Below the pieces are notes generated by a model. That model saw nothing but the letters and a program-made list of their open reading frames with translations, had not been told where the DNA came from and made no database searches. From positions 1-64,000 of the forward strand of contig CADBQU010000013.1 in NCBI GenBank assembly GCA_902796905.1: a DNA stretch of 64,000 bases, given 5' to 3'. This document shows positions 1 to 64,000 of this stretch, one piece after another. The position numbers and the translations under genes were made by a program. Origin of the DNA: Oscillospiraceae bacterium. Lineage in GTDB: Bacteria; Bacillota; Clostridia; Oscillospirales; Acutalibacteraceae. Every line of letters starts with the position of its first letter. The first letter of the stretch is position 1.

Positions 1-6
1 CCAAAA

Positions 7-82
7 TGGTGGGAACAACAGGGCTCGAACCTGTGACCCTCTGCTTGTAAGGCAGATGCTCTCCCAGCTGAGCTATGCTCCC
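7..82 (-). tRNA. tRNA-Val (anticodon TAC)
   Basis: Read on the minus strand this is a full 76-nt cloverleaf with a genomically encoded CCA end (plus-strand positions 7-9). The acceptor arms GGGAGCA and TGTTCCC pair, the T arm carries GGTTCGAGCC, and the anticodon loop CTTACAA gives anticodon TAC, which reads valine GTN codons. It has its own consensus promoter just upstream. Confidence 0.96.
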
Positions 83-119
83 ATCTTTACCGCCAATGTT
101 TAGTTCGGCGACGAACATT

Positions 120-148
120 ATATTAGCATACTTTTTTGGGTTTGTCAA
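120..148 (-). promoter_or_regulatory. Sigma-A type promoter for tRNA-Val
   Basis: On the minus strand a TTGACA box (143-148) is separated by exactly 17 bp from TAATAT (120-125). The expected start lies about 30 nt before the 5' end of tRNA-Val. This arrangement is seen directly; activity is inferred. Confidence 0.8.
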
Positions 149-529
149 CATATTTTTTAAAATTTTTCAAAATTTTTTAAAACAATTTTTTAAACATATT
201 TTAAAATCGTTTTAAAGTTTTAAATATGAAAGTTTTAAATATGTTTTAAATATTTTAAACCGCATAAAAAATTATTTGCAAATTTATTTAAATGTTTTTT
301 TATTTAAAAAAGTTTGCGGATATAATAAATTTGATTTTATTATTTTATTAATGAATACTTTTTTAACGAATTTTATTTTTGTTTTTTATTTTTGGGATTA
401 ATTTTTTGCTGTATCTACGGCGGTTTTTTGGCTATTGACAATATTTATAAAAAAATGTACAATAAAATATACTATACTTATATATAATTATAAGTAAATA
501 AATAAAAAGAAAGAATGATTTTTTAATTT
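149..529. other. AT-rich gap between tRNA-Val and the CorC-type gene
   Basis: No gene is visible here. The stretch is very AT-rich with short direct repeats built on GTTTTAAATATG near 214-250. The only clear functional signal is the promoter at 435-463. The rest may simply be spacer between two divergent transcripts. Confidence 0.6.
435..463 (+). promoter_or_regulatory. Sigma-A promoter for the CorC-type gene
   Basis: TTGACA (435-440), a 17-bp spacer and TACAAT (458-463) form a near-consensus promoter about 60 bp upstream of the start codon at 530. Confidence 0.8.
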
Positions 530-1918
530 ATGGATCCTGACCTTCCTATTAAAATTATAGTGTTGTTTTTACTCATTATGGCAAATGCGTTTTTTGCCAT
601 GAGCGAAATTGCCATTATTTCGCTTAACGATAACAAAATGAAATTTTTGGCAGAACAGGGAAATAAGAAGGCCGAAAAGATATTAAAGCTTACCGCCGAT
701 TCCAGCGGCTTTTTATCTACAATTCAAATAGGCGTAACCTTAGCGGGATTTTTGGCTTCGGCAAGCGCTGCTTCTAATTTTTCGGTGCCTTTGGCTAACG
801 CCGTGGCAAAATTGTTCGGTATGCAGCAGCCAAACGCTTTTATTAACGCTGTTTCAACCGTTTTGGTTACTGTTATAATTTCGCTTATAACATTGGTTTT
901 GGGCGAATTGGCTCCAAAAAGAATAGCTTTAAAAAAGAGCGAAGGCGTAGCTTTTAAAGCGGTATCGGTTTTATTGTTTATTAAAAAAATAATGAAACCG
1001 GTTGTAGTATTTTTGTCTTTTGCCACCAATTTGGTTATAAGGCTTTTCGGTATTGACCCTACGGAAGAAGAGGAAGAGGTTACCGAAGAAGAAATAAGGC
1101 TTATGGTGGATGCCGGCGAAGAAAACGGCGTTTTGGAAGAAAGCCAAAAAGAAATGATAAACAATATTTTTGAGTTTGACGACGTTTGTGTTTCGGATGT
1201 TATGACTCACAGAACCGATATGGAAGCCGTTGAAATTACCGACAGTATTGAAGAAGCCGTTAAAACTGCTATAGACCACGGTTTTTCAAGAATTCCGGTA
1301 TACGAGGACGAACTTGATAATATTGTAGGTATTCTTTATATAAAAGATTTATTGCAATATATAGGCAAAGCGGTACCTAAGGGCAAAAAAATCGAAAAGC
1401 TTATGCGCGAAGTAAATTTTGTGCCTGAAAGTAAAAAATGCGGCGATCTTTTTGAAGAGATGACCGAAAAGCATATTCATATGGCTATAGTATCGGATGA
1501 ATACGGCGGTGTGGCAGGTCTTGTTACAATAGAAGATTTGCTGGAAAGCATTGTCGGTAACATTCAGGATGAATACGATAAAGAAGAGGAAGAAGCCGTT
1601 AAGCTTAACGACAATACTTTTGATATAGACGGTACTGCGGATATTGAAGAAGTTGAAGAAACGCTTGACATAAAATTCCCCGAAGGCGAATACGATACCA
1701 TAGGCGGATTTATTATGAGCGAGCTTGGGTATATTCCCACCGAAAACGAACATCCGCAAATAACTTACAGCGGTTATAATTTTACTGTTGAAGAAATAGA
1801 AGAGCGCCGAATAGAGCGCATTTTAGCGGAAAAGCTTCCGAAAGAAGATAAAGACAAAGAAACGAATGATAAAGACGGTAAAGGCAAAAAAGAAAAGCCT
1901 GAGCCGGAGGAAGAGTAA
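530..1918 (+). CDS. CorC/HlyC-family (CNNM-type) membrane protein with CBS pair
   Basis: Integral membrane protein of the CNNM/CorC family, linked in this family to divalent-cation (Mg or Co) homeostasis. The 462 residues show the usual order: a DUF21 transmembrane domain with four hydrophobic segments (about 1-190), a highly acidic linker (178-190), two CBS motifs (about 222-345, including SDVMTHRT and DEYGGVAGLVTIED) that bind adenine nucleotides in relatives, and a CorC_HlyC C-terminal domain (about 360-440). The last 25 residues are a charged Lys/Asp/Glu tail. The hemolysin name often attached to this family is misleading. It stands alone, with a consensus promoter before it and a strong bidirectional terminator after it. 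Family confident; substrate unknown. Confidence 0.92.
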   Translation: MDPDLPIKIIVLFLLIMANAFFAMSEIAIISLNDNKMKFLAEQGNKKAEKILKLTADSSGFLSTIQIGVTLAGFLASASAASNFSVPLANAVAKLFGMQQPNAFINAVSTVLVTVIISLITLVLGELAPKRIALKKSEGVAFKAVSVLLFIKKIMKPVVVFLSFATNLVIRLFGIDPTEEEEEVTEEEIRLMVDAGEENGVLEESQKEMINNIFEFDDVCVSDVMTHRTDMEAVEITDSIEEAVKTAIDHGFSRIPVYEDELDNIVGILYIKDLLQYIGKAVPKGKKIEKLMREVNFVPESKKCGDLFEEMTEKHIHMAIVSDEYGGVAGLVTIEDLLESIVGNIQDEYDKEEEEAVKLNDNTFDIDGTADIEEVEETLDIKFPEGEYDTIGGFIMSELGYIPTENEHPQITYSGYNFTVEEIEERRIERILAEKLPKEDKDKETNDKDGKGKKEKPEPEEE

Positions 1919-1934
1919 AGAAAAAGGTAAAATA

Positions 1935-1965
1935 AAAATCACGGTAATATTATTACCGTGATTTT
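1935..1965. terminator. Bidirectional terminator between convergent genes
   Basis: A perfect inverted repeat with 15-bp arms (core ATCACGGTAAT / ATTACCGTGAT) around a single central T, flanked by A-run and T-run so that it can serve both the gene ending at 1918 and the convergent gene ending at 1993. Confidence 0.9.
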
Positions 1966-1992
1966 GAATTTTTAAGGTTAAACCGTTTTTGA

Positions 1993-2529
1993 CTATTTTT
2001 CAATTTCGCAATTAATTAGGTTGTAGCCAAAGCTTGCTTTGCTGTTTTTTAAAAATACCGATTTTACATTTAAGTGTTCACTTTCGTTTTCGTGAGTGCC
2101 CAAGGTTAAAACGGAGGTTACATAATAGTAATCATCCTCTTTTACAACAGATACTATTTGGTGGCTTTGGGTATCGTAACCCTTAGGTATATAATAGTAA
2201 TAATTGTTTTTAACATAGTTGCGGTTGTAGGCGTTTTCGTTCATTGTAATGCCGTAAAAATCAAGAATGAAATTTTTAACCTCGTTTTTGTTTATACGGC
2301 CGTTATCGGATTTTGGCAAAAGGCTTATCATACTGTTTTCTATTAATTTTTCGTCATCCGTAAAATCATCGCCATAAACATAGTTTTTATTTAACATTTG
2401 CGTAAAAATATATGTTTCCGATTTTGTTTTGGGTTCGTTTTGCGCCAAAGGTGCGGCGGAAATAAACGTAGCCAAAAAAGAGGTTGCCAAAACCAAAGAC
2501 AAAGCAAAAGTTAATAAAAAACGTTTCAT
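1993..2529 (-). CDS. Secreted protein of unknown function
   Basis: 178 residues starting with a clear signal peptide (positively charged start, hydrophobic stretch about 5-22, SAA-like cleavage site near 24-26), so it is probably exported. The mature part is polar, with many Tyr and Asn residues (a YYYYIP patch at about 110-115) and no motif I recognise. A GGGGTAA Shine-Dalgarno precedes the ATG. It is a single-gene unit, divergent from murI and convergent with the CorC-type gene. Real gene likely from the signal peptide and ribosome site; function unknown. Confidence 0.75.
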   Translation of the reverse strand: MKRFLLTFALSLVLATSFLATFISAAPLAQNEPKTKSETYIFTQMLNKNYVYGDDFTDDEKLIENSMISLLPKSDNGRINKNEVKNFILDFYGITMNENAYNRNYVKNNYYYYIPKGYDTQSHQIVSVVKEDDYYYVTSVLTLGTHENESEHLNVKSVFLKNSKASFGYNLINCEIEK

Positions 2530-2904
2530 AAAATATTACCCCATAAAAACAAATATTATTAATGCCGAAGGGAACTATTCGGTTCCGCAGATATAATATA
2601 GATTAATATTGATTAACACTAATAATATTATATACTTAAATTTAAAAAAAGTAGTTAAATAATAATTACATTTTTATTCCAATAAAGTTACTTTTAATTT
2701 ACAGTATTTTAATAAGTTGTGCTTTAAATTTTTTATTGAATAATAAAAAAATGTATGATAAAATAATATAGTTATATAAATAAGTTATTTAAAGATAAAA
2801 AATATAACAGAATACCAAAAACGTATAAATATTAACTTTGATATACAGTAACGTTTATATACAATTGATATAAAACAAAAGCGTAAAACAGGAGATGCTT
2901 TACA
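2530..2904. other. AT-rich divergent gap upstream of murI
   Basis: No gene or known RNA is seen. A plausible promoter for murI is TTGAAT (2736-2741), a 17-bp spacer and TAAAAT (2759-2764), which would give a leader of about 135 nt. The leader is AT-rich without an obvious stable fold. Confidence 0.5.
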
Positions 2905-3819
2905 GTGAGAAATTTTGCTATAGGGGCGTTTGATTCGGGACTTGGCGGATTAACCGTTGTTAAAGAATTAAGAAAAGCCCTTCCAAACGAAAATATAGTA
3001 TATTTCGGAGATACCGGCAGAGTGCCTTACGGCAGCAAAAGCGAAATTACAATTACAAAATATGCCAAAGAGGACGAAGCGTTTTTAATAAAAAACAACG
3101 TTAAGCTTATAGTTGCGGCCTGCGGAACCGTTTCGAGTTTAACGGTTGATAAGCCCAATACTTTAAGCGTTCCTTTTTTTGAAATGATTACGCCGGCGGT
3201 AAAATCGGCGGTAAAGGCTACAAAAAACAAAAGAATAGGAATTATAGGTACTTACGCTACAATTAAAAGCGAAGCTCATAAAAACAAAATTAAAGAACTT
3301 ATGCCGGAAGCTTTTGTTTTGGGAGAGGCATGTCCTTTATTTGTTCCCATGGTAGAAAACGGCATTATTGACAAAAATGATATTGTTGTAAAAGAGATGG
3401 TTAAAAGATACTTAAAACCCATAAAGGAAGCCGAATGCGATACGCTTATAATGGGATGTACGCATTATCCTATTCTTGAAAGCGCTTTTAATGAGTATTT
3501 GGAAGGGAAAGTAACTTTAATAAATCCCGGCGAAATGCTTGCCAAAACCGTTAAGGAATATTTAACCGAAAACAATTTGCTTAACGATAGCGGCTGTAAA
3601 AAGGGATTAGAAAACGAATGTAAAATCGGCTTGAAAAATTACGGCAATAATAAAAACTCGGAAAGAAGTAATGAATTAAAACAGGGAATTGAAAAAACAG
3701 GAAGAATAGAATATTTTGTAAGCGATAAACCGGATTCGTTTATGAAACAGGCGCTTATTCTTTTAGGAGAAGAAGCCAGCGGAGATATTACAAAAATAGA
3801 TATTGAAAAAGAAAAGTAG
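2905..3819 (+). CDS. murI: Glutamate racemase
   Basis: Interconverts L- and D-glutamate to supply D-Glu for peptidoglycan. Visible family landmarks are the Asp-Ser-Gly at residues 10-12, FGDTGRVPYG at 34-43, catalytic cysteine C73 (AACGTVSS) and second cysteine C185 in MGCTHYPIL. Two oddities stand out. The first Cys is followed by Gly instead of the usual Asn of the ACNT motif, and residues about 227-265 are a Lys/Asn/Gly-rich low-complexity insert near the C terminus that most racemases lack. The start is GTG at 2905, supported by a GGAG site 11 nt upstream. It heads a three-gene unit with the DUF1934 gene and argS. Confidence 0.93.
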   Translation: MRNFAIGAFDSGLGGLTVVKELRKALPNENIVYFGDTGRVPYGSKSEITITKYAKEDEAFLIKNNVKLIVAACGTVSSLTVDKPNTLSVPFFEMITPAVKSAVKATKNKRIGIIGTYATIKSEAHKNKIKELMPEAFVLGEACPLFVPMVENGIIDKNDIVVKEMVKRYLKPIKEAECDTLIMGCTHYPILESAFNEYLEGKVTLINPGEMLAKTVKEYLTENNLLNDSGCKKGLENECKIGLKNYGNNKNSERSNELKQGIEKTGRIEYFVSDKPDSFMKQALILLGEEASGDITKIDIEKEK

Positions 3820-3832
3820 GGAATAATTTTTA

Positions 3833-4255
3833 ATGGATGTTGTTGTAACTATAAAAGGTAAAAGCTTTACCGGCGGCAGGGAGGCAGACATTACCGAGCT
3901 TTGCGCCGTAGGAGAGCTGAAAAAAAGCAAAGACTCCGTTTCGGTTACATACGAGGACAGTATGGGAGCAGGTCTTGAAGGTGTTGTGGCTACGTTGGAA
4001 GCATTTTCGAACGGTATTGTTACAATAGAACGTACGGGGATTATGGAACATAAACTTATGGTAGAAAAAGACAAACGCCATTTATGTTTATATCAAACCC
4101 CTTACGGGAATATGACGGTTGGAGTTTTCGGAGAGGAAGTACATAACGCTCTTACCGATAAAGGCGGAAAAATTTATATGAAATATTCGCTTGATATTAA
4201 TTTGGGATTGTTAAGCGAAAATGAAATAGAAATAGACGTAAAGGCGGTAAACTGA
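3833..4255 (+). CDS. DUF1934 (YwiB-like) beta-barrel protein
   Basis: 140 residues that look like the DUF1934/YwiB family: an N-terminal VTIKGKSFTGG strand, a central acidic strand pair, and a C-terminal IEIDVKAVN ending. The family forms a small calycin-like beta-barrel of unknown function. In Bacillus the same gene also precedes argS, and here it sits 13 bp after murI and 6 bp before argS, so all three are probably co-transcribed. Family assignment from recall of motif and context. Confidence 0.8.
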   Translation: MDVVVTIKGKSFTGGREADITELCAVGELKKSKDSVSVTYEDSMGAGLEGVVATLEAFSNGIVTIERTGIMEHKLMVEKDKRHLCLYQTPYGNMTVGVFGEEVHNALTDKGGKIYMKYSLDINLGLLSENEIEIDVKAVN

Positions 4256-4261
4256 TAAAAT

Positions 4262-5947
4262 ATGTCGGTACTAATTAAAAACATAAAAGAAGAAATAAAA
4301 AAAGGGATAAACGACAGCGCCGAAAAGCTGTATAAAAGCGGAGTATTTTGCGCCGTTCCCGAAAAGGACTTTAACATAGAAATTCCTCAGGATACTTCTT
4401 TTGGGGATTTTTCGGCAAATGCCGCTATGGTTTGGGCAAAAGAACTAAGGGCTAATCCCAGAGCTATAGCCGAAAATATAGTTAAAACTTTTAAAACCAA
4501 CGAAAATATTTTAAAGGTAGATACCGCGGGACCCGGATTTTTAAATTTTACTTTAAGCGACAGATTTTTTTCTAATATAATTTTTGACGTTTTAAGCAAA
4601 AAAGAAAATTACGGCAGAAGCAATTACGGAGAAGGCAAAAGGGTTTTGGTTGAATTTGTATCGGCTAATCCCACGGGGCCTATGCACATAGGAAACGCCA
4701 GGGGCGGAGCTTTGGGCGACGGTATAGCTTCGGTTATGGATTTTGCCGGATATCAAACATTCAGTGAGTTTTATATTAACGATGCCGGAAACCAGATTGA
4801 GAAATTTAAAAGTTCTTTGGAAGCAAGATATTTGCAAATTTACGATAAAACCGTAGAAATGCCCGAAAACAGTTATTTGGGTGAAGATATTATTGTACAC
4901 GCCGAGAACTTTAACAAAGAGTACGGCGATAAATATTTAAATGTTTCAAGCGAGGAAAGAAAACAGGCTCTTTGCGATTTTGCTTTGCCTAAAAATATAG
5001 AAGGCTTAAAAGAAGATTTGGCAAAGTACCGCATTTTTTACGATAACTGGTTTAAAGAAAGCAGTTTGCATAAAAGCGGAAGAGTTGCCGAAATTTTAGA
5101 AAGTCTTAAAAAAAGCGGATACACTTACGAAAAAGACGGAGCCTTATGGTTTAACTCTCAAAAATTGGGAGATGAAAAAGACAGAGTTTTGGTAAGAGCG
5201 GACGGTGTTCCCACTTATGTTGTACCGGACATAGCTTACCATTACGATAAAATAGTAACCAGGAATTTTGATATTGCCATAGATGTTTTGGGAGCCGACC
5301 ACCACGGATATGTACCGCGTTTAAAAGCGGCGCTTACAGCTTTGGGGGCCGATGCCGAAAAGCTTAAGGTTGTTATAATGCAAATGGTAAGGCTGGTTAA
5401 AAACGGAGAAACCTACAAGCTTTCCAAGAGAAGCGGTAAAGCCGTAACGCTTTCTACGCTTTTGGACGAAGTTCCGTTAGACGCGGCAAGATTTATTTTT
5501 AATTCAAAAGAACCCAACACGCATTTGGAATTTGATTTGGATTTGGCGGTAGAGCAAAGCAGCAGCAATCCCGTTTACTATGTTCAATATGCGCATGCCA
5601 GAATATGCAGCATTTTAAGAAATTTAAAAGAGCAAAAAACAGAGCCGAAAGACCTTGAGGCTTCGGAATATGATATTTTAACCCAACCCGAGGAAAGGGA
5701 GCTTGTGCGCCATATTGCAAACTTTACGGATGAGATAATTTTATCGGCAAAAGATATGGACCCTTCTAAAATTACAAAATATGCGTACGACACGGCTACA
5801 AAGTTCCATAAATTTTACAATGCCTGCAGGGTAAGGTGCGAAGACGAAAAACTTATGTACGCAAGGTTAAACCTTTGCATTGCAACAAAAATTGTTCTTA
5901 AAAACTGTTTTGATATTTTAAAAATAGAAGCTCCGGAAAGTATGTAA
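4262..5947 (+). CDS. argS: Arginyl-tRNA synthetase
   Basis: Class I synthetase charging tRNA-Arg in the cytoplasm. The 561 residues show the N-terminal Arg-S domain (1-115), the ATP-binding HIGN motif in SANPTGPMHIGNARGG (about 134-149), a KLSKRSG form of the KMSKS loop near residue 387, and the C-terminal DALR anticodon-binding helix bundle (about 440-561). Length is normal for the family. The start lies 6 bp after the preceding gene. Confidence 0.97.
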   Translation: MSVLIKNIKEEIKKGINDSAEKLYKSGVFCAVPEKDFNIEIPQDTSFGDFSANAAMVWAKELRANPRAIAENIVKTFKTNENILKVDTAGPGFLNFTLSDRFFSNIIFDVLSKKENYGRSNYGEGKRVLVEFVSANPTGPMHIGNARGGALGDGIASVMDFAGYQTFSEFYINDAGNQIEKFKSSLEARYLQIYDKTVEMPENSYLGEDIIVHAENFNKEYGDKYLNVSSEERKQALCDFALPKNIEGLKEDLAKYRIFYDNWFKESSLHKSGRVAEILESLKKSGYTYEKDGALWFNSQKLGDEKDRVLVRADGVPTYVVPDIAYHYDKIVTRNFDIAIDVLGADHHGYVPRLKAALTALGADAEKLKVVIMQMVRLVKNGETYKLSKRSGKAVTLSTLLDEVPLDAARFIFNSKEPNTHLEFDLDLAVEQSSSNPVYYVQYAHARICSILRNLKEQKTEPKDLEASEYDILTQPEERELVRHIANFTDEIILSAKDMDPSKITKYAYDTATKFHKFYNACRVRCEDEKLMYARLNLCIATKIVLKNCFDILKIEAPESM

Positions 5948-6065
5948 ATATAAGTTTTAAGCAATTTAATTTAAACAGTAAAACAAAATAAAAAATTTAA
6001 AGCTTAAGAATTAAAATAAAATTAAGTATTTAGATTTAAAAAATTAAAAGTTTTAAGGTGAAGAT

Positions 6066-6635
6066 ATGGGACTTATTGAGGTTCTGCTTATAGGTATAGG
6101 ACTTTCTATGGACGCATTTGCCGTAAGCGTTTGCAAAGGGCTTTCGTTTAAAAAAATAACGGCAAAAAACACTTTAACGGTAGGCGCTTATTTTGGCTTT
6201 TTTCAGGCGTTAATGCCTGTAATAGGTTATTTTGTTGGTTCGGTTTTTGCCGGATACGTTAAAAGGTTTGACCATATTATAGCTTTTGTGTTGCTTTTAT
6301 ATATAGGCGGTAAAATGATATACGAAGCCTTAAAAGACGAAACGGAAGGAAATTCCGATTCGCTTAAATTTACAGAAATGCTTATTTTAAGTATAGCCAC
6401 AAGCATAGACGCTTTGGCGGTAGGCGTAACTTTTGCGCTTAATAAAGGCGGATTAAATATTTTTGTTTCTGCGGGAATTATCGGTGTTACTACGTTTTTG
6501 ATTGCGTGTGTAGGCGTATTATTGGGCAAAAAAGGCGGAGAGTTTTTGCAGCGCAAAGCCGAAATTGCCGGCGGAATAATTTTAATAGCCATAGGCGCAA
6601 AAATTTTAATTGAGCATACGTTTTTCGGCGGTTGA
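6066..6635 (+). CDS. mntP: Manganese efflux pump MntP
   Basis: Six-transmembrane exporter of Mn(II), formerly DUF204/YebN. The two internally related halves are visible: GLSMDAFAVSVCKG near residues 13-26 and ATSIDALAVGVTFAL near 111-125, each with the family's conserved membrane Asp. The 189-residue length is typical. An AGGTGAAG site precedes the ATG. I found no yybP-ykoY manganese riboswitch in the 118 bp upstream, so any Mn control must work otherwise. Confidence 0.93.
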   Translation: MGLIEVLLIGIGLSMDAFAVSVCKGLSFKKITAKNTLTVGAYFGFFQALMPVIGYFVGSVFAGYVKRFDHIIAFVLLLYIGGKMIYEALKDETEGNSDSLKFTEMLILSIATSIDALAVGVTFALNKGGLNIFVSAGIIGVTTFLIACVGVLLGKKGGEFLQRKAEIAGGIILIAIGAKILIEHTFFGG

Positions 6636-6653
6636 TTTTAGTAACAACACATA

Positions 6654-6682
6654 TTGACAAATTAAAATTAAAAGAATATAAT
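6654..6682 (+). promoter_or_regulatory. Consensus promoter for the ribU leader
   Basis: TTGACA (6654-6659), 17-bp spacer and TATAAT (6677-6682) are both perfect boxes. Transcription should start near 6689, just before cloverleaf repeat A, so the repeat would be the 5' end of the ribU mRNA, ahead of the FMN aptamer. Confidence 0.85.
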
Positions 6683-6700
6683 ATCAGTAGAATTTAAGGG

Positions 6701-6785
6701 CGGCAAGCCCCAAAACAAAACCTTTGTTTTGGGACAAAAGCTTTAGCTTTTGCAAAGCCCAAAAAATTTGGGCTTTGGCTTGCCG
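6701..6785. repeat. Cloverleaf repeat, copy A
   Basis: Outer stem CGGCAAGCC (6701-6709) with GGCTTGCCG (6777-6785) encloses three hairpins: CCAAAACAAA/TTTGTTTTGG, CAAAAGC/GCTTTTG and AAAGCCCAAA/TTTGGGCTTT, with 3-4-nt loops. It lies between mntP and the FMN riboswitch, inside the predicted ribU transcript. Reading-frame runs through it are by-products of its base composition, not genes. Confidence 0.9.
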
Positions 6786-6844
6786 TTTAAGCCGAACAAA
6801 ATTAAATAAAAAAACAATAAATAAAAAAACAATAAAAAATAAAT

Positions 6845-7008
6845 ATCTTCGGGGCGGGGTGAAATTCCCCACCGGCAGTAAAGTCTGCGAGCAAAAGCAA
6901 ATAAAAAATTTAAAGCTTAAAAATACATTAAAGATTTACGGTTTTGGTTTTGGGTTTGTTGAACGGGTGCAATTCCCGTACCGACGGTATAGTCCGGATG
7001 GAAGAAGA
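6845..7008 (+). promoter_or_regulatory. FMN riboswitch (RFN element)
   Basis: The conserved aptamer blocks are clear: ATCTTCGGGGCGGGGTGAAA at the 5' side, ACCGGCAGTAAAGTCTGCGAG, then TGCAATTCCCGTACCGACGG and AGTCCGGATGGAAGAAGA at the 3' side. The variable arm between the halves is long (about 60 nt, AT-rich). It binds flavin mononucleotide and here should control ribU through the terminator at 7111. Confidence 0.96.
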
Positions 7009-7110
7009 AAAATTATTTTTAAAAAAGTTGATTTAAAAACCTAAAGATTACTTTTAAAAGTTAAGGTTTAACGTTTTTGGATTTGCTTTAAGTTTAAAAA
7101 TTATTTTTAA

Positions 7111-7139
7111 CGCCTCTTAAAATTAAGAGGTGTTTTTCT
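7111..7139 (+). terminator. Intrinsic terminator of the FMN riboswitch
   Basis: CGCCTCTTAA pairs with TTAAGAGGTG across a 2-nt centre (7111-7132), followed by TTTTTCTTTTTT. Its position about 100 nt after the aptamer and 106 nt before ribU fits a transcription-attenuation expression platform: FMN bound, transcription stops. Confidence 0.9.
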
Positions 7140-7244
7140 TTTTTAAAAACCTGTTTTTTAGTTTTAAAAATTTAAAATTAAAATTTTAAAACAGTAGCGA
7201 AAAGATATTTATTTTAATTTTAAAAAAGAAAGAGAGAAAATATT

Positions 7245-7793
7245 ATGAAAAAACAAAATCTTTTTAAACTTACGTTTTCGGCGTTGTTGGCGGCGTTAAG
7301 CATTGTTATTTTGCTTATAGTTCCCCAATTCCCCATATTTCCTACCGCTCCCTGGCTTTTGTACGACGCAGCCGATATACCGCTTATTTTAGCCTGTCTG
7401 ATTTTGCCCATATATTACAGCGAAGCCATTTTGGCTGTTGTTTGCTTTATACAGGCGTTTTTTATGGGCGGCAGCGGAATAATAGGTTTTTTAATGCATT
7501 TTATAGCTACAAGCGTTTTAATTTTAACTTTTTTTGCGGTAAATAAACTTTTAAAAAGCAACAAAAAATATATACTGGGCATAGTTTTGGCTTCGGTTTT
7601 AATGGCTTTGGTTATGATACCCGTAAGCTATATATTTTATCCGTTGTACGGTCTTCCGGTTAAAGCGGTGTCGGATTTGCTTTTTCCCTGCATACTTCCC
7701 TTTAATTTATTAAAAGCGTTTTTAAATTCCACCATAGCGGTTATTGTTTTTTACATTTTAAAACCCATAGTTAAAACAATGGAAATACAATAA
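7245..7793 (+). CDS. ribU: Riboflavin ECF transporter S component
   Basis: Membrane protein that binds riboflavin for uptake with a shared ECF energy-coupling module encoded elsewhere. The 182 residues are almost wholly hydrophobic, with about six segments, in the size range of RibU, and the WLLYDAADIPLILACL region near 37-52 matches the family. The preceding FMN riboswitch strongly supports riboflavin as substrate. A single-gene unit ended by the hairpin at 7852. Confidence 0.93.
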   Translation: MKKQNLFKLTFSALLAALSIVILLIVPQFPIFPTAPWLLYDAADIPLILACLILPIYYSEAILAVVCFIQAFFMGGSGIIGFLMHFIATSVLILTFFAVNKLLKSNKKYILGIVLASVLMALVMIPVSYIFYPLYGLPVKAVSDLLFPCILPFNLLKAFLNSTIAVIVFYILKPIVKTMEIQ

Positions 7794-7851
7794 TTTTTTT
7801 GTTTAACAAATAATTATTTTGACTAAAAATATAGAAAATCCGAAAAAATAT

Positions 7852-7887
7852 AAAAAATCCGAATTATTGCGATAATTCGGATTTTTT
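7852..7887 (+). terminator. Terminator after ribU
   Basis: A 16-bp perfect stem (core AATCCGAATTAT / ATAATTCGGATT) with loop TGCG, with the A and T runs in the stem, 58 bp after the ribU stop. Confidence 0.88.
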
Positions 7888-7933
7888 GCGGCTTAAAAGC
7901 CTTTGTTTATACCATTTAAAGATTGCCAAAATA

Positions 7934-7962
7934 TTGACAAACGTTTGGAAATATTATAAAAT
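7934..7962 (+). promoter_or_regulatory. Promoter for the aconitase-isocitrate dehydrogenase unit
   Basis: TTGACA (7934-7939), 17 bp, TAAAAT (7957-7962), 45 bp before the aconitase start. The -35 is perfect and the -10 acceptable. Confidence 0.7.
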
Positions 7963-8007
7963 TATATAAATTATATTTATTATATTTATAAATTTAAGGA
8001 GAATAAG

Positions 8008-9924
8008 ATGGGACTTACTATAGCACAAAAAATAATTAAAAATCATTTGGTTTGCGGCGAAATGAAGGTAGGGGAAGATATAGGTATAAAAATAGACCAA
8101 ACCTTAACTCAGGACGCTACCGGAACCATGGCTTATTTGGAATTTGAAGCTATGGGAATAGATAGGGTTAAAACCGAAAAATCGGTGGCTTATATAGACC
8201 ACAACACTTTGCAAACAGGTTTTGAAAACGCGGACGATCACCGCTTTATAAGAACCATGGCAAAAAAACACGGAATATATTATTCCCGTCCCGGTAACGG
8301 TATTTGCCATCAAATCCATTTGGAACGTTTCGGTGTTCCCGGAAAAACTTTAATAGGTTCCGATTCTCATACTCCTACGGGCGGCGGCATAGGAATGCTT
8401 GCTATGGGCGCCGGTGGTATGGACGTTGCGGTTGCTATGGGCGGCGGAGAATACCACATAGATTATCCCAAAATGTTAAGGGTAAATTTAAAGGGTAAAT
8501 TACGCAAATTTGTAACGGCAAAAGATATTATTTTAAAAGTTTTGCAAGAGCTTACCGTTAAAGGCGGTGTGGGATATATAGTAGAATACGCCGGCGAAGG
8601 CGTAAAAACTTTATCCGTTCCCGAAAGAGCTACCATAACCAATATGGGTGCGGAGCTTGGCGCTACAACCTCTATTTTCCCTTCCGATGAAGTAACAAGG
8701 GAATTTTTAAAGGCTCAGGGAAGAGAAGAAGATTTTACGGAATTAAAATCCGATTCCGACGCAGTTTACGATAAAGAGATAGAAATTGACTTATGCGAGT
8801 TAGAGCCTTTGGCTGCCTGTCCGCATTCTCCCGATAATATAAAAACCGTAGAAGAATTAAAGGGCAAAAAGGTGGACCAGGTGCTTATAGGTTCCTGCAC
8901 CAATTCTTCTTTGTTGGATATGCTTAAAGTTGCCGCTATTTTGGACGGCAAAACCGTAGACCCCACAGTCAGCGTGGCTATTGCTCCGGGAAGCAAGCAG
9001 GTATTAAATATGTTGGCAGACTGCGGTGCGTTATCTAAAATTATTGCCGCAGGAGTAAGGGTTTTGGAGTGCGCCTGCGGACCTTGTATAGGTATGGGTC
9101 AATCGCCTAATTCCGCCGGAGTTTCTTTAAGAACATTTAACAGAAACTTTTTGGGAAGAAGCGGAACGGCGGACGCTTCGGTTTATTTGGTTTCTCCCGA
9201 AACCGCAGCAGCTGCGGCGTTAACCGGATATTTTACAAATCCTTTAACCTTAGACCCGATTGAAGACATTGTTTTACCTAAAATGTTTAAAATAAACGAC
9301 AATATGATTGACCCTCCGGCAGAGGACGGTAAAGATGTTGAAATTTTAAGAGGTCCCAACATTAAACCTTTTCCTAAAGCTATACCGTTAACGGATACCG
9401 TAGAGGGTACGGCCGTTTTAAAGGTTGGAGATAATATTACCACCGACCATATTATGCCTGCGGGAGCAAAAATACTGCCTTACCGTTCCAACATACCTTA
9501 TCTTTCAAACTTCTGCTTTGGCGTATGCGATAAAAACTTCCCCGAAAACTGTAAAAAATACGGCGGCGGAATTATAATAGGCGGAGAAAACTACGGTCAG
9601 GGTTCCAGCCGTGAACACGCCGCTTTGGTACCGCTTTATTTGGGAATAAAAGCCGTTGTTACAAAATCTTTTGCGCGTATACATGTAGCAAACCTTATAA
9701 ATGCCGGTATATTGCCGCTTACGTTTAAAAATCCTGCGGATTACGAAAAAATAGAACAATTTGACGAGCTTTGTTTAGTTGATGTTAAAGAAAATATTAA
9801 AGGCGAAATTATTCTTAAAAATAAAACAAAGAACGAAGAATATGTTTTAAACTGCTATCTTTCGGGCAGAGCAGCCGATATTATGCTTTGCGGCGGACTT
9901 TTAAACTATACAAAATCAAAATAA
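8008..9924 (+). CDS. acn: Aconitate hydratase
   Basis: Iron-sulfur enzyme isomerising citrate and isocitrate. The 638-residue chain has the large three-domain core with the cluster cysteines in IGSCTNSS (about 295-302) and CACGPCIGMG (about 354-363), and a fused C-terminal swivel domain starting near GDNITTDHIMPAG (about 474-486) with GSSREHA further on. The compact form, related to LeuC/LeuD-type hydratases and mitochondrial aconitase, is common in anaerobic Clostridia. An AAGGAG site precedes the ATG. Isocitrate dehydrogenase follows, so the pair would turn citrate into 2-oxoglutarate, likely for glutamate synthesis rather than a full cycle (inference). Confidence 0.95.
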   Translation: MGLTIAQKIIKNHLVCGEMKVGEDIGIKIDQTLTQDATGTMAYLEFEAMGIDRVKTEKSVAYIDHNTLQTGFENADDHRFIRTMAKKHGIYYSRPGNGICHQIHLERFGVPGKTLIGSDSHTPTGGGIGMLAMGAGGMDVAVAMGGGEYHIDYPKMLRVNLKGKLRKFVTAKDIILKVLQELTVKGGVGYIVEYAGEGVKTLSVPERATITNMGAELGATTSIFPSDEVTREFLKAQGREEDFTELKSDSDAVYDKEIEIDLCELEPLAACPHSPDNIKTVEELKGKKVDQVLIGSCTNSSLLDMLKVAAILDGKTVDPTVSVAIAPGSKQVLNMLADCGALSKIIAAGVRVLECACGPCIGMGQSPNSAGVSLRTFNRNFLGRSGTADASVYLVSPETAAAAALTGYFTNPLTLDPIEDIVLPKMFKINDNMIDPPAEDGKDVEILRGPNIKPFPKAIPLTDTVEGTAVLKVGDNITTDHIMPAGAKILPYRSNIPYLSNFCFGVCDKNFPENCKKYGGGIIIGGENYGQGSSREHAALVPLYLGIKAVVTKSFARIHVANLINAGILPLTFKNPADYEKIEQFDELCLVDVKENIKGEIILKNKTKNEEYVLNCYLSGRAADIMLCGGLLNYTKSK

Positions 9925-9940
9925 AAATTTACGGGGTGGC

Positions 9941-10026
9941 GGCGAAGGCCCCAAAGTCCTTCGGACTTTGGCTAAAGTTTTGCTTTTGCCCGAAAAACAA
10001 AAATTGTTTTTCGGGGGCTCTTCGCC
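9941..10026. repeat. Cloverleaf repeat, copy B
   Basis: Outer stem GGCGAAGGCC / GGCTCTTCGCC (one bulged base) around CCAAAGTCC-TTC-GGACTTTGG, a weak central hairpin (AAAG/CTTT), and CCCGAAAAACAA-AAA-TTGTTTTTCGGG. It fills most of the gap between acn and icd with no promoter or terminator seen there, so it is probably within one mRNA. Confidence 0.85.
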
Positions 10027-10078
10027 CTATACCGCATAAAAATCGGGAAATAATAAAAAGGAGAAATTTAAAGCCGTT

Positions 10079-11290
10079 ATGGAAAAAATTAAAATGACTA
10101 CGCCTATTGTTGAGATGGACGGAGATGAAATGACTCGCATTATTTGGAAAATGATTAAAGACGAACTTATTTGCCCTTTTGTAGATTTAAAAACCGAGTA
10201 TTACGATTTGGGACTGAAAAACAGGAACGATACCGATGATAAAGTAACGGTAGATTCTGCAAATGCCACAAAAAAATACGGTGTAGCGGTTAAATGCGCC
10301 ACCATTACTCCCAATGCCCAAAGAGTAGAGGAGTATAATCTTAAAAAAATGTGGAAAAGCCCTAACGGAACAATAAGAGCTATTTTGGACGGTACGGTTT
10401 TCAGAGCTCCTATATTGGTAAAAGGAATAGACCCTTATATACCCACTTGGATCAGCCCTATAGCTATAGCACGTCATGCTTACGGCGATATTTATAAAAA
10501 CACCGAACTTAAAGTTAAAAAGGGTGCCAAAGCGGAAATTTTGGTAACAAATGCTGACGGAAGCACCGAAAAAGCTTTAATTCACGAATACAAAAATGAC
10601 GGTGTGGTTATGGGTATGCATAATTTAGACGACAGTATTTCGTCTTTTGCAAGAGCCTGCTTTAACTATGCGTTAGACCAAAAGAAAGACCTTTGGTTTT
10701 CTACCAAAGATACCATAAGCAAAATATACGATCACAGATTTAAAGATATTTTTGCCGAAATTTACAACAATGAGTATAAAGCAAAATTTGAAAATTTGGG
10801 AATAACATATTTTTATACTTTAATTGATGACGCTGTAGCCAGAGTTGTACGCTCTAACGGCGGATTTATTTGGGCTTTGAAAAATTATGACGGAGACGTT
10901 ATGAGCGATATGATAGCAACGGCTTTCGGCAGCTTGGGTATGATGACCAGTGTTTTGGTATCTCCCGACGGTACTTACGAATATGAAGCCGCGCACGGAA
11001 CGGTAACTGCGCACTACTATAAGCATTTGCGCGGAGAAAGCACCTCCACAAACAGTGTGGCTACAATATTTGCCTGGACGGGAGCGCTTAACAAACGCGG
11101 AGAGTTGGATAAAAATAAAGAATTGTCGGATTTTGCCAAAAAACTTGAAAAAGCTACAATAAATACAATAGAAAGCGGAATAATGACCGGTGATTTATAC
11201 AGACTTTCTAAGGCGGAAAACAAAAAAGCCGTAGATACCGAAACATTTATAGCCGAAATTAAAAAATCTCTTATAAACCTTATAGATTAA
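10079..11290 (+). CDS. icd: NADP-dependent isocitrate dehydrogenase (homodimeric, eukaryote-like type)
   Basis: Oxidatively decarboxylates isocitrate to 2-oxoglutarate with NADP. The 403 residues match the homodimeric type II enzyme: [15 protein letters not shown] near the N terminus, [17 protein letters not shown] at about 98-114 (substrate serine and arginines), and [19 protein letters not shown] at about 303-321 (coenzyme site). The ATG at 10079 has an AAGGAG 15 nt upstream, rather far; a second ATG at 10094 would have worse spacing. Likely co-transcribed with acn. Confidence 0.95.
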
Positions 11291-11329
11291 ATTAATGTAA
11301 TAATATTATTATAATTATAAAAATATTAT

Positions 11330-11431
11330 GGCGGCAAGCCCCCAAAACAAAAACACGGTTTTTGTTTTGGGCAAAAGCTAAAGCTTTTGCTTGCAGCCCA
11401 AAATTTATTTTGGGCTGCAAGGCTCGTCGCC
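11330..11431. repeat. Cloverleaf repeat, copy C
   Basis: Outer arms GGCGGCAAGCC and GGCTCGTCGCC pair at 10 of 11 positions (one G-T, one mismatch). The three hairpins are CCCAAAACAAAAAC/GTTTTTGTTTTGGG, GCAAAAGC/GCTTTTGC and TTGCAGCCCAAAAT/ATTTTGGGCTGCAA. It lies between icd and rex, ending 30 bp before the rex start. Confidence 0.88.
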
Positions 11432-11461
11432 CGGATTAAAAACCAGCAAAGGAGATATATT

Positions 11462-12097
11462 ATGGCAACACGTGGTGGGGTTTCGCCTTTGGTTATAAAG
11501 CGCTTGCCGAGATATTACAGGTTTTTGGAAAACTTAAGCAAAAAAAATATAAACCGTATATCTTCGGGTGAACTTGCTATAAGAATGGGTTTAACCGCAA
11601 GCCAAATAAGGCAGGATTTAAACTGCTTCGGCGGTTTCGGCCAACAGGGTTTCGGTTATAACGTAGAAGAATTAAAAAATTCCATAGCCGGAATTTTAGG
11701 TCTTAATAAAAGCCGTAAAACGGTATTGGTAGGCGCCGGTAATTTAGGCAGAGCCATAGCAACTCATTTTGATTTCGGCAAGTTTGGATTTAAAATTATA
11801 GGGGTTTTCGATAAAAAAGAATCTCTTGCGGGACAGATTATAAATGATATGCCCGTAAGGCATACTGTAGGATTGGAAAACTTTTGCAGAGATAACAAGC
11901 CCACTGCCGCGATTTTATGTATCCCCGAAAACGAAGCGGAAGAAATTTCTGAGCTTTTAATAAATTTAGGTATAAAGGGTTTTTGGAATTTTTCACACTA
12001 CGATATTGCCATTAACCATAAAGATATAGCTGTTGAAAACGTACATTTAAGCGACAGCATTATGACATTAAGCTATAATTTAAACGAAATTGAATAA
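11462..12097 (+). CDS. rex: Redox-sensing transcriptional repressor Rex
   Basis: DNA-binding sensor of the NADH/NAD ratio that represses fermentation and respiration genes in Gram-positive bacteria. It has an N-terminal winged helix (about 1-80, including LPRYYRFLENL) and a Rossmann domain starting at VLVGAGNLGRAIATHF (about 83-98). The true start is the ATG at 11462, preceded by AAAGGAG; an upstream in-frame extension to 11387 runs through repeat C and should be discarded. 211 residues is normal. The neighbouring icd and the Rnf operon at 49-54 kb fit a redox theme, but I saw no convincing Rex operator. Confidence 0.95.
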   Translation: MATRGGVSPLVIKRLPRYYRFLENLSKKNINRISSGELAIRMGLTASQIRQDLNCFGGFGQQGFGYNVEELKNSIAGILGLNKSRKTVLVGAGNLGRAIATHFDFGKFGFKIIGVFDKKESLAGQIINDMPVRHTVGLENFCRDNKPTAAILCIPENEAEEISELLINLGIKGFWNFSHYDIAINHKDIAVENVHLSDSIMTLSYNLNEIE

Positions 12098-12128
12098 TAT
12101 AAAAAAACAAAACTACGGTTTTAAAATT

Positions 12129-12164
12129 AAAACGGATACGCTTTTTCGGCGCATCCGTTTTTTT
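12129..12164 (+). terminator. Terminator after rex
   Basis: AAAACGGATACGC pairs with GCGCATCCGTTTT (one A-C mismatch) around a 7-nt loop and runs into eight T residues. Confidence 0.9.
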
Positions 12165-12340
12165 ATAAAAAACAAAATGCAAAAAGCAAAAGATAAAAAA
12201 CAAAGAATAAAAAATAAAAATATAATTAAATGTTAATACAAATTAACAAAAATATTTTTTAATGTTAACTTTTATATATTTACAATTAAAAATTAAAAGA
12301 ATATAATTAAGTAAATAAAGTTAACGAAAGTAGGAAAAGT

Positions 12341-12835
12341 ATGCCTTACGGTAATTTGGGCTATAACATTTTAACCTTAAGAAAATTAAACAGGCTTTCT
12401 CAGGAACAACTGGCGGAGAAAATAGGAATTTCAAGGCAAACCGTTGCAAAATGGGAAAACGGAGAAACCTTGCCCGACATAAAAAGCTGTTTTGAAATTG
12501 CAAAAATTTTTAATATAAGCTTAGACGATCTTTTAGAATATAAAACTAAAGATGCCGGATTAAAAAAACAAATTCCAAACAAAAATTTTAAAAACAATAA
12601 TTTTTTAAAGCCGCCTAAAGGAAAACATATTTTCGGAGCGGTAACATTGGGAGAAAAAGGTCAAATAATTATACCCAAAGCCGCAAGGGATATTTTTAAT
12701 TTAAAGTGCGGTGACAGGCTTATTTGTTTGGGAGACGAAAACCAGGGCTTGGCTTTTTTAAAAGAAAGCGATATGCTGGAATTTTATAACGAAGTAATGT
12801 TAATATACAGAAACGATAAAACCGACGAATCTTAA
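12341..12835 (+). CDS. XRE-family regulator with fused AbrB/SpoVT domain
   Basis: 164 residues in two parts: an XRE helix-turn-helix (about 8-65; LSQEQLAEKIGISRQTVAKW) and an AbrB-type swapped-hairpin domain (about 97-140; LGEKGQIIIPKAARDIF). Both halves are DNA-binding folds, or the second may mediate dimerisation. It is followed 35 bp later by an ABC transporter pair on the same strand and probably controls it, in the role that a GntR regulator plays for YtrBC-type systems. Target and signal unknown. Confidence 0.88.
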   Translation: MPYGNLGYNILTLRKLNRLSQEQLAEKIGISRQTVAKWENGETLPDIKSCFEIAKIFNISLDDLLEYKTKDAGLKKQIPNKNFKNNNFLKPPKGKHIFGAVTLGEKGQIIIPKAARDIFNLKCGDRLICLGDENQGLAFLKESDMLEFYNEVMLIYRNDKTDES

Positions 12836-12870
12836 AAAGCAAACAAAACCGTACAAAAGGAGTAACGTTT

Positions 12871-13602
12871 ATGGAAAACGCCAACGTTTTGGAAATTAAA
12901 AATTTATGCAAAGACTATAAAACGTTCAGTTTAAAAAATGTAAGTTTCAGCGTTAAAAAAGGTTCTATTATGGGTTTTGTGGGAAGAAACGGAGCGGGGA
13001 AAACCACCACTTTAAAAGCTATACTTAATTTGGTACATCCCACAAGCGGAACCGTAAAACTTTTTAACAAAGAATTTTTAACAAACGAAGAAGAAATAAA
13101 GCAAAAAATAGGTTATGCGTCAAGCGGAACAAACTATTACCCCCGAAAAACCTTAAAGCAAATAATTAACGCCGCAAAACCTTTTTATAAAAATTGGGAC
13201 GATAATATTTGCAAGGAATATATGCAAAAGTTTGAACTTTCGGAAAATAAAAAAATCACTGAGCTTTCCGAGGGTATGAAGGTAAAATTTCATTTGGTTT
13301 TGGCTTTATCGCATAATGCCGAATTTTTAATTTTAGACGAACCTACAAGCGGACTTGACCCGGTTTCGAGAGAAGAGCTTGTAATAATATTTAAAAATTT
13401 GGCAAAACAAAACGTTACCATTCTTTTTTCTACACATATAACCGGAGATTTGGAAAAATGCGCCGACCATATTACTTATATTAAAAAAGGCGAAATTATT
13501 GCTTCTTCTGCTATGGAAGATTTTTTAAAATCTTATGCACACGAATTTAATACGTTGGAAGATATTATGGTGCATTTGGAATTGGGGGAAGAAAACAGAT
13601 GA
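12871..13602 (+). CDS. ABC transporter ATP-binding protein (YtrB-like)
   Basis: Nucleotide-binding subunit of an exporter-type ABC system. Walker A GRNGAGKTT (38-46), a variant signature LSEGMKVKFHL (about 133-143), Walker B with D-loop LILDEPTSGLDP (about 154-165) and a switch histidine in STHI are visible. The short CcmA/YtrB-like chain (243 residues) overlaps the permease gene by 4 bp, so translation is coupled. Cargo is not evident. Confidence 0.92.
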   Translation: MENANVLEIKNLCKDYKTFSLKNVSFSVKKGSIMGFVGRNGAGKTTTLKAILNLVHPTSGTVKLFNKEFLTNEEEIKQKIGYASSGTNYYPRKTLKQIINAAKPFYKNWDDNICKEYMQKFELSENKKITELSEGMKVKFHLVLALSHNAEFLILDEPTSGLDPVSREELVIIFKNLAKQNVTILFSTHITGDLEKCADHITYIKKGEIIASSAMEDFLKSYAHEFNTLEDIMVHLELGEENR

Positions 13603-14249
13603 AAAACCTTATAAAAAAAGAATTTACGTTTACCGCGCTTCCTATAACTTATTTATTTACAGCCTTTAGTTTAATGGCGTTTATTCCGGGATATCCGATA
13701 TTAATGGGCTCTTTTTTTGTTTGTATGGGAATATTTTATTCTTTTCAAATGGCAAGAGAAGGAAACGACGTGGTTTTTAGTTCTCTTTTGCCGGTAAAAA
13801 AGCAAGATATAGTAAAAGCAAGATACTTTTTTGTATTTATTTTAGAAATGGGCTTTATGCTTTTAAGTTTAATATTTGTTATTTTAAGGCTTACGGTGTT
13901 AAAGGATGTTAAGGCATATACCGAAAATCCTTTAATGAATGCAAATTTGGCATATTTGGGATACAGCCTTTTGGTGTTTGCTGCCTTTAACGGAGTATTC
14001 TGTTTGGGATTTTGGAAAAACGCTTATAAAATAGGTTTGCCATTTTTAAAATTTTCCGTAGTAACTTTAATAATAGTGGGAATAGGGGAAACCTTACATC
14101 ATTTTCCGAATTTAAAAAGTTTAAATTATTTAAGCGGAGATTTTACTTTGCAATTTTTTGTTTTGGCAACAGGAATAATAATTTTTACGGCTGTAACTTA
14201 TTTTTCCTGCAAAAGCTCAATGAAATCTTTTAATGCTTTGGATTTATAG
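13599..14249 (+). CDS. ABC-2 type transporter permease
   Basis: 216-residue membrane protein with about six hydrophobic segments, starting KNLIKKEFTF and carrying the EGNDVVFSSLLPVKKQDIVKAR segment typical of ABC-2 family 5 permeases (about 53-74). Partner of the preceding ATPase (ATGA overlap). Together with the XRE-AbrB regulator it forms a compact regulator-ATPase-permease unit resembling bacitracin/cell-envelope stress exporters; that role is inference. Confidence 0.85.
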   Translation: MKNLIKKEFTFTALPITYLFTAFSLMAFIPGYPILMGSFFVCMGIFYSFQMAREGNDVVFSSLLPVKKQDIVKARYFFVFILEMGFMLLSLIFVILRLTVLKDVKAYTENPLMNANLAYLGYSLLVFAAFNGVFCLGFWKNAYKIGLPFLKFSVVTLIIVGIGETLHHFPNLKSLNYLSGDFTLQFFVLATGIIIFTAVTYFSCKSSMKSFNALDL

Positions 14250-14262
14250 TTTTTTTGTTTTT

Positions 14263-14352
14263 TTACGGCGGTTTTATGCAAACCGAAGGTTTGCATAAGC
14301 CAAAACAAAAGTTTCGGCTTAAAAAGGCAAAGCCTTTTTAAAACCGCCGTAA
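14263..14352. repeat. Cloverleaf repeat, copy D
   Basis: A 13-bp perfect outer stem TTACGGCGGTTTT / AAAACCGCCGTAA encloses ATGCAAACC/GGTTTGCAT, AAGCCAAAAC/GTTTCGGCTT (one mismatch) and AAAAAGGC/GCCTTTTT. It is 88 of 90 bases identical to copy M at 55789-55878 in inverted orientation. Confidence 0.95.
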
Positions 14353-14368
14353 GTTATTTAATTAAAAT

Positions 14369-14398
14369 AAAAAAGTGCAGATTAATCTGCACTTTTTT
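14369..14398. terminator. Bidirectional terminator overlapping the S26 peptidase stop
   Basis: A perfect 30-bp palindrome, AAAAAAGTGCAGATT followed by its complement. It serves the plus-strand ABC unit and the minus-strand peptidase. The peptidase's last codons and TAA stop (14382-14384) lie inside the palindrome. Confidence 0.92.
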
Positions 14399-14828
14399 TA
14401 TTATTAAAAATATTTAAAATTTTTGATTTAACCTTTAAAGAAAATAAATTTAAAACAGAAAACAGCGAATAAAGCCAAAACCAAAAACCGAAAGGTTTAA
14501 CGGTTATAAATCTTTTTTTAATTAAAATCACTTCGCCTATAATATCAAAATCGCCGGTTTCAAGCATAAAGTTGCCATCGCCCTTAAAAGTTAAAGGATT
14601 TAAATTAACCAAACGGTGTAAAACCAATTTTTCGTCGCTTTTTCTTATATAAAGATAAAGTTGATTTTTTTTTAGGTTTTCGGCTTTTTTTATAACAACT
14701 TTGTTGTTTTTTCCGTTTATAATAGGACGCATACTTTTACCGCTGGGTAAAAACTCTACGGTTTCGCCCGAATTAAGCTTTGCTTTTACAGAGTTTAAAA
14801 TGGTTTTCAACTCAATTTTATTCAACAA
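14382..14828 (-). CDS. S24/S26-family (signal-peptidase-like) protease
   Basis: 148 residues resembling the short SipW/S26 signal peptidases found beside PqqD genes. The serine motif PSGKSMRPII is at about 28-37, the HRL motif (VLHRLV, about 69-74) supplies the probable His of the Ser-His type, and FKGDGN follows at about 81-86. A hydrophobic C-terminal segment (about 112-128) would anchor it in the membrane. The start is taken as TTG at 14828, which overlaps the PqqD gene by 11 bp, indicating coupling. Its last five codons are shared with the terminator palindrome. Processing of a peptide carried by the PqqD system is inference. Confidence 0.82.
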   Translation of the reverse strand: MLNKIELKTILNSVKAKLNSGETVEFLPSGKSMRPIINGKNNKVVIKKAENLKKNQLYLYIRKSDEKLVLHRLVNLNPLTFKGDGNFMLETGDFDIIGEVILIKKRFITVKPFGFWFWLYSLFSVLNLFSLKVKSKILNIFNNKKSAD

Positions 14829-15078
14829 CGCCGTAATCCTCTAAACGTTTTAAAAATATATCCAAATCACTTAAAGCCTTTTCTTCGGGAATATCGTATT
14901 CCGAAACAAGCCTATCTTTAAGTTCGTCTTTGGTGGCGCCTTTTTCTAAAATACTCCAAATAAAAGCGCCGGTAGAATTTAAAGATAAAATTCTGTTAAA
15001 TTCTATAGAAGGATCGCAGGCTACTACTATATGATTGCCCGCAACATCTTTTAATAATAAGCCGGATTTAATTTTCAT
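14818..15078 (-). CDS. PqqD-family peptide-binding protein
   Basis: 86 residues with the PqqD/RRE fold pattern: an N-terminal strand pair (LKDVAGNHIVVAC), NSTGAFIWSILEKG at about 34-47, then helices ending in a YGVVE tail. In ribosomally made peptide (RiPP) pathways such domains bind the leader of the precursor for a radical-SAM or other modifying enzyme. Here its only partner is the overlapping S26 protease; no radical-SAM enzyme, precursor or transporter lies next to it. A GGTG site precedes the ATG. Confidence 0.86.
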   Translation of the reverse strand: MKIKSGLLLKDVAGNHIVVACDPSIEFNRILSLNSTGAFIWSILEKGATKDELKDRLVSEYDIPEEKALSDLDIFLKRLEDYGVVE

Positions 15079-15282
15079 TAATATGCACCTGCTTTACTTG
15101 TTTGATTATATTAGTATTTTTTATTATTTTGATTTTGATTATAGTATAGTATTTGTTTAATTTTTAGTTTGATTATTATCTGTTTAATAAAAAACTTTAT
15201 TTAAAATTTAAACTTTATTTAAAATCGTTTTTTTAAGGCACACGGCCGATAATATTTTTAATACCGGTACAGTATTATTATA

Positions 15283-15873
15283 TTACTGTTCTTGTATATC
15301 AATACCTAAAATTGTAATATCGTTTAAAGGTTTGTCCGAACCGTCGGTATCTGCCTTTGATATTTTAACGGCTGTGTCCATACCTTCGGTTACCTGACCG
15401 AATACCGTATGCTTGTAATCTAACCAAGGCGTACCGCCTAAATTTTTATAATCCTCTATGCATTCTTCGGGGAAAGCGTGTTTTAATTCCAACATTTGTT
15501 CTTCCAAGCCTTCGGGAATGGAATTTGCAACCACTATAAAAAACTGGCTTCCGTTGGTATTGGGACCTGAATTTGCCATAGAAAGAGCCCCGTAAATATT
15601 GTGCAAATCTTTATCAAATTCATCTTCAAAAGAACTTCCCCAAATGCTTTCGCCGCCGCAGCCGGTGGCAGTGGGGTCGCCTCCCTGAATCATAAAATCT
15701 TTAATAACTCTGTGAAAAACAACATTATTATAATATCCGTTTTTAGAATGAGTTATGAAGTTTTCTACGGCTTTCGGAGCTTTATCTTTAAAAAGTTTAA
15801 CTTTTATATCTCCTAAATTTGTATGAATAACGGCAAAAGTACCGTTTTTTGTATTTTGGGTTTGATAAGACAT
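15283..15873 (-). CDS. Cyclophilin-type peptidyl-prolyl cis-trans isomerase
   Basis: Cytoplasmic proline isomerase (no signal peptide). Cyclophilin landmarks are [16 protein letters not shown] at about 51-66 (catalytic Arg, Phe, Gln), [15 protein letters not shown] at about 99-113, and [12 protein letters not shown] at about 154-165. The 196 residues include an extra loop between the last two motifs (about 115-150) seen in related bacterial forms. It is a single-gene unit with a modest promoter at 15984-16012. Confidence 0.95.
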
Positions 15874-15983
15874 TTTTGCTTTAGTTCCCTTCCTATTGGT
15901 TTTATTTTAATCTTTTTTTATTTGAATTAATTAAATAAATAAATATAATTTAACAAAAAATAAAATACTATACAAATAATAAT

Positions 15984-16012
15984 AAATTAATACTAAAATA
16001 ATAAAAAGTCAA
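15984..16012 (-). promoter_or_regulatory. Possible promoter for the cyclophilin gene
   Basis: On the minus strand TTGACT (16007-16012), 17 bp and TAATTT (15984-15989). Good -35, weak -10. The rest of 15874-16171 is AT-rich spacer with nothing else recognisable. Confidence 0.4.
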
Positions 16013-16171
16013 GGTTTAAGAATTTGCGAAAAAAGCTTATGATAAATAAACCTTTAAATAAACCTTTTGTATTTTTACAAATAATTTGATTTTAAGTTTT
16101 TTAAAATTGCTTTTAAAAAACAAAAGAAAAACAAAAGAAAAAAATTAAATTATCATCGTTAACGGATTCAA

Positions 16172-17101
16172 TTAATAAACGGATTCAATATCTATATATT
16201 GTCTTACATTAGAGCTGTCTATAATATAAGATGTAATGGAAGTGTCTTTGTTTACGGGGCTGCCCGAAGCCAGGTTAATGGCGTTTATAATGCAATCTCT
16301 TATCATAAGAGGAGAGAAAAAAGAAGTTGCCAGCAAAATGTCGCTGTCTTCTATTTTAGATAAAAAGCATTGTTTGGCGCCGCTGCCTATAATCATATCT
16401 ATATCTTTATATTTTTCTTTAACTATATCTGCGCATATAGCCGCAATTTTATCGTCCGGACAATAAACGGTATTAATATCTTTGTTTTCTTTTAATGCGG
16501 TTCTTAAAGCCCATGCAACGTCCGTTTTAATTATTTTATCTATTGTATAAGTGTTTTTTAAAGAAATTACGGGGTATTTTATAGCTTCTTCCGAAAAAGC
16601 ATTAACAAGCTCCCGGTTTTCTTTTGAAGATGTGGTTATAACGGCAACATTTGAGGTTTTTACATTTTGCCTTTTGGCGTAAATGTATTGCGCCGCACAA
16701 CTTCCCACGGAAGGTACGTCTATAGAATAAAAACTGTTGTAATCTTCGGAAGCCTTTTGCATAAAGAACATAAGTTTAATACCTTTTTTCTTAAGCTTTT
16801 CGGATTCGGATTTTTGGCTACCTACGGGATACAAAACCGCAGCGGCGTATTCCGAACGAGAAAGGCCCGATATTTGCTTGCTTTGTTCTTTTTGGTCTTT
16901 GGCTTTAAAAACGATAATTTCCCTGCTGTAGTTTTTGGAATATTTTTCGGCAAAATAATTCAAACCGGTTAAAAAATCCGTATTGCCTTCGGGAATTAAA
17001 ATGGCTATTTTTTCGCCTTTTTTACCGCAGGAACAAAAAACAGATGTTAACAAAAACACAGATAAACTTAAAACCAAAACTTTTTTAAAAACTTTTTTCA
17101 T
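16172..17101 (-). CDS. Sugar-type ABC substrate-binding lipoprotein (orphan)
   Basis: 309 residues with a lipoprotein signal (cysteines at 23 and 25 after a hydrophobic stretch) followed by a periplasmic-binding-protein type 1 fold: KIAILIPEGNTDFLTGLNYF at about 31-50, a hinge and second lobe with NVAVITTSSKENRELVNAF at about 148-166, and DINTVYCPDDKIAAI. It resembles ribose/xylose-type binding proteins, but no permease or ATPase is adjacent, so the rest of the transporter must be elsewhere, or it may be a sensor. Ligand unknown. Confidence 0.82.
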   Translation of the reverse strand: MKKVFKKVLVLSLSVFLLTSVFCSCGKKGEKIAILIPEGNTDFLTGLNYFAEKYSKNYSREIIVFKAKDQKEQSKQISGLSRSEYAAAVLYPVGSQKSESEKLKKKGIKLMFFMQKASEDYNSFYSIDVPSVGSCAAQYIYAKRQNVKTSNVAVITTSSKENRELVNAFSEEAIKYPVISLKNTYTIDKIIKTDVAWALRTALKENKDINTVYCPDDKIAAICADIVKEKYKDIDMIIGSGAKQCFLSKIEDSDILLATSFFSPLMIRDCIINAINLASGSPVNKDTSITSYIIDSSNVRQYIDIESVY

Positions 17102-17264
17102 AAAAACTCCGTTTAAAATAAAATCTTATTAAAATAAAATTTTAACACAATTTTTTATATTTTACCATATATTTCTATATTTATCAATATATAAAAACGG
17201 TTTAAAAATAATAACCGAATAATATCTTAATTTTAATTAAGTAAAAATAAAACTTAAAAACCCC

Positions 17265-17293
17265 TTGACAATTTTTACAAATAATATTATAAT
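17265..17293 (+). promoter_or_regulatory. Perfect consensus promoter for rpsU
   Basis: TTGACA (17265-17270), 17-bp spacer and TATAAT (17288-17293), the best promoter in the window along with those of ribU and rpoB, as expected for a ribosomal protein gene. Confidence 0.92.
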
Positions 17294-17336
17294 TATAAGG
17301 CTATTAAAGTAAATTTGCCTTAAGGAGGGACGAGAT

Positions 17337-17513
17337 ATGAGCCAGGTACGCGTTAAAGAGAACGAATCTTTAGATAATGCGTTGCGTCGCTTCAAAAAGC
17401 AAACTGCAAGAGACGGAGTTATTCAGGAGGTTCGCAAAAGAGAACATTACGAAAAACCATCCGTAAAACGCAAGAAAAAATCAGAAGCTGCGCGCAAACG
17501 TAAATACCGTTAA
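17337..17513 (+). CDS. rpsU: 30S ribosomal protein S21
   Basis: A short gene of 58 codons. It starts [19 protein letters not shown], continues with [13 protein letters not shown], and ends in a very basic tail (AARKRKYR), all diagnostic of S21 of the small ribosomal subunit, which sits near the anti-Shine-Dalgarno end of 16S rRNA. TAAGGAGGG precedes the ATG. It stands alone between its own promoter and terminator; the yqeY gene that often follows it is absent. Confidence 0.97.
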
Positions 17514-17541
17514 GCGCATTGCAAAGGGTTGCAAAGGTATT

Positions 17542-17573
17542 AAATGCAGGAGCTTTCGGCTTCTGCATTTTTT
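17542..17573 (+). terminator. Terminator after rpsU
   Basis: AAATGCAGGAGC pairs with GGCTTCTGCATTT around TTTC and continues into a run of six T residues. Confidence 0.9.
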
Positions 17574-17671
17574 GTTTTTAGTGGTTTTTGTACAAATTTA
17601 ATTAATTTACTTTTAATTTACTTTTGATTTACTTTTGATTTTTTGTTTAAATTTTTGTTTTTGGGGGAATT

Positions 17672-18166
17672 ATGTTTAGGCCTACAATAGAACTTAACCG
17701 CTTAACGGATATAGATATAAATCTTTTAAAAAAATACAATATTAAAGGATTAATTATAGATGTGGATAACACCTTATCTACGCATAAAGGCGAAAAGCTT
17801 ATAAACGGTATTTTTGATTGGATAGAGCTTATGGAAAGCAACAACATAAAATTATTTGTTTTATCTAACGGAAAAAAAGACCGGTTAAAAGAATTTATGA
17901 AAAAAATTCCGCTGGAATATAATGCTATGGCTTTAAAGCCGTTGCCGTTTAAGCTTTTAAAAGCCGTAAAAAAAACCGGGCTTAAAAGAAAAGAAACCGC
18001 CATTTGCGGGGATCAAATATTTACCGATGTTTTTTGCGGAAAGCTGGCGGGTGTTAAGCAAATTTTGTTAAACCCAATTTTGCCGGAAACCAAACGCTCT
18101 TTTAAAATAAAAAGATATTTTGAGCAAAAACTTAAAAAACGCTGGCATAAAAATGAAAATATTTAG
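17672..18166 (+). CDS. YqeG-family HAD IIIA phosphatase
   Basis: 164 residues with HAD motifs: DVDNTL at about 29-34 (nucleophile and acid Asp), LSNGKKDR near 69-76 (motif II), and ICGDQIFTDVFCGKLAG at about 111-127 (acidic motif IV). This matches the YqeG phosphatases of Firmicutes, relatives of mitochondrial phosphatidylglycerophosphatase Gep4; substrate here not proven. Preceded by GGGGGAA at good spacing. Confidence 0.9.
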   Translation: MFRPTIELNRLTDIDINLLKKYNIKGLIIDVDNTLSTHKGEKLINGIFDWIELMESNNIKLFVLSNGKKDRLKEFMKKIPLEYNAMALKPLPFKLLKAVKKTGLKRKETAICGDQIFTDVFCGKLAGVKQILLNPILPETKRSFKIKRYFEQKLKKRWHKNENI

Positions 18167-18203
18167 GAAAAATATTTTATAATAAAAACATATTGCGGCG
18201 GCA

Positions 18204-18292
18204 GGGCGAAAGCCCAAAGCCCAAAGGGCTTTGGCAAAAGCTTTAGCTTTTGCCAAAACAAAAACAAAGTTTTTGTTTTGGGGCTTTCGCCC
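18204..18292. repeat. Cloverleaf repeat, copy E
   Basis: A 12-bp perfect outer stem GGGCGAAAGCCC / GGGCTTTCGCCC encloses AAAGCCC-AAA-GGGCTTT, GGCAAAAGC-TTTA-GCTTTTGCC and AAAACAAAAAC-AAA-GTTTTTGTTTT. The left outer arm is itself a GGGC-GAAA-GCCC mini-hairpin with a GNRA loop. Confidence 0.93.
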
Positions 18293-18348
18293 CAAATATA
18301 ATACGCAGTATAAACAATAAAATCAATTAAAAGAAAAGAGGTTTTGTT

Positions 18349-19194
18349 ATGATGTTTTTCGGACCGGGCGGCAACGGCAAAAGCTTTGCGGAAATGGGAT
18401 ATAAAAGCAGTTTGCAGGTGCCGGAATATATAATAAAAATGGGACTGAACGCTTACGAATACGAATGCGGAAGAGGCATTAATATAAAAGAAGAAAAATG
18501 CAAAGCTTTAAAAGAAAAAGCCGAAGAATATAACGTTAAGCTTTCTTTGCATGCCCCTTATTATATATCTATGTCCAGTATAGAAGAAGAAAAAAGGCTT
18601 AACTCTTTAAAATATATTTACGATTCTGCAAAAGCCGCAAATTTTATGGGTGCCGACAGAATAGTTATACATACGGGCTCCTGCGGTAAGCTTTCAAGAA
18701 CAGATGCGTTAATTAAGGCAAAAGACACAATGCAAAAAGCAATAGATTTAATTAGAAAAGAAAATTTATACAATATTAGGCTTTGTCCCGAAACTATGGG
18801 TAAAATAAATCAATTGGGAACTCTTTACGAGGTTTTGGAGCTTTGTGCTTTGGATGAAAATTTAATGCCATGTATAGATTTTGGGCATTTAAATGCCAGA
18901 ACTCACGGAGAATTAAACGGAAAAGAAAAATACGAACAGATTTTTTCCGAAATAGAAAATAAATTGGGAAATGACCGTATGAGGAATTTTCACGTTCATT
19001 TTTCTAAAATAGAATATACCGAAGGCGGAGAAAAAAGACATTTGACATTTGCCGATAACGTTTACGGTCCCGATTTTGAGCCTATGCTTGAAACGGCATA
19101 TAAAAAGAACTGTAACTTAACCGTTATTTGCGAAAGCGACGGCACCCAAGCGGAAGACGCAAAACTTATGAAAAATTATTGGGAAAGTTTATAA
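18349..19194 (+). CDS. nfo: Endonuclease IV family (AP endonuclease, TIM barrel)
   Basis: 281 residues of the Nfo/AP2Ec TIM-barrel family, which cuts DNA at abasic sites using three zinc ions. Metal-ligand strands are visible in order: LSLHAPYY (His), RIVIHTGS (His), CPETMG (Glu), CIDFGHLNAR (Asp and His), FHVHFS (His) and ICESDG (Glu). The segment usually written DRHENIG is replaced by RHLTFADN, so a close but non-classical member is possible. An AGAGG site precedes two adjacent ATG codons (18349 and 18352). Confidence 0.85.
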   Translation: MMFFGPGGNGKSFAEMGYKSSLQVPEYIIKMGLNAYEYECGRGINIKEEKCKALKEKAEEYNVKLSLHAPYYISMSSIEEEKRLNSLKYIYDSAKAANFMGADRIVIHTGSCGKLSRTDALIKAKDTMQKAIDLIRKENLYNIRLCPETMGKINQLGTLYEVLELCALDENLMPCIDFGHLNARTHGELNGKEKYEQIFSEIENKLGNDRMRNFHVHFSKIEYTEGGEKRHLTFADNVYGPDFEPMLETAYKKNCNLTVICESDGTQAEDAKLMKNYWESL

Positions 19195-19351
19195 AAGTAA
19201 AAAAGATTTTGGCTAAAAATAAAGGCTTTGGCAAATTTTAAACTTGATTTATATTTTCGTATTAAAAACTTAAAAAACTTTAATTTTAAAAGGCTTATTT
19301 AAAAACCAAAAAAATAAAGCTTAAAAAATAAAAGTAAAAAGAGGTAAAAAT

Positions 19352-20392
19352 ATGATTTCTCTTTTAAAAAACGGAAGGGCTCTTTTAATAATCACTCCCG
19401 AAAACCGAAGATATTTAACGGGGTTTCATTCTTCTTTGGGGTATCTGCTTATATTTAATAACCAACAAATATTGCTTTTGGATTCCAGATATTTTGAGGC
19501 TGCGAAAAAAAGTATAACCGATAAAAATATTACTTTGGTACTTTTAAAAAATATATTCGAGCAGCTGAAAGCTTACATTGAAGAAAACGGTATAGAAGAA
19601 ATTTTGGTGGAAACCGAAAACCGTTACTGCGATATAGAGCCGTTAAATGATTTGCCCGTTAATATATTATTCAGTTCTTCTTTAAGCGAAGCGTTAACTC
19701 AAAGAAGAGCCGTAAAAAACGAAACGGAAGTAAAAAACATTACAAAAGCTTTAAGGATTGCCGAAAAAGCGCTTAAAGAAACTATGAACATTATAAAAGC
19801 GGGAGTTACCGAAAACGAAGTGGCAGCTTATTTAGAGTATAAAATGAAAAGCTTCGGCAGCGAAAATACCGCTTTTGAAACAATTGTTTTGGCGGGAAAA
19901 AGAACTTCTTTGCCGCACGGTGTGCCTACAAACTACAAAATAAAATCCGGCGACCCTATACTTTTGGATTTCGGCGCTACTTACAACGGATATAAGAGCG
20001 ATATTACCAGAACATTTTTTGTAAACTGCGTAAGCGATAAAAACGCCGAAATTTACAATATGGTTTTAAATGCAAATAAAATAGGTTTTAAAGAATTAAA
20101 AAACGATGTGGATTTATATTTACCCGATTTAAAAGCAAGAGAAAGCTTTTTGGATTATGCACGGTATTTTACCCATTCGTTGGGGCACGGTGTAGGTTTG
20201 GAAATTCACGAAAGCCCCAATTTAAGTCCTAAGGCAAAAGGAAAACTTACCAACGGAAATATTGTAACGGTAGAGCCGGGACTTTATTTTGAAGGAAAAT
20301 TGGGAATAAGAATAGAAGATATGGTTCTTATAACCCAAAACAAAGCAAAGCTTTTAACTAAATTCCCCAAAAAGTTAACGGTAATAAAATAA
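19352..20392 (+). CDS. Xaa-Pro aminopeptidase (M24B)
   Basis: Cytoplasmic metallopeptidase removing N-terminal residues before proline. The 346 residues comprise a creatinase-like N-domain (1-115) and a pita-bread catalytic domain with all five ligands visible: Asp in LLDFGATYNGYKSDITRTFF, His in THSLGHGVGLEIHES, Glu in TVEPGLYF and Glu in RIEDMV. The gene directly precedes efp, the usual Firmicutes order (yqhT-efp). Confidence 0.95.
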   Translation: MISLLKNGRALLIITPENRRYLTGFHSSLGYLLIFNNQQILLLDSRYFEAAKKSITDKNITLVLLKNIFEQLKAYIEENGIEEILVETENRYCDIEPLNDLPVNILFSSSLSEALTQRRAVKNETEVKNITKALRIAEKALKETMNIIKAGVTENEVAAYLEYKMKSFGSENTAFETIVLAGKRTSLPHGVPTNYKIKSGDPILLDFGATYNGYKSDITRTFFVNCVSDKNAEIYNMVLNANKIGFKELKNDVDLYLPDLKARESFLDYARYFTHSLGHGVGLEIHESPNLSPKAKGKLTNGNIVTVEPGLYFEGKLGIRIEDMVLITQNKAKLLTKFPKKLTVIK

Positions 20393-20465
20393 CCTTTTTA
20401 TATTTTTGTTTTATGTTTTTATAAGGCACAGATTTTTCCGTAACTTATTAAATTCAAAATTTTTC

Positions 20466-20494
20466 TTGAAAAATAAGCAAAAATAGTATACACT
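20466..20494 (+). promoter_or_regulatory. Promoter for efp
   Basis: TTGAAA (20466-20471), 17 bp and TACACT (20489-20494), 32 bp before the efp start codon. Confidence 0.6.
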
Positions 20495-20525
20495 ATTATT
20501 AGCAAATATTTGGAGGTAACAAAAT

Positions 20526-21083
20526 ATGATTTCAGCCGGAGATTTTAGAAACGGTGTAACTTTTGAAATGGACGGAAACGTTTATCAAATTATTGAATTC
20601 CAGCACGTTAAACCCGGAAAGGGAGCAGCGTTTGTACGCGCAAAAATAAGGAATGTTATTGCAGGAAGCGTTACGGAGCGTACTTTTAACCCTAACGATA
20701 AATACGAACCTGCATTTATTGAAAGAAAAGAAATGGAATATTCTTATTCCGACGGTGATCTTTATAATTTCTTAGACCCCGAAACCTACGAAATGGTTCC
20801 GGTAAATAAATCGGATTTAGGCGATAATTTTAAATTCGTTAAAGAAAATATGACCTGCAAAATTTTATCTTACAAGGGTAAAGTTTTCGGTGTTGAACCG
20901 CCTAACTTTGTAGAACTTGAAGTAACAAAAACCGACCCCGGTTTTAAAGGCGATACCGCAACAAATGCCACAAAACCCGCCACTTTGGAAACCGGTGCAG
21001 AAATAAGAGTTCCGTTATTTATTAACGAAGGCGATATGATTCGTATAGATACCAGAACCGGCGAATATATGGAAAGAGCATAA
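20526..21083 (+). CDS. efp: Elongation factor P
   Basis: Binds stalled ribosomes between the P and E sites and promotes peptide bonds at polyproline stretches. The 185 residues show the KOW-like N-domain with the loop KPGKGAAFV (about 31-39; the Lys is the modification position in some bacteria), and two OB domains, the last with [25 protein letters not shown] precedes the ATG. Confidence 0.97.
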
Positions 21084-21139
21084 GGAAAGAATAAATTTTT
21101 ATAAATTAAATTTTTTATAAATAAGAAAGGAAAAAAGCT

Positions 21140-21574
21140 ATGACTATTACAGAAAAAGCAGCCTATTTAAAAGGCCTTGCAGAAGGTATTAAAATTGAAG
21201 ATAACGATAACGGCAGAATTTTAAAAGCCATTATTGATTTATTGGAAGATGTTTGCGATGAAGTTGCGGATTTAGAAGAAAATGCAGCCGAAATAAGCGA
21301 ACAGGTAGACGCCGTAGACGAAGATTTGGCAAATTTGGAAGACTATGTTTACGAAGAAGACTGCGACGGTAATTGTGATGATTGCGACGGTTGTTACGAT
21401 GAAGAAGACGACGATCTTTTTGAAGTTGAGTGTCCCGATTGTCATGATGTAGTTTATTTAGATTACGATATGATTGAAAAGGGCGAAATTACTTGTCCTA
21501 ATTGCGGCAAAAAAATAGAGCTTGAAATACCCGAATGCTGCTGCGAAGACGACGATTGCCAATGCAAAGACTAA
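21140..21574 (+). CDS. CD1247-type acidic zinc-ribbon protein
   Basis: 144 residues: a helical N-terminal domain (about 1-72, starting ITEKAAYLKGLAEG, the CD1247-type domain), an acidic cysteine-rich linker (EEDCDGNCDDCDGC), and a zinc ribbon with CPDCHD and CPNCGK pairs (about 99-125), then a second Cys cluster at the end. The gene commonly follows efp in Clostridia. Function unknown; nucleic-acid or protein binding through the zinc ribbon is a guess. AAAGG precedes the ATG. Confidence 0.85.
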   Translation: MTITEKAAYLKGLAEGIKIEDNDNGRILKAIIDLLEDVCDEVADLEENAAEISEQVDAVDEDLANLEDYVYEEDCDGNCDDCDGCYDEEDDDLFEVECPDCHDVVYLDYDMIEKGEITCPNCGKKIELEIPECCCEDDDCQCKD

Positions 21575-22188
21575 ACACTGCTCGCCGCACTTTAATTTGG
21601 TGCGGCGCTTTTTTATTATTGTTTTGCGGTTATTTAAGCTGTTTGGTTTTAATAGGCAACAGCTTTGACCGCGTTTTTCTTCTTAATTTGGCAAAAATAA
21701 GGAATTCGGTTTTAGGCGCCGTTATGTATGGATTTACCTGTTTGGGCAGCGTATGGGGCGTTGTAAGCGTTTTGGCTTTGTGTTTAATATTTTTAAACCG
21801 AAAAAAACTGGCGTTGCCGTTAATAGCGGAAGTAACCGCTTCTTGGATGTTAAACGAAGTTGTTAAGCATATAGTAAAAAGGCCCAGACCCGAATTTAAA
21901 ATTATATTTGAAAACGGATACAGCTTTGCTTCGGGACATGCCGTAAATAATACGGTTTTGTATGTATCGCTTTTTTTATTGCTTAGATATGTTTATAAAA
22001 TTTCGGCAAAAAAGCTGTGGCCGATACTTTTAATTCCGGCAATAATTTCTTTTTCAAGGCTTTATTTTGCAGTGCATTATTTAACCGATGTTTTGGCGGG
22101 AATTTGTTTTGGATTAATGGTAGTAATGATTTTTGTTTTAATATACAAAAAAATATTCAAAAACGATTTTATAAAATTAAATACATAA
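21562..22188 (+). CDS. PAP2-family membrane phosphatase
   Basis: About 208 residues with six hydrophobic segments and the full PAP2 acid-phosphatase signature: KRPRPE (motif C1), SFASGHA (C2, His) and SRLYFAVHYLTDVLAG (C3, His and Asp). Relatives dephosphorylate undecaprenyl pyrophosphate or phosphatidylglycerol phosphate at the membrane. The start is uncertain: ATG 21562 overlaps the preceding gene by 13 bp but has no clear ribosome site; an in-frame ATG at 21535 and a downstream TTG are alternatives. A terminator-like hairpin (21583-21614) lies within its first codons. Confidence 0.82.
   Translation: MQRLNTARRTLIWCGAFLLLFCGYLSCLVLIGNSFDRVFLLNLAKIRNSVLGAVMYGFTCLGSVWGVVSVLALCLIFLNRKKLALPLIAEVTASWMLNEVVKHIVKRPRPEFKIIFENGYSFASGHAVNNTVLYVSLFLLLRYVYKISAKKLWPILLIPAIISFSRLYFAVHYLTDVLAGICFGLMVVMIFVLIYKKIFKNDFIKLNT
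21583..21614 (+). terminator. Terminator-like hairpin inside the 5' end of the PAP2 gene
   Basis: CGCCGCAC pairs with GTGCGGCG around a 9-nt loop, followed by CTTTTTT. It follows the stop of the CD1247-type gene by 8 bp, exactly where a terminator would be, yet is in frame within the PAP2 coding region if that gene starts at 21562. Confidence 0.75.
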
Positions 22189-22219
22189 ATTAATTTTACA
22201 ATTCTAAGGGAATATAAAA

Positions 22220-23059
22220 ATGGAAGTAAAAGAAAAAACCGTTAGGTATAAAGAAATAACAGAAAAAAGCCAAACCGCGGCGGTTATAGTTGCGGCGGGA
22301 AGTTCTTTAAGAATGGGAACGAACGACAAGCTTTTTTTAACTTTAGGCGGAATACCGGTTATTGTAAGAACCATTATGGCTTTTGAAAAAAGCAATGTTG
22401 AAAAAATAGTGGTAGTTACAAAAAAAGAAAGTGTTGAAAAAATTAAAAATCTTATAAACGAATATAATATTAAAAAAGTAACGGATATAGTTTTAGGCGG
22501 AAAAACACGAAAAGAGAGTGTTTTAAACGGAGTTAAAGCGTTATACAACAACGGTAATAAAACCCAAAATTTAAAAAACGTTGAAGATAACAGCACTTTA
22601 AGTTTTACATATAAAAACCGTAATGAAACAGAGCCCGAAACAGAAACTGTATGTGGAACAGCGGTAAAAACGGAAATAAAAAATGTTCTTATTCATGACG
22701 GCGCCAGACCATTGGTAAGCCAAAAAATAATCGAAGATGTTATTAACGCCTTAAATGTTTCGCTTGCTGCGGCACCGGTAATAAAAATAACCGACACGCT
22801 TAAAACAATTAACGGCTTCGGCGAAATTATAAATACAGTTAACAGAGAAAATACCGTGGCAGTTCAAACTCCGCAAGGATTTAATTTAAAAGAGTATTTG
22901 GCGGCAGCCGAAAAGCAGGAAAAAGACTTTACGGACGATTGCGCCGTAATGGAAAATGCCGGAATAAAGATTAAAACCGTTCCGGGCAGCAAAAGCAATA
23001 TAAAAATAACATATAAAGAAGATTTGCTTTTGGCAGAATATTTACTTAAAATAATGTAA
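22220..23059 (+). CDS. ispD: 2-C-methyl-D-erythritol 4-phosphate cytidylyltransferase
   Basis: Third step of the MEP isoprenoid pathway, joining CTP and MEP. The nucleotide-binding loop AAVIVAAGSSLRMG is at about 20-33, VIVRTIMAFEK at 47-57, and IHDGARPLV at about 158-166. At 279 residues it is about 40 longer than usual; the excess is a low-complexity Asn/Lys/Thr/Glu-rich insert (about 110-152) just before IHDGARPLV, so the catalytic motifs are intact. ispF follows after 68 bp, the normal partner. Confidence 0.94.
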   Translation: MEVKEKTVRYKEITEKSQTAAVIVAAGSSLRMGTNDKLFLTLGGIPVIVRTIMAFEKSNVEKIVVVTKKESVEKIKNLINEYNIKKVTDIVLGGKTRKESVLNGVKALYNNGNKTQNLKNVEDNSTLSFTYKNRNETEPETETVCGTAVKTEIKNVLIHDGARPLVSQKIIEDVINALNVSLAAAPVIKITDTLKTINGFGEIINTVNRENTVAVQTPQGFNLKEYLAAAEKQEKDFTDDCAVMENAGIKIKTVPGSKSNIKITYKEDLLLAEYLLKIM

Positions 23060-23127
23060 ATGTAATAAAGCATTAAAGATTTATATATTAAAGCGTAAAA
23101 GCTTAAATGTATAGGAGGTTTTGCCGT

Positions 23128-23634
23128 ATGCTTAGAATAGGCGAAGGATTTGACGTTCATAAACTTGCCTTAAATCGCGAACTTTATTTAGGCGGAGTAA
23201 AAATAGATTACCTAAAAACCGAAAACGGTAAAGCTGTAAACATAGGTTTGGCGGGACATTCCGACGCAGATGTTTTGCTGCACGCAATTTGCGACGCACT
23301 GCTTGGCGCTTTGGCTTTGGGAGATATAGGAAAGCATTTTCCGGATACTTCGGATGAATTTTTAAATATAGATTCTAAAATTTTACTAAAAAAAACTTAT
23401 GAATTAATAAAAAAAGAAAAATTTTTAATAAATAATTTGGATTGCACCGTTATAGCCGAAGCTCCCAAATTATCGGAACATATTTTAAAAATGAGAGCGG
23501 CAATATCGGAAATTTTAGAAACCGATATTAAAAACGTAAGCATTAAGGCAACCACTACCGAACGATTGGGATTTACCGGCAGAAAAGAGGGTATTGCGGC
23601 AAAAGCCGTTGTACTTTTAAAAAGTAATGATTAG
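23128..23634 (+). CDS. ispF: 2-C-methyl-D-erythritol 2,4-cyclodiphosphate synthase
   Basis: Cyclises the ispD/ispE product in the MEP pathway. GEGFDVHKL (metal Asp and His), [19 protein letters not shown] and [11 protein letters not shown] are all present, as is the C-terminal [11 protein letters not shown]. The start is the ATG at 23128, preceded by AGGAGG; an ATG seven codons upstream lacks a ribosome site. 168 residues, slightly longer than usual because of the loop around [12 protein letters not shown]. Confidence 0.95.
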
Positions 23635-23744
23635 TACAAATAAAGGTAAATAATATCGGTTAATAATATTTTTACAATTTTTTGATAATATAAATTAACA
23701 TAATATAAAACACTTATTACGGTAAAAATGGATGGGTTTTAAAA

Positions 23745-24878
23745 ATGTCTTTTAAATTTAATAAAAATTATTATAAAAATTTAAATATGCGTTTTGATCC
23801 TTTTGAATTAAAAAGTAAAGGAAACGGCAACGGTTTAAGCGAGCTTTTAAAGTATTTAAAGGAAATTGATTTAATAAGCTTACACATTGAAAAAAACCTA
23901 TATTTAAAAAATACGGTTAAATTAAGTAAAACCGGGTATATGCTTTGCGACGATTATACCAAAGAAGAATTGATTGATTTTGTTAAAAAAGCAAAAGAAG
24001 AATATAACACAACAGTTAGTTTTGTGATAAATTTGCAGGATATTAACGGGGTTTCGGATATTGCCAAAGAGGCCGAAAACGGAAATTTGGCAGGCAGAAT
24101 GCAAAGCCTTTTTGAAATTTTGGATTTAAAAAAGGCGGGTACGATTTGCTTAAATGACATAGCTTTAAAAAAAGTAGACGAAACCGCCGCATTAAAGCTT
24201 TTGGAATTTTTTAATAAAAACGGTGTTGACGTTATTTCAAACGGATATTGCAGCTACAGCAAGCTTTACAACGAAAACATAGCTTCGCACATTCCGTTTT
24301 TCTTTGAACTATTAAGCGATATTTTTAAATATATGAAAACTCCAGTTTATAAGCTTTCCTCGGCTTATTACGGCAAAAGCAACGGCTTTAACTTAGCTTT
24401 GGGAGAAAGTGTTAACGCCGAAGAAATTATTTTAAAAAGCAGAAATTTTAAAGAGGACTTTTTTAAGGATTTTTATACAAAATTTATAAAATATATTTAC
24501 TTAAATTCGCTTGAAAGATTATCGGCAAACGTTACAAAAAACACATTTGATATGATTTATTCCAAAAATACCGTAAGCAGTTATTTGGAAAACAAGGTTT
24601 TAATAAACAATGTTGTTGCAAAGCTTAACGACGAAATGCTTTTGCCTACTGATTGGTACGACACCGGCACGGCGGTAGTTTATACTTCAAAAGGCGGAGA
24701 GGTAGATTGGAACGTAAGCCGTGTTTTGGGATACGCCAGCACTCAAAACATAGTGTTGACCGAAATAACCGGCGACGGATTAAGCTTTAAAAAGCGTTTG
24801 TTAAAGCTTAATAACGGTATGCTACAGTTAAATTTGGATGAAAACAAACCGGCGGCATTTTTAATAGCAAGGCTGTAA
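23745..24878 (+). CDS. Unrecognised 377-residue cytoplasmic protein
   Basis: I do not recognise this family. No signal peptide or membrane segment is seen. The N-terminal two thirds alternate predicted strands and helices (ISLHIEKNL, TVSFVINLQDI, AGTICLNDIALKK, VDVISNGYCSYSKL), suggestive of a TIM-barrel-like fold; a helical region follows (about 250-300); and the C-terminal 80 residues look beta-rich (TDWYDTGTAVVYTSKGGEVDW). This layout resembles some glycoside-hydrolase-like proteins, but no catalytic motif can be named. It is a single-gene unit between ispF and cloverleaf repeat F. Confidence 0.7.
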   Translation: MSFKFNKNYYKNLNMRFDPFELKSKGNGNGLSELLKYLKEIDLISLHIEKNLYLKNTVKLSKTGYMLCDDYTKEELIDFVKKAKEEYNTTVSFVINLQDINGVSDIAKEAENGNLAGRMQSLFEILDLKKAGTICLNDIALKKVDETAALKLLEFFNKNGVDVISNGYCSYSKLYNENIASHIPFFFELLSDIFKYMKTPVYKLSSAYYGKSNGFNLALGESVNAEEIILKSRNFKEDFFKDFYTKFIKYIYLNSLERLSANVTKNTFDMIYSKNTVSSYLENKVLINNVVAKLNDEMLLPTDWYDTGTAVVYTSKGGEVDWNVSRVLGYASTQNIVLTEITGDGLSFKKRLLKLNNGMLQLNLDENKPAAFLIARL

Positions 24879-24913
24879 AAACAACAAGCAGAACAAAAAA
24901 TAAAAAGATTTGT

Positions 24914-25002
24914 ACGGCGGCGAAAACGCCTTAAGGCGTTTTAAAGCCAAAACAAAAGTTTTGGCTTTGGGAACAAAATTTTATTTTGTTCCGCGCCGCC
25001 GT
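24914..25002. repeat. Cloverleaf repeat, copy F
   Basis: Outer stem ACGGCGGCG / CGCCGCCGT encloses AAAACGCC-TTA-AGGCGTTTT, AAAGCCAAAAC-AAAA-GTTTTGGCTTT and GGAACAAAAT-TTTA-TTTTGTTCC (the TTTA loop absorbs one T). One of the clearest copies: every arm is fully paired. Confidence 0.94.
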
Positions 25003-25190
25003 TTAAACAATTAAATTAAAACAAAAATAAAATATCGGCGAAAGCTTAAACAAAGTTTTTTATATTTAAAAGCGTTGCTTTTAAATACAGCCCAAAGAAA
25101 AGGAATTTGGCTTTTGCCTTATTATCATAAAAGCATAACGTTAAGCATAAATTTTATTGGCGCACACAATAAAATAAAAAGAGGTAGCGT
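25003..25190. other. Gap before the DUF4830 gene with a degenerate hairpin
   Basis: No gene is seen. A hairpin TATTTAAAAGC-GTT-GCTTTTAAATA lies near 25059-25084 and a GGCGAAAGC fragment near 25036, both resembling parts of the cloverleaf repeats, so a decayed second copy may sit beside copy F. The remainder is AT-rich. Confidence 0.4.
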
Positions 25191-25706
25191 ATGCTTTTTT
25201 GTTTAATAAGTAAAAAGAAATCGGCGGTTATTTTAAGTATTTGCATTGCTTTTTGTTTAACATTAACCGTTTTAAGCTGTACGGTAAACGGAACGTATGT
25301 AAAAAGCAAAGAAGACAGAATTTTATTTTTAAAAAATTTAGGCTATACGGCAGACGAAGACTATAACGAGGAAGCAACGATTATAACCGTACCTTTAAAT
25401 TTTAATCAGGTTTACAAAAATTATAACGATATACAAATTAAAAGCGGATATAATTTATTAAATTACAGGGGCGAAGAACTTTATCAGTATACAATAAAAC
25501 TTAAGAATTTTAAAAGCTCAACCAAATACGAAAATAACGTAAATGACAAAAACAACAAAATTAATGAAAACAGCGGGGATAACGGAAACATTACAGATGA
25601 CGATGTTTATGCCCATATTTTATGCAAAGATAAAAAAATTGTGGGCGGAGATATTATGAGCGTTGCGCTTAACGGCTTTATGAAAGGACTTACAAAATGC
25701 GATTAG
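25191..25706 (+). CDS. DUF4830 exported protein
   Basis: 171 residues with an N-terminal hydrophobic anchor (about 11-30, ending in a Cys) and the DUF4830 pattern: ILFLKNLGYTADE (about 44-56), VPLNFNQVYKNYNDIQIKSG (67-86), YRGEELYQYTIKL (92-104) and the closing VGGDIMSVALNGFMKG (151-166). Residues about 113-138 are an Asn/Lys/Asp-rich low-complexity insert absent from the family pattern as I recall it. It overlaps rsuA by 10 bp. Function unknown. Confidence 0.8.
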   Translation: MLFCLISKKKSAVILSICIAFCLTLTVLSCTVNGTYVKSKEDRILFLKNLGYTADEDYNEEATIITVPLNFNQVYKNYNDIQIKSGYNLLNYRGEELYQYTIKLKNFKSSTKYENNVNDKNNKINENSGDNGNITDDDVYAHILCKDKKIVGGDIMSVALNGFMKGLTKCD

Positions 25707-26428
25707 ATAAAATTTTGGCTGATAATACCGCTTTTTCGAGAAACGATATAAAGAAGCTGATTTTAAAAAAATGTGTTGAAATTAACGGAATAACAGCAAA
25801 AAAGCCCAACGAAAACGCAGAATTCGGCGATGAAATAAAAATAAAGGGAAAAACAATACCTTTAAGGGAATTTATTTATTGTATCGTAAATAAACCCAAA
25901 GGCGTTTTAAGCGCCACTAAAGACGGTTATTACAATACAAAAACGGTTTTGGATATTATACCGGCGGAATTTAAAAAGAAGGACAGCTTTCCGGTTGGAA
26001 GGCTTGATAAAAATACCACCGGATTACTGCTTGTAACCAATAACGGAGATTTGGCGCACAAATTGCTTTCGCCGAAATTCCATGTTAAAAAAACATATAC
26101 GGTTACGGTGGACGGAACCTTTGATGCGGTTTTAGCCGAAGAAATAACCGAAAAATTCAAAAATGGGGTAACTCTTAAAGACGGTACGGCTTTAAAGCCC
26201 GCGGAATTAAAAATATTAAGTAAACATAAAGCGGAAATAACTTTAACCGAAGGTAAGTTTCATCAAATAAAAAGAATGTTCGGACTTTTTAATTTGCCGG
26301 TGGAAGAATTGCAAAGAACCTCTTTCGGCCCTTTAAAATTGCCAAAAGACTTAGCCGAAGGGCAAAGCAGATTATTAACTGATTATGAACTTGAAAAGTT
26401 AAAATGCACAATAGAAAATAATAAATAA
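25697..26428 (+). CDS. rsuA: Pseudouridine synthase, RsuA/RluB family
   Basis: Converts a uridine to pseudouridine in ribosomal RNA. An S4 RNA-binding domain (about 1-60, starting MRLDKILADN) precedes the catalytic domain with the signature GRLDKNTTGLLLVTNNGD (about 101-118; the Asp is the nucleophile) and KFHQIKRMFG (about 188-197). The short form suggests RsuA (16S) rather than RluB (23S), but the target cannot be decided from sequence alone. Confidence 0.92.
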   Translation: MRLDKILADNTAFSRNDIKKLILKKCVEINGITAKKPNENAEFGDEIKIKGKTIPLREFIYCIVNKPKGVLSATKDGYYNTKTVLDIIPAEFKKKDSFPVGRLDKNTTGLLLVTNNGDLAHKLLSPKFHVKKTYTVTVDGTFDAVLAEEITEKFKNGVTLKDGTALKPAELKILSKHKAEITLTEGKFHQIKRMFGLFNLPVEELQRTSFGPLKLPKDLAEGQSRLLTDYELEKLKCTIENNK

Positions 26429-26516
26429 AAGCATATTTTGTGTATTTTAGCAAAAACGTATCAAATTGTAGTTAAAATATACAAAAAGGTTATTTTATAT
26501 TTGGAATATAAATGAA

Positions 26517-26545
26517 TTGTAAAAAAAAGAAGCATTTGGTAGAAT
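26517..26545 (+). promoter_or_regulatory. Promoter for the MsmK/UgpC-type ATPase
   Basis: TTGTAA (26517-26522), 17 bp and TAGAAT (26540-26545), 33 bp before the start codon. Confidence 0.55.
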
Positions 26546-26577
26546 GAATATGCTATAAAAAATATGGGAGGTACATT

Positions 26578-27738
26578 ATGGCAAGTTTATCATTAAGACA
26601 CATTTATAAAAAATATGCGGGCGGCGTTGTAGCCGTATCCGATTTTAACCTTGAAATAGCCGATAAAGAATTTATTATTCTTGTAGGTCCTTCCGGTTGC
26701 GGTAAATCCACAACTTTGAGAATGGTAGCGGGACTTGAAGAAATAAGCTCCGGCGAGCTTTACATAGGCGACCGTTTGGTAAACGACGTTGCTCCTAAGG
26801 ACCGTGATATTGCAATGGTTTTCCAGAACTACGCGTTATATCCTCATATGACGGTTTACGACAATATGGCGTTTGGTTTAAAATTAAGAAAAACCAGTAA
26901 AGAAGAAATTCGCCGCCGTGTTGAAGAAGCCGCAAGAATTTTGGATATTGAACATCTTTTGGAAAGAAAACCTAAGGCTTTGTCCGGCGGTCAAAGACAG
27001 CGTGTTGCTTTGGGACGTGCAATAGTTCGTGAACCTAAAGTATTCTTATTGGACGAACCGTTATCTAACTTGGACGCTAAATTACGTGCACAGATGCGTA
27101 CAGAGCTTACCCGTATACATCAAAGATTAGGCACAACATTTATGTATGTTACTCACGACCAGACCGAAGCTATGACAATGGGTACCAGAATAGTAGTTAT
27201 GAAAGACGGTTTGGTACAGCAGGTAGACGCTCCTCAGGTTTTATACGATAAACCTTGCAATATGTTCGTTGCAGGATTTATAGGTTCTCCTCAAATGAAC
27301 TTTATTGACGCCGTAATATTAAAAGAAGGCGAACAGTTCTTTGTAGAATTCGGTTCCGAAGATACAAAAACCCGTGCAGGCGTTAAGTATAAACTTCCGT
27401 TACCGGCATACAAAAACGAAGATAAAATTGAAAGAGTTACGGGACTTTTAGAGCCTTACGTTAACAAACCGGTTATTATGGGTATTCGTCCGGAACATGT
27501 TCACAATGAAGAACAGCTTTTGGAAGTACATAAAGACGGTGTTATTGAAGCTAAAGTTGAAGTTACCGAGCTTATGGGTGCAGAAACCTATTTGTATATG
27601 AATTGCGAAGGACAGAATTTGAATGCAAGAGTTGATCCTTCCTCTACTGCAAAACCCGGCGACACAATTAAGGTTGCAATAGATGTTAACAGAATTCATA
27701 TATTTGACAAAGATACGCAAAAAACAATTTGTAACTAA
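26578..27738 (+). CDS. ugpC: Carbohydrate ABC transporter ATPase (MsmK/UgpC type), orphan
   Basis: 386-residue MalK-like ATPase. Walker [10 protein letters not shown] (37-45), Q-loop [12 protein letters not shown], signature [15 protein letters not shown], Walker B with D-loop [16 protein letters not shown], the H-loop in [11 protein letters not shown], and a C-terminal TOBE-type regulatory domain (about 235-375). No permease or binding protein is adjacent. In Firmicutes one MsmK often powers many sugar transporters, so this may serve dispersed systems, possibly including the orphan binding protein at 16172-17101 (inference). GGGAGG precedes the ATG. Confidence 0.94.
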
Positions 27739-27769
27739 TAATACATAGGAAATAATAAGTTATAAATTT

Positions 27770-27820
27770 AAAACGGTGGCATTTGGCGATTTTTATTTAA
27801 AACCTTTGCCGCCGTTTTTT
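27770..27820 (+). terminator. Terminator after the MsmK-type gene
   Basis: AAAACGGTGGCA pairs with TGCCGCCGTTTT (one wobble) around a 26-nt loop and ends in six T residues. Confidence 0.75.
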
Positions 27821-27899
27821 ATGTTTTTATGTTTTTAAAATTTTTAAAGCAAAAATTTTATTTTATTTTAAATTAAGTTATTATTAATTATTTTATTTT

Positions 27900-27932
27900 T
27901 GCGGTTTTAAAAAGGCTTTGCCTTTTACTGCA
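27900..27932. repeat. Degenerate fragment of the cloverleaf repeat
   Basis: TGCGGTTTTAAAAAGGC-TTT-GCCTTTTACTGCA: an imperfect outer pair TGCGGT/ACTGCA around the AAAAGGC/GCCTTTT hairpin found in copies D, H, K and M, with the other two hairpins missing. Followed by an unrelated palindrome at 27938-27962. Confidence 0.55.
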
Positions 27933-28030
27933 TAAAATTTGTTAAATCAAACATTTAACAAAAAAGCTTTGCATATTTGCAGAATTTTTATTTTAAAAAT
28001 TTAAAAAATAAATAAAAAAGAGGGTAAGGA

Positions 28031-29479
28031 ATGGAAACGGTAAACAATATTATAAGCACAGTAGATAACTGGGTTTGGGGCTGGGTTCTTATTGTTTTAA
28101 TAATGGGCGTAGGTATTTTATTAACTGTAAGAACAAGGTTTGTTCAGGTAAGGCATTTAGGAAAAGCCTTAAAATTTATGGTTAAAAACGAAGAGGGCGG
28201 CAAAGGCGAAGTAACCTCGTTCGGAGCGTTGTGTACCGCTTTAAGCGCTACTATAGGTACAGGTAACATAGTAGGCGTTGCAACGGCTATTGCGGCAGGC
28301 GGCCCCGGCGCATTGTTTTGGATGATTATTGCTGCGTTTTTCGGAATGGCAACAAAATATTCCGAAGGAGTATTGGCTATAAAATACCGTACGGTAGATG
28401 AAGACAACCATGCTTTAGGCGGACCTTTTTACTACATAGAAAGAGGTTTAAAAGAAATTTTCGGCGGAAACTGGAAATGGCTTGGAAAGCTATTTGCATT
28501 CTTTGGCGTTTTGGCGGGACTTTTTGGAATAGGTACAATTACCCAAATAAACGGTATAACTTCTGCCGCCAACAGAGTTTTTGATAAAAAGGTTTTATTT
28601 ACCTTAGGCTCGGGCGACAGCAAAACAGACATTACGCTTGCTGTTGTAATTACCGGATTGGTTGTAACTGCTTTTGCGGCTTTGGTTATTATAGGCGGCG
28701 TAAAAAGAATAGCAAAGGTTTCGGAAATTGTAGTGCCGTTTATGGCTATAGCGTATGTTTTATTTGCATTAATAATATTAATTTGCAATGCAAAAGCTAT
28801 TCCGTCATCCATAGCGTTAATTTTTAAAAGCGCTTTTAATGTTTCTGCGGTAGGCGGAGCTATTGCCGGCGTAACTTTAAAAATTGCCATACAAAAGGGT
28901 GTAGGCAGGGGCATATTTTCAAACGAAGCAGGCTTGGGTTCGGCTCCTATAGCGGCGGCAGCGGCGCAAACTCATTCTTGCGTAAGACAAGGCTTGGTAA
29001 CAATGACAGGTACTTTTATAGATACAATTATAATTTGTACTATAACGGGACTTTCTATTGTTACAACCGGCGCTTGGAATCCCCAAATTACAAAACAATC
29101 TCTTGAAGGTTTTGATATTACGGCGTATGCCTGGAAAAACGGTTTGCCGTTCCACGATGATTTTTGTGTTATAATATTATCGGTTTGTTTGGCTTTCTTT
29201 GCTTTTACCACTATTTTGGGTTGGGACTATTACAGCGAACGCTGCTTGGAATATTTAATAGGCAGCAAGAAAAAATCCGTGCTTTTAACCTACAGAATAA
29301 TTTATATTATAGCAGTGTTTGTAGGTCCTTATTTAACCGTTGCGGCGGTATGGAATATTGCGGATATATTTAACGGACTTATGGCTTTCCCAAACCTTGT
29401 GGCTTTGGTATTTTTAAGCGGAGTTGTAAGTAAAGAAACCAAAGAGTATTTTAAAAATAAAAATCATAAATTGATATAA
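28031..29479 (+). CDS. Sodium:alanine symporter (AGCS family)
   Basis: 482-residue membrane protein with about ten to eleven hydrophobic segments, importing alanine or glycine with sodium. Family signatures are ALCTALSATIGTGNIVGVAT (about 67-86), GGPGALFWMIIAAFFGMATKY (90-110) and GVGRGIFSNEAGLGSAPIAAA (about 291-311). Single-gene unit with AGGGTAAGG before the ATG. No glycine riboswitch is seen upstream. Confidence 0.95.
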   Translation: METVNNIISTVDNWVWGWVLIVLIMGVGILLTVRTRFVQVRHLGKALKFMVKNEEGGKGEVTSFGALCTALSATIGTGNIVGVATAIAAGGPGALFWMIIAAFFGMATKYSEGVLAIKYRTVDEDNHALGGPFYYIERGLKEIFGGNWKWLGKLFAFFGVLAGLFGIGTITQINGITSAANRVFDKKVLFTLGSGDSKTDITLAVVITGLVVTAFAALVIIGGVKRIAKVSEIVVPFMAIAYVLFALIILICNAKAIPSSIALIFKSAFNVSAVGGAIAGVTLKIAIQKGVGRGIFSNEAGLGSAPIAAAAAQTHSCVRQGLVTMTGTFIDTIIICTITGLSIVTTGAWNPQITKQSLEGFDITAYAWKNGLPFHDDFCVIILSVCLAFFAFTTILGWDYYSERCLEYLIGSKKKSVLLTYRIIYIIAVFVGPYLTVAAVWNIADIFNGLMAFPNLVALVFLSGVVSKETKEYFKNKNHKLI

Positions 29480-29496
29480 AAAAATTAAATACATAC

Positions 29497-29591
29497 TGCG
29501 GCGCCGAACCAAAACCGATTTTTCGGTTTTGGAAAAAAGCCAAAAGCTTTTGGCTTTTTTGGCAAAGCAAAGCTTTGCCTTCGGCGCCGCA
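29497..29591. repeat. Cloverleaf repeat, copy G
   Basis: A 12-bp outer stem TGCGGCGCCGAA / TTCGGCGCCGCA encloses CCAAAACCGA/TCGGTTTTGG, a long AT-rich palindrome built on AAGCCAAAAGC/GCTTTTGGCTT, and GGCAAAGC-AAA-GCTTTGCC. It lies between convergent genes, beside a separate terminator. Confidence 0.92.
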
Positions 29592-29607
29592 TTTAAAAAT
29601 GCAAAAT

Positions 29608-29638
29608 AAAAAAGACTTGAGTTTTTCAAGTCTTTTTT
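29608..29638. terminator. Bidirectional terminator between symporter and coiled-coil gene
   Basis: AAAAAAGACTTGA pairs with TCAAGTCTTTTTT around a 5-nt loop. Confidence 0.88.
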
Positions 29639-29643
29639 GTTAT

Positions 29644-30447
29644 TTATAAATTATTTATTTTTAAATGTATATCGCTTAAAAAATTAACCGTTTCGGCTTC
29701 TAATGCTTTTAAATTTTCGCTTAAACTTTCGGGGTTTAAATTTTGATTTAAAAGCTCATAAGCGGAAGATTTAAATAATTCAATCTTTCCTAAAGTTAGG
29801 GTTAAAAGTTCGTTTGCATATTCTTTTGATATATTGCTGTCGGTTTTTAATTCGTTATAAATTAAAGCGGCTTTATAAGATACTTTTGAAATTGTTTCGG
29901 CAACATATTTTTCGGGTAATAAGCTGCAGCTTTTTAAAGATATTGCGCTGTCGGAAAGCTTTTCTATTTTTTTAAATGTATCGTTATTTGCCGAAAAAGT
30001 ATTTGTATTATTGTTTTCTATAGGCTCTTCGGTTTTATCGGTTTCGTCTTGTTTATTTGTTTCGTAAATTTCGCTTTTTACTTCTTCTTTTAAATCTGTA
30101 ACCTGTTCGGTTTGTATATTTTCCGTAAGTATATCTTTTATATCTTTAATATCTTCAATATTCTCTTTTATATCTTTTATATCCGCAAAAGTATCTTCGC
30201 TTTCAAAATCGTTAAAAGTGTTTTTTAAATTTGGTTTTAAATCGGAATTTTCAAAATGTACGGAATTTGGGTGTAATTCTTTTTTTATTCCATTTTGTTT
30301 TTTAAGCTCTTCTATTTCAAAGTCTTTGGCTTTTAAAAGGGTATTGAGCTCATTTAATTTTTTATTTAAAATTTCTATTTCTTTTTTGTTGGTATCTAAA
30401 AGAGAAAAAAGCTTTTCGTTTGTTTGAAACAACTGTTTTTTGTTCAT
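29644..30447 (-). CDS. Coiled-coil protein of unknown function
   Basis: 267 residues, very Lys/Glu/Asn-rich. The N-terminal part (about 1-52) is a heptad-like coiled coil (NKKEIEILNKKLNELNTLL). The middle (about 60-150) is low complexity and acidic, with a short tandem repeat of DIKDI units near 89-106. The C-terminal third (about 158-267) is more varied and helical, and looks like the conserved domain. No signal peptide. I do not recognise the family; a scaffold or cell-envelope-associated role would be a guess. ATG at 30447 with an AAAGGAAA site. Confidence 0.7.
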   Translation of the reverse strand: MNKKQLFQTNEKLFSLLDTNKKEIEILNKKLNELNTLLKAKDFEIEELKKQNGIKKELHPNSVHFENSDLKPNLKNTFNDFESEDTFADIKDIKENIEDIKDIKDILTENIQTEQVTDLKEEVKSEIYETNKQDETDKTEEPIENNNTNTFSANNDTFKKIEKLSDSAISLKSCSLLPEKYVAETISKVSYKAALIYNELKTDSNISKEYANELLTLTLGKIELFKSSAYELLNQNLNPESLSENLKALEAETVNFLSDIHLKINNL

Positions 30448-30591
30448 TGTAATTTCCTTTACTTTAATATTTATTAATAATATTTTGTTTTGAAACGGTT
30501 TTTAATTTATTGTTTAAAAAAATTTAAAAATTGCATAATACAATTTAATTAATTATACTTTAAAATAATAAAAAAATCAACAAAATAATAC

Positions 30592-30620
30592 TTGAAAAAA
30601 TTTTGGGTATGATATATAAT
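30592..30620 (+). promoter_or_regulatory. Promoter for the DUF4364 gene
   Basis: TTGAAA (30592-30597), 17 bp and perfect TATAAT (30615-30620), about 46 bp before the chosen start codon. Confidence 0.75.
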
Positions 30621-30665
30621 ATAAACGTATAGATATGAATTTTTAGCAGTTTGGGGAGTATTCTT

Positions 30666-31238
30666 TTGGAAAGAGACGCTATTTTTATGGGTCCGGGCGG
30701 TGTTCCCAGCCGTGCGGAAATAAAAATTTTAATATGTTATATATTAAACGAAATAACTGCTCCCGTGCCTGAGGCCGATTTAACGCAGCTTATGCACTAT
30801 GAGGGAATAGCCAATTATTTTGATTGCGAAGAGGCTATTTCGGAGCTTTTAAAAAACGGCGTTATAAAAGAAGAAACGAAAGGCTTTGTTATAACCCAAA
30901 AGGGCAAAGAAATTTTGCCGGAACTTGAAACTGCGGTTAGCTTATCTATAAGGGAAAAAACCCTTAAAATTGTGCTTAAAATGATGGCACGAAAAAAAAG
31001 GGAAGAAGAAACCGACATTGAGGTTTTGGAAGAAAACGGTAAGTACAGCGTAAGTTTTAAAATAAATGAGCAGAACAAAGAAATTTTAAATTTACGTTTG
31101 GGAAATCTTTCTAAAGACAGTGTGGAGTTTATTAAAAACCGTGTTATGCAAGACCCAAGCTATGTTTATGCCGGAATAATCGAACTTTTAACGGACGAAA
31201 ACGTAAATTATTCTCCCGAAGAATTTATAAAGCCGTAG
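30666..31238 (+). CDS. DUF4364 winged-helix protein
   Basis: 190 residues of the DUF4364 family: an N-terminal winged-helix region (about 10-85; AEIKILICYILNEI, DCEEAISELLKNGVI, FVITQKGKEIL) followed by a dimer-like alpha/beta domain (about 90-185). The family is widespread in Clostridia and presumed to be transcriptional. I choose the TTG at 30666 because GGGGAG lies 7 nt before it; the in-frame TTG at 30651 would contain the ribosome site, and ATG 30702 is the next alternative. Confidence 0.82.
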   Translation: MERDAIFMGPGGVPSRAEIKILICYILNEITAPVPEADLTQLMHYEGIANYFDCEEAISELLKNGVIKEETKGFVITQKGKEILPELETAVSLSIREKTLKIVLKMMARKKREEETDIEVLEENGKYSVSFKINEQNKEILNLRLGNLSKDSVEFIKNRVMQDPSYVYAGIIELLTDENVNYSPEEFIKP

Positions 31239-31258
31239 GAGAAAAATATAACAAAATA

Positions 31259-31340
31259 ACGGCGTTTTTTTAAAACCTTTGGTTTTAAAAATGCCAAACT
31301 GCCGTTTTGCGTTTAAAAGGCAAAGCCTTTTAAAACCGCC
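31259..31340. repeat. Cloverleaf repeat, copy H (degenerate)
   Basis: Outer arms ACGGCGTTTT and AAAACCGCC pair with a bulge. Inside are TTTTTAAAACC-TTT-GGTTTTAAAAA, closed by GGC/GCC, a weak middle part, and AAAAGGC-AAA-GCCTTTT. It is less regular than other copies but carries the same hairpin modules. It lies between DUF4364 and the convergent tRNA-Thr. Confidence 0.7.
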
Positions 31341-31347
31341 TTAAAAC

Positions 31348-31392
31348 AAAAAATACCGAAAAATGCATAACAATATGTATAGCATTTTTCGG
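31348..31392 (-). terminator. Terminator for tRNA-Thr
   Basis: CCGAAAAATGC (31356-31366) pairs with GCATTTTTCGG (31382-31392) around a 15-nt loop; on the minus strand it continues into TATTTTTTG. It lies 28 bp beyond the 3' end of the tRNA. Confidence 0.8.
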
Positions 31393-31419
31393 ATATAAAT
31401 AAAATAAGCTGAAATAAAA

Positions 31420-31494
31420 TGGAGCTGATGGTCGGAATCGAACCGACAACCTGCTCATTACGAATGAGCTGCTCTGCCATTGAGCCACATCAGC
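31420..31494 (-). tRNA. tRNA-Thr (anticodon CGT)
   Basis: On the minus strand, acceptor arms GCTGATG / CATCAGC, encoded CCA end, T arm GGTTCGATTCC and anticodon loop TTCGTAA give anticodon CGT, reading the threonine codon ACG. 75 nt including CCA. Confidence 0.95.
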
Positions 31495-31634
31495 AAGTAA
31501 AGAAACAAAATATTCTAACTGAAATCGGTTATAAAAAACTAACCGAGCAATAGATTTTTATTTGTTTGTTTTGTATTTTATTTTTAGTTTTATATTTTTG
31601 ACCGACAGTAAAGCGGTTTTTGTGCGCTTTTGAT

Positions 31635-31664
31635 ATTATAGCACATAACACACCTGTTAGTCAA
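31635..31664 (-). promoter_or_regulatory. Promoter reading towards tRNA-Thr, overlapping the XRE gene's upstream region
   Basis: On the minus strand TTGACT (31659-31664), 18 bp and TATAAT (31635-31640). The plus strand has TGATATTAT at 31631-31639, a possible extended -10 for the XRE gene, so the two promoters would share the same core. Confidence 0.65.
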
Positions 31665-31683
31665 TATGCTTTTGGAGGTATTT

Positions 31684-32088
31684 ATGAAAAATCTAGAAAT
31701 GACCAGCAAGCTTGCGCAGAATTTGTTTAAGCTTAGGAAATCCATGGGCTTAACACAGCAGCAAGTAGCCGACGCAGTAGGCATTAAACGTTCTACCTAT
31801 GCCTATTACGAACGCGGTACTACCCCCACTTTAGAGGTTATAGAAAAGTTAGCCAAAGTATTTAACGTTACGGCTTCTTATTTAATGTTCCCCGAAGAAC
31901 AAATGAGTAATGAAGGCTACGGTTTAAACAGCGGCAACGGCTATACGCCCAAATTTGATTTTATTACACTTTCGGACAGTGAACAGGCATTTTTATTAAA
32001 ATACCGTTTACTTAATGATAACGGCAAAATTCAGCTTTTAAACAAACTTGATGATTTGCTTGATAAAATAGACGGCGAAAATTATTAA
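31684..32088 (+). CDS. Small XRE-family transcriptional regulator
   Basis: 134 residues with a Cro/CI-type helix-turn-helix at about 10-65 (LRKSMGLTQQQVADAVGIKR, TYAYYERGTTPTLEVIEKLA) and a C-terminal helical tail (about 95-134) likely for dimerisation. The start is the ATG at 31684, 7 nt after TTTTGGAGG; an ATG at 31666 lies upstream of the ribosome site. Its immediate upstream DNA also holds the tRNA-Thr promoter. Target unknown. Confidence 0.9.
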   Translation: MKNLEMTSKLAQNLFKLRKSMGLTQQQVADAVGIKRSTYAYYERGTTPTLEVIEKLAKVFNVTASYLMFPEEQMSNEGYGLNSGNGYTPKFDFITLSDSEQAFLLKYRLLNDNGKIQLLNKLDDLLDKIDGENY

Positions 32089-32128
32089 TTATAATTATTA
32101 ATTATATTATTAACTATAGTTTGTTAGT

Positions 32129-32214
32129 TTTTATTTTTTAATTAATTATTAAATTCCAATGGGGGTATGCGGCAAAAGCCGTAACGGAATTTAATAATTA
32201 ATTAAAAATAAAAT
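32129..32214. repeat. Long AT-rich palindrome with GC-rich core
   Basis: Arms of about 28 bp (core AATTAATTATTAAATTCC / GGAATTTAATAATTAATT, one bulged T) flank a 28-nt centre that contains a small hairpin TGCGGC-AAAA-GCCGTA and a run of five G residues. It lies between the XRE regulator and rpsO. It is unlike the cloverleaf family and could be a small non-autonomous element or a structured RNA. Confidence 0.7.
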
Positions 32215-32228
32215 TAAAAATAAAAACA

Positions 32229-32255
32229 AAAAGCACTTTACATAAAGGTGCTTTT
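32229..32255 (+). terminator. Terminator-like hairpin before rpsO
   Basis: AAAAGCACTTT pairs with AAAGGTGCTTTT (one bulged G) around a 4-nt loop. Probably ends the XRE transcript; an attenuating role for rpsO cannot be excluded. Confidence 0.6.
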
Positions 32256-32270
32256 ATGTTATACTGTTTA

Positions 32271-32332
32271 AGCGTCCGTGTCTGTGCAAAAAGCGGTTAC
32301 CGTTGCTTTTGCTCGGATACAGGATAGAATTA
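32271..32332 (+). promoter_or_regulatory. Structured rpsO leader (possible S15 autoregulatory site)
   Basis: GCAAAAAGC (32286-32294) pairs with GCTTTTGC (32305-32312) around GGTTACCGTT, inside a weaker outer pairing of CCGTGTC with GATACAGG. S15 represses its own translation through leader structures in many bacteria; whether this one does is inference. Confidence 0.45.
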
Positions 32333-32351
32333 AAGAAAGGTAACGATTAAA

Positions 32352-32615
32352 ATGACTAAAGAATTAAAAACTCAAATTATTGAAGAGTACAAAACTCATG
32401 ACGGCGATACCGGCAGTGCAGAAGTTCAAATTGCATTATTAACCAATCGCATAAACGAGTTAACAGAGCATTTAAAGGTTCATAAAAACGACCATCACAG
32501 CCGCAGAGGCCTTTTAAAAATGGTTGGACACAGACGTAACCTTTTAGCTTATCTTCAAAAAATTGATATTGAAAGATATCGTAGTATTATTGCACGTTTA
32601 GGCATAAGAAAGTAG
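32352..32615 (+). CDS. rpsO: 30S ribosomal protein S15
   Basis: 87 residues with typical S15 blocks: [60 protein letters not shown] and the C-terminal IIARLGIRK. Binds the 16S rRNA central domain. AAAGAAAGG precedes the ATG. pnp follows 340 bp downstream, the classic rpsO-pnp order. Confidence 0.98.
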
Positions 32616-32955
32616 TAAAAATATCCGGTAGGCCGGGATATATAAATCCCGGTTTGCCGGTTTGCTTGCTTTTTAAGGTTTAAAAAAGGGCGGCGGCAGT
32701 TTTTAGCAGTGAATTGATAGGTTAAAAACGGCAGCAATTTTTAGCTTTGTATAAATTAAATTAAAGCTATATATTTTGTATATGCAAATACAGTATAAAG
32801 GTTAATTTGATTTTTGAATTTTAAATCATTTTTATATAAATATATTTTTATATAAATTTAAACAGAAAAAAATATTTAACCTATGAATTTATTGCTTAAA
32901 TCTTCCGCAAGCCTTTAAAATATAAAACAAAATATTTTAATACGGAGGAAAAATT
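32616..32955. other. rpsO-pnp intergenic region
   Basis: No gene is seen. Right after rpsO is a nested hairpin ATATCCGGTAGGCCGGGAT / ATCCCGGTTTGCCGG (about 32622-32661) without a clear T-run, which may be a weak terminator or RNase processing site. The rest is AT-rich up to the AATACGGAGGAA site of pnp. Confidence 0.5.
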
Positions 32956-35121
32956 ATGTACGAAAATTTCAGAACATTTTCAACGGAATTCGCCGGCAGA
33001 ACTCTTACGGTAGAAACCGGAAAAATGGCTCAGCTTGCAAACGGTTCGTGTTTGGTAAGATACGGCGAAACAGCTGTTTTTTGCGCGGCTACGGCAAGCG
33101 CCAGACCAAGAGACGGAATAGATTTTTTACCGCTTTCGGTAGATTTTGAAGAAAAATTATATTCGGTTGGTAAAATACCGGGCTCGTTTACAAGAAGAGA
33201 AGGCAAGCCCACCGACAAAGCAATTTTGGCAAGCCGTGTTATAGACCGCCCCATACGCCCGTTATTCCCTAAAGATTTAAGAAATGATGTTTCGGTTGTA
33301 TGTACGGTAATGTCTGTAGACCCCGATTGCAACCCTGAAATTACTGGTATGATTGCGGCCAGCGTTGCTTTATCTATTTCCGATATCCCGTGGGACGGAC
33401 CTATAAGCGGTGTTTCCGTAGGATTGGTAGACGGCAAAATAGTATTAAATCCTAACGCAGAAGAATCCGAAAAAAGCGATATGCAGGTAACCGTTGCATC
33501 TACCAGCGATTTGGTAGCTATGATAGAAGCGGGAGCCAATGAAGTTGATAACGAAACAATGTTTGACGGTATTATGAAAGGCCATGCCGAAAACCAAAAA
33601 ATTGTTGAATTTATTAACTCCATAGTAAAAGAAATAGGTAAAGAAAAATTCACTTACGAAAGCTCCGACCCTTCGGAAGAAATGTATAACGACGTTAAAG
33701 AAATTGCTTACGAAGGCGTAAAAGCGGCTTTAGATACCGATGACAAACGCGTAAGGGATGAAAACTTACGTCCTATTTACGATTTGGTACACGAAAAATT
33801 AGACGAAAAATACGAAGGTTTAGAAGCTCAGTTAGAGGTTTGCTTATATAAATTACAAAAATTTATAGTTCGCCGTTGGCTTTTAGACGAAGGCAAACGT
33901 GTAGACGGCAGAGGAATAGACGAAATCCGTCCGTTATCGGCAGAAGTAGGTTTATTGCCCAGAGTTCACGGAAGCGGATTATTCTCTCGCGGACAAACTC
34001 AGGTTTTAACAATAGCAACCTTAGGCTCTTTAAGAGACGCACAGCTTTTGGACGGTATTGATAACGAAGAAACAAAACGCTATATGCACCATTACAATAT
34101 GCCCAGCTACTCCGTAGGCGAAACAAAGCCTTCAAGAGGTCCCGGCAGGCGTGAAATAGGACACGGAGCATTAGCCGAAAGAGCGTTGCTTCCGGTTATT
34201 CCTTCCGAATCGGAATTCCCGTATGCTATGCGATTGGTTTCCGAAGTTTTATCTTCTAACGGTTCTACCAGCCAGGGTTCCATTTGCGGTTCCACATTGG
34301 CTTTAATGGATGCAGGCGTTCCCATAAAGGCTCCCGTAGCCGGTATTTCCTGCGGCTTGGTAACCGAAGGCGACCGTTTTATGACAATGGTTGATATTCA
34401 GGGATTAGAAGACTTTTTCGGAGATATGGACTTTAAAGTAGCCGGTACACACAAAGGTATTACGGCTATACAGATGGACTTAAAAGTTCACGGTTTAACT
34501 CCCGAAATTATTAAAGAAGCTTTGGAAAAAACTTACAAAGCAAGAATTTACATTTTAGACGAAGTTATGCTTAAAGCTATTGATAAGCCCAGAGCAGAGC
34601 TTTCTAAATATGCTCCTAAAATGGTAACTACCAAAATAGACCCGGATAAAATCCGTGAAGTTATAGGTTCCGGCGGAAAAGTTATTCAAAAAATTCAAGC
34701 GGATTGCAACTGCAAAATTGATATTGACGATGACGGTTCGGTATTTATTCAGGCGGTTGACAGCGATAACGCAAAAAGAGCTTTAATGATAGTTGAAACC
34801 ATAGCTTTAGACCCCGAAGTAGGCGCCATTTACAAAGGCAAAGTTACAAGGCTTATGAACTTCGGCGCATTTGTGGAAATTGCTCCCGGCAAAGAGGGCT
34901 TGGTGCATATAAGCAAGCTTGATGTAAAGAGAGTAGAAAAGGTTGAAGATGTAGTATCGGTTGGCGATGAAGTTATTGTTATGGTAACGGATATAGACGA
35001 CCAGGGCAGAATTAACCTTTCTCGCAGAGACGCTTTGGTTAAGGTTGAAGGCAAACAGGTAGAGGATGACGGCGAAGATAACTTTAAAAAATCCCGTCCC
35101 GGTTTTAAAAACCGCAGATAA
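32956..35121 (+). CDS. pnp: Polyribonucleotide nucleotidyltransferase
   Basis: Phosphorolytic 3'-5' exoribonuclease forming a trimeric ring, central to mRNA decay. 721 residues with two RNase PH domains (about 10-220 and 310-540; FSRGQTQVLTIATLGS in the second), a KH domain with VIGSGGKVIQKI (about 571-582), and an S1 domain from YKGKVTRLMNFGAFVEI (about 626-642). Short basic tail. Normal length. Confidence 0.98.
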   Translation: MYENFRTFSTEFAGRTLTVETGKMAQLANGSCLVRYGETAVFCAATASARPRDGIDFLPLSVDFEEKLYSVGKIPGSFTRREGKPTDKAILASRVIDRPIRPLFPKDLRNDVSVVCTVMSVDPDCNPEITGMIAASVALSISDIPWDGPISGVSVGLVDGKIVLNPNAEESEKSDMQVTVASTSDLVAMIEAGANEVDNETMFDGIMKGHAENQKIVEFINSIVKEIGKEKFTYESSDPSEEMYNDVKEIAYEGVKAALDTDDKRVRDENLRPIYDLVHEKLDEKYEGLEAQLEVCLYKLQKFIVRRWLLDEGKRVDGRGIDEIRPLSAEVGLLPRVHGSGLFSRGQTQVLTIATLGSLRDAQLLDGIDNEETKRYMHHYNMPSYSVGETKPSRGPGRREIGHGALAERALLPVIPSESEFPYAMRLVSEVLSSNGSTSQGSICGSTLALMDAGVPIKAPVAGISCGLVTEGDRFMTMVDIQGLEDFFGDMDFKVAGTHKGITAIQMDLKVHGLTPEIIKEALEKTYKARIYILDEVMLKAIDKPRAELSKYAPKMVTTKIDPDKIREVIGSGGKVIQKIQADCNCKIDIDDDGSVFIQAVDSDNAKRALMIVETIALDPEVGAIYKGKVTRLMNFGAFVEIAPGKEGLVHISKLDVKRVEKVEDVVSVGDEVIVMVTDIDDQGRINLSRRDALVKVEGKQVEDDGEDNFKKSRPGFKNRR

Positions 35122-35175
35122 GCTTTTTTAACGGCAAAATTTAAAAAAGTTTTAATTTAAAATAATAATAATTTA

Positions 35176-35208
35176 TAAAGCTATGGTATATACCGTAGCT
35201 TTATTTTT
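35176..35208 (+). terminator. Terminator after pnp
   Basis: TAAAGCTATGGTA pairs with TACCGTAGCTTTA (one wobble) around TA, followed by TTTTTAT. Confidence 0.88.
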
Positions 35209-35340
35209 ATACAAAATATTAAACAAAAAATATATAATTTACACAAAAAGTTTTCAAAAGACAAATTTATATATCTTTTTGTGGTTAAAAATGTTATAAT
35301 TTAAATATCAAAGAAAGTTGACTTTTATGGAGGACATATT

Positions 35341-35589
35341 ATGAGAAAAAAACTTTTAGCGGTATTTTTAAGTTTGGTTTTTGTAATAGGTTTATGCGGA
35401 TGCACGCAAAATAATGTAAAAAGTAACAGTTCTAAACAAAATGTTTTAGATAATAACGATTCGGACAGTTCTGCGGTAAGTTCCGAAAAAAATAAATCTC
35501 AAAATCAAAAATCAAAAAGTATAAACAAAAAATCAAGCAAAAAAGGTACAAAAAGCGGCGCAAAAAATGCAACTAAAAAAATAAAATAA
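35341..35589 (+). CDS. Lipoprotein N-terminal part, split from CotH body by frameshift
   Basis: 82 codons encoding a lipoprotein signal with a classical lipobox (LCGC, Cys21) followed only by a Ser/Asn/Lys-rich linker that ends at TAA 35587-35589. It has GGAGG before the ATG. Such a piece has no domain of its own. The CotH-kinase reading frame begins at once in the next frame, open from 35577, with GTP-like continuation KVKDNRIVPVVHNGDLKYL before its first candidate start. One added A in the A7 run at 35575-35581 would join both into one secreted protein of about 612 residues. Confidence 0.75.
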   Translation: MRKKLLAVFLSLVFVIGLCGCTQNNVKSNSSKQNVLDNNDSDSSAVSSEKNKSQNQKSKSINKKSSKKGTKSGAKNATKKIK

Positions 35590-37181
35590 AAGTTAAAGAT
35601 AATAGAATAGTACCTGTTGTGCATAATGGAGATTTAAAATATTTAGCGTTTTCAGTTAAAGACAATGCTTCGCTTCCGTTTGATTTTGAAAGTGATTTTG
35701 ACGGTAACGATATTACCGCCACTTTGCCGGACGGAATAGATTTGACAAAACTTAAACCTATGTTTAAAACCTCTACAGGTAAGCTTTACTTAAACGGTAA
35801 AGAAATAAAAAGCGGAACGGCTGTTGATTTTTCAAAAACCGTAAAATTATCCGCGGATAAAAAGAATGAATATACGGTTAATTTAAGTAAAATAAATACC
35901 GGCATACCTTCTTTATGTATCACAACCCAAAATTATGAGATTATAAACAGTAAAACAGAAAAGAAAAATTGCAATATGTTTTTGGCCGGAGGAGATACCA
36001 AAAACGGTAATTATGCAATGCCTAAAGGAAAAATTGTTAAAGGAAAAGGAACGGTCAAAAACAGAGGTTGGTCAAGTTGGTATACATACCCTAAAAAAAG
36101 CTATACTTTAAAGCTTAAAGATAACATTACAATGTTAGGATTACCGGCAGGTAAGGAATGGGTATTGGCAGCAAACTATAACGATGTTACGATTATAAGA
36201 AATGCCGTTGCGGCGCAAATGGCTTATAATATGGGTATGGAATTTGTTATGGACATACGTTTTGTGGATTTATGGGTAAACGGAAATTATAACGGAAGTT
36301 ATCAACTTATAGAAAAAATAGAAGTTGATAAAAATCGAGTTAATATCACTAAATTTAAAGAAAATTTGGCTCCGGATAAGGTAGGATATCTTTTAGAGAT
36401 AAACGGACACAATAATCCGGAAGAATGGGGTAAATTTACTCACGGAAAAGACGCCGACCGACCTTCAAAATGGAAAAAAATAAATAATTACACAACTTAC
36501 GATCCAATAAGCGGAGATATATTTTTTACGGCAAAAAAATCCGGCAGAATATTTAATATAAATAAGCCTTCGGATTCAAAATTAATGAAACTGAGCGAAA
36601 ACAAACGGAACAAATATATAGACTATATTTATAACTATTTAAACGCATTTGAGAACGCCGTATATAGCGATAATTACACGAAAGCGTCAAAATATATGGA
36701 TATGACTTCGTTGGCAAAATGGTATTGTATAAACGAGATGGCAAGCAATAACGACAGCCAACTTCATTGTTCGTGCTATATGTATAAAGATGTTGGCAAA
36801 AAAATGAAAATGGGACCGCTTTGGGACTTTGACGGCGGATACGGCAACTATATTTATGCCAATGAGCAAAACCAGCATTTGCCGTTTTTAGATAAGCATG
36901 CGTGGTTTGAACATCTTTTAAAAATGCCGCAATTTAAGGCGGAAGTTAAAAAAGTTTGGAACAACGCAAGGAGCAAAATAGGTGCGTTAGACGGAGAAAT
37001 TGTAAAGTTAGGGAATATTGTTAAAAACGCGCAGGAACTTAATTATGAACTTTGGGATTTAACCGATACGCTGGGATATATTTATCCGCAATATTATTCT
37101 TACGATGAGCAAATAAACTATATGAGAAGATATGTTAAATCAAGAACAAGTTATATGGACAGAAAAGTTGTAAGTTGGTAA
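35577..37181 (+). pseudogene. CotH-kinase family protein, body lacking its own secretion signal
   Basis: The frame is open from 35577; the first possible start codon is GTG 35619, without a ribosome site. From 35619 it gives 520 residues: a beta-sandwich N-domain (about 1-95), then the CotH atypical kinase domain (about 110-420) with WSSWYTYPKKSYTLKLK, WVLAANYNDVTIIRNAVA, VDLWVNGNYNGSYQLIEK and MGPLWDFDGGYGN (metal-binding Asp). Spore-coat CotH of Bacillus phosphorylates coat proteins; gut Clostridia have secreted relatives. The missing signal peptide is carried by the preceding frame, so the gene is frameshifted, phase-variable, or a sequencing error. Confidence 0.85.
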
Positions 37182-37204
37182 ACGGGAATTTTTAAAATAT
37201 AAAT

Positions 37205-37280
37205 AAATCGGGATTTTTGCAGTAATTATTAATAACAAATATACTTTGTTATAATTATTTTGTATAAAATTCCGATTTTT
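37205..37280. terminator. Long bipartite hairpin between CotH and sigG
   Basis: Outer AAATCGGGATTTT / AAAATTCCGATTT encloses an inner AT stem AATAACAAA-TATAC-TTTGTTAT and runs into T residues. Probably a terminator for the CotH gene. Confidence 0.65.
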
Positions 37281-37295
37281 TATTTTAATTAAAAA

Positions 37296-37379
37296 GCGGC
37301 GGCAAAAGCCTAAAGGCTTAAAACAAAGCATTTGGCTTTGTTTTAAAACGTTTTTTTAAAAAACGTTTTTTGCCGCCGC
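37296..37379. repeat. Cloverleaf repeat, copy I
   Basis: A 12-bp outer stem GCGGCGGCAAAA / TTTTGCCGCCGC encloses AGCC-TAAA-GGCT, AAAACAAAGC-ATTTG-GCTTTGTTTT and a palindrome built on AAAACGTTTTTT/AAAAAACGTTTT. It lies between convergent CotH and sigG. Confidence 0.92.
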
Positions 37380-37405
37380 AAAGCGTATATAATTTTATTG
37401 CTGCT

Positions 37406-38170
37406 TTAATGTTTTATTTTTTTAATAACGCCTTTTTCCAAACGCGAAACCTGGGCTTGGGAAATTCCTATTTCTTCCGAAACTTCCATTTGGGTTTTAC
37501 CCTTTAAAAATCTTAAATAGCAAATGGTTTTTTCGCGCGGAGTTAAATCTTTAAGGGTTTGTTTAAAGCACATTTCGTCTATCCAACAGCTTTCGTCGCT
37601 TTTATCGCCCAATTGGTCCAAAACATATAAAGTGTCTCCGCTGTCGGAATAAACCGGCTCGTAAAGCGATACCGGCGAAACGGTGCTTTCAAGCGCCAAA
37701 ACCACCTCGGCTTTTGTAAGGTTTAATTCTTTGGCTATTTCCGTAACGGTAGGCTCACGGTTAAGTTTGGCGGTAAGCGCTTCTTGCGCTTTCATAGCCT
37801 TATAGGCGGTATCTTTAATGGAACGGCTTACTCTTAAGGAATTATTATCTCTTAAAAAGCGGCGAATTTCTCCTATAATCATAGGAACGGCATAAGTAGA
37901 AAATCTAACGTTTTGTGAAATATCAAAGTTATCAATGGATTTCATAAGTCCTATACAACCCACCTGAAAAAGGTCGTCGGCACTTTCGCCTCTGTTTAAA
38001 AATTTTTGAACAACGCTTAAAACAAGGCGCAAATTTCCGTTTATAAGTTTTTCTCTGGCGGATTTATCTCCCGACCGATATTGTTTTAACAGTTCCTTTT
38101 TTTCGGCTTCCTTTAAAACTTTTAGCTTGCTTGTATTAATGCCGCAAATTTCTACTTTACTGTAATGCAT
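37406..38170 (-). CDS. sigG: Sporulation sigma factor SigG
   Basis: Late forespore sigma factor. 254 residues starting with the SigG-specific KVEICGINTSKLKVLKEAE, then region 2 (ADDLFQVGCIGLMKSIDNFD and VRFSTYAVPMIIGEIRRFLR), region 3, and region 4 with the helix-turn-helix MEVSEEIGISQAQVSRLEKG. Its presence is the main evidence that this organism can sporulate. AGGTGA precedes the ATG. spoIIGA/sigE, often next door, are not here; pgeF is divergent. Confidence 0.96.
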   Translation of the reverse strand: MHYSKVEICGINTSKLKVLKEAEKKELLKQYRSGDKSAREKLINGNLRLVLSVVQKFLNRGESADDLFQVGCIGLMKSIDNFDISQNVRFSTYAVPMIIGEIRRFLRDNNSLRVSRSIKDTAYKAMKAQEALTAKLNREPTVTEIAKELNLTKAEVVLALESTVSPVSLYEPVYSDSGDTLYVLDQLGDKSDESCWIDEMCFKQTLKDLTPREKTICYLRFLKGKTQMEVSEEIGISQAQVSRLEKGVIKKIKH

Positions 38171-38387
38171 TTAAGATTTCACCTCAAACACATTATTGCC
38201 AAAAAAATTTAAAATAAAAACATAAAATAAAGTTTATTTGGTTGTAAAAAAATGGAATGCGTGATATATTAGTATTACAAATATTAATATTAGTATTAAT
38301 GTTTAGTGTTAGTATTTGATGTTAATATTTAGTGGTAATATTTTTTGATTGATTTTAAAATAATAACTGATAATAACGGAGAAATTT

Positions 38388-39263
38388 ATGCAAAAGTTTT
38401 ACAGTAATAAAGAGGCGGAAGAAATCGCATTTAAAAATAGAGATAACAATTACGATATTTTAACTTTAAATAACGGAGTGGGACTTGTAAAATTCCCTGC
38501 GTTTTTAAGGGAAGACGGAGTGGTAGCCGCTATGACCACAAGAATAGGCGGAGTAAGTAAAGGCAGATATGCCACTATGAATATGTCTTTTTCTAACGGA
38601 GATAAAGAAGAAAATGTTTTGCAAAACTATAAAACGGTTTGCAAAGAGCTTAATATAGATTATAAAAAACTGGTTTTATCACATCAAACGCACACCACTA
38701 ACATAAGGACAGTAACGCAAAACGATATAGGAAAGGGAATTGTACAAAAAAGAGATTACGAAAATGTGGACGGACTTATTACCGATATTAAAGGCGTAGG
38801 TTTGGTTACGCAGTTTGCAGATTGTATTCCGCTTTTATTTTACGACAGGGTAAAAAAAGTAATTGCGGCTTCGCATGCGGGATGGCGCGGAACAGTATGG
38901 GAAATAGGCTTAAAGACCGTTAATAAAATGGTTTTGGAATTCGGCTGCAACAAAAAAGATATTTTGGCGGTTATAGCGCCGGGAATTTGCAAAGATTGTT
39001 ACGAAGTAGACGATAAGGTTGTAAATGAGCTTAAAAAAATAAAAGACATAGATTTTTCTTTAATGTTAAAAGAAAAAGGAAACGGAAAATATCAGCTTGA
39101 TTTATGTGAGTGTAACCGTCAGATTTTACTTAAAGCGGGAGTTTTAAAAGAAAATATTTTTGTTACAAACCACTGTACCAACTGCAATTCAAATATTTTT
39201 CATTCTCACAGGGCCACGCTTGGCAGCAGAGGAAATTTAGCAACCGTAATAGCTTTAAAATAA
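38388..39263 (+). CDS. pgeF: Multicopper-type nucleoside phosphorylase (YfiH/PgeF, laccase domain)
   Basis: 291 residues of the YfiH/YlmD family, in which purine nucleoside phosphorylase and adenosine deaminase activities are known. Conserved elements: LSHQTHTTNIRTV (His ligand, about 99-111), VTQFADCIPLLFYD (about 139-152), SHAGWRGTVWEIG (about 164-176) and APGICKDCYEVDD (about 200-212). TAACGGAG precedes the ATG. It is divergent from sigG. Confidence 0.92.
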   Translation: MQKFYSNKEAEEIAFKNRDNNYDILTLNNGVGLVKFPAFLREDGVVAAMTTRIGGVSKGRYATMNMSFSNGDKEENVLQNYKTVCKELNIDYKKLVLSHQTHTTNIRTVTQNDIGKGIVQKRDYENVDGLITDIKGVGLVTQFADCIPLLFYDRVKKVIAASHAGWRGTVWEIGLKTVNKMVLEFGCNKKDILAVIAPGICKDCYEVDDKVVNELKKIKDIDFSLMLKEKGNGKYQLDLCECNRQILLKAGVLKENIFVTNHCTNCNSNIFHSHRATLGSRGNLATVIALK

Positions 39264-39293
39264 ATATTTATTAAAGTGATGAAGATACATTGG

Positions 39294-39381
39294 GGCGGCG
39301 AGCCCAAAGTCCTTTGGACTTCGACAAAAGCTTTGCTTTTGTCCCAAAAAACAAGAATTGTTTTTTGGGGGGCTCGCCGCC
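39294..39381. repeat. Cloverleaf repeat, copy J
   Basis: Outer stem GGCGGCGAGCC / GGCTCGCCGCC, perfect over 11 bp, encloses CAAAGTCC-TTT-GGACTTCG, GACAAAAGC-TTT-GCTTTTGTC and CCCAAAAAACAA-GAA-TTGTTTTTTGGG. Its inner hairpins match copy B while the outer stem differs in a compensating way. Confidence 0.94.
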
Positions 39382-39389
39382 TACATAAC

Positions 39390-39424
39390 AAAAAGACCTC
39401 ATTTTAAATTATGAGGTCTTTTTT
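39390..39424. terminator. Bidirectional terminator between pgeF and the Gld-like operon
   Basis: AAAAAGACCTCAT pairs with ATGAGGTCTTTTT around an 8-nt loop. It follows copy J by 8 bp. Confidence 0.9.
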
Positions 39425-39461
39425 ATAATTTTAATTTTTTGTTATTAATTTTATTGCGGCA

Positions 39462-41207
39462 TTATGCGGCTTCGGGAATTTCTTTTTTGTTTATAACGTT
39501 GTTTAAATATTCCTTAATGTTATCAAAAACGGTATAGTTTATAACCCCTTCGTTGTTGCCGTTTATATTAACTATATAACGGCGGTCGTTTATGCTTATA
39601 AACTTAATAACCGTAGTTTTGTTTGAATTACGGAATTTAAACGCAGCCCTAAATGCTTCTTTGCCGGTGGGATAAGTACTTTGAACATCCGGCTTAAGCG
39701 TTGTATAGTAAGAAAAATAGGTTCTTAAAAGCGAATCTTCCGCTTTTTTACCGTTATATTTAACCGAAGTTGTATTTTTTTCCGAATTATATGAAATATC
39801 AAAACTATGAGATTTATTGTCTGTTGTAAATGTCATATTACTTATATCTTCATAATTTTCCAAAAATGCAAAACGGTTATAAAATTCTTCTTGTTTTAAA
39901 TCAAAACAGGTTAAGTTATCTTTAGATACTTTATAAATTACATTTACATCATTTAACATTAAGGCATAATACTGCGTGGTGCCTTCTTCTGTGTTTTCGG
40001 CAGTATTTTCTTCGGATTTTTGCAGCGTAGCTTTAATTTTTGTGGTTTTTCCGCTTAAATTGATATTTAAAATAACATCAGGATTATTTAATCCGTATTT
40101 TGCTATATCGTTAGCCGAAGGAGAAATTTTATAGGCATTAGACGCCACCAAACCGCCTTTAACAATATTAACAAACTGTTCAACTGCTTCGGCATCGGCA
40201 TATCTGCTTATAGGTGTAGACATTCTGTAAGCCGCCAAGCTTTTGCCGGTGTAATCTATTTTAATTGTTTTTGGATAATTTTTTCCGCTTAAAGTTAAAC
40301 TGTCTATATGGTCTAAAGTATTGTCATCCGTAATATAACTTTTATCAAGGCTTTCAACATCTACGGCTTCTATAATAGAGTTATTTACAAGTTCTTCCGC
40401 CGGTAAACAAAAATATTTTACCGTAGAAGGAGTAACTAAAAATATGCCGTCTTTAGCGCTTGTTTTAATATAATATCCCGTACCGTCCGGACATAAATTA
40501 CCAACTGTAATAGAGTAGTCTTTTAAGCCGTTTTTGCCTGTAACACTAACGGTTGCCAGAGGATTATCAAATCCGTAGTTTAAAGTTGTATCAGTCATTT
40601 GACGGTCGGCGTTTAAGCTTGCGGCACTGTCTGCCATTGCCGATAAATAAGAATCGGCAATAATTTTTTCGTCGTAGCCTTCAAGCTTCCAAGCAACGTT
40701 TGTACCGCTTTCACTGCTGTTACTGTTATTACTGTTGCTGCTTTCGGAAGCTTTTTTATAAGAATTAATTGTAAAGGTTCCGTTTGCATTTTTAAAAACA
40801 ATTTTAGAAATATTATTTGCCGAATTTGCCAAAACGGAAATGGTAGTTGATTTTTTATCTTCAATTTCTTTTTTGCTTTCGGGTAAAAGCCAAACTACCG
40901 TACAAACACCTAAGGCCAAAACAACTGCGGCTATAGCGGCGCAAATTAAAACCAAAGCTTTTTTCTTTTTTTTGGGCTTTTTGGTTACTATTGCGCTTTT
41001 TGCAAAAACCGTGGATTCCTGCTCTGTTTCTGCTTTTTCTTCTGCCGCCGGCATTTCTGTTTTTGAATTTTCCTTTAAAACGGAAGTTTTTTTAACAGAG
41101 GTTTCTTCAACAGAAGTTTTTTCGGCTTCTTTTAAATCTGCGTTTTTTAAAACGTCCGAATTTTCCGGTTGGTTTAAATCATCTATCTTCTTTTTCTTAT
41201 TGTCCAA
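39462..41207 (-). CDS. DUF4340 protein of a Gld-like ABC system
   Basis: 581 residues: a charged cytoplasmic N-terminus (about 1-82, rich in Glu/Lys/Ser/Thr), one transmembrane helix (about 83-108), and a large extracellular DUF4340 beta-rich region with repeated halves (NYGFDNPLATVSVTGKNG and KYGLNNPDVILNINLSGK). Residues about 153-168 are a Ser/Asn-rich low-complexity stretch. The start is TTG 41207, preceded by GGAGG, overlapping the end of the GldG-like gene by 25 bp. Last gene of the four-gene operon; role unknown, presumably an accessory of the transporter. Confidence 0.85.
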   Translation of the reverse strand: MDNKKKKIDDLNQPENSDVLKNADLKEAEKTSVEETSVKKTSVLKENSKTEMPAAEEKAETEQESTVFAKSAIVTKKPKKKKKALVLICAAIAAVVLALGVCTVVWLLPESKKEIEDKKSTTISVLANSANNISKIVFKNANGTFTINSYKKASESSNSNNSNSSESGTNVAWKLEGYDEKIIADSYLSAMADSAASLNADRQMTDTTLNYGFDNPLATVSVTGKNGLKDYSITVGNLCPDGTGYYIKTSAKDGIFLVTPSTVKYFCLPAEELVNNSIIEAVDVESLDKSYITDDNTLDHIDSLTLSGKNYPKTIKIDYTGKSLAAYRMSTPISRYADAEAVEQFVNIVKGGLVASNAYKISPSANDIAKYGLNNPDVILNINLSGKTTKIKATLQKSEENTAENTEEGTTQYYALMLNDVNVIYKVSKDNLTCFDLKQEEFYNRFAFLENYEDISNMTFTTDNKSHSFDISYNSEKNTTSVKYNGKKAEDSLLRTYFSYYTTLKPDVQSTYPTGKEAFRAAFKFRNSNKTTVIKFISINDRRYIVNINGNNEGVINYTVFDNIKEYLNNVINKKEIPEAA

Positions 41208-42937
41208 ACAATTACACCTCCGGCAATTAATAAAATAGGAACTACAACTACAAACAAAACTCTTACAAAAACTTTAACCGCGTCGCTTGCAGGATTTGTA
41301 ATGCCTGTAATACCCGTAATTTTAGGGTTAAAGGTTAAAGAAGTATTTCTTCCCGAAGCACTGTTTATAGAAAGCATTGCAAGCTCCATATTGCCAACGG
41401 AAGAATAACTTCCCCAATCTTCGGAAACAAAATCGCTTGTGGCAAAAGCCAAAACAGAAGAGCTTATCTCTTTGTTATCATCGGTAGTACGGGTATCTTT
41501 GGTTAATATAATAGTTGGGAAACTGCTTTGCGTGGCGCTGCTTGGAAAAGTGGTTTTTTGAGTTGTGCCCTTAGGTGCTACTAAACATGTACTTGAACTT
41601 TGAAGTAAAATATTTGTAGAGCGGTCTCCGCTGGTAGTATATAAAGTTTTAAAAGGAACATTACCTGTAGAAAGGTAAAATTTTGTACTGGCCGAAAGAC
41701 TTGAAACAATATCGTTTTCGGATAACGTTTGCATAGGAGTTACGGCATTACCGTAGGTATTGTAAGAAGAGCTTTCGTAAACAACGCCATTTTCGGTGCC
41801 TATTCCCCAATCTTCCAAAAACATATTAAAGTTAGGGGTTTCGGGAGAACTTTGGCTGGCAAAGTAAACAACCGATTTGCCCAAATTTCCGCCGTTTTCC
41901 AAATAGTTATCTAATATTTTTAAAGAATTGCTTGAAAAATCGTTTTTAAGTTTTGAAATAATTAATACGTCGTACTGCTTTATTGCGTCTAACGTAAAAT
42001 TACCGTCTACGGTAGAATAATCGTAATCGTAATTTTTTAAATAATCCTGTAAATAAGCAACGCTGTCGCTGTCGCAATTCTGTGTAATAATACCGGCTTT
42101 TTTTGTAATGCTCATGGCAACTTTATTTAAAGAGCCCGAAAGTGCATTTTCTAAATTGGAATAAGCAATTGTGTAGTAACCGGTATAAGAACTGCTTGTA
42201 GAAGAAGATTGCATAGAGTAAATATCTTTAAATGTTAATAAATCGGTTTTTGTGGAATTATCTTCTTTAGTGCACAAAACCAAAATATCTCCGTAGCTTA
42301 TATCGCTGCTTACGGTACTGGCTATGTCGGAAAAGCTTGGGTCTTGCGAATCCCTGTAAGAAACCGAAATTTTATTTGCGTATTTGGGATATTCTTCAAT
42401 AAGCCTTACAGTTTGGTTAAAGTAGCTGTACGGCGTATTGCTTTCCTGTACCTGATAATTGTTGTAAGCGTAATTTATCATTTCGCTGCCGGTATAACTT
42501 GCTTTGGTGGCGCAAACTATAACTTCTATTTTTTTAATATCGGTTTGTTTGTTTAATTTTTTTAAATAATCTATATTTTCCGCCGAAAGCTTGCTGGAGC
42601 GGTCGGCAGTAACGTCAATGGTTGTGGAATATTTATTTGCAATTAAAGCCGCAAGAATATTTGCCAAAACCAAAACGGCGCAAAAAATTGCAATAAAGGC
42701 TATAGAAAAGCTGCCTCTTTTAAAAGCATTTGCATTTTTTTCGGGATTAAACTCTTTTTCTTTTTTAAGCCTTTTGGCCTTTTTTTCTTTTTGTGTTTTT
42801 TCTTTTGAGTCTTTTACTTCTTTTTCTTCCGAGCTTTTCGCAATATCTTTTTCTTCTATCTTTGCTTCTTTTTCGGTAACGGAATTTTCGTTAGCCAAGG
42901 AAGCGTTGTTTTTTAATTCGTCGTTATTTTTTTTCAT
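41183..42937 (-). CDS. GldG-like ABC transporter accessory protein
   Basis: 584 residues: a highly charged N-terminal cytoplasmic region (about 1-75), a transmembrane helix (about 78-100), an extracellular GldG/IFT52-like domain (STTIDVTADRSSKLS and later LDAIKQYDVLIISKLK), and a C-terminal transmembrane helix (about 558-580) ending in RKRR. The start is ATG 42937 with AAGGAGG at good spacing; an upstream in-frame TTG lies before the ribosome site. In Bacteroidetes GldG acts with GldA and GldF; in Clostridia the substrate is unknown. Confidence 0.87.
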   Translation of the reverse strand: MKKNNDELKNNASLANENSVTEKEAKIEEKDIAKSSEEKEVKDSKEKTQKEKKAKRLKKEKEFNPEKNANAFKRGSFSIAFIAIFCAVLVLANILAALIANKYSTTIDVTADRSSKLSAENIDYLKKLNKQTDIKKIEVIVCATKASYTGSEMINYAYNNYQVQESNTPYSYFNQTVRLIEEYPKYANKISVSYRDSQDPSFSDIASTVSSDISYGDILVLCTKEDNSTKTDLLTFKDIYSMQSSSTSSSYTGYYTIAYSNLENALSGSLNKVAMSITKKAGIITQNCDSDSVAYLQDYLKNYDYDYSTVDGNFTLDAIKQYDVLIISKLKNDFSSNSLKILDNYLENGGNLGKSVVYFASQSSPETPNFNMFLEDWGIGTENGVVYESSSYNTYGNAVTPMQTLSENDIVSSLSASTKFYLSTGNVPFKTLYTTSGDRSTNILLQSSSTCLVAPKGTTQKTTFPSSATQSSFPTIILTKDTRTTDDNKEISSSVLAFATSDFVSEDWGSYSSVGNMELAMLSINSASGRNTSLTFNPKITGITGITNPASDAVKVFVRVLFVVVVPILLIAGGVIVWTIRKRR

Positions 42938-42950
42938 TTTAACTTCCTCC

Positions 42951-43652
42951 TTATGCCCAGCGTTTTCTTTCAATGGAACGGGTAGTTAAAAACAGGAATA
43001 AAGCCGTAACACTTAAAAAGAATATTATATTTGAAAAATCTATAATTCCCGAAGCAAAGCTGTTAAACCTTGATGTAAAAGAAACAAAATTACAAACGCC
43101 GGTAACTACCGCATTATTAAATATATTGCTGAAGTAGTCTATCATAAGTAAAAACAGAGAAACTATCATACTGAATACCGCCGAAATTATTTGGCTTTCG
43201 GTTGTAGATGAAATAAATACGCCTATTGAGATAATAGAAGCCCCAACCAAAGCGGCGCCTAAAACACAGCTTAAATAAAGTAACCAGTTAACGTCTGTTA
43301 CTAAGGCAAATATAATGTTAAAAACAATGGTTATGGAATAGCCCAACATAAACAAACAAAATGCCGCCAAAAATTTGCCCGCCACTATTTTCCATATTTT
43401 TACGGGGCTTGTAAATAAAAGCTGGTCGGATTTTTGCCTTTTTTCTTCCGAAAAAAGTTTCATTGTAATTATGGGCGCTATAAGCATTGCGTAAGTGTTC
43501 ATATAAACAAACGCATAGGCTATATTGCCGTAGTTTACATTAAAAAGATTTGCAAAAATTTGAGATAAAAAGAAGGTCATAATTGCAATAATTATAAATC
43601 CCATAGGAGAAGTAAAATAAGATTTGAATTCTCTTTTAAAAATGGCTTTCAT
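42951..43652 (-). CDS. ABC-2 permease, GldF-like
   Basis: 233 residues, about six hydrophobic segments, starting KAIFKREFKSYFTSPMGFI, typical of the NosY/GldF permeases. TSPVKIWKIVAGKFLAAFCL (about 79-98) is the characteristic coupling region. It overlaps the ATPase gene by one base (TAATG), giving coupled translation. Confidence 0.9.
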   Translation of the reverse strand: MKAIFKREFKSYFTSPMGFIIIAIMTFFLSQIFANLFNVNYGNIAYAFVYMNTYAMLIAPIITMKLFSEEKRQKSDQLLFTSPVKIWKIVAGKFLAAFCLFMLGYSITIVFNIIFALVTDVNWLLYLSCVLGAALVGASIISIGVFISSTTESQIISAVFSMIVSLFLLMIDYFSNIFNNAVVTGVCNFVSFTSRFNSFASGIIDFSNIIFFLSVTALFLFLTTRSIERKRWA

Positions 43653-44779
43653 TATTTTTCTTCCTCCCTTTTTTCTGTTTTGGTTTGCTTGGTTTTGCTT
43701 TTTTTGTTTTCGGTTTCTTCGTTTTCTTCGGTATCTCCGAAAACCGCTTTGTGCGCTGCCTTGCGGTTTTGCATATTAATTTCTTTTTTGGCTTTTGGTT
43801 TTGGGTGTTCGTTTTCTTTTTCGGTTTCTCCGTCTGCCGAATCCACCTTAACGCCTTCGGTCAACCTTAAGAAAATTTGCTCTAAAGTAAGTTTGTTTGA
43901 AGTCATTGTTAAAATAGGCCATTTACGTTCAGCTAAACGCTCAAATATTGCACGGCGTACATCCTCGCCTTCAAAAGGCTCTATAATGCAATCAAACGAG
44001 CCGGGTTCTATTACTCCCAAGCTTGTAATATCGCTTACGCCTTTTATATTTTTTAAAACTTTTAAAGCCGTTTCTTCCGGGGCTTGAATTCTAACGGTTA
44101 AAGCATGATCGCTTGACATTTTATCGGATAAATTTTCGGCGGTGTCGTCCGCTACGATTTCTCCGTTGTTAATAATAATAATTCTTTTGCAAACCGCTTG
44201 AATTTCCGAAAGTATATGGCTTGATAAAATGATGGTATGGTGTTTGCCCAACTTTTCTATTAAGTTGCGTATTTCTATAATTTGCTTGGGGTCTAAACCT
44301 ACGGTAGGTTCGTCTAATATCAATACGTCGGGATTACCTATAAGCGCTTGTGCAATGCCTACGCGCTGCCTATAACCTTTTGAAAGATTTTTTATAAGGC
44401 GATTTTCTACGTTTTGAATATTTACCAAACGGCAAATTTCGTTTATGTGAGGAGCTTTTTGAAATTGCGCTTTTTTAAGGTCAAAGCAAAATTCCAAATA
44501 TTCTCTTACCGTCATATCAACATAAAGCGGCGGTTGCTCCGGCAAATACCCTATGTGGCTTTTGGCTTCTTCGGGGTATTCCAAAACATTGTAACCCGCA
44601 ATACTTGCGTTGCCCGAAGTTAAAGAAAGATAACCGGTTAAAATGTTCATTATTGTAGATTTTCCCGCGCCGTTAGGGCCTAAAAAACCAACAACTTCTC
44701 CTTCTTTAATACTAAAGCTTACATTTTTAACTGCGGTATGATTGCCGTACCTTTTGTAAAGGTTTTGCACTTCTACCAT
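43652..44779 (-). CDS. ABC transporter ATPase, GldA/NatA-like
   Basis: 375 residues. Walker A GPNGAGKST (about 34-42), signature LSKGYRQRVGIAQAL (about 130-144), Walker B and D-loop VLILDEPTVGLDPKQ (about 151-165), H-loop SSHIL. After the core (about 300) comes a very charged Lys/Glu/Thr tail of about 65 residues that is unusual for the family. The start is ATG 44779 with GGAGG; an in-frame TTG upstream coincides with the ribosome site. First gene of the operon with the GldF, GldG and DUF4340 genes. Confidence 0.92.
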   Translation of the reverse strand: MVEVQNLYKRYGNHTAVKNVSFSIKEGEVVGFLGPNGAGKSTIMNILTGYLSLTSGNASIAGYNVLEYPEEAKSHIGYLPEQPPLYVDMTVREYLEFCFDLKKAQFQKAPHINEICRLVNIQNVENRLIKNLSKGYRQRVGIAQALIGNPDVLILDEPTVGLDPKQIIEIRNLIEKLGKHHTIILSSHILSEIQAVCKRIIIINNGEIVADDTAENLSDKMSSDHALTVRIQAPEETALKVLKNIKGVSDITSLGVIEPGSFDCIIEPFEGEDVRRAIFERLAERKWPILTMTSNKLTLEQIFLRLTEGVKVDSADGETEKENEHPKPKAKKEINMQNRKAAHKAVFGDTEENEETENKKSKTKQTKTEKREEEK

Positions 44780-45342
44780 ATTTTTAACCTCCAAAAAATA
44801 TATAATTGCAATTTAAATATTATAAAATAAATATGTTGCAAATTTTTAAATAAAATATTAATATAAGTATTAATGTTTTTATTAACAAAACCGTTACGGC
44901 TTAAAATTTAAAAAGCCGCACAAAGTTTTTTGCATATATATTTAAGTATAACACAAAGCCTTTTTCAGTTCAATTTAAAATTAAATATAAAAGGCTTAAA
45001 AATTTATATATAAAGCTTTAAAAATTAAACCGAATATTAAACGAGAAAAAACGAAATATTAAACGGAATATTAAACGGAATGCGGTATTGGGCGGCTTAC
45101 GGAAAAATTAAAATTTTTTTGCCTAAAAATATAAACTTTGCGGTAACGGCTGCCGCCGAAATAAAAAGCCGAAATAAAAAAACAAAATACAAACAAAAAA
45201 TAAAATCTTTTAAAATCTTTTAATTTTATTTTACCCCAAACGGTTGAAAACAATATATTTTTTGGGTATAATAAAACTAAAAAATAAACATAAATTTTTT
45301 AAAAAACAAAAAACGTTTTATTAAAAGAAAAGAGGAATTTTA
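44780..45342. other. Divergent AT-rich gap with short tandem repeats
   Basis: No convincing gene is seen. It holds three to four near-direct repeats of AATATTAAACG (about 45031-45079) and repeats of GCCGAAATAAAAA (about 45155-45180). A region at 45091-45157 with end sequences GGCGGC and GCCGCC may be a relic of a cloverleaf repeat, but its inner hairpins are not preserved. Confidence 0.45.
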
Positions 45343-46170
45343 ATGAGCGAGTGTACTCACGATTGTTCAAGCTGCGGCGAAAGCTGTAACGAACGCAAAA
45401 GTTTTTTGGAAGAGCCTAATAAAGGCACTAAAGTTAAAAAAATTATAGGCGTAGTAAGCGGCAAAGGCGGTGTGGGAAAATCTTTGGTAAGCGGAATTTC
45501 CGCCGTTGTAAGCAGCAGATTGGGCTTTAAAACCGCTTTATTGGACGCAGATATAACGGGACCCAGTATTCCTAAAATGTTTGGCGTAAACAATAAAAAA
45601 CCTACTGCGGACGATAACGGACTTTATCCGGTAGAAAGTTCCTCCGGTATTAAAATAATGTCCCTTAATTTATTAACGCAAAACGAAACCGATCCGGTTG
45701 TTTGGAGGGGTCCGGTAATAGCCGGTACCGTTAAACAGTTTTGGACCGATGTGGTTTGGGGAGATATAGACTTTATGTTTGTGGATATGCCTCCGGGAAC
45801 GGGGGATGTTCCGCTTACCGTTTTTCAAAGTATGCCGGTAGACGGAATTATTATAGTTACAAGTCCGCAGGAGCTTGTTGGTATGATAGTTGAAAAAGCG
45901 GTAAAAATGGCTGCTATGATGAATATTCCCGTATTGGGTTTGGTTGAAAATATGAGCTATGCCGTTTGCCCCGATTGCGGCAAAAAAATAAATATTTTCG
46001 GCGAAAGCAAAATAAACGAAACGGCGGAAAAGTTCGGTGTTCCGGTTTTAACTTCTATTCCCATAGACCCAAAACTTGCCGCCGCTGCCGATAAAGGCGC
46101 AATAGAATTATTTGACGGAGATTTTGTCAAACCCATAGAAGCTTGTTTGGAAAATTTAATAAAAAAATAA
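45343..46170 (+). CDS. Mrp/NBP35-family iron-sulfur carrier ATPase
   Basis: 275 residues. A deviant Walker A GKGGVGKS (about 44-51) with signature Lys, LDADITGPSIP (about 67-77), and MFVDMPPGTGDVPLT (about 146-160). The cysteine-rich N-terminus (CTHDCSSCGESC) resembles the N-terminal cluster site of NBP35-type proteins, and CPDCGKK at about 211-217 is near the CxxC used to carry the 4Fe-4S cluster. Likely assists iron-sulfur assembly, in line with the many iron-sulfur enzymes here (aconitase, Rnf). Divergent from the Gld-like operon. Confidence 0.93.
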   Translation: MSECTHDCSSCGESCNERKSFLEEPNKGTKVKKIIGVVSGKGGVGKSLVSGISAVVSSRLGFKTALLDADITGPSIPKMFGVNNKKPTADDNGLYPVESSSGIKIMSLNLLTQNETDPVVWRGPVIAGTVKQFWTDVVWGDIDFMFVDMPPGTGDVPLTVFQSMPVDGIIIVTSPQELVGMIVEKAVKMAAMMNIPVLGLVENMSYAVCPDCGKKINIFGESKINETAEKFGVPVLTSIPIDPKLAAAADKGAIELFDGDFVKPIEACLENLIKK

Positions 46171-46322
46171 TCCTTTGGCAGGCAAAAAGCGAACGAAAAA
46201 ATAAAAGGTTGTAATTTGTATTAAACTTTACTTAATAAAAACAAATTCCGCCTTTTTTAAATTAAAATTTAAAAATAAAATTTTAATTTTGTAAAATATA
46301 AAAAGCATAAGAGGTGAATATA

Positions 46323-48830
46323 TTGAAAAAAGTTTTAACAAAAAACTGGCAGTTGGCAATAGTAGAAAACCAAGAGGTTTTAAAGAGTAATTTTAATCCC
46401 AAAACCGCAAAAGAAGTTTTAAATTCCGGTTTTGAAATAATAAAAGCAACAGTTCCGGGAAATTTTGAACTTGATTTAATTAACGCCGGAAAACTTGAAG
46501 ACCTTTATTTTGGAGAAAATATATTAAAAGCTCAGGAATTTGAAAACCGCCATCTTTATTATTGCTTATCTTTTGAGTTCGATTTTAAAAATAAAAAAGA
46601 TTTTGACGCGTTTTTAAATTTTAAGGGTATTGATACCGTGGCGGAAATATATTTAAACGGTAAATTAATAGGATTTACCGAAAATATGTTTATAGAACAC
46701 AAGTTTAAACTTAATGAAGAAAATACAAAAAACGGAATTAACGACCTTTTGGTACATATTTTGCCTTCCGAAATATACAGCCGAAAATTTTCGCTTACGG
46801 CAAACAGAGCGGCGCACCCTTGGAGCTATAATCAGCTTATTTTAAGAAAAGCGCCGTATATGTTCGGATGGGATATAATGCCGCGTGTGATTTCCGGCGG
46901 ATTATGGCGCGAAGCGGAAATAGACTATGTTCCCAAAACTAATATAAAAAACTGTTTTTTGTTTACGCATATTTTAAACACGGCAAACAAAGAAGAAAAT
47001 AAAGGCTGTGATAACAGCCGAAACGATAAAAATGATAATAACAATTATGCTCAATTAAGATTGGTTTTGGATTTTTGTGCCGAGGATGACTTTTTAACCG
47101 ACTATTATATAAGAATAAGCGGTAAATGCAAAAATTCAAAATTTTGCAGCACCTTAAAGGTTTATTCTTTAAACGGTCAGTATACGTTTGATGTAAATAA
47201 CGCTTTGCTTTGGTGGCCAAAAAACTACGGTGAACAAAATTTATATAACGTTACGGTTGAGCTTATTAAAATAAAAAGCCAAAAATTTAAAACTTTAAGC
47301 GAAGAACAAATTACAGAGGCTTTAAATTTAAATTTCTCTTTAAAAACAGCCGAAAATACGCAGGACGATTTTGAAGTTTTAGATTTTAAAAACTTTAATT
47401 TCGGTATAAGAACCGTTTATTTGCAAAGAACCTCTGTTGCAAAAGAAAACGGTAAATTTGAATTTTCAATAAACGGCAAACCGATTTTTGCTATGGGCAC
47501 AAATTGGGTTCCTACCGATGTTTTTCCTTCAAAAAACAAAGAATATACTTTAAGAGTTTTAAAATATGCCGACGATTTGGGCTGTAATATTATAAGATGT
47601 TGGGGCGGCGGAATTTACCCCGATGAGGAATTTTATTCTTTTTGCGATGAACACGGAATTTTGGTTTGGCAGGATTTTGCTATGGCCTGCGGAAGATATC
47701 CTTTAACGGAGCGTATGAAAAATCTTATAAAAGAAGAAGTTGAATGGGTAGTTAAAAAGCTTAGAAACCATGCAAGCTTGCTTGTTTGGTCGGGAGATAA
47801 CGAATGCGACGAAACCCTTATAGCAAACGCTGTATTTTTAAACGGACAAAGGCTTTTAAAACCTAATCCTAATTTAAATGAATTAACAAGAAATGTAATA
47901 CCTTTTGTTTTAAACGAGGAGGATTATACAAGGCCTTACTTGCCGTCCAGCCCTTATTTTGACGAAGAAGCCTTTTTAAATTGGCCCAATCCGCCAAGCG
48001 AAACACATATGTGGGGACCGAGGGACTTTTTTAAAGGAGATTTTTATAAAAATAACAACGCACATTTTATATCCGAAACGGGTTACCACGGCTGTCCTTC
48101 TCCGAAAAGCTTAAAAAAATTCTTATCCGATAAAGCCTATAACGATTTAAACGCCTTTAATAATAAAGAATGTTTAAACGAAGAATGGAATTTGCACTGT
48201 ACCTCTCCTTTTAAAGGTAAAAACGAAAACAATTACCGTGTGCCTTTAATGGTAAAACAAATAGAAGTGCTTTTTAAAACCGTAGAAAAATCCAGGGAAG
48301 ATTTTGCAAGACAAAGCCAAATTTCTCATGCGGAAGCGCAAAAATACCTTATAGAAAGAATGAGAATTAAAAAGGGACATACGTTTGGCATTATTTGGTG
48401 GAATTTAGCAGACGGTTGGCCTCAGTTTTCGGAAGCGGCGGTAGATTGGTACGGTTGTAAAAAATTGGCTTACGGATATATAAAAAGGTCGCAAAGTCCG
48501 TTTTGTATTATGTGCGACGAGCCGCAAAGCGGATATTTAACGGTTGTGGCTTGTAATGATACTGTAGAAAACGTATCGGTAGATTTTAAAATAACCGGTA
48601 TAAATTCCGATAATATTGTGGCAAGAGGAAAAGTTACCGTAGGTTCCGGTGAAGTTTTAAAATTAGGTAAGTTTTTTGAAGAAGATAACGAAATGTATAA
48701 AATAGAGTGGAGCGGAACCCAAAGCGGAATAAATCATTATACCGCTTCCATTTATAAATCTTTAAATTATAAAAACTATTTAAATCAATTAAAAAAAATA
48801 GGGTTTTATAACGAATTTGAAGGTTTTTAA
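46323..48830 (+). CDS. Glycoside hydrolase family 2 beta-mannosidase
   Basis: 835 residues with GH2 layout: jelly-roll sugar-binding N-domain (about 1-180; NRAAHPWSYNQL), Ig-like domain, TIM barrel and C-terminal beta domains. The acid/base Glu is in WSGDNE (about 488-493) and the nucleophile Glu in ISETGYHG (about 582-589); WGGGIYPDEEFY precedes them. No signal peptide, so it acts in the cytoplasm on imported mannosides. Residues about 218-242 are an Asn/Asp/Lys-rich low-complexity insert. The start is TTG 46323 because AGAGGTG ends 6 nt before it; GTG 46314 would overlap the ribosome site. No sugar transporter is adjacent. Confidence 0.9.
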   Translation: MKKVLTKNWQLAIVENQEVLKSNFNPKTAKEVLNSGFEIIKATVPGNFELDLINAGKLEDLYFGENILKAQEFENRHLYYCLSFEFDFKNKKDFDAFLNFKGIDTVAEIYLNGKLIGFTENMFIEHKFKLNEENTKNGINDLLVHILPSEIYSRKFSLTANRAAHPWSYNQLILRKAPYMFGWDIMPRVISGGLWREAEIDYVPKTNIKNCFLFTHILNTANKEENKGCDNSRNDKNDNNNYAQLRLVLDFCAEDDFLTDYYIRISGKCKNSKFCSTLKVYSLNGQYTFDVNNALLWWPKNYGEQNLYNVTVELIKIKSQKFKTLSEEQITEALNLNFSLKTAENTQDDFEVLDFKNFNFGIRTVYLQRTSVAKENGKFEFSINGKPIFAMGTNWVPTDVFPSKNKEYTLRVLKYADDLGCNIIRCWGGGIYPDEEFYSFCDEHGILVWQDFAMACGRYPLTERMKNLIKEEVEWVVKKLRNHASLLVWSGDNECDETLIANAVFLNGQRLLKPNPNLNELTRNVIPFVLNEEDYTRPYLPSSPYFDEEAFLNWPNPPSETHMWGPRDFFKGDFYKNNNAHFISETGYHGCPSPKSLKKFLSDKAYNDLNAFNNKECLNEEWNLHCTSPFKGKNENNYRVPLMVKQIEVLFKTVEKSREDFARQSQISHAEAQKYLIERMRIKKGHTFGIIWWNLADGWPQFSEAAVDWYGCKKLAYGYIKRSQSPFCIMCDEPQSGYLTVVACNDTVENVSVDFKITGINSDNIVARGKVTVGSGEVLKLGKFFEEDNEMYKIEWSGTQSGINHYTASIYKSLNYKNYLNQLKKIGFYNEFEGF

Positions 48831-48847
48831 AATTTTGTTTTCAGCGC

Positions 48848-48937
48848 TTACGGGTTTTGCGGCAAACCTTTGGTTTGCCAACCCCAAAAGCCTCGGCTTT
48901 TGGGGTTAAAAGGCTTTGCCTTTTGCAAAACCCGTAA
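48848..48937. repeat. Cloverleaf repeat, copy K
   Basis: A 13-bp outer stem TTACGGGTTTTGC / GCAAAACCCGTAA encloses GGCAAACC-TTT-GGTTTGCC, AACCCCAAAAGCC-TC-GGCTTTTGGGGTT and AAAAGGC-TTT-GCCTTTT. All arms are perfectly paired. Confidence 0.95.
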
Positions 48938-48966
48938 AAAAATAAATTTAATATATAATTAAAGTA

Positions 48967-48998
48967 AAAAAAGGATAGCTTATAAGCTATCCTTTTTT
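48967..48998. terminator. Bidirectional terminator between mannosidase gene and rnfB
   Basis: A perfect palindrome of 32 bp, AAAAAAGGATAGCTTA followed by its complement. Confidence 0.92.
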
Positions 48999-49017
48999 GT
49001 TTTAAATATATTGTTAT

Positions 49018-49806
49018 TTAATTAATGCAGTGCATAGGGCATTTTTCAACGCAAGCCTTGCAGTTTGTGCAATTATCGGTAATTACTTCCGCTTTGTTGT
49101 TTTCTATTTTTATTGCGTTAAAATTGCAGTTTTTTAAGCAAATGCCGCAGCCTATACATGCGGTTTTGCAAACTTTTCTGGCTAATGCGCCTTTATCTTT
49201 GTTACTGCAGTAATTTATGGTTTTAAAGGGATATTCAAAAAGCGAAATTATGCCTTTTGGACATATATTTGCGCATTTTCCGCAGCCGGTGCAATTATCG
49301 GTATTAACTTTAGCCTTGCCGTTTTCAATGCTTAAAGCATTAAATGCACAGGCATTAACGCAATCTCCAAAACCTATACAACCGTATTTGCAAGCCTTAG
49401 GTCCGCCTAAAACACTAATGGCGTCGTTACAACTGCGCGAGCCTATATAGTTATAAGAAGTATCGCAGTTATCCGAATTTCCATTGCATAATACAACTGC
49501 TTTTTTAATTTTAATTTCGGTATTAACGCCTAAAACAGCGGAGATTTTTTTAGCCGTATCGGCACCGCCCGGAGCGCACAAATTAGGCTCCGCTTTTCCT
49601 TCGGCTATTGCTTTTGCGTATTCGTCGCAGCCCGCAAAACCGCAGCCGCCGCAATTAGCACCCGGCAAACATTCTCTTACAGCCGTTTCTTTTTCGTTAG
49701 GCTTTACACCGAAAAACAAAGAGGCAATACTTAATATTAAACCTAAAAGCAGGGCAATACCGCCTATAATTAAAGCAGGAATAAGTATAACGTTTAACAT
49801 TTCCAT
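49018..49806 (-). CDS. rnfB: Rnf complex subunit RnfB
   Basis: Iron-sulfur subunit of the ferredoxin:NAD oxidoreductase that pumps Na or H ions. 262 residues: an N-terminal membrane helix (about 5-32), a GANCGGCGFAGC four-cysteine (Fe-S, CxxC) domain (about 49-60), then 4Fe-4S ferredoxin motifs CTGCGKCANICPKG, CIGCGICLKNC and CTNCKACVEKCPMHC towards the C terminus. The last gene of rnfCDGEAB, the usual clostridial order. GGAGG precedes the ATG. Confidence 0.97.
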   Translation of the reverse strand: MEMLNVILIPALIIGGIALLLGLILSIASLFFGVKPNEKETAVRECLPGANCGGCGFAGCDEYAKAIAEGKAEPNLCAPGGADTAKKISAVLGVNTEIKIKKAVVLCNGNSDNCDTSYNYIGSRSCNDAISVLGGPKACKYGCIGFGDCVNACAFNALSIENGKAKVNTDNCTGCGKCANICPKGIISLFEYPFKTINYCSNKDKGALARKVCKTACIGCGICLKNCNFNAIKIENNKAEVITDNCTNCKACVEKCPMHCIN

Positions 49807-49819
49807 TTTTAATTCCTCC

Positions 49820-50398
49820 TTAAACTATACCGGCAAAGCCTAAAAACGAAAGGCTTACAATGCTTGCGGCAATAAGCGTTATGGGAAGTCCCAGTAAAAA
49901 TTCGGGAATATTTGCTTTTTCCAATTTTGTTCTTATGCCCGCAAATATAAGCATAGCCAGCATATATCCCAAGCCGGCACCCAAAGCATTTGCCAAAGAA
50001 TAAACAAAATTATAATTGTTTGTAAAGTTTAAAATAGTAATACCCAAAACCGCGCAGTTTGTGGTTATTAAAGGTAAATAAATACCTAAAGCGTTATAAA
50101 TAGGCGGTAAAAACTTTTTAAGCAAAATTTCAATTAACTGTACCAAAGCGGCAATTATTAAAATAAAACTGAAAGTTTGCAAATAATCAAGCTTTAACGG
50201 AAGCAAAACATAGGTATATATGGGCCAGGTAGCGGCTGTGGCTACAACCATTACCAATATTACCGCAACGCTCATTGCAAAAGCGGTTTTTATTTTTTTG
50301 GATACGCCCAAAAACGGACAGATACCCAAAAATTTAGAAAGCACCATATTGTTTGTTAAAATTCCCGCTAAAATAACAGCAACTATTGTTTTAGTCAT
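49820..50398 (-). CDS. rnfA: Rnf complex subunit RnfA
   Basis: 192-residue membrane subunit with six hydrophobic segments. NNMVLSKFLGICPFLGVSKK (about 16-35) with its conserved Cys, and YLPLITTNCAVLG (about 108-120) with the second Cys, are the sites of the membrane 2Fe-2S cluster shared with RnfE. It overlaps rnfE by 8 bp. Confidence 0.97.
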   Translation of the reverse strand: MTKTIVAVILAGILTNNMVLSKFLGICPFLGVSKKIKTAFAMSVAVILVMVVATAATWPIYTYVLLPLKLDYLQTFSFILIIAALVQLIEILLKKFLPPIYNALGIYLPLITTNCAVLGITILNFTNNYNFVYSLANALGAGLGYMLAMLIFAGIRTKLEKANIPEFLLGLPITLIAASIVSLSFLGFAGIV

Positions 50399-51128
50399 TG
50401 TTTTCAGCCTCCTTTAACGCACAGCCTTCGCAGTTTCCGTCGCATCCGGCTTTATTTTTAACGGGTTTGCCTTTTTTAGCTGCAATTTTGTTTGAAACGG
50501 TAACCAAAATTCCAAATACAAAAAATCCTCCCGGAGGTAATATCATAATAAGCATAGGCGGTAAAGCGCCGTTTAATACGGATACTCCGAAAATTGTTCC
50601 TGCACCCAAAAGTTCTCTTACAGCACCCATAACGGTAAGGGTTAAAGTAAAGCCCAAGCCCATTGAAAGGCCGTCTACAGCCGATAAAAGCGGAGGATTT
50701 TTAGCCGCAAACATTTCGGCTCTTGCAAGAATAATGCAGTTAACAACAATTAAGGGTAAATAAATACCCAAAGCTGCGTCTATTGCCGGTAAATATGCTT
50801 TAACTATCATTTGAGCCAAAGTAACAAAGCCCGCAATAATGGTTATGTATGCCGGAATTCTTACTTTGTCGGGAATAATTTTTCTTAATAAAGAAACCAT
50901 AAATCCGCTGCATATTAACACAAATGTTGCAGCCAAACCCATACCTATACCGTTCATAGCGCTTGTGGTTATGGCAAGCGTAGGGCAAGTGCCCAAAACA
51001 AGTCTTAATACGGGGTTTTCGTTTAAAATACCGTTAAACAAAACTTTTTTATAATTTGTAGCTTTGGAAGTTTTTTGTTCTTTGTTTTCACACGGTAAAT
51101 TTTTATTTGTTTTTTTATCGTTGCTCAA
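50391..51128 (-). CDS. rnfE: Rnf complex subunit RnfE
   Basis: 245 residues; six membrane segments with LRLVLGTCPTLAITTSAMNG (about 41-60) and YLPLIVVNCIILARAE (about 123-138), paralogous to RnfA. The N terminus is a short charged leader and the C terminus a cysteine-rich tail (GCDGNCEGCALKEAE) which most RnfE proteins lack and could bind metal (inference). It starts directly after the rnfG stop. Confidence 0.96.
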   Translation of the reverse strand: MSNDKKTNKNLPCENKEQKTSKATNYKKVLFNGILNENPVLRLVLGTCPTLAITTSAMNGIGMGLAATFVLICSGFMVSLLRKIIPDKVRIPAYITIIAGFVTLAQMIVKAYLPAIDAALGIYLPLIVVNCIILARAEMFAAKNPPLLSAVDGLSMGLGFTLTLTVMGAVRELLGAGTIFGVSVLNGALPPMLIMILPPGGFFVFGILVTVSNKIAAKKGKPVKNKAGCDGNCEGCALKEAENND

Positions 51129-51641
51129 TTATTCCACCACCTTTTCATATTCGGTTAACGCTTTGTTTACTGCCGATTTTACGGCAGTAGATGTTATGGT
51201 GGCGCCGGTTATGGTAGAAACATCGTTTAAGTTTTGTTTGTTTTTAAATTGGCTTAAAAACGAATCCTTTGTAACGGTTTGTCCCAAGCCGGGAGTTTCG
51301 TTTGAAACGTCCGTCATAACAACCGAAGTTATTTTTTTATCTGCTATGCCTATTATTGCGGTTACTTCTCCGCCGTAGCCGTTAACCGTAACTTTATAAC
51401 AGTAGCCAACGGTTTTGCCTTGCTTTTGCGCTTTAAACGAAACCATATTGTCTTCGTTTTTAATTTCGGTAAAGTCGTCTGCGTTTATAACTTCTTTTAA
51501 CGCGGCGTTTTCGGTCTGCTTGTTTTTTTGTGCTATTAACGGCGAAGTGATATTGTTGGTTAATGCCAATATAGCGGTTAATGTTAAGCAAATAGCGGCT
51601 AAAATAAGCGCCGGTTTTATAATAAGTTTAAAATTTTTCAT
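51129..51641 (-). CDS. rnfG: Rnf complex subunit RnfG
   Basis: 170 residues: one N-terminal membrane helix and an outward FMN-binding domain. The threonine that binds FMN covalently lies in the STITGATITST motif (about 141-151). MTDVSNETPGLGQTV is the other conserved strip. 3 bp after rnfD. Confidence 0.96.
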   Translation of the reverse strand: MKNFKLIIKPALILAAICLTLTAILALTNNITSPLIAQKNKQTENAALKEVINADDFTEIKNEDNMVSFKAQKQGKTVGYCYKVTVNGYGGEVTAIIGIADKKITSVVMTDVSNETPGLGQTVTKDSFLSQFKNKQNLNDVSTITGATITSTAVKSAVNKALTEYEKVVE

Positions 51642-51644
51642 TTG

Positions 51645-52583
51645 CTACGCCTCCTCAAAAAACGGTTTGCGGGAGGGTATTTTTTCTATTAACGGCGTAA
51701 ATAAATTCATAAGTAAAATACTGTACGAAACGCCTTCGGGTAAATTGCCGAAAGACCGTATTAAAACGGTTATTATACCGGCACCTACACCGAATATAAG
51801 TTTACCCAAATTACTTGTTGGACTTGTAACATAATCGGTAGCCATAAATACCGCGCCCAGCATTACGCCGCCGCACAAAACCGCCGCTACCGAAAGCTTA
51901 AAGTTACCGCTTAAAATAAAGGTAAACAAAAATGTGGTTCCTATAAAGCTTAACGGAATTATGGGAGAAATTACTTTTCTTAAAACCAAATAAATTCCGC
52001 CCAAAAGAATAAGCAAAGCCGAAGTTTCGCCTATACATCCGGCGTAATCTCCCAAAAATAATCTAAGCATTGAATATTCTCCGCCGAAAGAGCCGTAAGT
52101 TAAACCTATTTCTTTAATAGGCGTTGCACTGGAAACTACGGTTGTATTGCTGAATACCGGTGTAAACGAACTCATTAATGTTGGGAAAGACACCATTAAA
52201 ATAATTCTTGCGGTTATTGCCGGATTTGCAAAGTTTTGACCTAATCCGCCGAACATTCCTTTAACTATAACCACAGCTATAAGACTGCCTAAAGCGGCTA
52301 TCCATAAAGGAATGGCAGAAGGAAGATTGTATGCCAAAAGAAGACCCGTTACAACCGCGCTTAAATCTTTAATTGTGGTTTCTTTTTTTATTGCTTTGTT
52401 AAAAAGATATTCTCCTATTACGGCAGAAGCTACGCAAACCGCAATAACAAGCAAAGCCCTAAATCCGAAAAAAATCGTTCCGGCTATGCCTAACGGAGCC
52501 AAAGCTATAATAACATCCAGCATTATATCGTGAGTTTTTTCTTTGCCGGATATATGAGGCGAGTTATTCGCATACAGTTTCAT
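51645..52583 (-). CDS. rnfD: Rnf complex subunit RnfD
   Basis: 312 residues, about nine to ten hydrophobic segments, starting NNSPHISGKEKTHDIMLDVI. GGLGQNFANPAITARI (about 112-127) and MATDYVTSPTSNLGKL (about 248-263) are family signatures; the second is the region that carries flavin in RnfD/NqrB. It overlaps rnfC by one base (TAATG). Confidence 0.96.
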   Translation of the reverse strand: MKLYANNSPHISGKEKTHDIMLDVIIALAPLGIAGTIFFGFRALLVIAVCVASAVIGEYLFNKAIKKETTIKDLSAVVTGLLLAYNLPSAIPLWIAALGSLIAVVIVKGMFGGLGQNFANPAITARIILMVSFPTLMSSFTPVFSNTTVVSSATPIKEIGLTYGSFGGEYSMLRLFLGDYAGCIGETSALLILLGGIYLVLRKVISPIIPLSFIGTTFLFTFILSGNFKLSVAAVLCGGVMLGAVFMATDYVTSPTSNLGKLIFGVGAGIITVLIRSFGNLPEGVSYSILLMNLFTPLIEKIPSRKPFFEEA

Positions 52584-53920
52584 TATTTATTTCCCGCCTT
52601 TCTTATAATTTGTTTTGCCGTGTGAATTCTTTGTGTGAGTTTTCGTGAAGCCGGACAAATGTATGTACAGCATCCGCATTCCATACAGGTAGAAGCGTTT
52701 AAGCTTTTTAAAACATCCGCCCCTTCGTTATGTTCAACGGCAAACGCTATTTCTCTGGGCCTTAATCTCATGGGGCAAACCCCTTCGCATTTTGCGCATC
52801 TTATACAGGGGGTTTCTTCATTTGGTTTTGCCAAACTTCCTTTAAAAGCCAATATAGCATTGTTTTGTTTTATAAGCGGCGCGTTAACGTCTTCTATGGC
52901 TCCGCCCATCATAGGACCGCCGAAAAGTACTTTGTCGTAATCTTCACACTGCGCAAAGTTTAAAATATCTATAATAGGCGTTCCTATAGGACACATAACG
53001 TTTTGGGGCTTTTTAACCGCATTGCCGTCTACCGTTACGCGTTTTTCCACCAAAGGCATACCGGTTTTAATAAATCGGTGCAATACCGCAACGGAAGTAA
53101 CGTTCATAACAATAACGCCTACGTCTAAAGGAAGCTTGTTTGTGGTAACTTTTCTTTTAAGCGCTGTATAAATCAATACTTTTTCGGCACCTTGCGGATA
53201 TCGTGATTTTAATTTTAAAAGCTTTATTTCGTTGTTTACGTCCCTAACGTTAGACGCAATATCGTAAAAAAGTTTTATAGCTTTGGGCTTATTGTCTTCT
53301 ACGGCAATAATACAGTTTTTAATGCCCAGCATTTCTTTAACAAAATAAATGCCTTCCAAAACATCTTTTGGGTTTTCCATACATTCGCGGTAGTCGGTTG
53401 TAATGTACGGCTCGCATTCCGCGGCGTTAATAATTAAGGTATCCGCCGGTTTTTCTTTGCTTATATTAAGTTTAATATGGGTGGGGAAACCTGCTCCGCC
53501 CAAACCTACCAAACCGCATTCTCTTGCGGCTTTAACCAAATCGTCTTTGTTTTTAACAATAAACGGTTTTAAATCCGGATCCTTTTCATCCGAAAAATCA
53601 TTTTCTATAAATATGGCCTTACATTTATTGCCGTTGGCTGTAGTAACCATATCTATTTTTTTTACTGTTCCCGAAACGCTTGAAAATATAGGGGCACATA
53701 CCGGCTTGTCGCTGTCGGCAATTTTTGTGCCTATATAAACTCTGTCGCCAACCTTTTTTAAAGGCTCGCACGGAGCGCCTATATGCTGAACCAAAGGAAG
53801 TATAACGGTTTTAACCGGAGAAATTCTAACCGTTTCACTTTCGGCAGTGTTTTTTTTGTGCGAAAGGGTTATGCCTCCCGGAATTTTTGCTTTCGGAGAT
53901 AAAATTTCTTTTTTTTCCAT
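52583..53920 (-). CDS. rnfC: Rnf complex subunit RnfC
   Basis: Electron-input subunit binding NADH/FMN and two 4Fe-4S clusters. 445 residues: N-terminal barrel, a Rossmann-like flavin/NAD domain with GLVGLGGAGFPTHIKL (about 134-149), an SLBB-type region, and cluster motifs CIRCAKCEGVCP (about 366-377) and CMECGCCTYICP (about 406-417). The start is ATG 53920, with AAAGGAGAG before it; the in-frame extension to 54037 has a GC-rich non-homologous sequence and should be dropped. First gene of the rnf operon. Confidence 0.95.
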   Translation of the reverse strand: MEKKEILSPKAKIPGGITLSHKKNTAESETVRISPVKTVILPLVQHIGAPCEPLKKVGDRVYIGTKIADSDKPVCAPIFSSVSGTVKKIDMVTTANGNKCKAIFIENDFSDEKDPDLKPFIVKNKDDLVKAARECGLVGLGGAGFPTHIKLNISKEKPADTLIINAAECEPYITTDYRECMENPKDVLEGIYFVKEMLGIKNCIIAVEDNKPKAIKLFYDIASNVRDVNNEIKLLKLKSRYPQGAEKVLIYTALKRKVTTNKLPLDVGVIVMNVTSVAVLHRFIKTGMPLVEKRVTVDGNAVKKPQNVMCPIGTPIIDILNFAQCEDYDKVLFGGPMMGGAIEDVNAPLIKQNNAILAFKGSLAKPNEETPCIRCAKCEGVCPMRLRPREIAFAVEHNEGADVLKSLNASTCMECGCCTYICPASRKLTQRIHTAKQIIRKAGNK

Positions 53921-53986
53921 TAAGCTCTCTCCTTTAGTGGGACAGGTTCCAGTCCTGCCGCACCGGTGTGTTTTTGTGTATGAATT
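53921..53986 (-). promoter_or_regulatory. GC-rich rnf leader segment
   Basis: The 66 bp between the rnfC start and repeat L are markedly GC-richer than other gaps. They contain GACAGGTTCCAGTCCTGCC, where CAGG/CCTG flank a 7-nt loop like a tRNA T-arm, but no 5' half of a tRNA is present. No clear promoter is visible, so rnf may be read through from metY or use a weak start here. Confidence 0.35.
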
Positions 53987-54059
53987 GCGCCAAACCAAAA
54001 CTAAAGTTTTGGGAAAAGCCGAAAGGCTTTTCGGCAAAGCTTTGCTTTGCCTTTGGCGC
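53987..54059. repeat. Cloverleaf repeat, copy L
   Basis: The shortest copy: 8-bp outer stem GCGCCAAA / TTTGGCGC around CCAAAAC-TAAA-GTTTTGG, GAAAAGCC-GAAA-GGCTTTTC and GGCAAAGC-TTT-GCTTTGCC. It begins 12 bp after the metY stop on the minus strand. Confidence 0.92.
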
Positions 54060-54070
54060 TTATAAACAAT

Positions 54071-55333
54071 TTAAATTTTTGCCAATGCGTTTTCAATATC
54101 GCTAATAATGTCTTCGGTGTTTTCCAAACCAACGCTGAATCTTACAAGTCCCGGATTAATACCGGCGGCTATAAGCTGCTCGTCCGTTAACTGCCTGTGT
54201 GTAGCGCTTGCAGGATGCAAAACGCAGGTCCTTATATCTGCCACATGCACTTCGTTGGAAGCTAACTTTAAATTATCCATAAATTTAACGGCGTTTTCTT
54301 TTCCGCCTTTAATATCAATGGAAATTACTCCCGAAGGTTTTCTTAAATATTTTTTCGCTAAATCGTAATATTTATCGCCTTTAAGACCGGGAAAACGTAC
54401 AGCTTCTATTTTATCGCTGTTTTTAAAATATTCCGCTACCTTTAAAGCGTTTTCGGCATAACGGTCCATTCTTATCGCCAAGGTTTCCAAACCTATGTTA
54501 AGTAAAAATGCGGAATTGGCCGAAGGATATGCGCCGAAATCTCTCATAAGCTGCATTCTGGCTTTCATAATGTAGGCAAGTTCTTTGTAAGCTTTTGTAT
54601 ATATTGTTCCGTGGTAAGATTCATCCGGTGTGGTAAAATCGGGGAACTTTCCGTTTTCCCAATTAAATTTTCCGGAATCCACTATAACTCCTCCTACCTG
54701 CAAAGCATGTCCGTCCATATATTTGGAAGTGGAGTGAACAACAATGTCGGCTCCGTAATTTATAGGTTTGCAGTTAATGGGAGTGGCAAACGTGTTGTCC
54801 ACAATAAGCGGAACGCCGAAGCTGTGAGCGGCATTTGCCCATTTTTCAATATCTAAAACCGATAATGCGGGATTAGCCACCGTTTCGCCGAATGCGCATT
54901 TTGTATTAGGCTTGAACGCTTTTTTGATTTCTTCCAAAGGAGCGTCGGCGTCTACAAAAATACATTCAATTCCAAGCTTTTTAAGCGTTACGGCAAAAAG
55001 GTTTATGGTGCCGCCGTAAATTTGGCTTGCCGCTACAAAGCTGTCGCCCGAATTACATAAATTTAAAACGGAGATTAAAGACGCCGCTTGACCGGCAGAA
55101 GTGCACATAGCGGCCTTGCCGTTTTCAAGTGCGGCAATTTTTTCTTCAACGGCCATTACCGTGGGGTTTTCAAATCGGGAATAAATAAGAGCTTTGGAAG
55201 GGTCGTCAAAAACATCTCCTACATCTTTGGTTGAATCAAAAACGTAAGTTGTGCTTTGCACAATAGGTAAAACCCTGGGTTCGCCGTTTTTTGGCGTATA
55301 GCCCGCATGCAGGCATTTTGTTTCGTCTTTCAA
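54071..55333 (-). CDS. metY: O-acetylhomoserine sulfhydrylase / aminocarboxypropyltransferase
   Basis: PLP enzyme making homocysteine from O-acetylhomoserine and sulfide. 420 residues of the Cys/Met metabolism family: TKCLHAGYTPKNGEPRVLPI at the N terminus, SAGQAASLISVLNLC (about 79-93), DNTFATPINCKP and VHSTSKYMDGHALQVGGV with the PLP Lys (about 203-220). Longer insertions between the large domains separate it from cystathionine gamma-synthase. The start is TTG 55333 with GGAGG upstream. Preceded by a leader of roughly 360 nt. Confidence 0.93.
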   Translation of the reverse strand: MKDETKCLHAGYTPKNGEPRVLPIVQSTTYVFDSTKDVGDVFDDPSKALIYSRFENPTVMAVEEKIAALENGKAAMCTSAGQAASLISVLNLCNSGDSFVAASQIYGGTINLFAVTLKKLGIECIFVDADAPLEEIKKAFKPNTKCAFGETVANPALSVLDIEKWANAAHSFGVPLIVDNTFATPINCKPINYGADIVVHSTSKYMDGHALQVGGVIVDSGKFNWENGKFPDFTTPDESYHGTIYTKAYKELAYIMKARMQLMRDFGAYPSANSAFLLNIGLETLAIRMDRYAENALKVAEYFKNSDKIEAVRFPGLKGDKYYDLAKKYLRKPSGVISIDIKGGKENAVKFMDNLKLASNEVHVADIRTCVLHPASATHRQLTDEQLIAAGINPGLVRFSVGLENTEDIISDIENALAKI

Positions 55334-55788
55334 TTTAAATCCTCCGTTTCTTTATTTGCGGTTTTGTTTTTTTATTTGTGTATATTTTTATATGTTATAT
55401 TTTTTAATTTATATTTTCTGTTTTCTGTATTTTTATAAAAATTATAAAAATATAAATATAAAATTTTGAAAATTATTAACAATAATTCAAATCCCTTGCA
55501 AAAGCAAAAATAGAATTATAAAAACCGTAAGAGTTATATAAGTGAAATTTAAATTTATAGTACAGCAAAAATATTAACTCATTATAAACAGTTTATAAAA
55601 TTTAAAATAAAAAATATTTTGCAAAGTAAATTTATGGCAAATTAATTTTAATAATTACTTAATATTTGCTTGATTTTTACTGAAGTATTTAATTAAATAT
55701 TATAACATAAAACCGAACTTTGTCAAATTATAAAGACAGTAAAAATTTAAAAAAATATTTATTTTTTACCGATATTTTAGCCGATAAC
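55334..55788 (-). promoter_or_regulatory. metY promoter and long leader
   Basis: On the minus strand TTGACA (55721-55726), 16 bp and TATAAT with an extended TGT (55699-55704) form a strong promoter, implying a leader of about 360 nt before TTG 55333. The leader is AT-rich; I could not find SAM-I, SAM-II or T-box signatures in it. A second weaker promoter-like pair (TTGCAA, then TAATAA) occurs around 55470-55500. Confidence 0.6.
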
Positions 55789-55878
55789 TTACGGCGGTTT
55801 TAAAAAGGCTTTGCCTTTTTAAGCCGAAACTTTTGTTTCGGCTTATGCAAACCTTTGGTTTGCATAAAACCGCCGTAA
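55789..55878. repeat. Cloverleaf repeat, copy M
   Basis: The reverse complement of copy D (14263-14352) with two substitutions in 90 bases. One is in a hairpin loop; the other restores a pair that is mismatched in copy D, so all arms of M are perfectly paired. Confidence 0.96.
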
Positions 55879-55890
55879 AAAATACAAAAA

Positions 55891-55936
55891 AATAAAACCG
55901 TTAAATATGCACTCAGCCTTATTTAACGGTTTTATT
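55891..55936 (-). terminator. Terminator after the FAD oxidoreductase gene
   Basis: AATAAAACCGTTAAATA pairs with TATTTAACGGTTTTATT (17 bp) around a 12-nt loop, with T-rich sequence on the minus strand. It lies between the gene end and repeat M, showing that the repeat is not itself the terminator. Confidence 0.8.
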
Positions 55937-55979
55937 AATTTTAAACAAATTTTAAATACAAATTTAAAAGTAAAAATTT

Positions 55980-57383
55980 TTATTCTTTTTCGGACAATCT
56001 TCTTCCCATTAAAACACCCATAGCCGAAGCCATCATAAGACCTCTGGTCCAACCGGAAGAATCACCCAAACAGTAAAGCCCTTTTATGCTGGTGGTTAAA
56101 TTTTCATCCATTTTAACCCTGTTAGAATAAAATTTAAGTTCGGGAGAATAAAGCAGAGTTTCACTGCTGGCAAAACCCGGAACAACATAATCCATGGCTT
56201 TTATAAAGTTTATAATATTTGTCATGGCACGGTAGGGCATAGCGGCGGTAATATCGCCTGCAACGGCATCGGGTATTGTGGGTTTTACGTTGCTTTGGGA
56301 AAGCTCTTTTTCCCAAGTTCTTTTACCGTCTAAAATATCGCCGTAGCGCTGAACCAGTATTTTGCCGTTGGCAAGCATATTTGTAAGTTCCCCAACTTTT
56401 TGCGCATATTCAATAGGTTGGTTAAAAGGATATGTAAAGTTATGCGAAACCAAAATGGCAAGATTGGTGTTGTTGCTTTTTAAATCTTTGTAAGAATGAC
56501 CGTTTACAACCGCCAAATTATTGTCGTAATTTTCCTGGCTTACAAATCCGCCGGGATTTTGGCAGAAAGTTCTTACTTTGTTTTTAAACGGAAGAGGATA
56601 TCCTATAAGCTTAGATTCGTATAAAACTTCGTTTACTTCTTCCAAAATTTCGTTTCTTACTTCTACTCTTACGCCTATATCAACGGTACCGGGCTGATGA
56701 AGAATGTTGTGCTTTTCACATTCTTTTTCAAGCCATTCGGCGCCTTTTCTTCCGGTAGCAACCACAACATCCGAAGCGTAAACGGTTCTCTCGTTTCCGC
56801 CTTTGGAATCTTCAAAAACCGCGCCTATGCAAGCGCCGTTTTCAATTATTATATCTTTGCATATTGTGCTAAACCAAATTTCCACACCGCTGTTAAGCAA
56901 ATACTCCTGTAAATCGTAGTAGATTTTTTGGGCTTTTTCGGTGCCCAAATGCCTTATGGGGCAATCTACAAGTTTAAGACCGGCTTTAATGGCTCTGCGC
57001 CTTATTTCTTTAACCTTTTGTTCTTGGCCTAAACCTTCAACGTGAGGATCCGCGCCGAACTCCAAATAAATTTTATCGGTATAGTTAATGGTTTCCTGAG
57101 CCTTTTCCGCACCTATAAGCGTAGGTAAATCGCCACCTACTTCATAACTTAAAGAAAGTTTGCCGTCGGAAAAAGCGCCTGCTCCCGAAAAGCCGGTGGT
57201 AATGTGGCAAAACGGTTTGCAATTTACGCACTCTTTTGTTTTTGCCTTGGGGCATCTGCGTTTTTCAACGCTTACGCCCTTTTCAACCATAAGTATTTTC
57301 TTTTTGCTGCCTTTACGTAACATTTCCACGGCGGTAAAAATACCGGCGGGCCCTGCTCCGATAATCAAGCAATCATATTTCAT
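55980..57383 (-). CDS. FAD-dependent oxidoreductase (COG2509 type)
   Basis: 467 residues with an N-terminal Rossmann FAD site CLIIGAGPAGIFTAVEM (about 5-21), a cysteine cluster CPKAKTKECVNCKPFC (about 44-59), GFSGAGAFSDGKLSLS (about 64-79), and a C-terminal FAD-contacting segment GLYCLGDSSGWTRGLMMASA (about 437-456). The family is called uncharacterised FAD-dependent dehydrogenases; substrate unknown. It overlaps the HPr-like gene by one base (TGATG), so the two are co-translated, a pairing I cannot explain. Confidence 0.9.
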   Translation of the reverse strand: MKYDCLIIGAGPAGIFTAVEMLRKGSKKKILMVEKGVSVEKRRCPKAKTKECVNCKPFCHITTGFSGAGAFSDGKLSLSYEVGGDLPTLIGAEKAQETINYTDKIYLEFGADPHVEGLGQEQKVKEIRRRAIKAGLKLVDCPIRHLGTEKAQKIYYDLQEYLLNSGVEIWFSTICKDIIIENGACIGAVFEDSKGGNERTVYASDVVVATGRKGAEWLEKECEKHNILHQPGTVDIGVRVEVRNEILEEVNEVLYESKLIGYPLPFKNKVRTFCQNPGGFVSQENYDNNLAVVNGHSYKDLKSNNTNLAILVSHNFTYPFNQPIEYAQKVGELTNMLANGKILVQRYGDILDGKRTWEKELSQSNVKPTIPDAVAGDITAAMPYRAMTNIINFIKAMDYVVPGFASSETLLYSPELKFYSNRVKMDENLTTSIKGLYCLGDSSGWTRGLMMASAMGVLMGRRLSEKE

Positions 57384-57637
57384 CAGTCGTTTGTCTCCTC
57401 TTTATAAACAAATTCGGCAATTTCGTTTTTTAATGTGTTTAATTCGTTTTCGTCGTTGGTGTTTGCTCTTAACAAGCAGGGCTTGGTTAAATCCAAACTG
57501 AAAATACCCATAATGCTTTTTGCATTAACGGTATATTTACCCGAAATCAAATCGAGTTCATAATTTTTAAGCATTGCCAAATTAACAAATCTTTTAACAT
57601 CCTCTAAAGTATTAAAATATAATTTTTCTTCGTACAT
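57383..57637 (-). CDS. HPr-like protein lacking the active-site histidine
   Basis: 84 residues with the HPr-like fold pattern (LEDVKRFVNLAML, then NAKSIMGIFSLDL at about 43-55, the Ser46-like region) but without the N-terminal HARPA-type phosphoryl-accepting His; the corresponding region reads YFNTLEDVK. Hence unlikely to transfer phosphate; a regulatory Crh-like role is possible (inference). The start is ATG 57637 with AAAGGA upstream; an upstream in-frame ATG lies before that site. Confidence 0.8.
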   Translation of the reverse strand: MYEEKLYFNTLEDVKRFVNLAMLKNYELDLISGKYTVNAKSIMGIFSLDLTKPCLLRANTNDENELNTLKNEIAEFVYKEETND

Positions 57638-57863
57638 TTTTAAAATCCTTTCAAAACCCATTTACATTTTATGTAACAATTTTTAATAAAAAGAGTATAG
57701 ATATATTTTTTATTAAAAATATTTATTACACACAACTCAATAGTATAAACTATTTTTTTAAAAAAAGCAACTTTTAAGTTTAAAAAACTGTACAAATTTT
57801 GTTTAATATGGTAAAATAAACATATATAAAATACAAATAGCAAAACATAAGGAGTGTTTAATA

Positions 57864-58394
57864 ATGGAAGATTTTTCGGCTCTTTGTTTAAAAAGGGAAA
57901 GCTGCAGAGATTATAAAGTAAAAGAAGTGGACGAAGAGATTATAAAAGAAATTTTAAAGGACGCTCTTAACGCTCCGTCTGCCTGCAATTCTCAACCGTG
58001 GCATTTTTACAGTGTTTCAAAAGACAATGCAAAAGCTTTTAGAAAGTTTATAGGAGACGGACTTGGTATTATAAACGGCTTTTGCAAAAACGTACAAAAC
58101 TTTATAGTAATAACGGAAACACCGGCAAAGTTAAAACCGGGTGTTTTGGGAGATAAGCAAAAGTTTGCTCAAATGGATATAGGCGAAGCCACGGCGTATT
58201 TAACGCTTTCGGCAAAATCAAAAGGTGTGGACAGCTGTATTATGGGCTTGTTCTCAGAAGAAAAAATTAAAAAGTTTTTGGAAATACCCGAAGAATATAA
58301 AGTAAGGATTGTTGTGGCTTTGGGTTACGGAGTAAAAGAAGAGCCAAGACCCAAACAAAGGAAAGATTTTTTTGAAAAAGTTACTTTAAAGTAA
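57864..58394 (+). CDS. Nitroreductase-family protein
   Basis: 176-residue FMN-dependent oxidoreductase of the nitroreductase fold: RESCRDYKVKEVDEEII (about 10-26) with the FMN-phosphate Arg, APSACNSQPWHFY (about 38-50), and GEATAYLTLSAKSKGVDSCIMG (about 110-131). Substrate cannot be told. AAGGAG precedes the ATG. Divergent from the HPr-like gene. Confidence 0.9.
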   Translation: MEDFSALCLKRESCRDYKVKEVDEEIIKEILKDALNAPSACNSQPWHFYSVSKDNAKAFRKFIGDGLGIINGFCKNVQNFIVITETPAKLKPGVLGDKQKFAQMDIGEATAYLTLSAKSKGVDSCIMGLFSEEKIKKFLEIPEEYKVRIVVALGYGVKEEPRPKQRKDFFEKVTLK

Positions 58395-58442
58395 TAAACA
58401 AAGCAAAAATTAAACAATTATATAATAGGTACAAAAATATAC

Positions 58443-58523
58443 GGGCGCAAGCCCAAAGCCTTTGGCTTTGCAAAAGCTTTGCTTTTGCCCAAAAACAATT
58501 TTTGTTTTTGGGGGCTTGCGCCC
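58443..58523. repeat. Cloverleaf repeat, copy N
   Basis: A 12-bp outer stem GGGCGCAAGCCC / GGGCTTGCGCCC encloses AAAGCC-TTT-GGCTTT, GCAAAAGC-TTT-GCTTTTGC and CCAAAAACAA-TTT-TTGTTTTTGG. The left outer arm alone folds as GGGC-GCAA-GCCC, a GNRA loop, as in copy E but with a different loop and compensating change opposite. Confidence 0.95.
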
Positions 58524-58540
58524 TAAAGCAGGTGTAAATT

Positions 58541-59218
58541 ATGATAATGGATATACATTCGCATACATATTACAGCAACTGCGGCAGGGATAATCCCAAA
58601 GATATTATAAACGCCGCTGTAAACGGCGGTATAGAAGTTTTCGGTATAAGCGACCATAACTATAACGTGGGAGAAAAACTTGAACGGTATAAAACCGAAA
58701 TTTTAAATTTAAAAGAAGAATACAAGGGAAAAATAAAGCTTCTTTTGGGGTTGGAGCTTGCAACGGTTCCGAATTTAAACTTTACCGAGCCTTGGCTGCT
58801 TGACGATTTTGATTACTGTTTGTTAGAGCATATAGACAGAATTGATAGTACCGTGGGCTTGGATGTGCCCGAATACAGGAAAGATTTTAAATGCGAATTC
58901 GGCATAGCGCACACCGATTTGATAGATTTGGCAAGAATAAAAGGTTTGGACCCGTTGAAGTTTTTAACTTATTTTGCAGAGAACAATATTTTTTGGGAAA
59001 TGAATGTTAATTACGATTCCGTACACAACTATAACGAACACGGTTATGTTAAACGCTTTATTAAAAGCAAGGAAGAACAGGACATTGCAAGAAAATCCGG
59101 CATAAAAATTTCGGTTGGATTTGACGGACACAGAGTAGAAGACTATAATCCCAAAAGGGTTATAGATATGTGCAGATTTTTAGAGGAAAACAATTTGCCC
59201 ATGAAAACTTTTAAATAA
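58541..59218 (+). CDS. PHP-domain phosphoesterase
   Basis: 225 residues of the PHP superfamily of metal phosphoesterases: MDIHSHTYYSNCG (metal His residues, about 3-15), FGISDHNYN (about 34-42), GLELATVPN, LLEHIDRID (about 91-99), AHTD and SVGFDGHRVEDYN with the closing metal His. Substrate unknown; relatives include histidinol-phosphate phosphatase and nucleotidases. AGGTG lies 7 nt before ATG 58541. Confidence 0.85.
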   Translation: MIMDIHSHTYYSNCGRDNPKDIINAAVNGGIEVFGISDHNYNVGEKLERYKTEILNLKEEYKGKIKLLLGLELATVPNLNFTEPWLLDDFDYCLLEHIDRIDSTVGLDVPEYRKDFKCEFGIAHTDLIDLARIKGLDPLKFLTYFAENNIFWEMNVNYDSVHNYNEHGYVKRFIKSKEEQDIARKSGIKISVGFDGHRVEDYNPKRVIDMCRFLEENNLPMKTFK

Positions 59219-59237
59219 ATTTATAACGGATTTAACA

Positions 59238-59280
59238 AGGGAAATAAAATTTAAAGCTTTTTGAATTTTATTTCCTTTTT
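59238..59280 (+). terminator. Terminator after the PHP gene
   Basis: GGAAATAAAATT (59240-59251) pairs with AATTTTATTTCC (59264-59275) around a 12-nt loop, followed by TTTTT. Confidence 0.82.
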
Positions 59281-59355
59281 GTTTTTTATTTCTTTTTATT
59301 TATTAAAACTTATTAAAACTTAAAAAAATTTTCAAAAATATTTAATATTTACCAC

Positions 59356-59384
59356 TTGACATCTTGAAAATGCTTTGTTATAAT
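59356..59384 (+). promoter_or_regulatory. Perfect consensus promoter for rpoBC
   Basis: TTGACA (59356-59361), 17 bp and TATAAT (59379-59384). It gives rpoB its own start with a leader of about 205 nt. Confidence 0.9.
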
Positions 59385-59597
59385 AATAAACTGCACAATA
59401 GTGGGTGATTATACGCTTTTTACCCTGTTTTTGCCTAAAAAAATTGCTGTTAACATTAATAAAATCCGCTGAATTTTACGGCGTTGTATTAATGTTATAT
59501 ACCAATATATTATGTGTGCAAAAACAAAAAAGAAAAGCGATAGTTGCATCCTTTTTAAAGGAAGTACTTAAAAAATAATAAGGAGTGATTAAAGCCT
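59385..59597 (+). promoter_or_regulatory. Structured rpoB leader
   Basis: After the promoter come GGGTGATTATACGCTTTTTACCC (59402-59424; GGGT/ACCC pairing), AACATTAATA (59453-59462) pairing with TATTAATGTT (59487-59496) around a 24-nt interior, and ATCCTTTTTAAAGGA before AAGGAG and ATG 59598. No rplL gene precedes rpoB here. A regulatory role is inference. Confidence 0.5.

Positions 59598-64000
<4,403 letters not shown>

Follow-up and report, generated by a model that had tools for sequence, protein, structure and literature searches.

In the window, by which we mean the whole 64,000-nucleotide stretch of DNA analyzed, the coding sequence of a CotH-type kinase is divided between two overlapping reading frames in a linker stretch that overlaps a run of seven adenines (A7). 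The question raised by this locus is whether the division serves as a device that turns secretion of the kinase on and off or has a more ordinary origin. We suggest that a recent single-base insertion or deletion in an A-rich linker led to a frameshifted, probably non-secreted CotH allele, a reading to which we assign a probability of about 0.58. The frame change is most likely an ordinary mutation and not a dedicated on/off switch.

Two Frames Meet within 13 Bases

Frame 1 encodes 82 amino acids beginning MRKKLLAVFLSLVFVIGLCGC, with an LCGC lipobox and a GGAGG upstream, and ends at a TAA at positions 35587-35589; a Pfam profile search of this frame found no family above the cut-off. The CotH frame contains 534 codons without a stop (35577-37178), directly preceded by an in-frame TAA at 35574-35576. 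These two stops confine the crossover to the 13 bases from 35577 to 35589. The features, all on the forward strand, are as follows.

35329-35333, +: GGAGG ribosome-binding site for the lipoprotein start (scored in the sequence)
35341-35589, +: frame 1, a lipoprotein signal peptide (lipobox LCGC) and a 62-residue linker rich in Lys, Ser, and Asn
35575-35581, +: A7 run at the frame crossover (read from the sequence), one of the seven A7 runs in the cotH gene
35577-35589, +: sole stretch in which both frames can be joined, consisting of five A of the A7, T, A4, and TAA (three-frame translation)
35577-37181, +: frame 2, a predicted CotH-type kinase of 534 codons (Pfam PF08757, AlphaFold, Foldseek)
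35619-35621, +: GTG, the first start-like codon of frame 2, without a ribosome site
36825-36833, +: DFD motif (D417-F418-D419), invariant in 22 homologs

Three-frame translation agrees with the layout given by the first-pass annotation, namely a lipoprotein signal and Lys/Ser linker at 35341-35589, an A7 run at 35575-35581, and an open CotH frame from 35577. Its placement of the split at the A7 run stands only in part. The crossover stretch does overlap the run, but it also holds an A4 run (35583-35586), and the break can thus not be pinned to A7 alone. Moreover, the linker region from 35461 to 35600 has an A content of 56%, with roughly one in two 13-nt windows overlapping an A6 or A7, so the coincidence of crossover and A7 carries little weight. 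The GTG at 35619 lies 29 bases past the stop of frame 1 and just ahead of the first domain; when scored, it was preceded only by a chance AGAA, and no usable ribosome site was found for frame 2.

One Ancestral Gene for a Secreted Kinase

Frame 2 matches the Pfam CotH family (PF08757) with E = 4e-39 and 135 bits against a curated cut-off of 23.8, over profile positions 2-322 of 322. It comprises an N-terminal beta-strand domain (approximately residues 20-117) and a kinase domain (approximately residues 160-527). An AlphaFold model of frame 2 as it stands has a mean pLDDT of 82. Its residues 1-12, which precede the first domain, are modeled as disordered (pLDDT <50), and the break is consequently predicted to sit in a flexible linker. 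A Foldseek search with the model found Bacillus cereus CotH (5jda, E = 4e-12); among solved structures, a single-sequence search gave no match and a profile search found 5jd9. Of 29 alignment columns without variation among 21 homologs, the window CotH preserves 28, D417 and D419 included, and no second lesion was found in the 1.6-kb CotH frame. By profile, motif, and predicted fold, frame 2 is a predicted CotH-type protein kinase, consistent with the earlier proposal that it encodes a whole CotH kinase lacking a ribosome site. What it shares with the B. cereus protein (5jd9/5jda) is the kinase-domain profile match, the DFD motif, and the predicted fold, but identity to the solved CotH structures is 12-14% and only in the fold alignment. 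An additional N-terminal beta-strand domain, together with a lipoprotein signal located in another frame, sets it apart from B. cereus CotH. The spore-coat role of the CotH family is not carried over to the window protein, which is likened to it by sequence and predicted fold.

Homologs encode this architecture continuously. In the four members of the genus that have cotH, the gene is a single frame of ∼660-680 amino acids with an N-terminal membrane signal, and the order of membrane signal, Ser-rich linker, and two domains is that of the window copy. Matches below 1e-40 in 398 family genomes are all contained in single frames of at least 600 amino acids, the window's own copy excepted. Hence no conserved frame transition was found in close homologs, whether in the genus or in the 398 family genomes, all being single-frame. 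The linkers of relatives differ from the window linker and the A7 tract is not conserved. With homologs in a single frame, no ribosome site for frame 2, and both the conserved residues and the fold prediction intact, there is little doubt that the two frames derive from one ancestral secreted CotH gene. The first-pass annotation had likewise derived both frames from one secreted protein, and the comparison of the locus in relatives that it called for bears this out, as close relatives have one continuous frame, in the genus with an N-terminal membrane signal, and not two separate proteins. An origin as separate genes was rejected because frame 2 is without a ribosome site and relatives are single-frame. 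A long-dead pseudogene was also rejected because the 534-codon frame and the conserved columns are intact.

The window CotH is 50-54% identical to those of genus members. In comparisons with the same genomes, the neighboring pgeF is 54-58% identical and sigG, a slower gene, ∼70% identical. The divergence of CotH thus matches that of pgeF and, with conserved columns intact, implies that loss, if any, was recent. Judged from these comparisons, selection on the CotH coding body either persists or ended only recently. Scans of genome contigs and viral contigs found no same-species or near relatives above ∼54% identity.

A Runs and Broken Frames across the Genome

Run lengths were counted in the window and 20 further stretches of the genome (L100-L119; 366 kb), for a total of 430 kb, of which 372 kb are coding. 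The coding sequence holds 421 A7, 58 A8, and 3 A9 runs on the sense strand, corresponding to approximately one A7 per kb, and seven A7 are in the cotH gene alone. The A7 at cotH is therefore not unusually long for its genome, whereas the homopolymer of a phase-variable gene is expected to be. Frames matching TilS and thiamin pyrophosphokinase even run through an A9 uninterrupted. The ratio of run counts from one length to the next falls from 0.355 (six to seven) to 0.109 (seven to eight); the corresponding values outside genes are 0.315 and 0.085. Selection on reading frames cannot be the whole explanation, since the drop is not confined to genes. Runs longer than seven may be unstable in this lineage, and their contraction is a plausible cause of the drop. 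Such contraction would offer an ordinary route to the cotH frameshift, and the depletion of runs of at least eight A, both within genes and between them, is consistent with frequent mutational shortening of long A runs.

The sharp drop from seven to eight holds for A/T runs and is also seen in a 112-kb sample of genus relatives (L035-L038 and L090-L095). Elsewhere in the genome, an A17 run (L114:15322-15338, equal to G000:C19:35322-35338) is located in frame near the 5' end of aroQ, which encodes a class II dehydroquinase; genus homologs of aroQ align only from query residue 15-18, past the A17. If it is not an assembly artefact, this A17 is a better candidate for phase variation than the A7 of cotH.

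A coarse scan of the 430 kb found 85 overlapping same-strand ORF pairs, only three of which have a run of at least seven in the overlap: the cotH pair, one whose downstream frame is preceded by a separate GGAGG, and one in L112 without family matches. No clear ribosome site precedes the second frame in nine of the 85, the cotH pair included; two of the nine lie in L104 and L114, and the pair-by-pair check covered the other seven. NCBIfam searches of five other pairs revealed three that are plainly different genes (tyrosine autokinase/Cps4B, SecE/NusG, and FakA/RecG), whereas the other two, in L101 and L112, gave no such clear assignment. The second member of a further pair, at 21125-22188 of the window, is a PAP2 protein. 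An error-prone assembly as the general cause of broken frames was rejected on the homopolymer and broken-pair counts.

Weighing the Explanations

The present sequence might still yield some full-length secreted kinase through transcriptional or ribosomal slippage at the A7, as the first-pass annotation had proposed. The run is read as ACT_AAA_AAA_ATA, in which the in-frame heptamer T_AAA_AAA is not slippery. No in-frame heptamer of the form X_XXZ_ZZN (rule from PMC4066793) is present at the crossover. There are in-frame A_AAA tetramers at 35577-35580 and 35583-35586, but tetramers of the type Z_ZZN hardly shift unless a stimulator is present (PMC4066793), and predicted RNA folds are not unusual downstream (z = -0.27, in a model without pseudoknots) or upstream (z = 0.21). 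For RNA polymerase, precedents diverge. Reporter tests of the E. coli enzyme detect slippage only at eight or more A (PMC6260861), whereas in IS1447, which is enriched in Firmicutes, an A7 sufficed in a reporter assay (PMC6211511). The A7 of IS1447, however, adjoins a predicted stem-loop, unlike that of cotH, which has no unusual fold on either side. Programmed transcriptional slippage is also recognized by a run and a frame transition conserved in homologs, and those of cotH are single-frame. With neither a slippery heptamer, an unusual predicted fold, nor a conserved transition, we regard slippage as quite improbable. Translation of the kinase alone from the GTG at 35619, as a cytoplasmic product of a second gene and perhaps by reinitiation, is very improbable; the codon is conveniently placed, but no ribosome site precedes it, and in relatives signal and kinase form a single protein.

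An error in the consensus, such that the frame is intact in the organism and the draft is off by one base, would account for a lone lesion in front of an intact kinase body. The assembly is a draft of 53 contigs, and the GeneTack survey assigns singleton frameshifts whose homologs are intact to an indel or a sequencing error, such singletons often being errors (PMC3711429). Yet open genes in this assembly (e.g., tilS) together contain hundreds of A7 runs and dozens of A8 and A9 runs, and broken pairs with long runs are few (three of 85), which argues against systematic under-calling because that would have broken many genes. We therefore consider an error unlikely. Phase variation, in which slipped-strand mispairing reversibly changes the length of the A run and switches secretion of the kinase, has a close precedent for short runs in vaa of Mycoplasma hominis, which is ON with eight A, OFF with seven or nine, and switches at 1e-3 to 1e-4 (PMC524362). 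As in vaa, a short poly-A lies early in a gene for a surface protein, here a lipoprotein, and one base joins or breaks the frame; runs above seven are also possibly unstable here. But alternate alleles and switching are known for vaa, whereas the window cotH is known from one sequence. Scans of genome contigs and viral contigs found no second allele, the tract is not conserved among relatives with differing linkers, and sense A7 runs are so frequent that it is unmarked. Switching by A-run length, put forward by the first-pass annotation, thus received no positive support, A7 being ordinary in this genome, and is unlikely. The more specific idea that a short A run switches secretion of the CotH lipoprotein kinase by exploiting a lineage-wide instability of A runs above seven is improbable.

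The singleton frameshift with intact homologs, being of the GeneTack class, also counts for a recent indel in the linker, the reading that we prefer. The lack of a second lesion in the 1.6-kb frame, where a long-dead gene should have gathered more, was weighed against it. A single gene for a secreted lipoprotein-type CotH kinase was almost certainly the ancestral state, and we infer that the single-base change is truly present in the organism, is recent, and resulted from slippage during replication of the A-rich linker. Ribosomes that initiate at the lipoprotein start would then stop at 35589 and release a short lipopeptide, and the CotH kinase would either not be made from the present sequence or not be exported.

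Genomic Context and Implications

The source genome has a single cotH, near sigG and pgeF, and no VTC gene. The genus is otherwise represented by gut MAGs that bear the names Clostridia or Oscillospiraceae; where a source is given, it is a ruminant. Those with an intact cotH (L035-L038) have it clustered with VTC, DUF4956, and, in some, Cthe_2159-type genes. A grouping of CotH, a polyphosphate polymerase, and DUF4956 is also found next to the Pel genes of Gram-positive bacteria (PMC7112168). Although the window CotH resembles those of the genus clusters in identity (50-54%) and in its order of signal, linker, and domains, its gene is frame-broken, encodes a lipobox where theirs encode a membrane anchor, and is without the partner genes. 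Selection might be weaker on a cotH that lacks its customary partners, in agreement with loss, and the absence of VTC, which sets this genome apart from the four with intact cotH, was counted for an indel. Two more distant cotH loci (L055 and L057) also have no VTC visible alongside, however, making the missing partner weak evidence for loss. Between cotH and sigG, the window has a nested inverted repeat (37290-37385) with GC-rich outer arms (GCGGCGGC/GCCGCCGC) and partial matches elsewhere in the genome.

If the A7 were a switch, uncultured gut Clostridia would offer a case in which export of a CotH-type kinase is phase-variable. Most likely, the locus is an ordinary frameshifted allele, and it cautions against inferring a switch from an A7 run in a genome in which such runs occur about once per kb of coding sequence.
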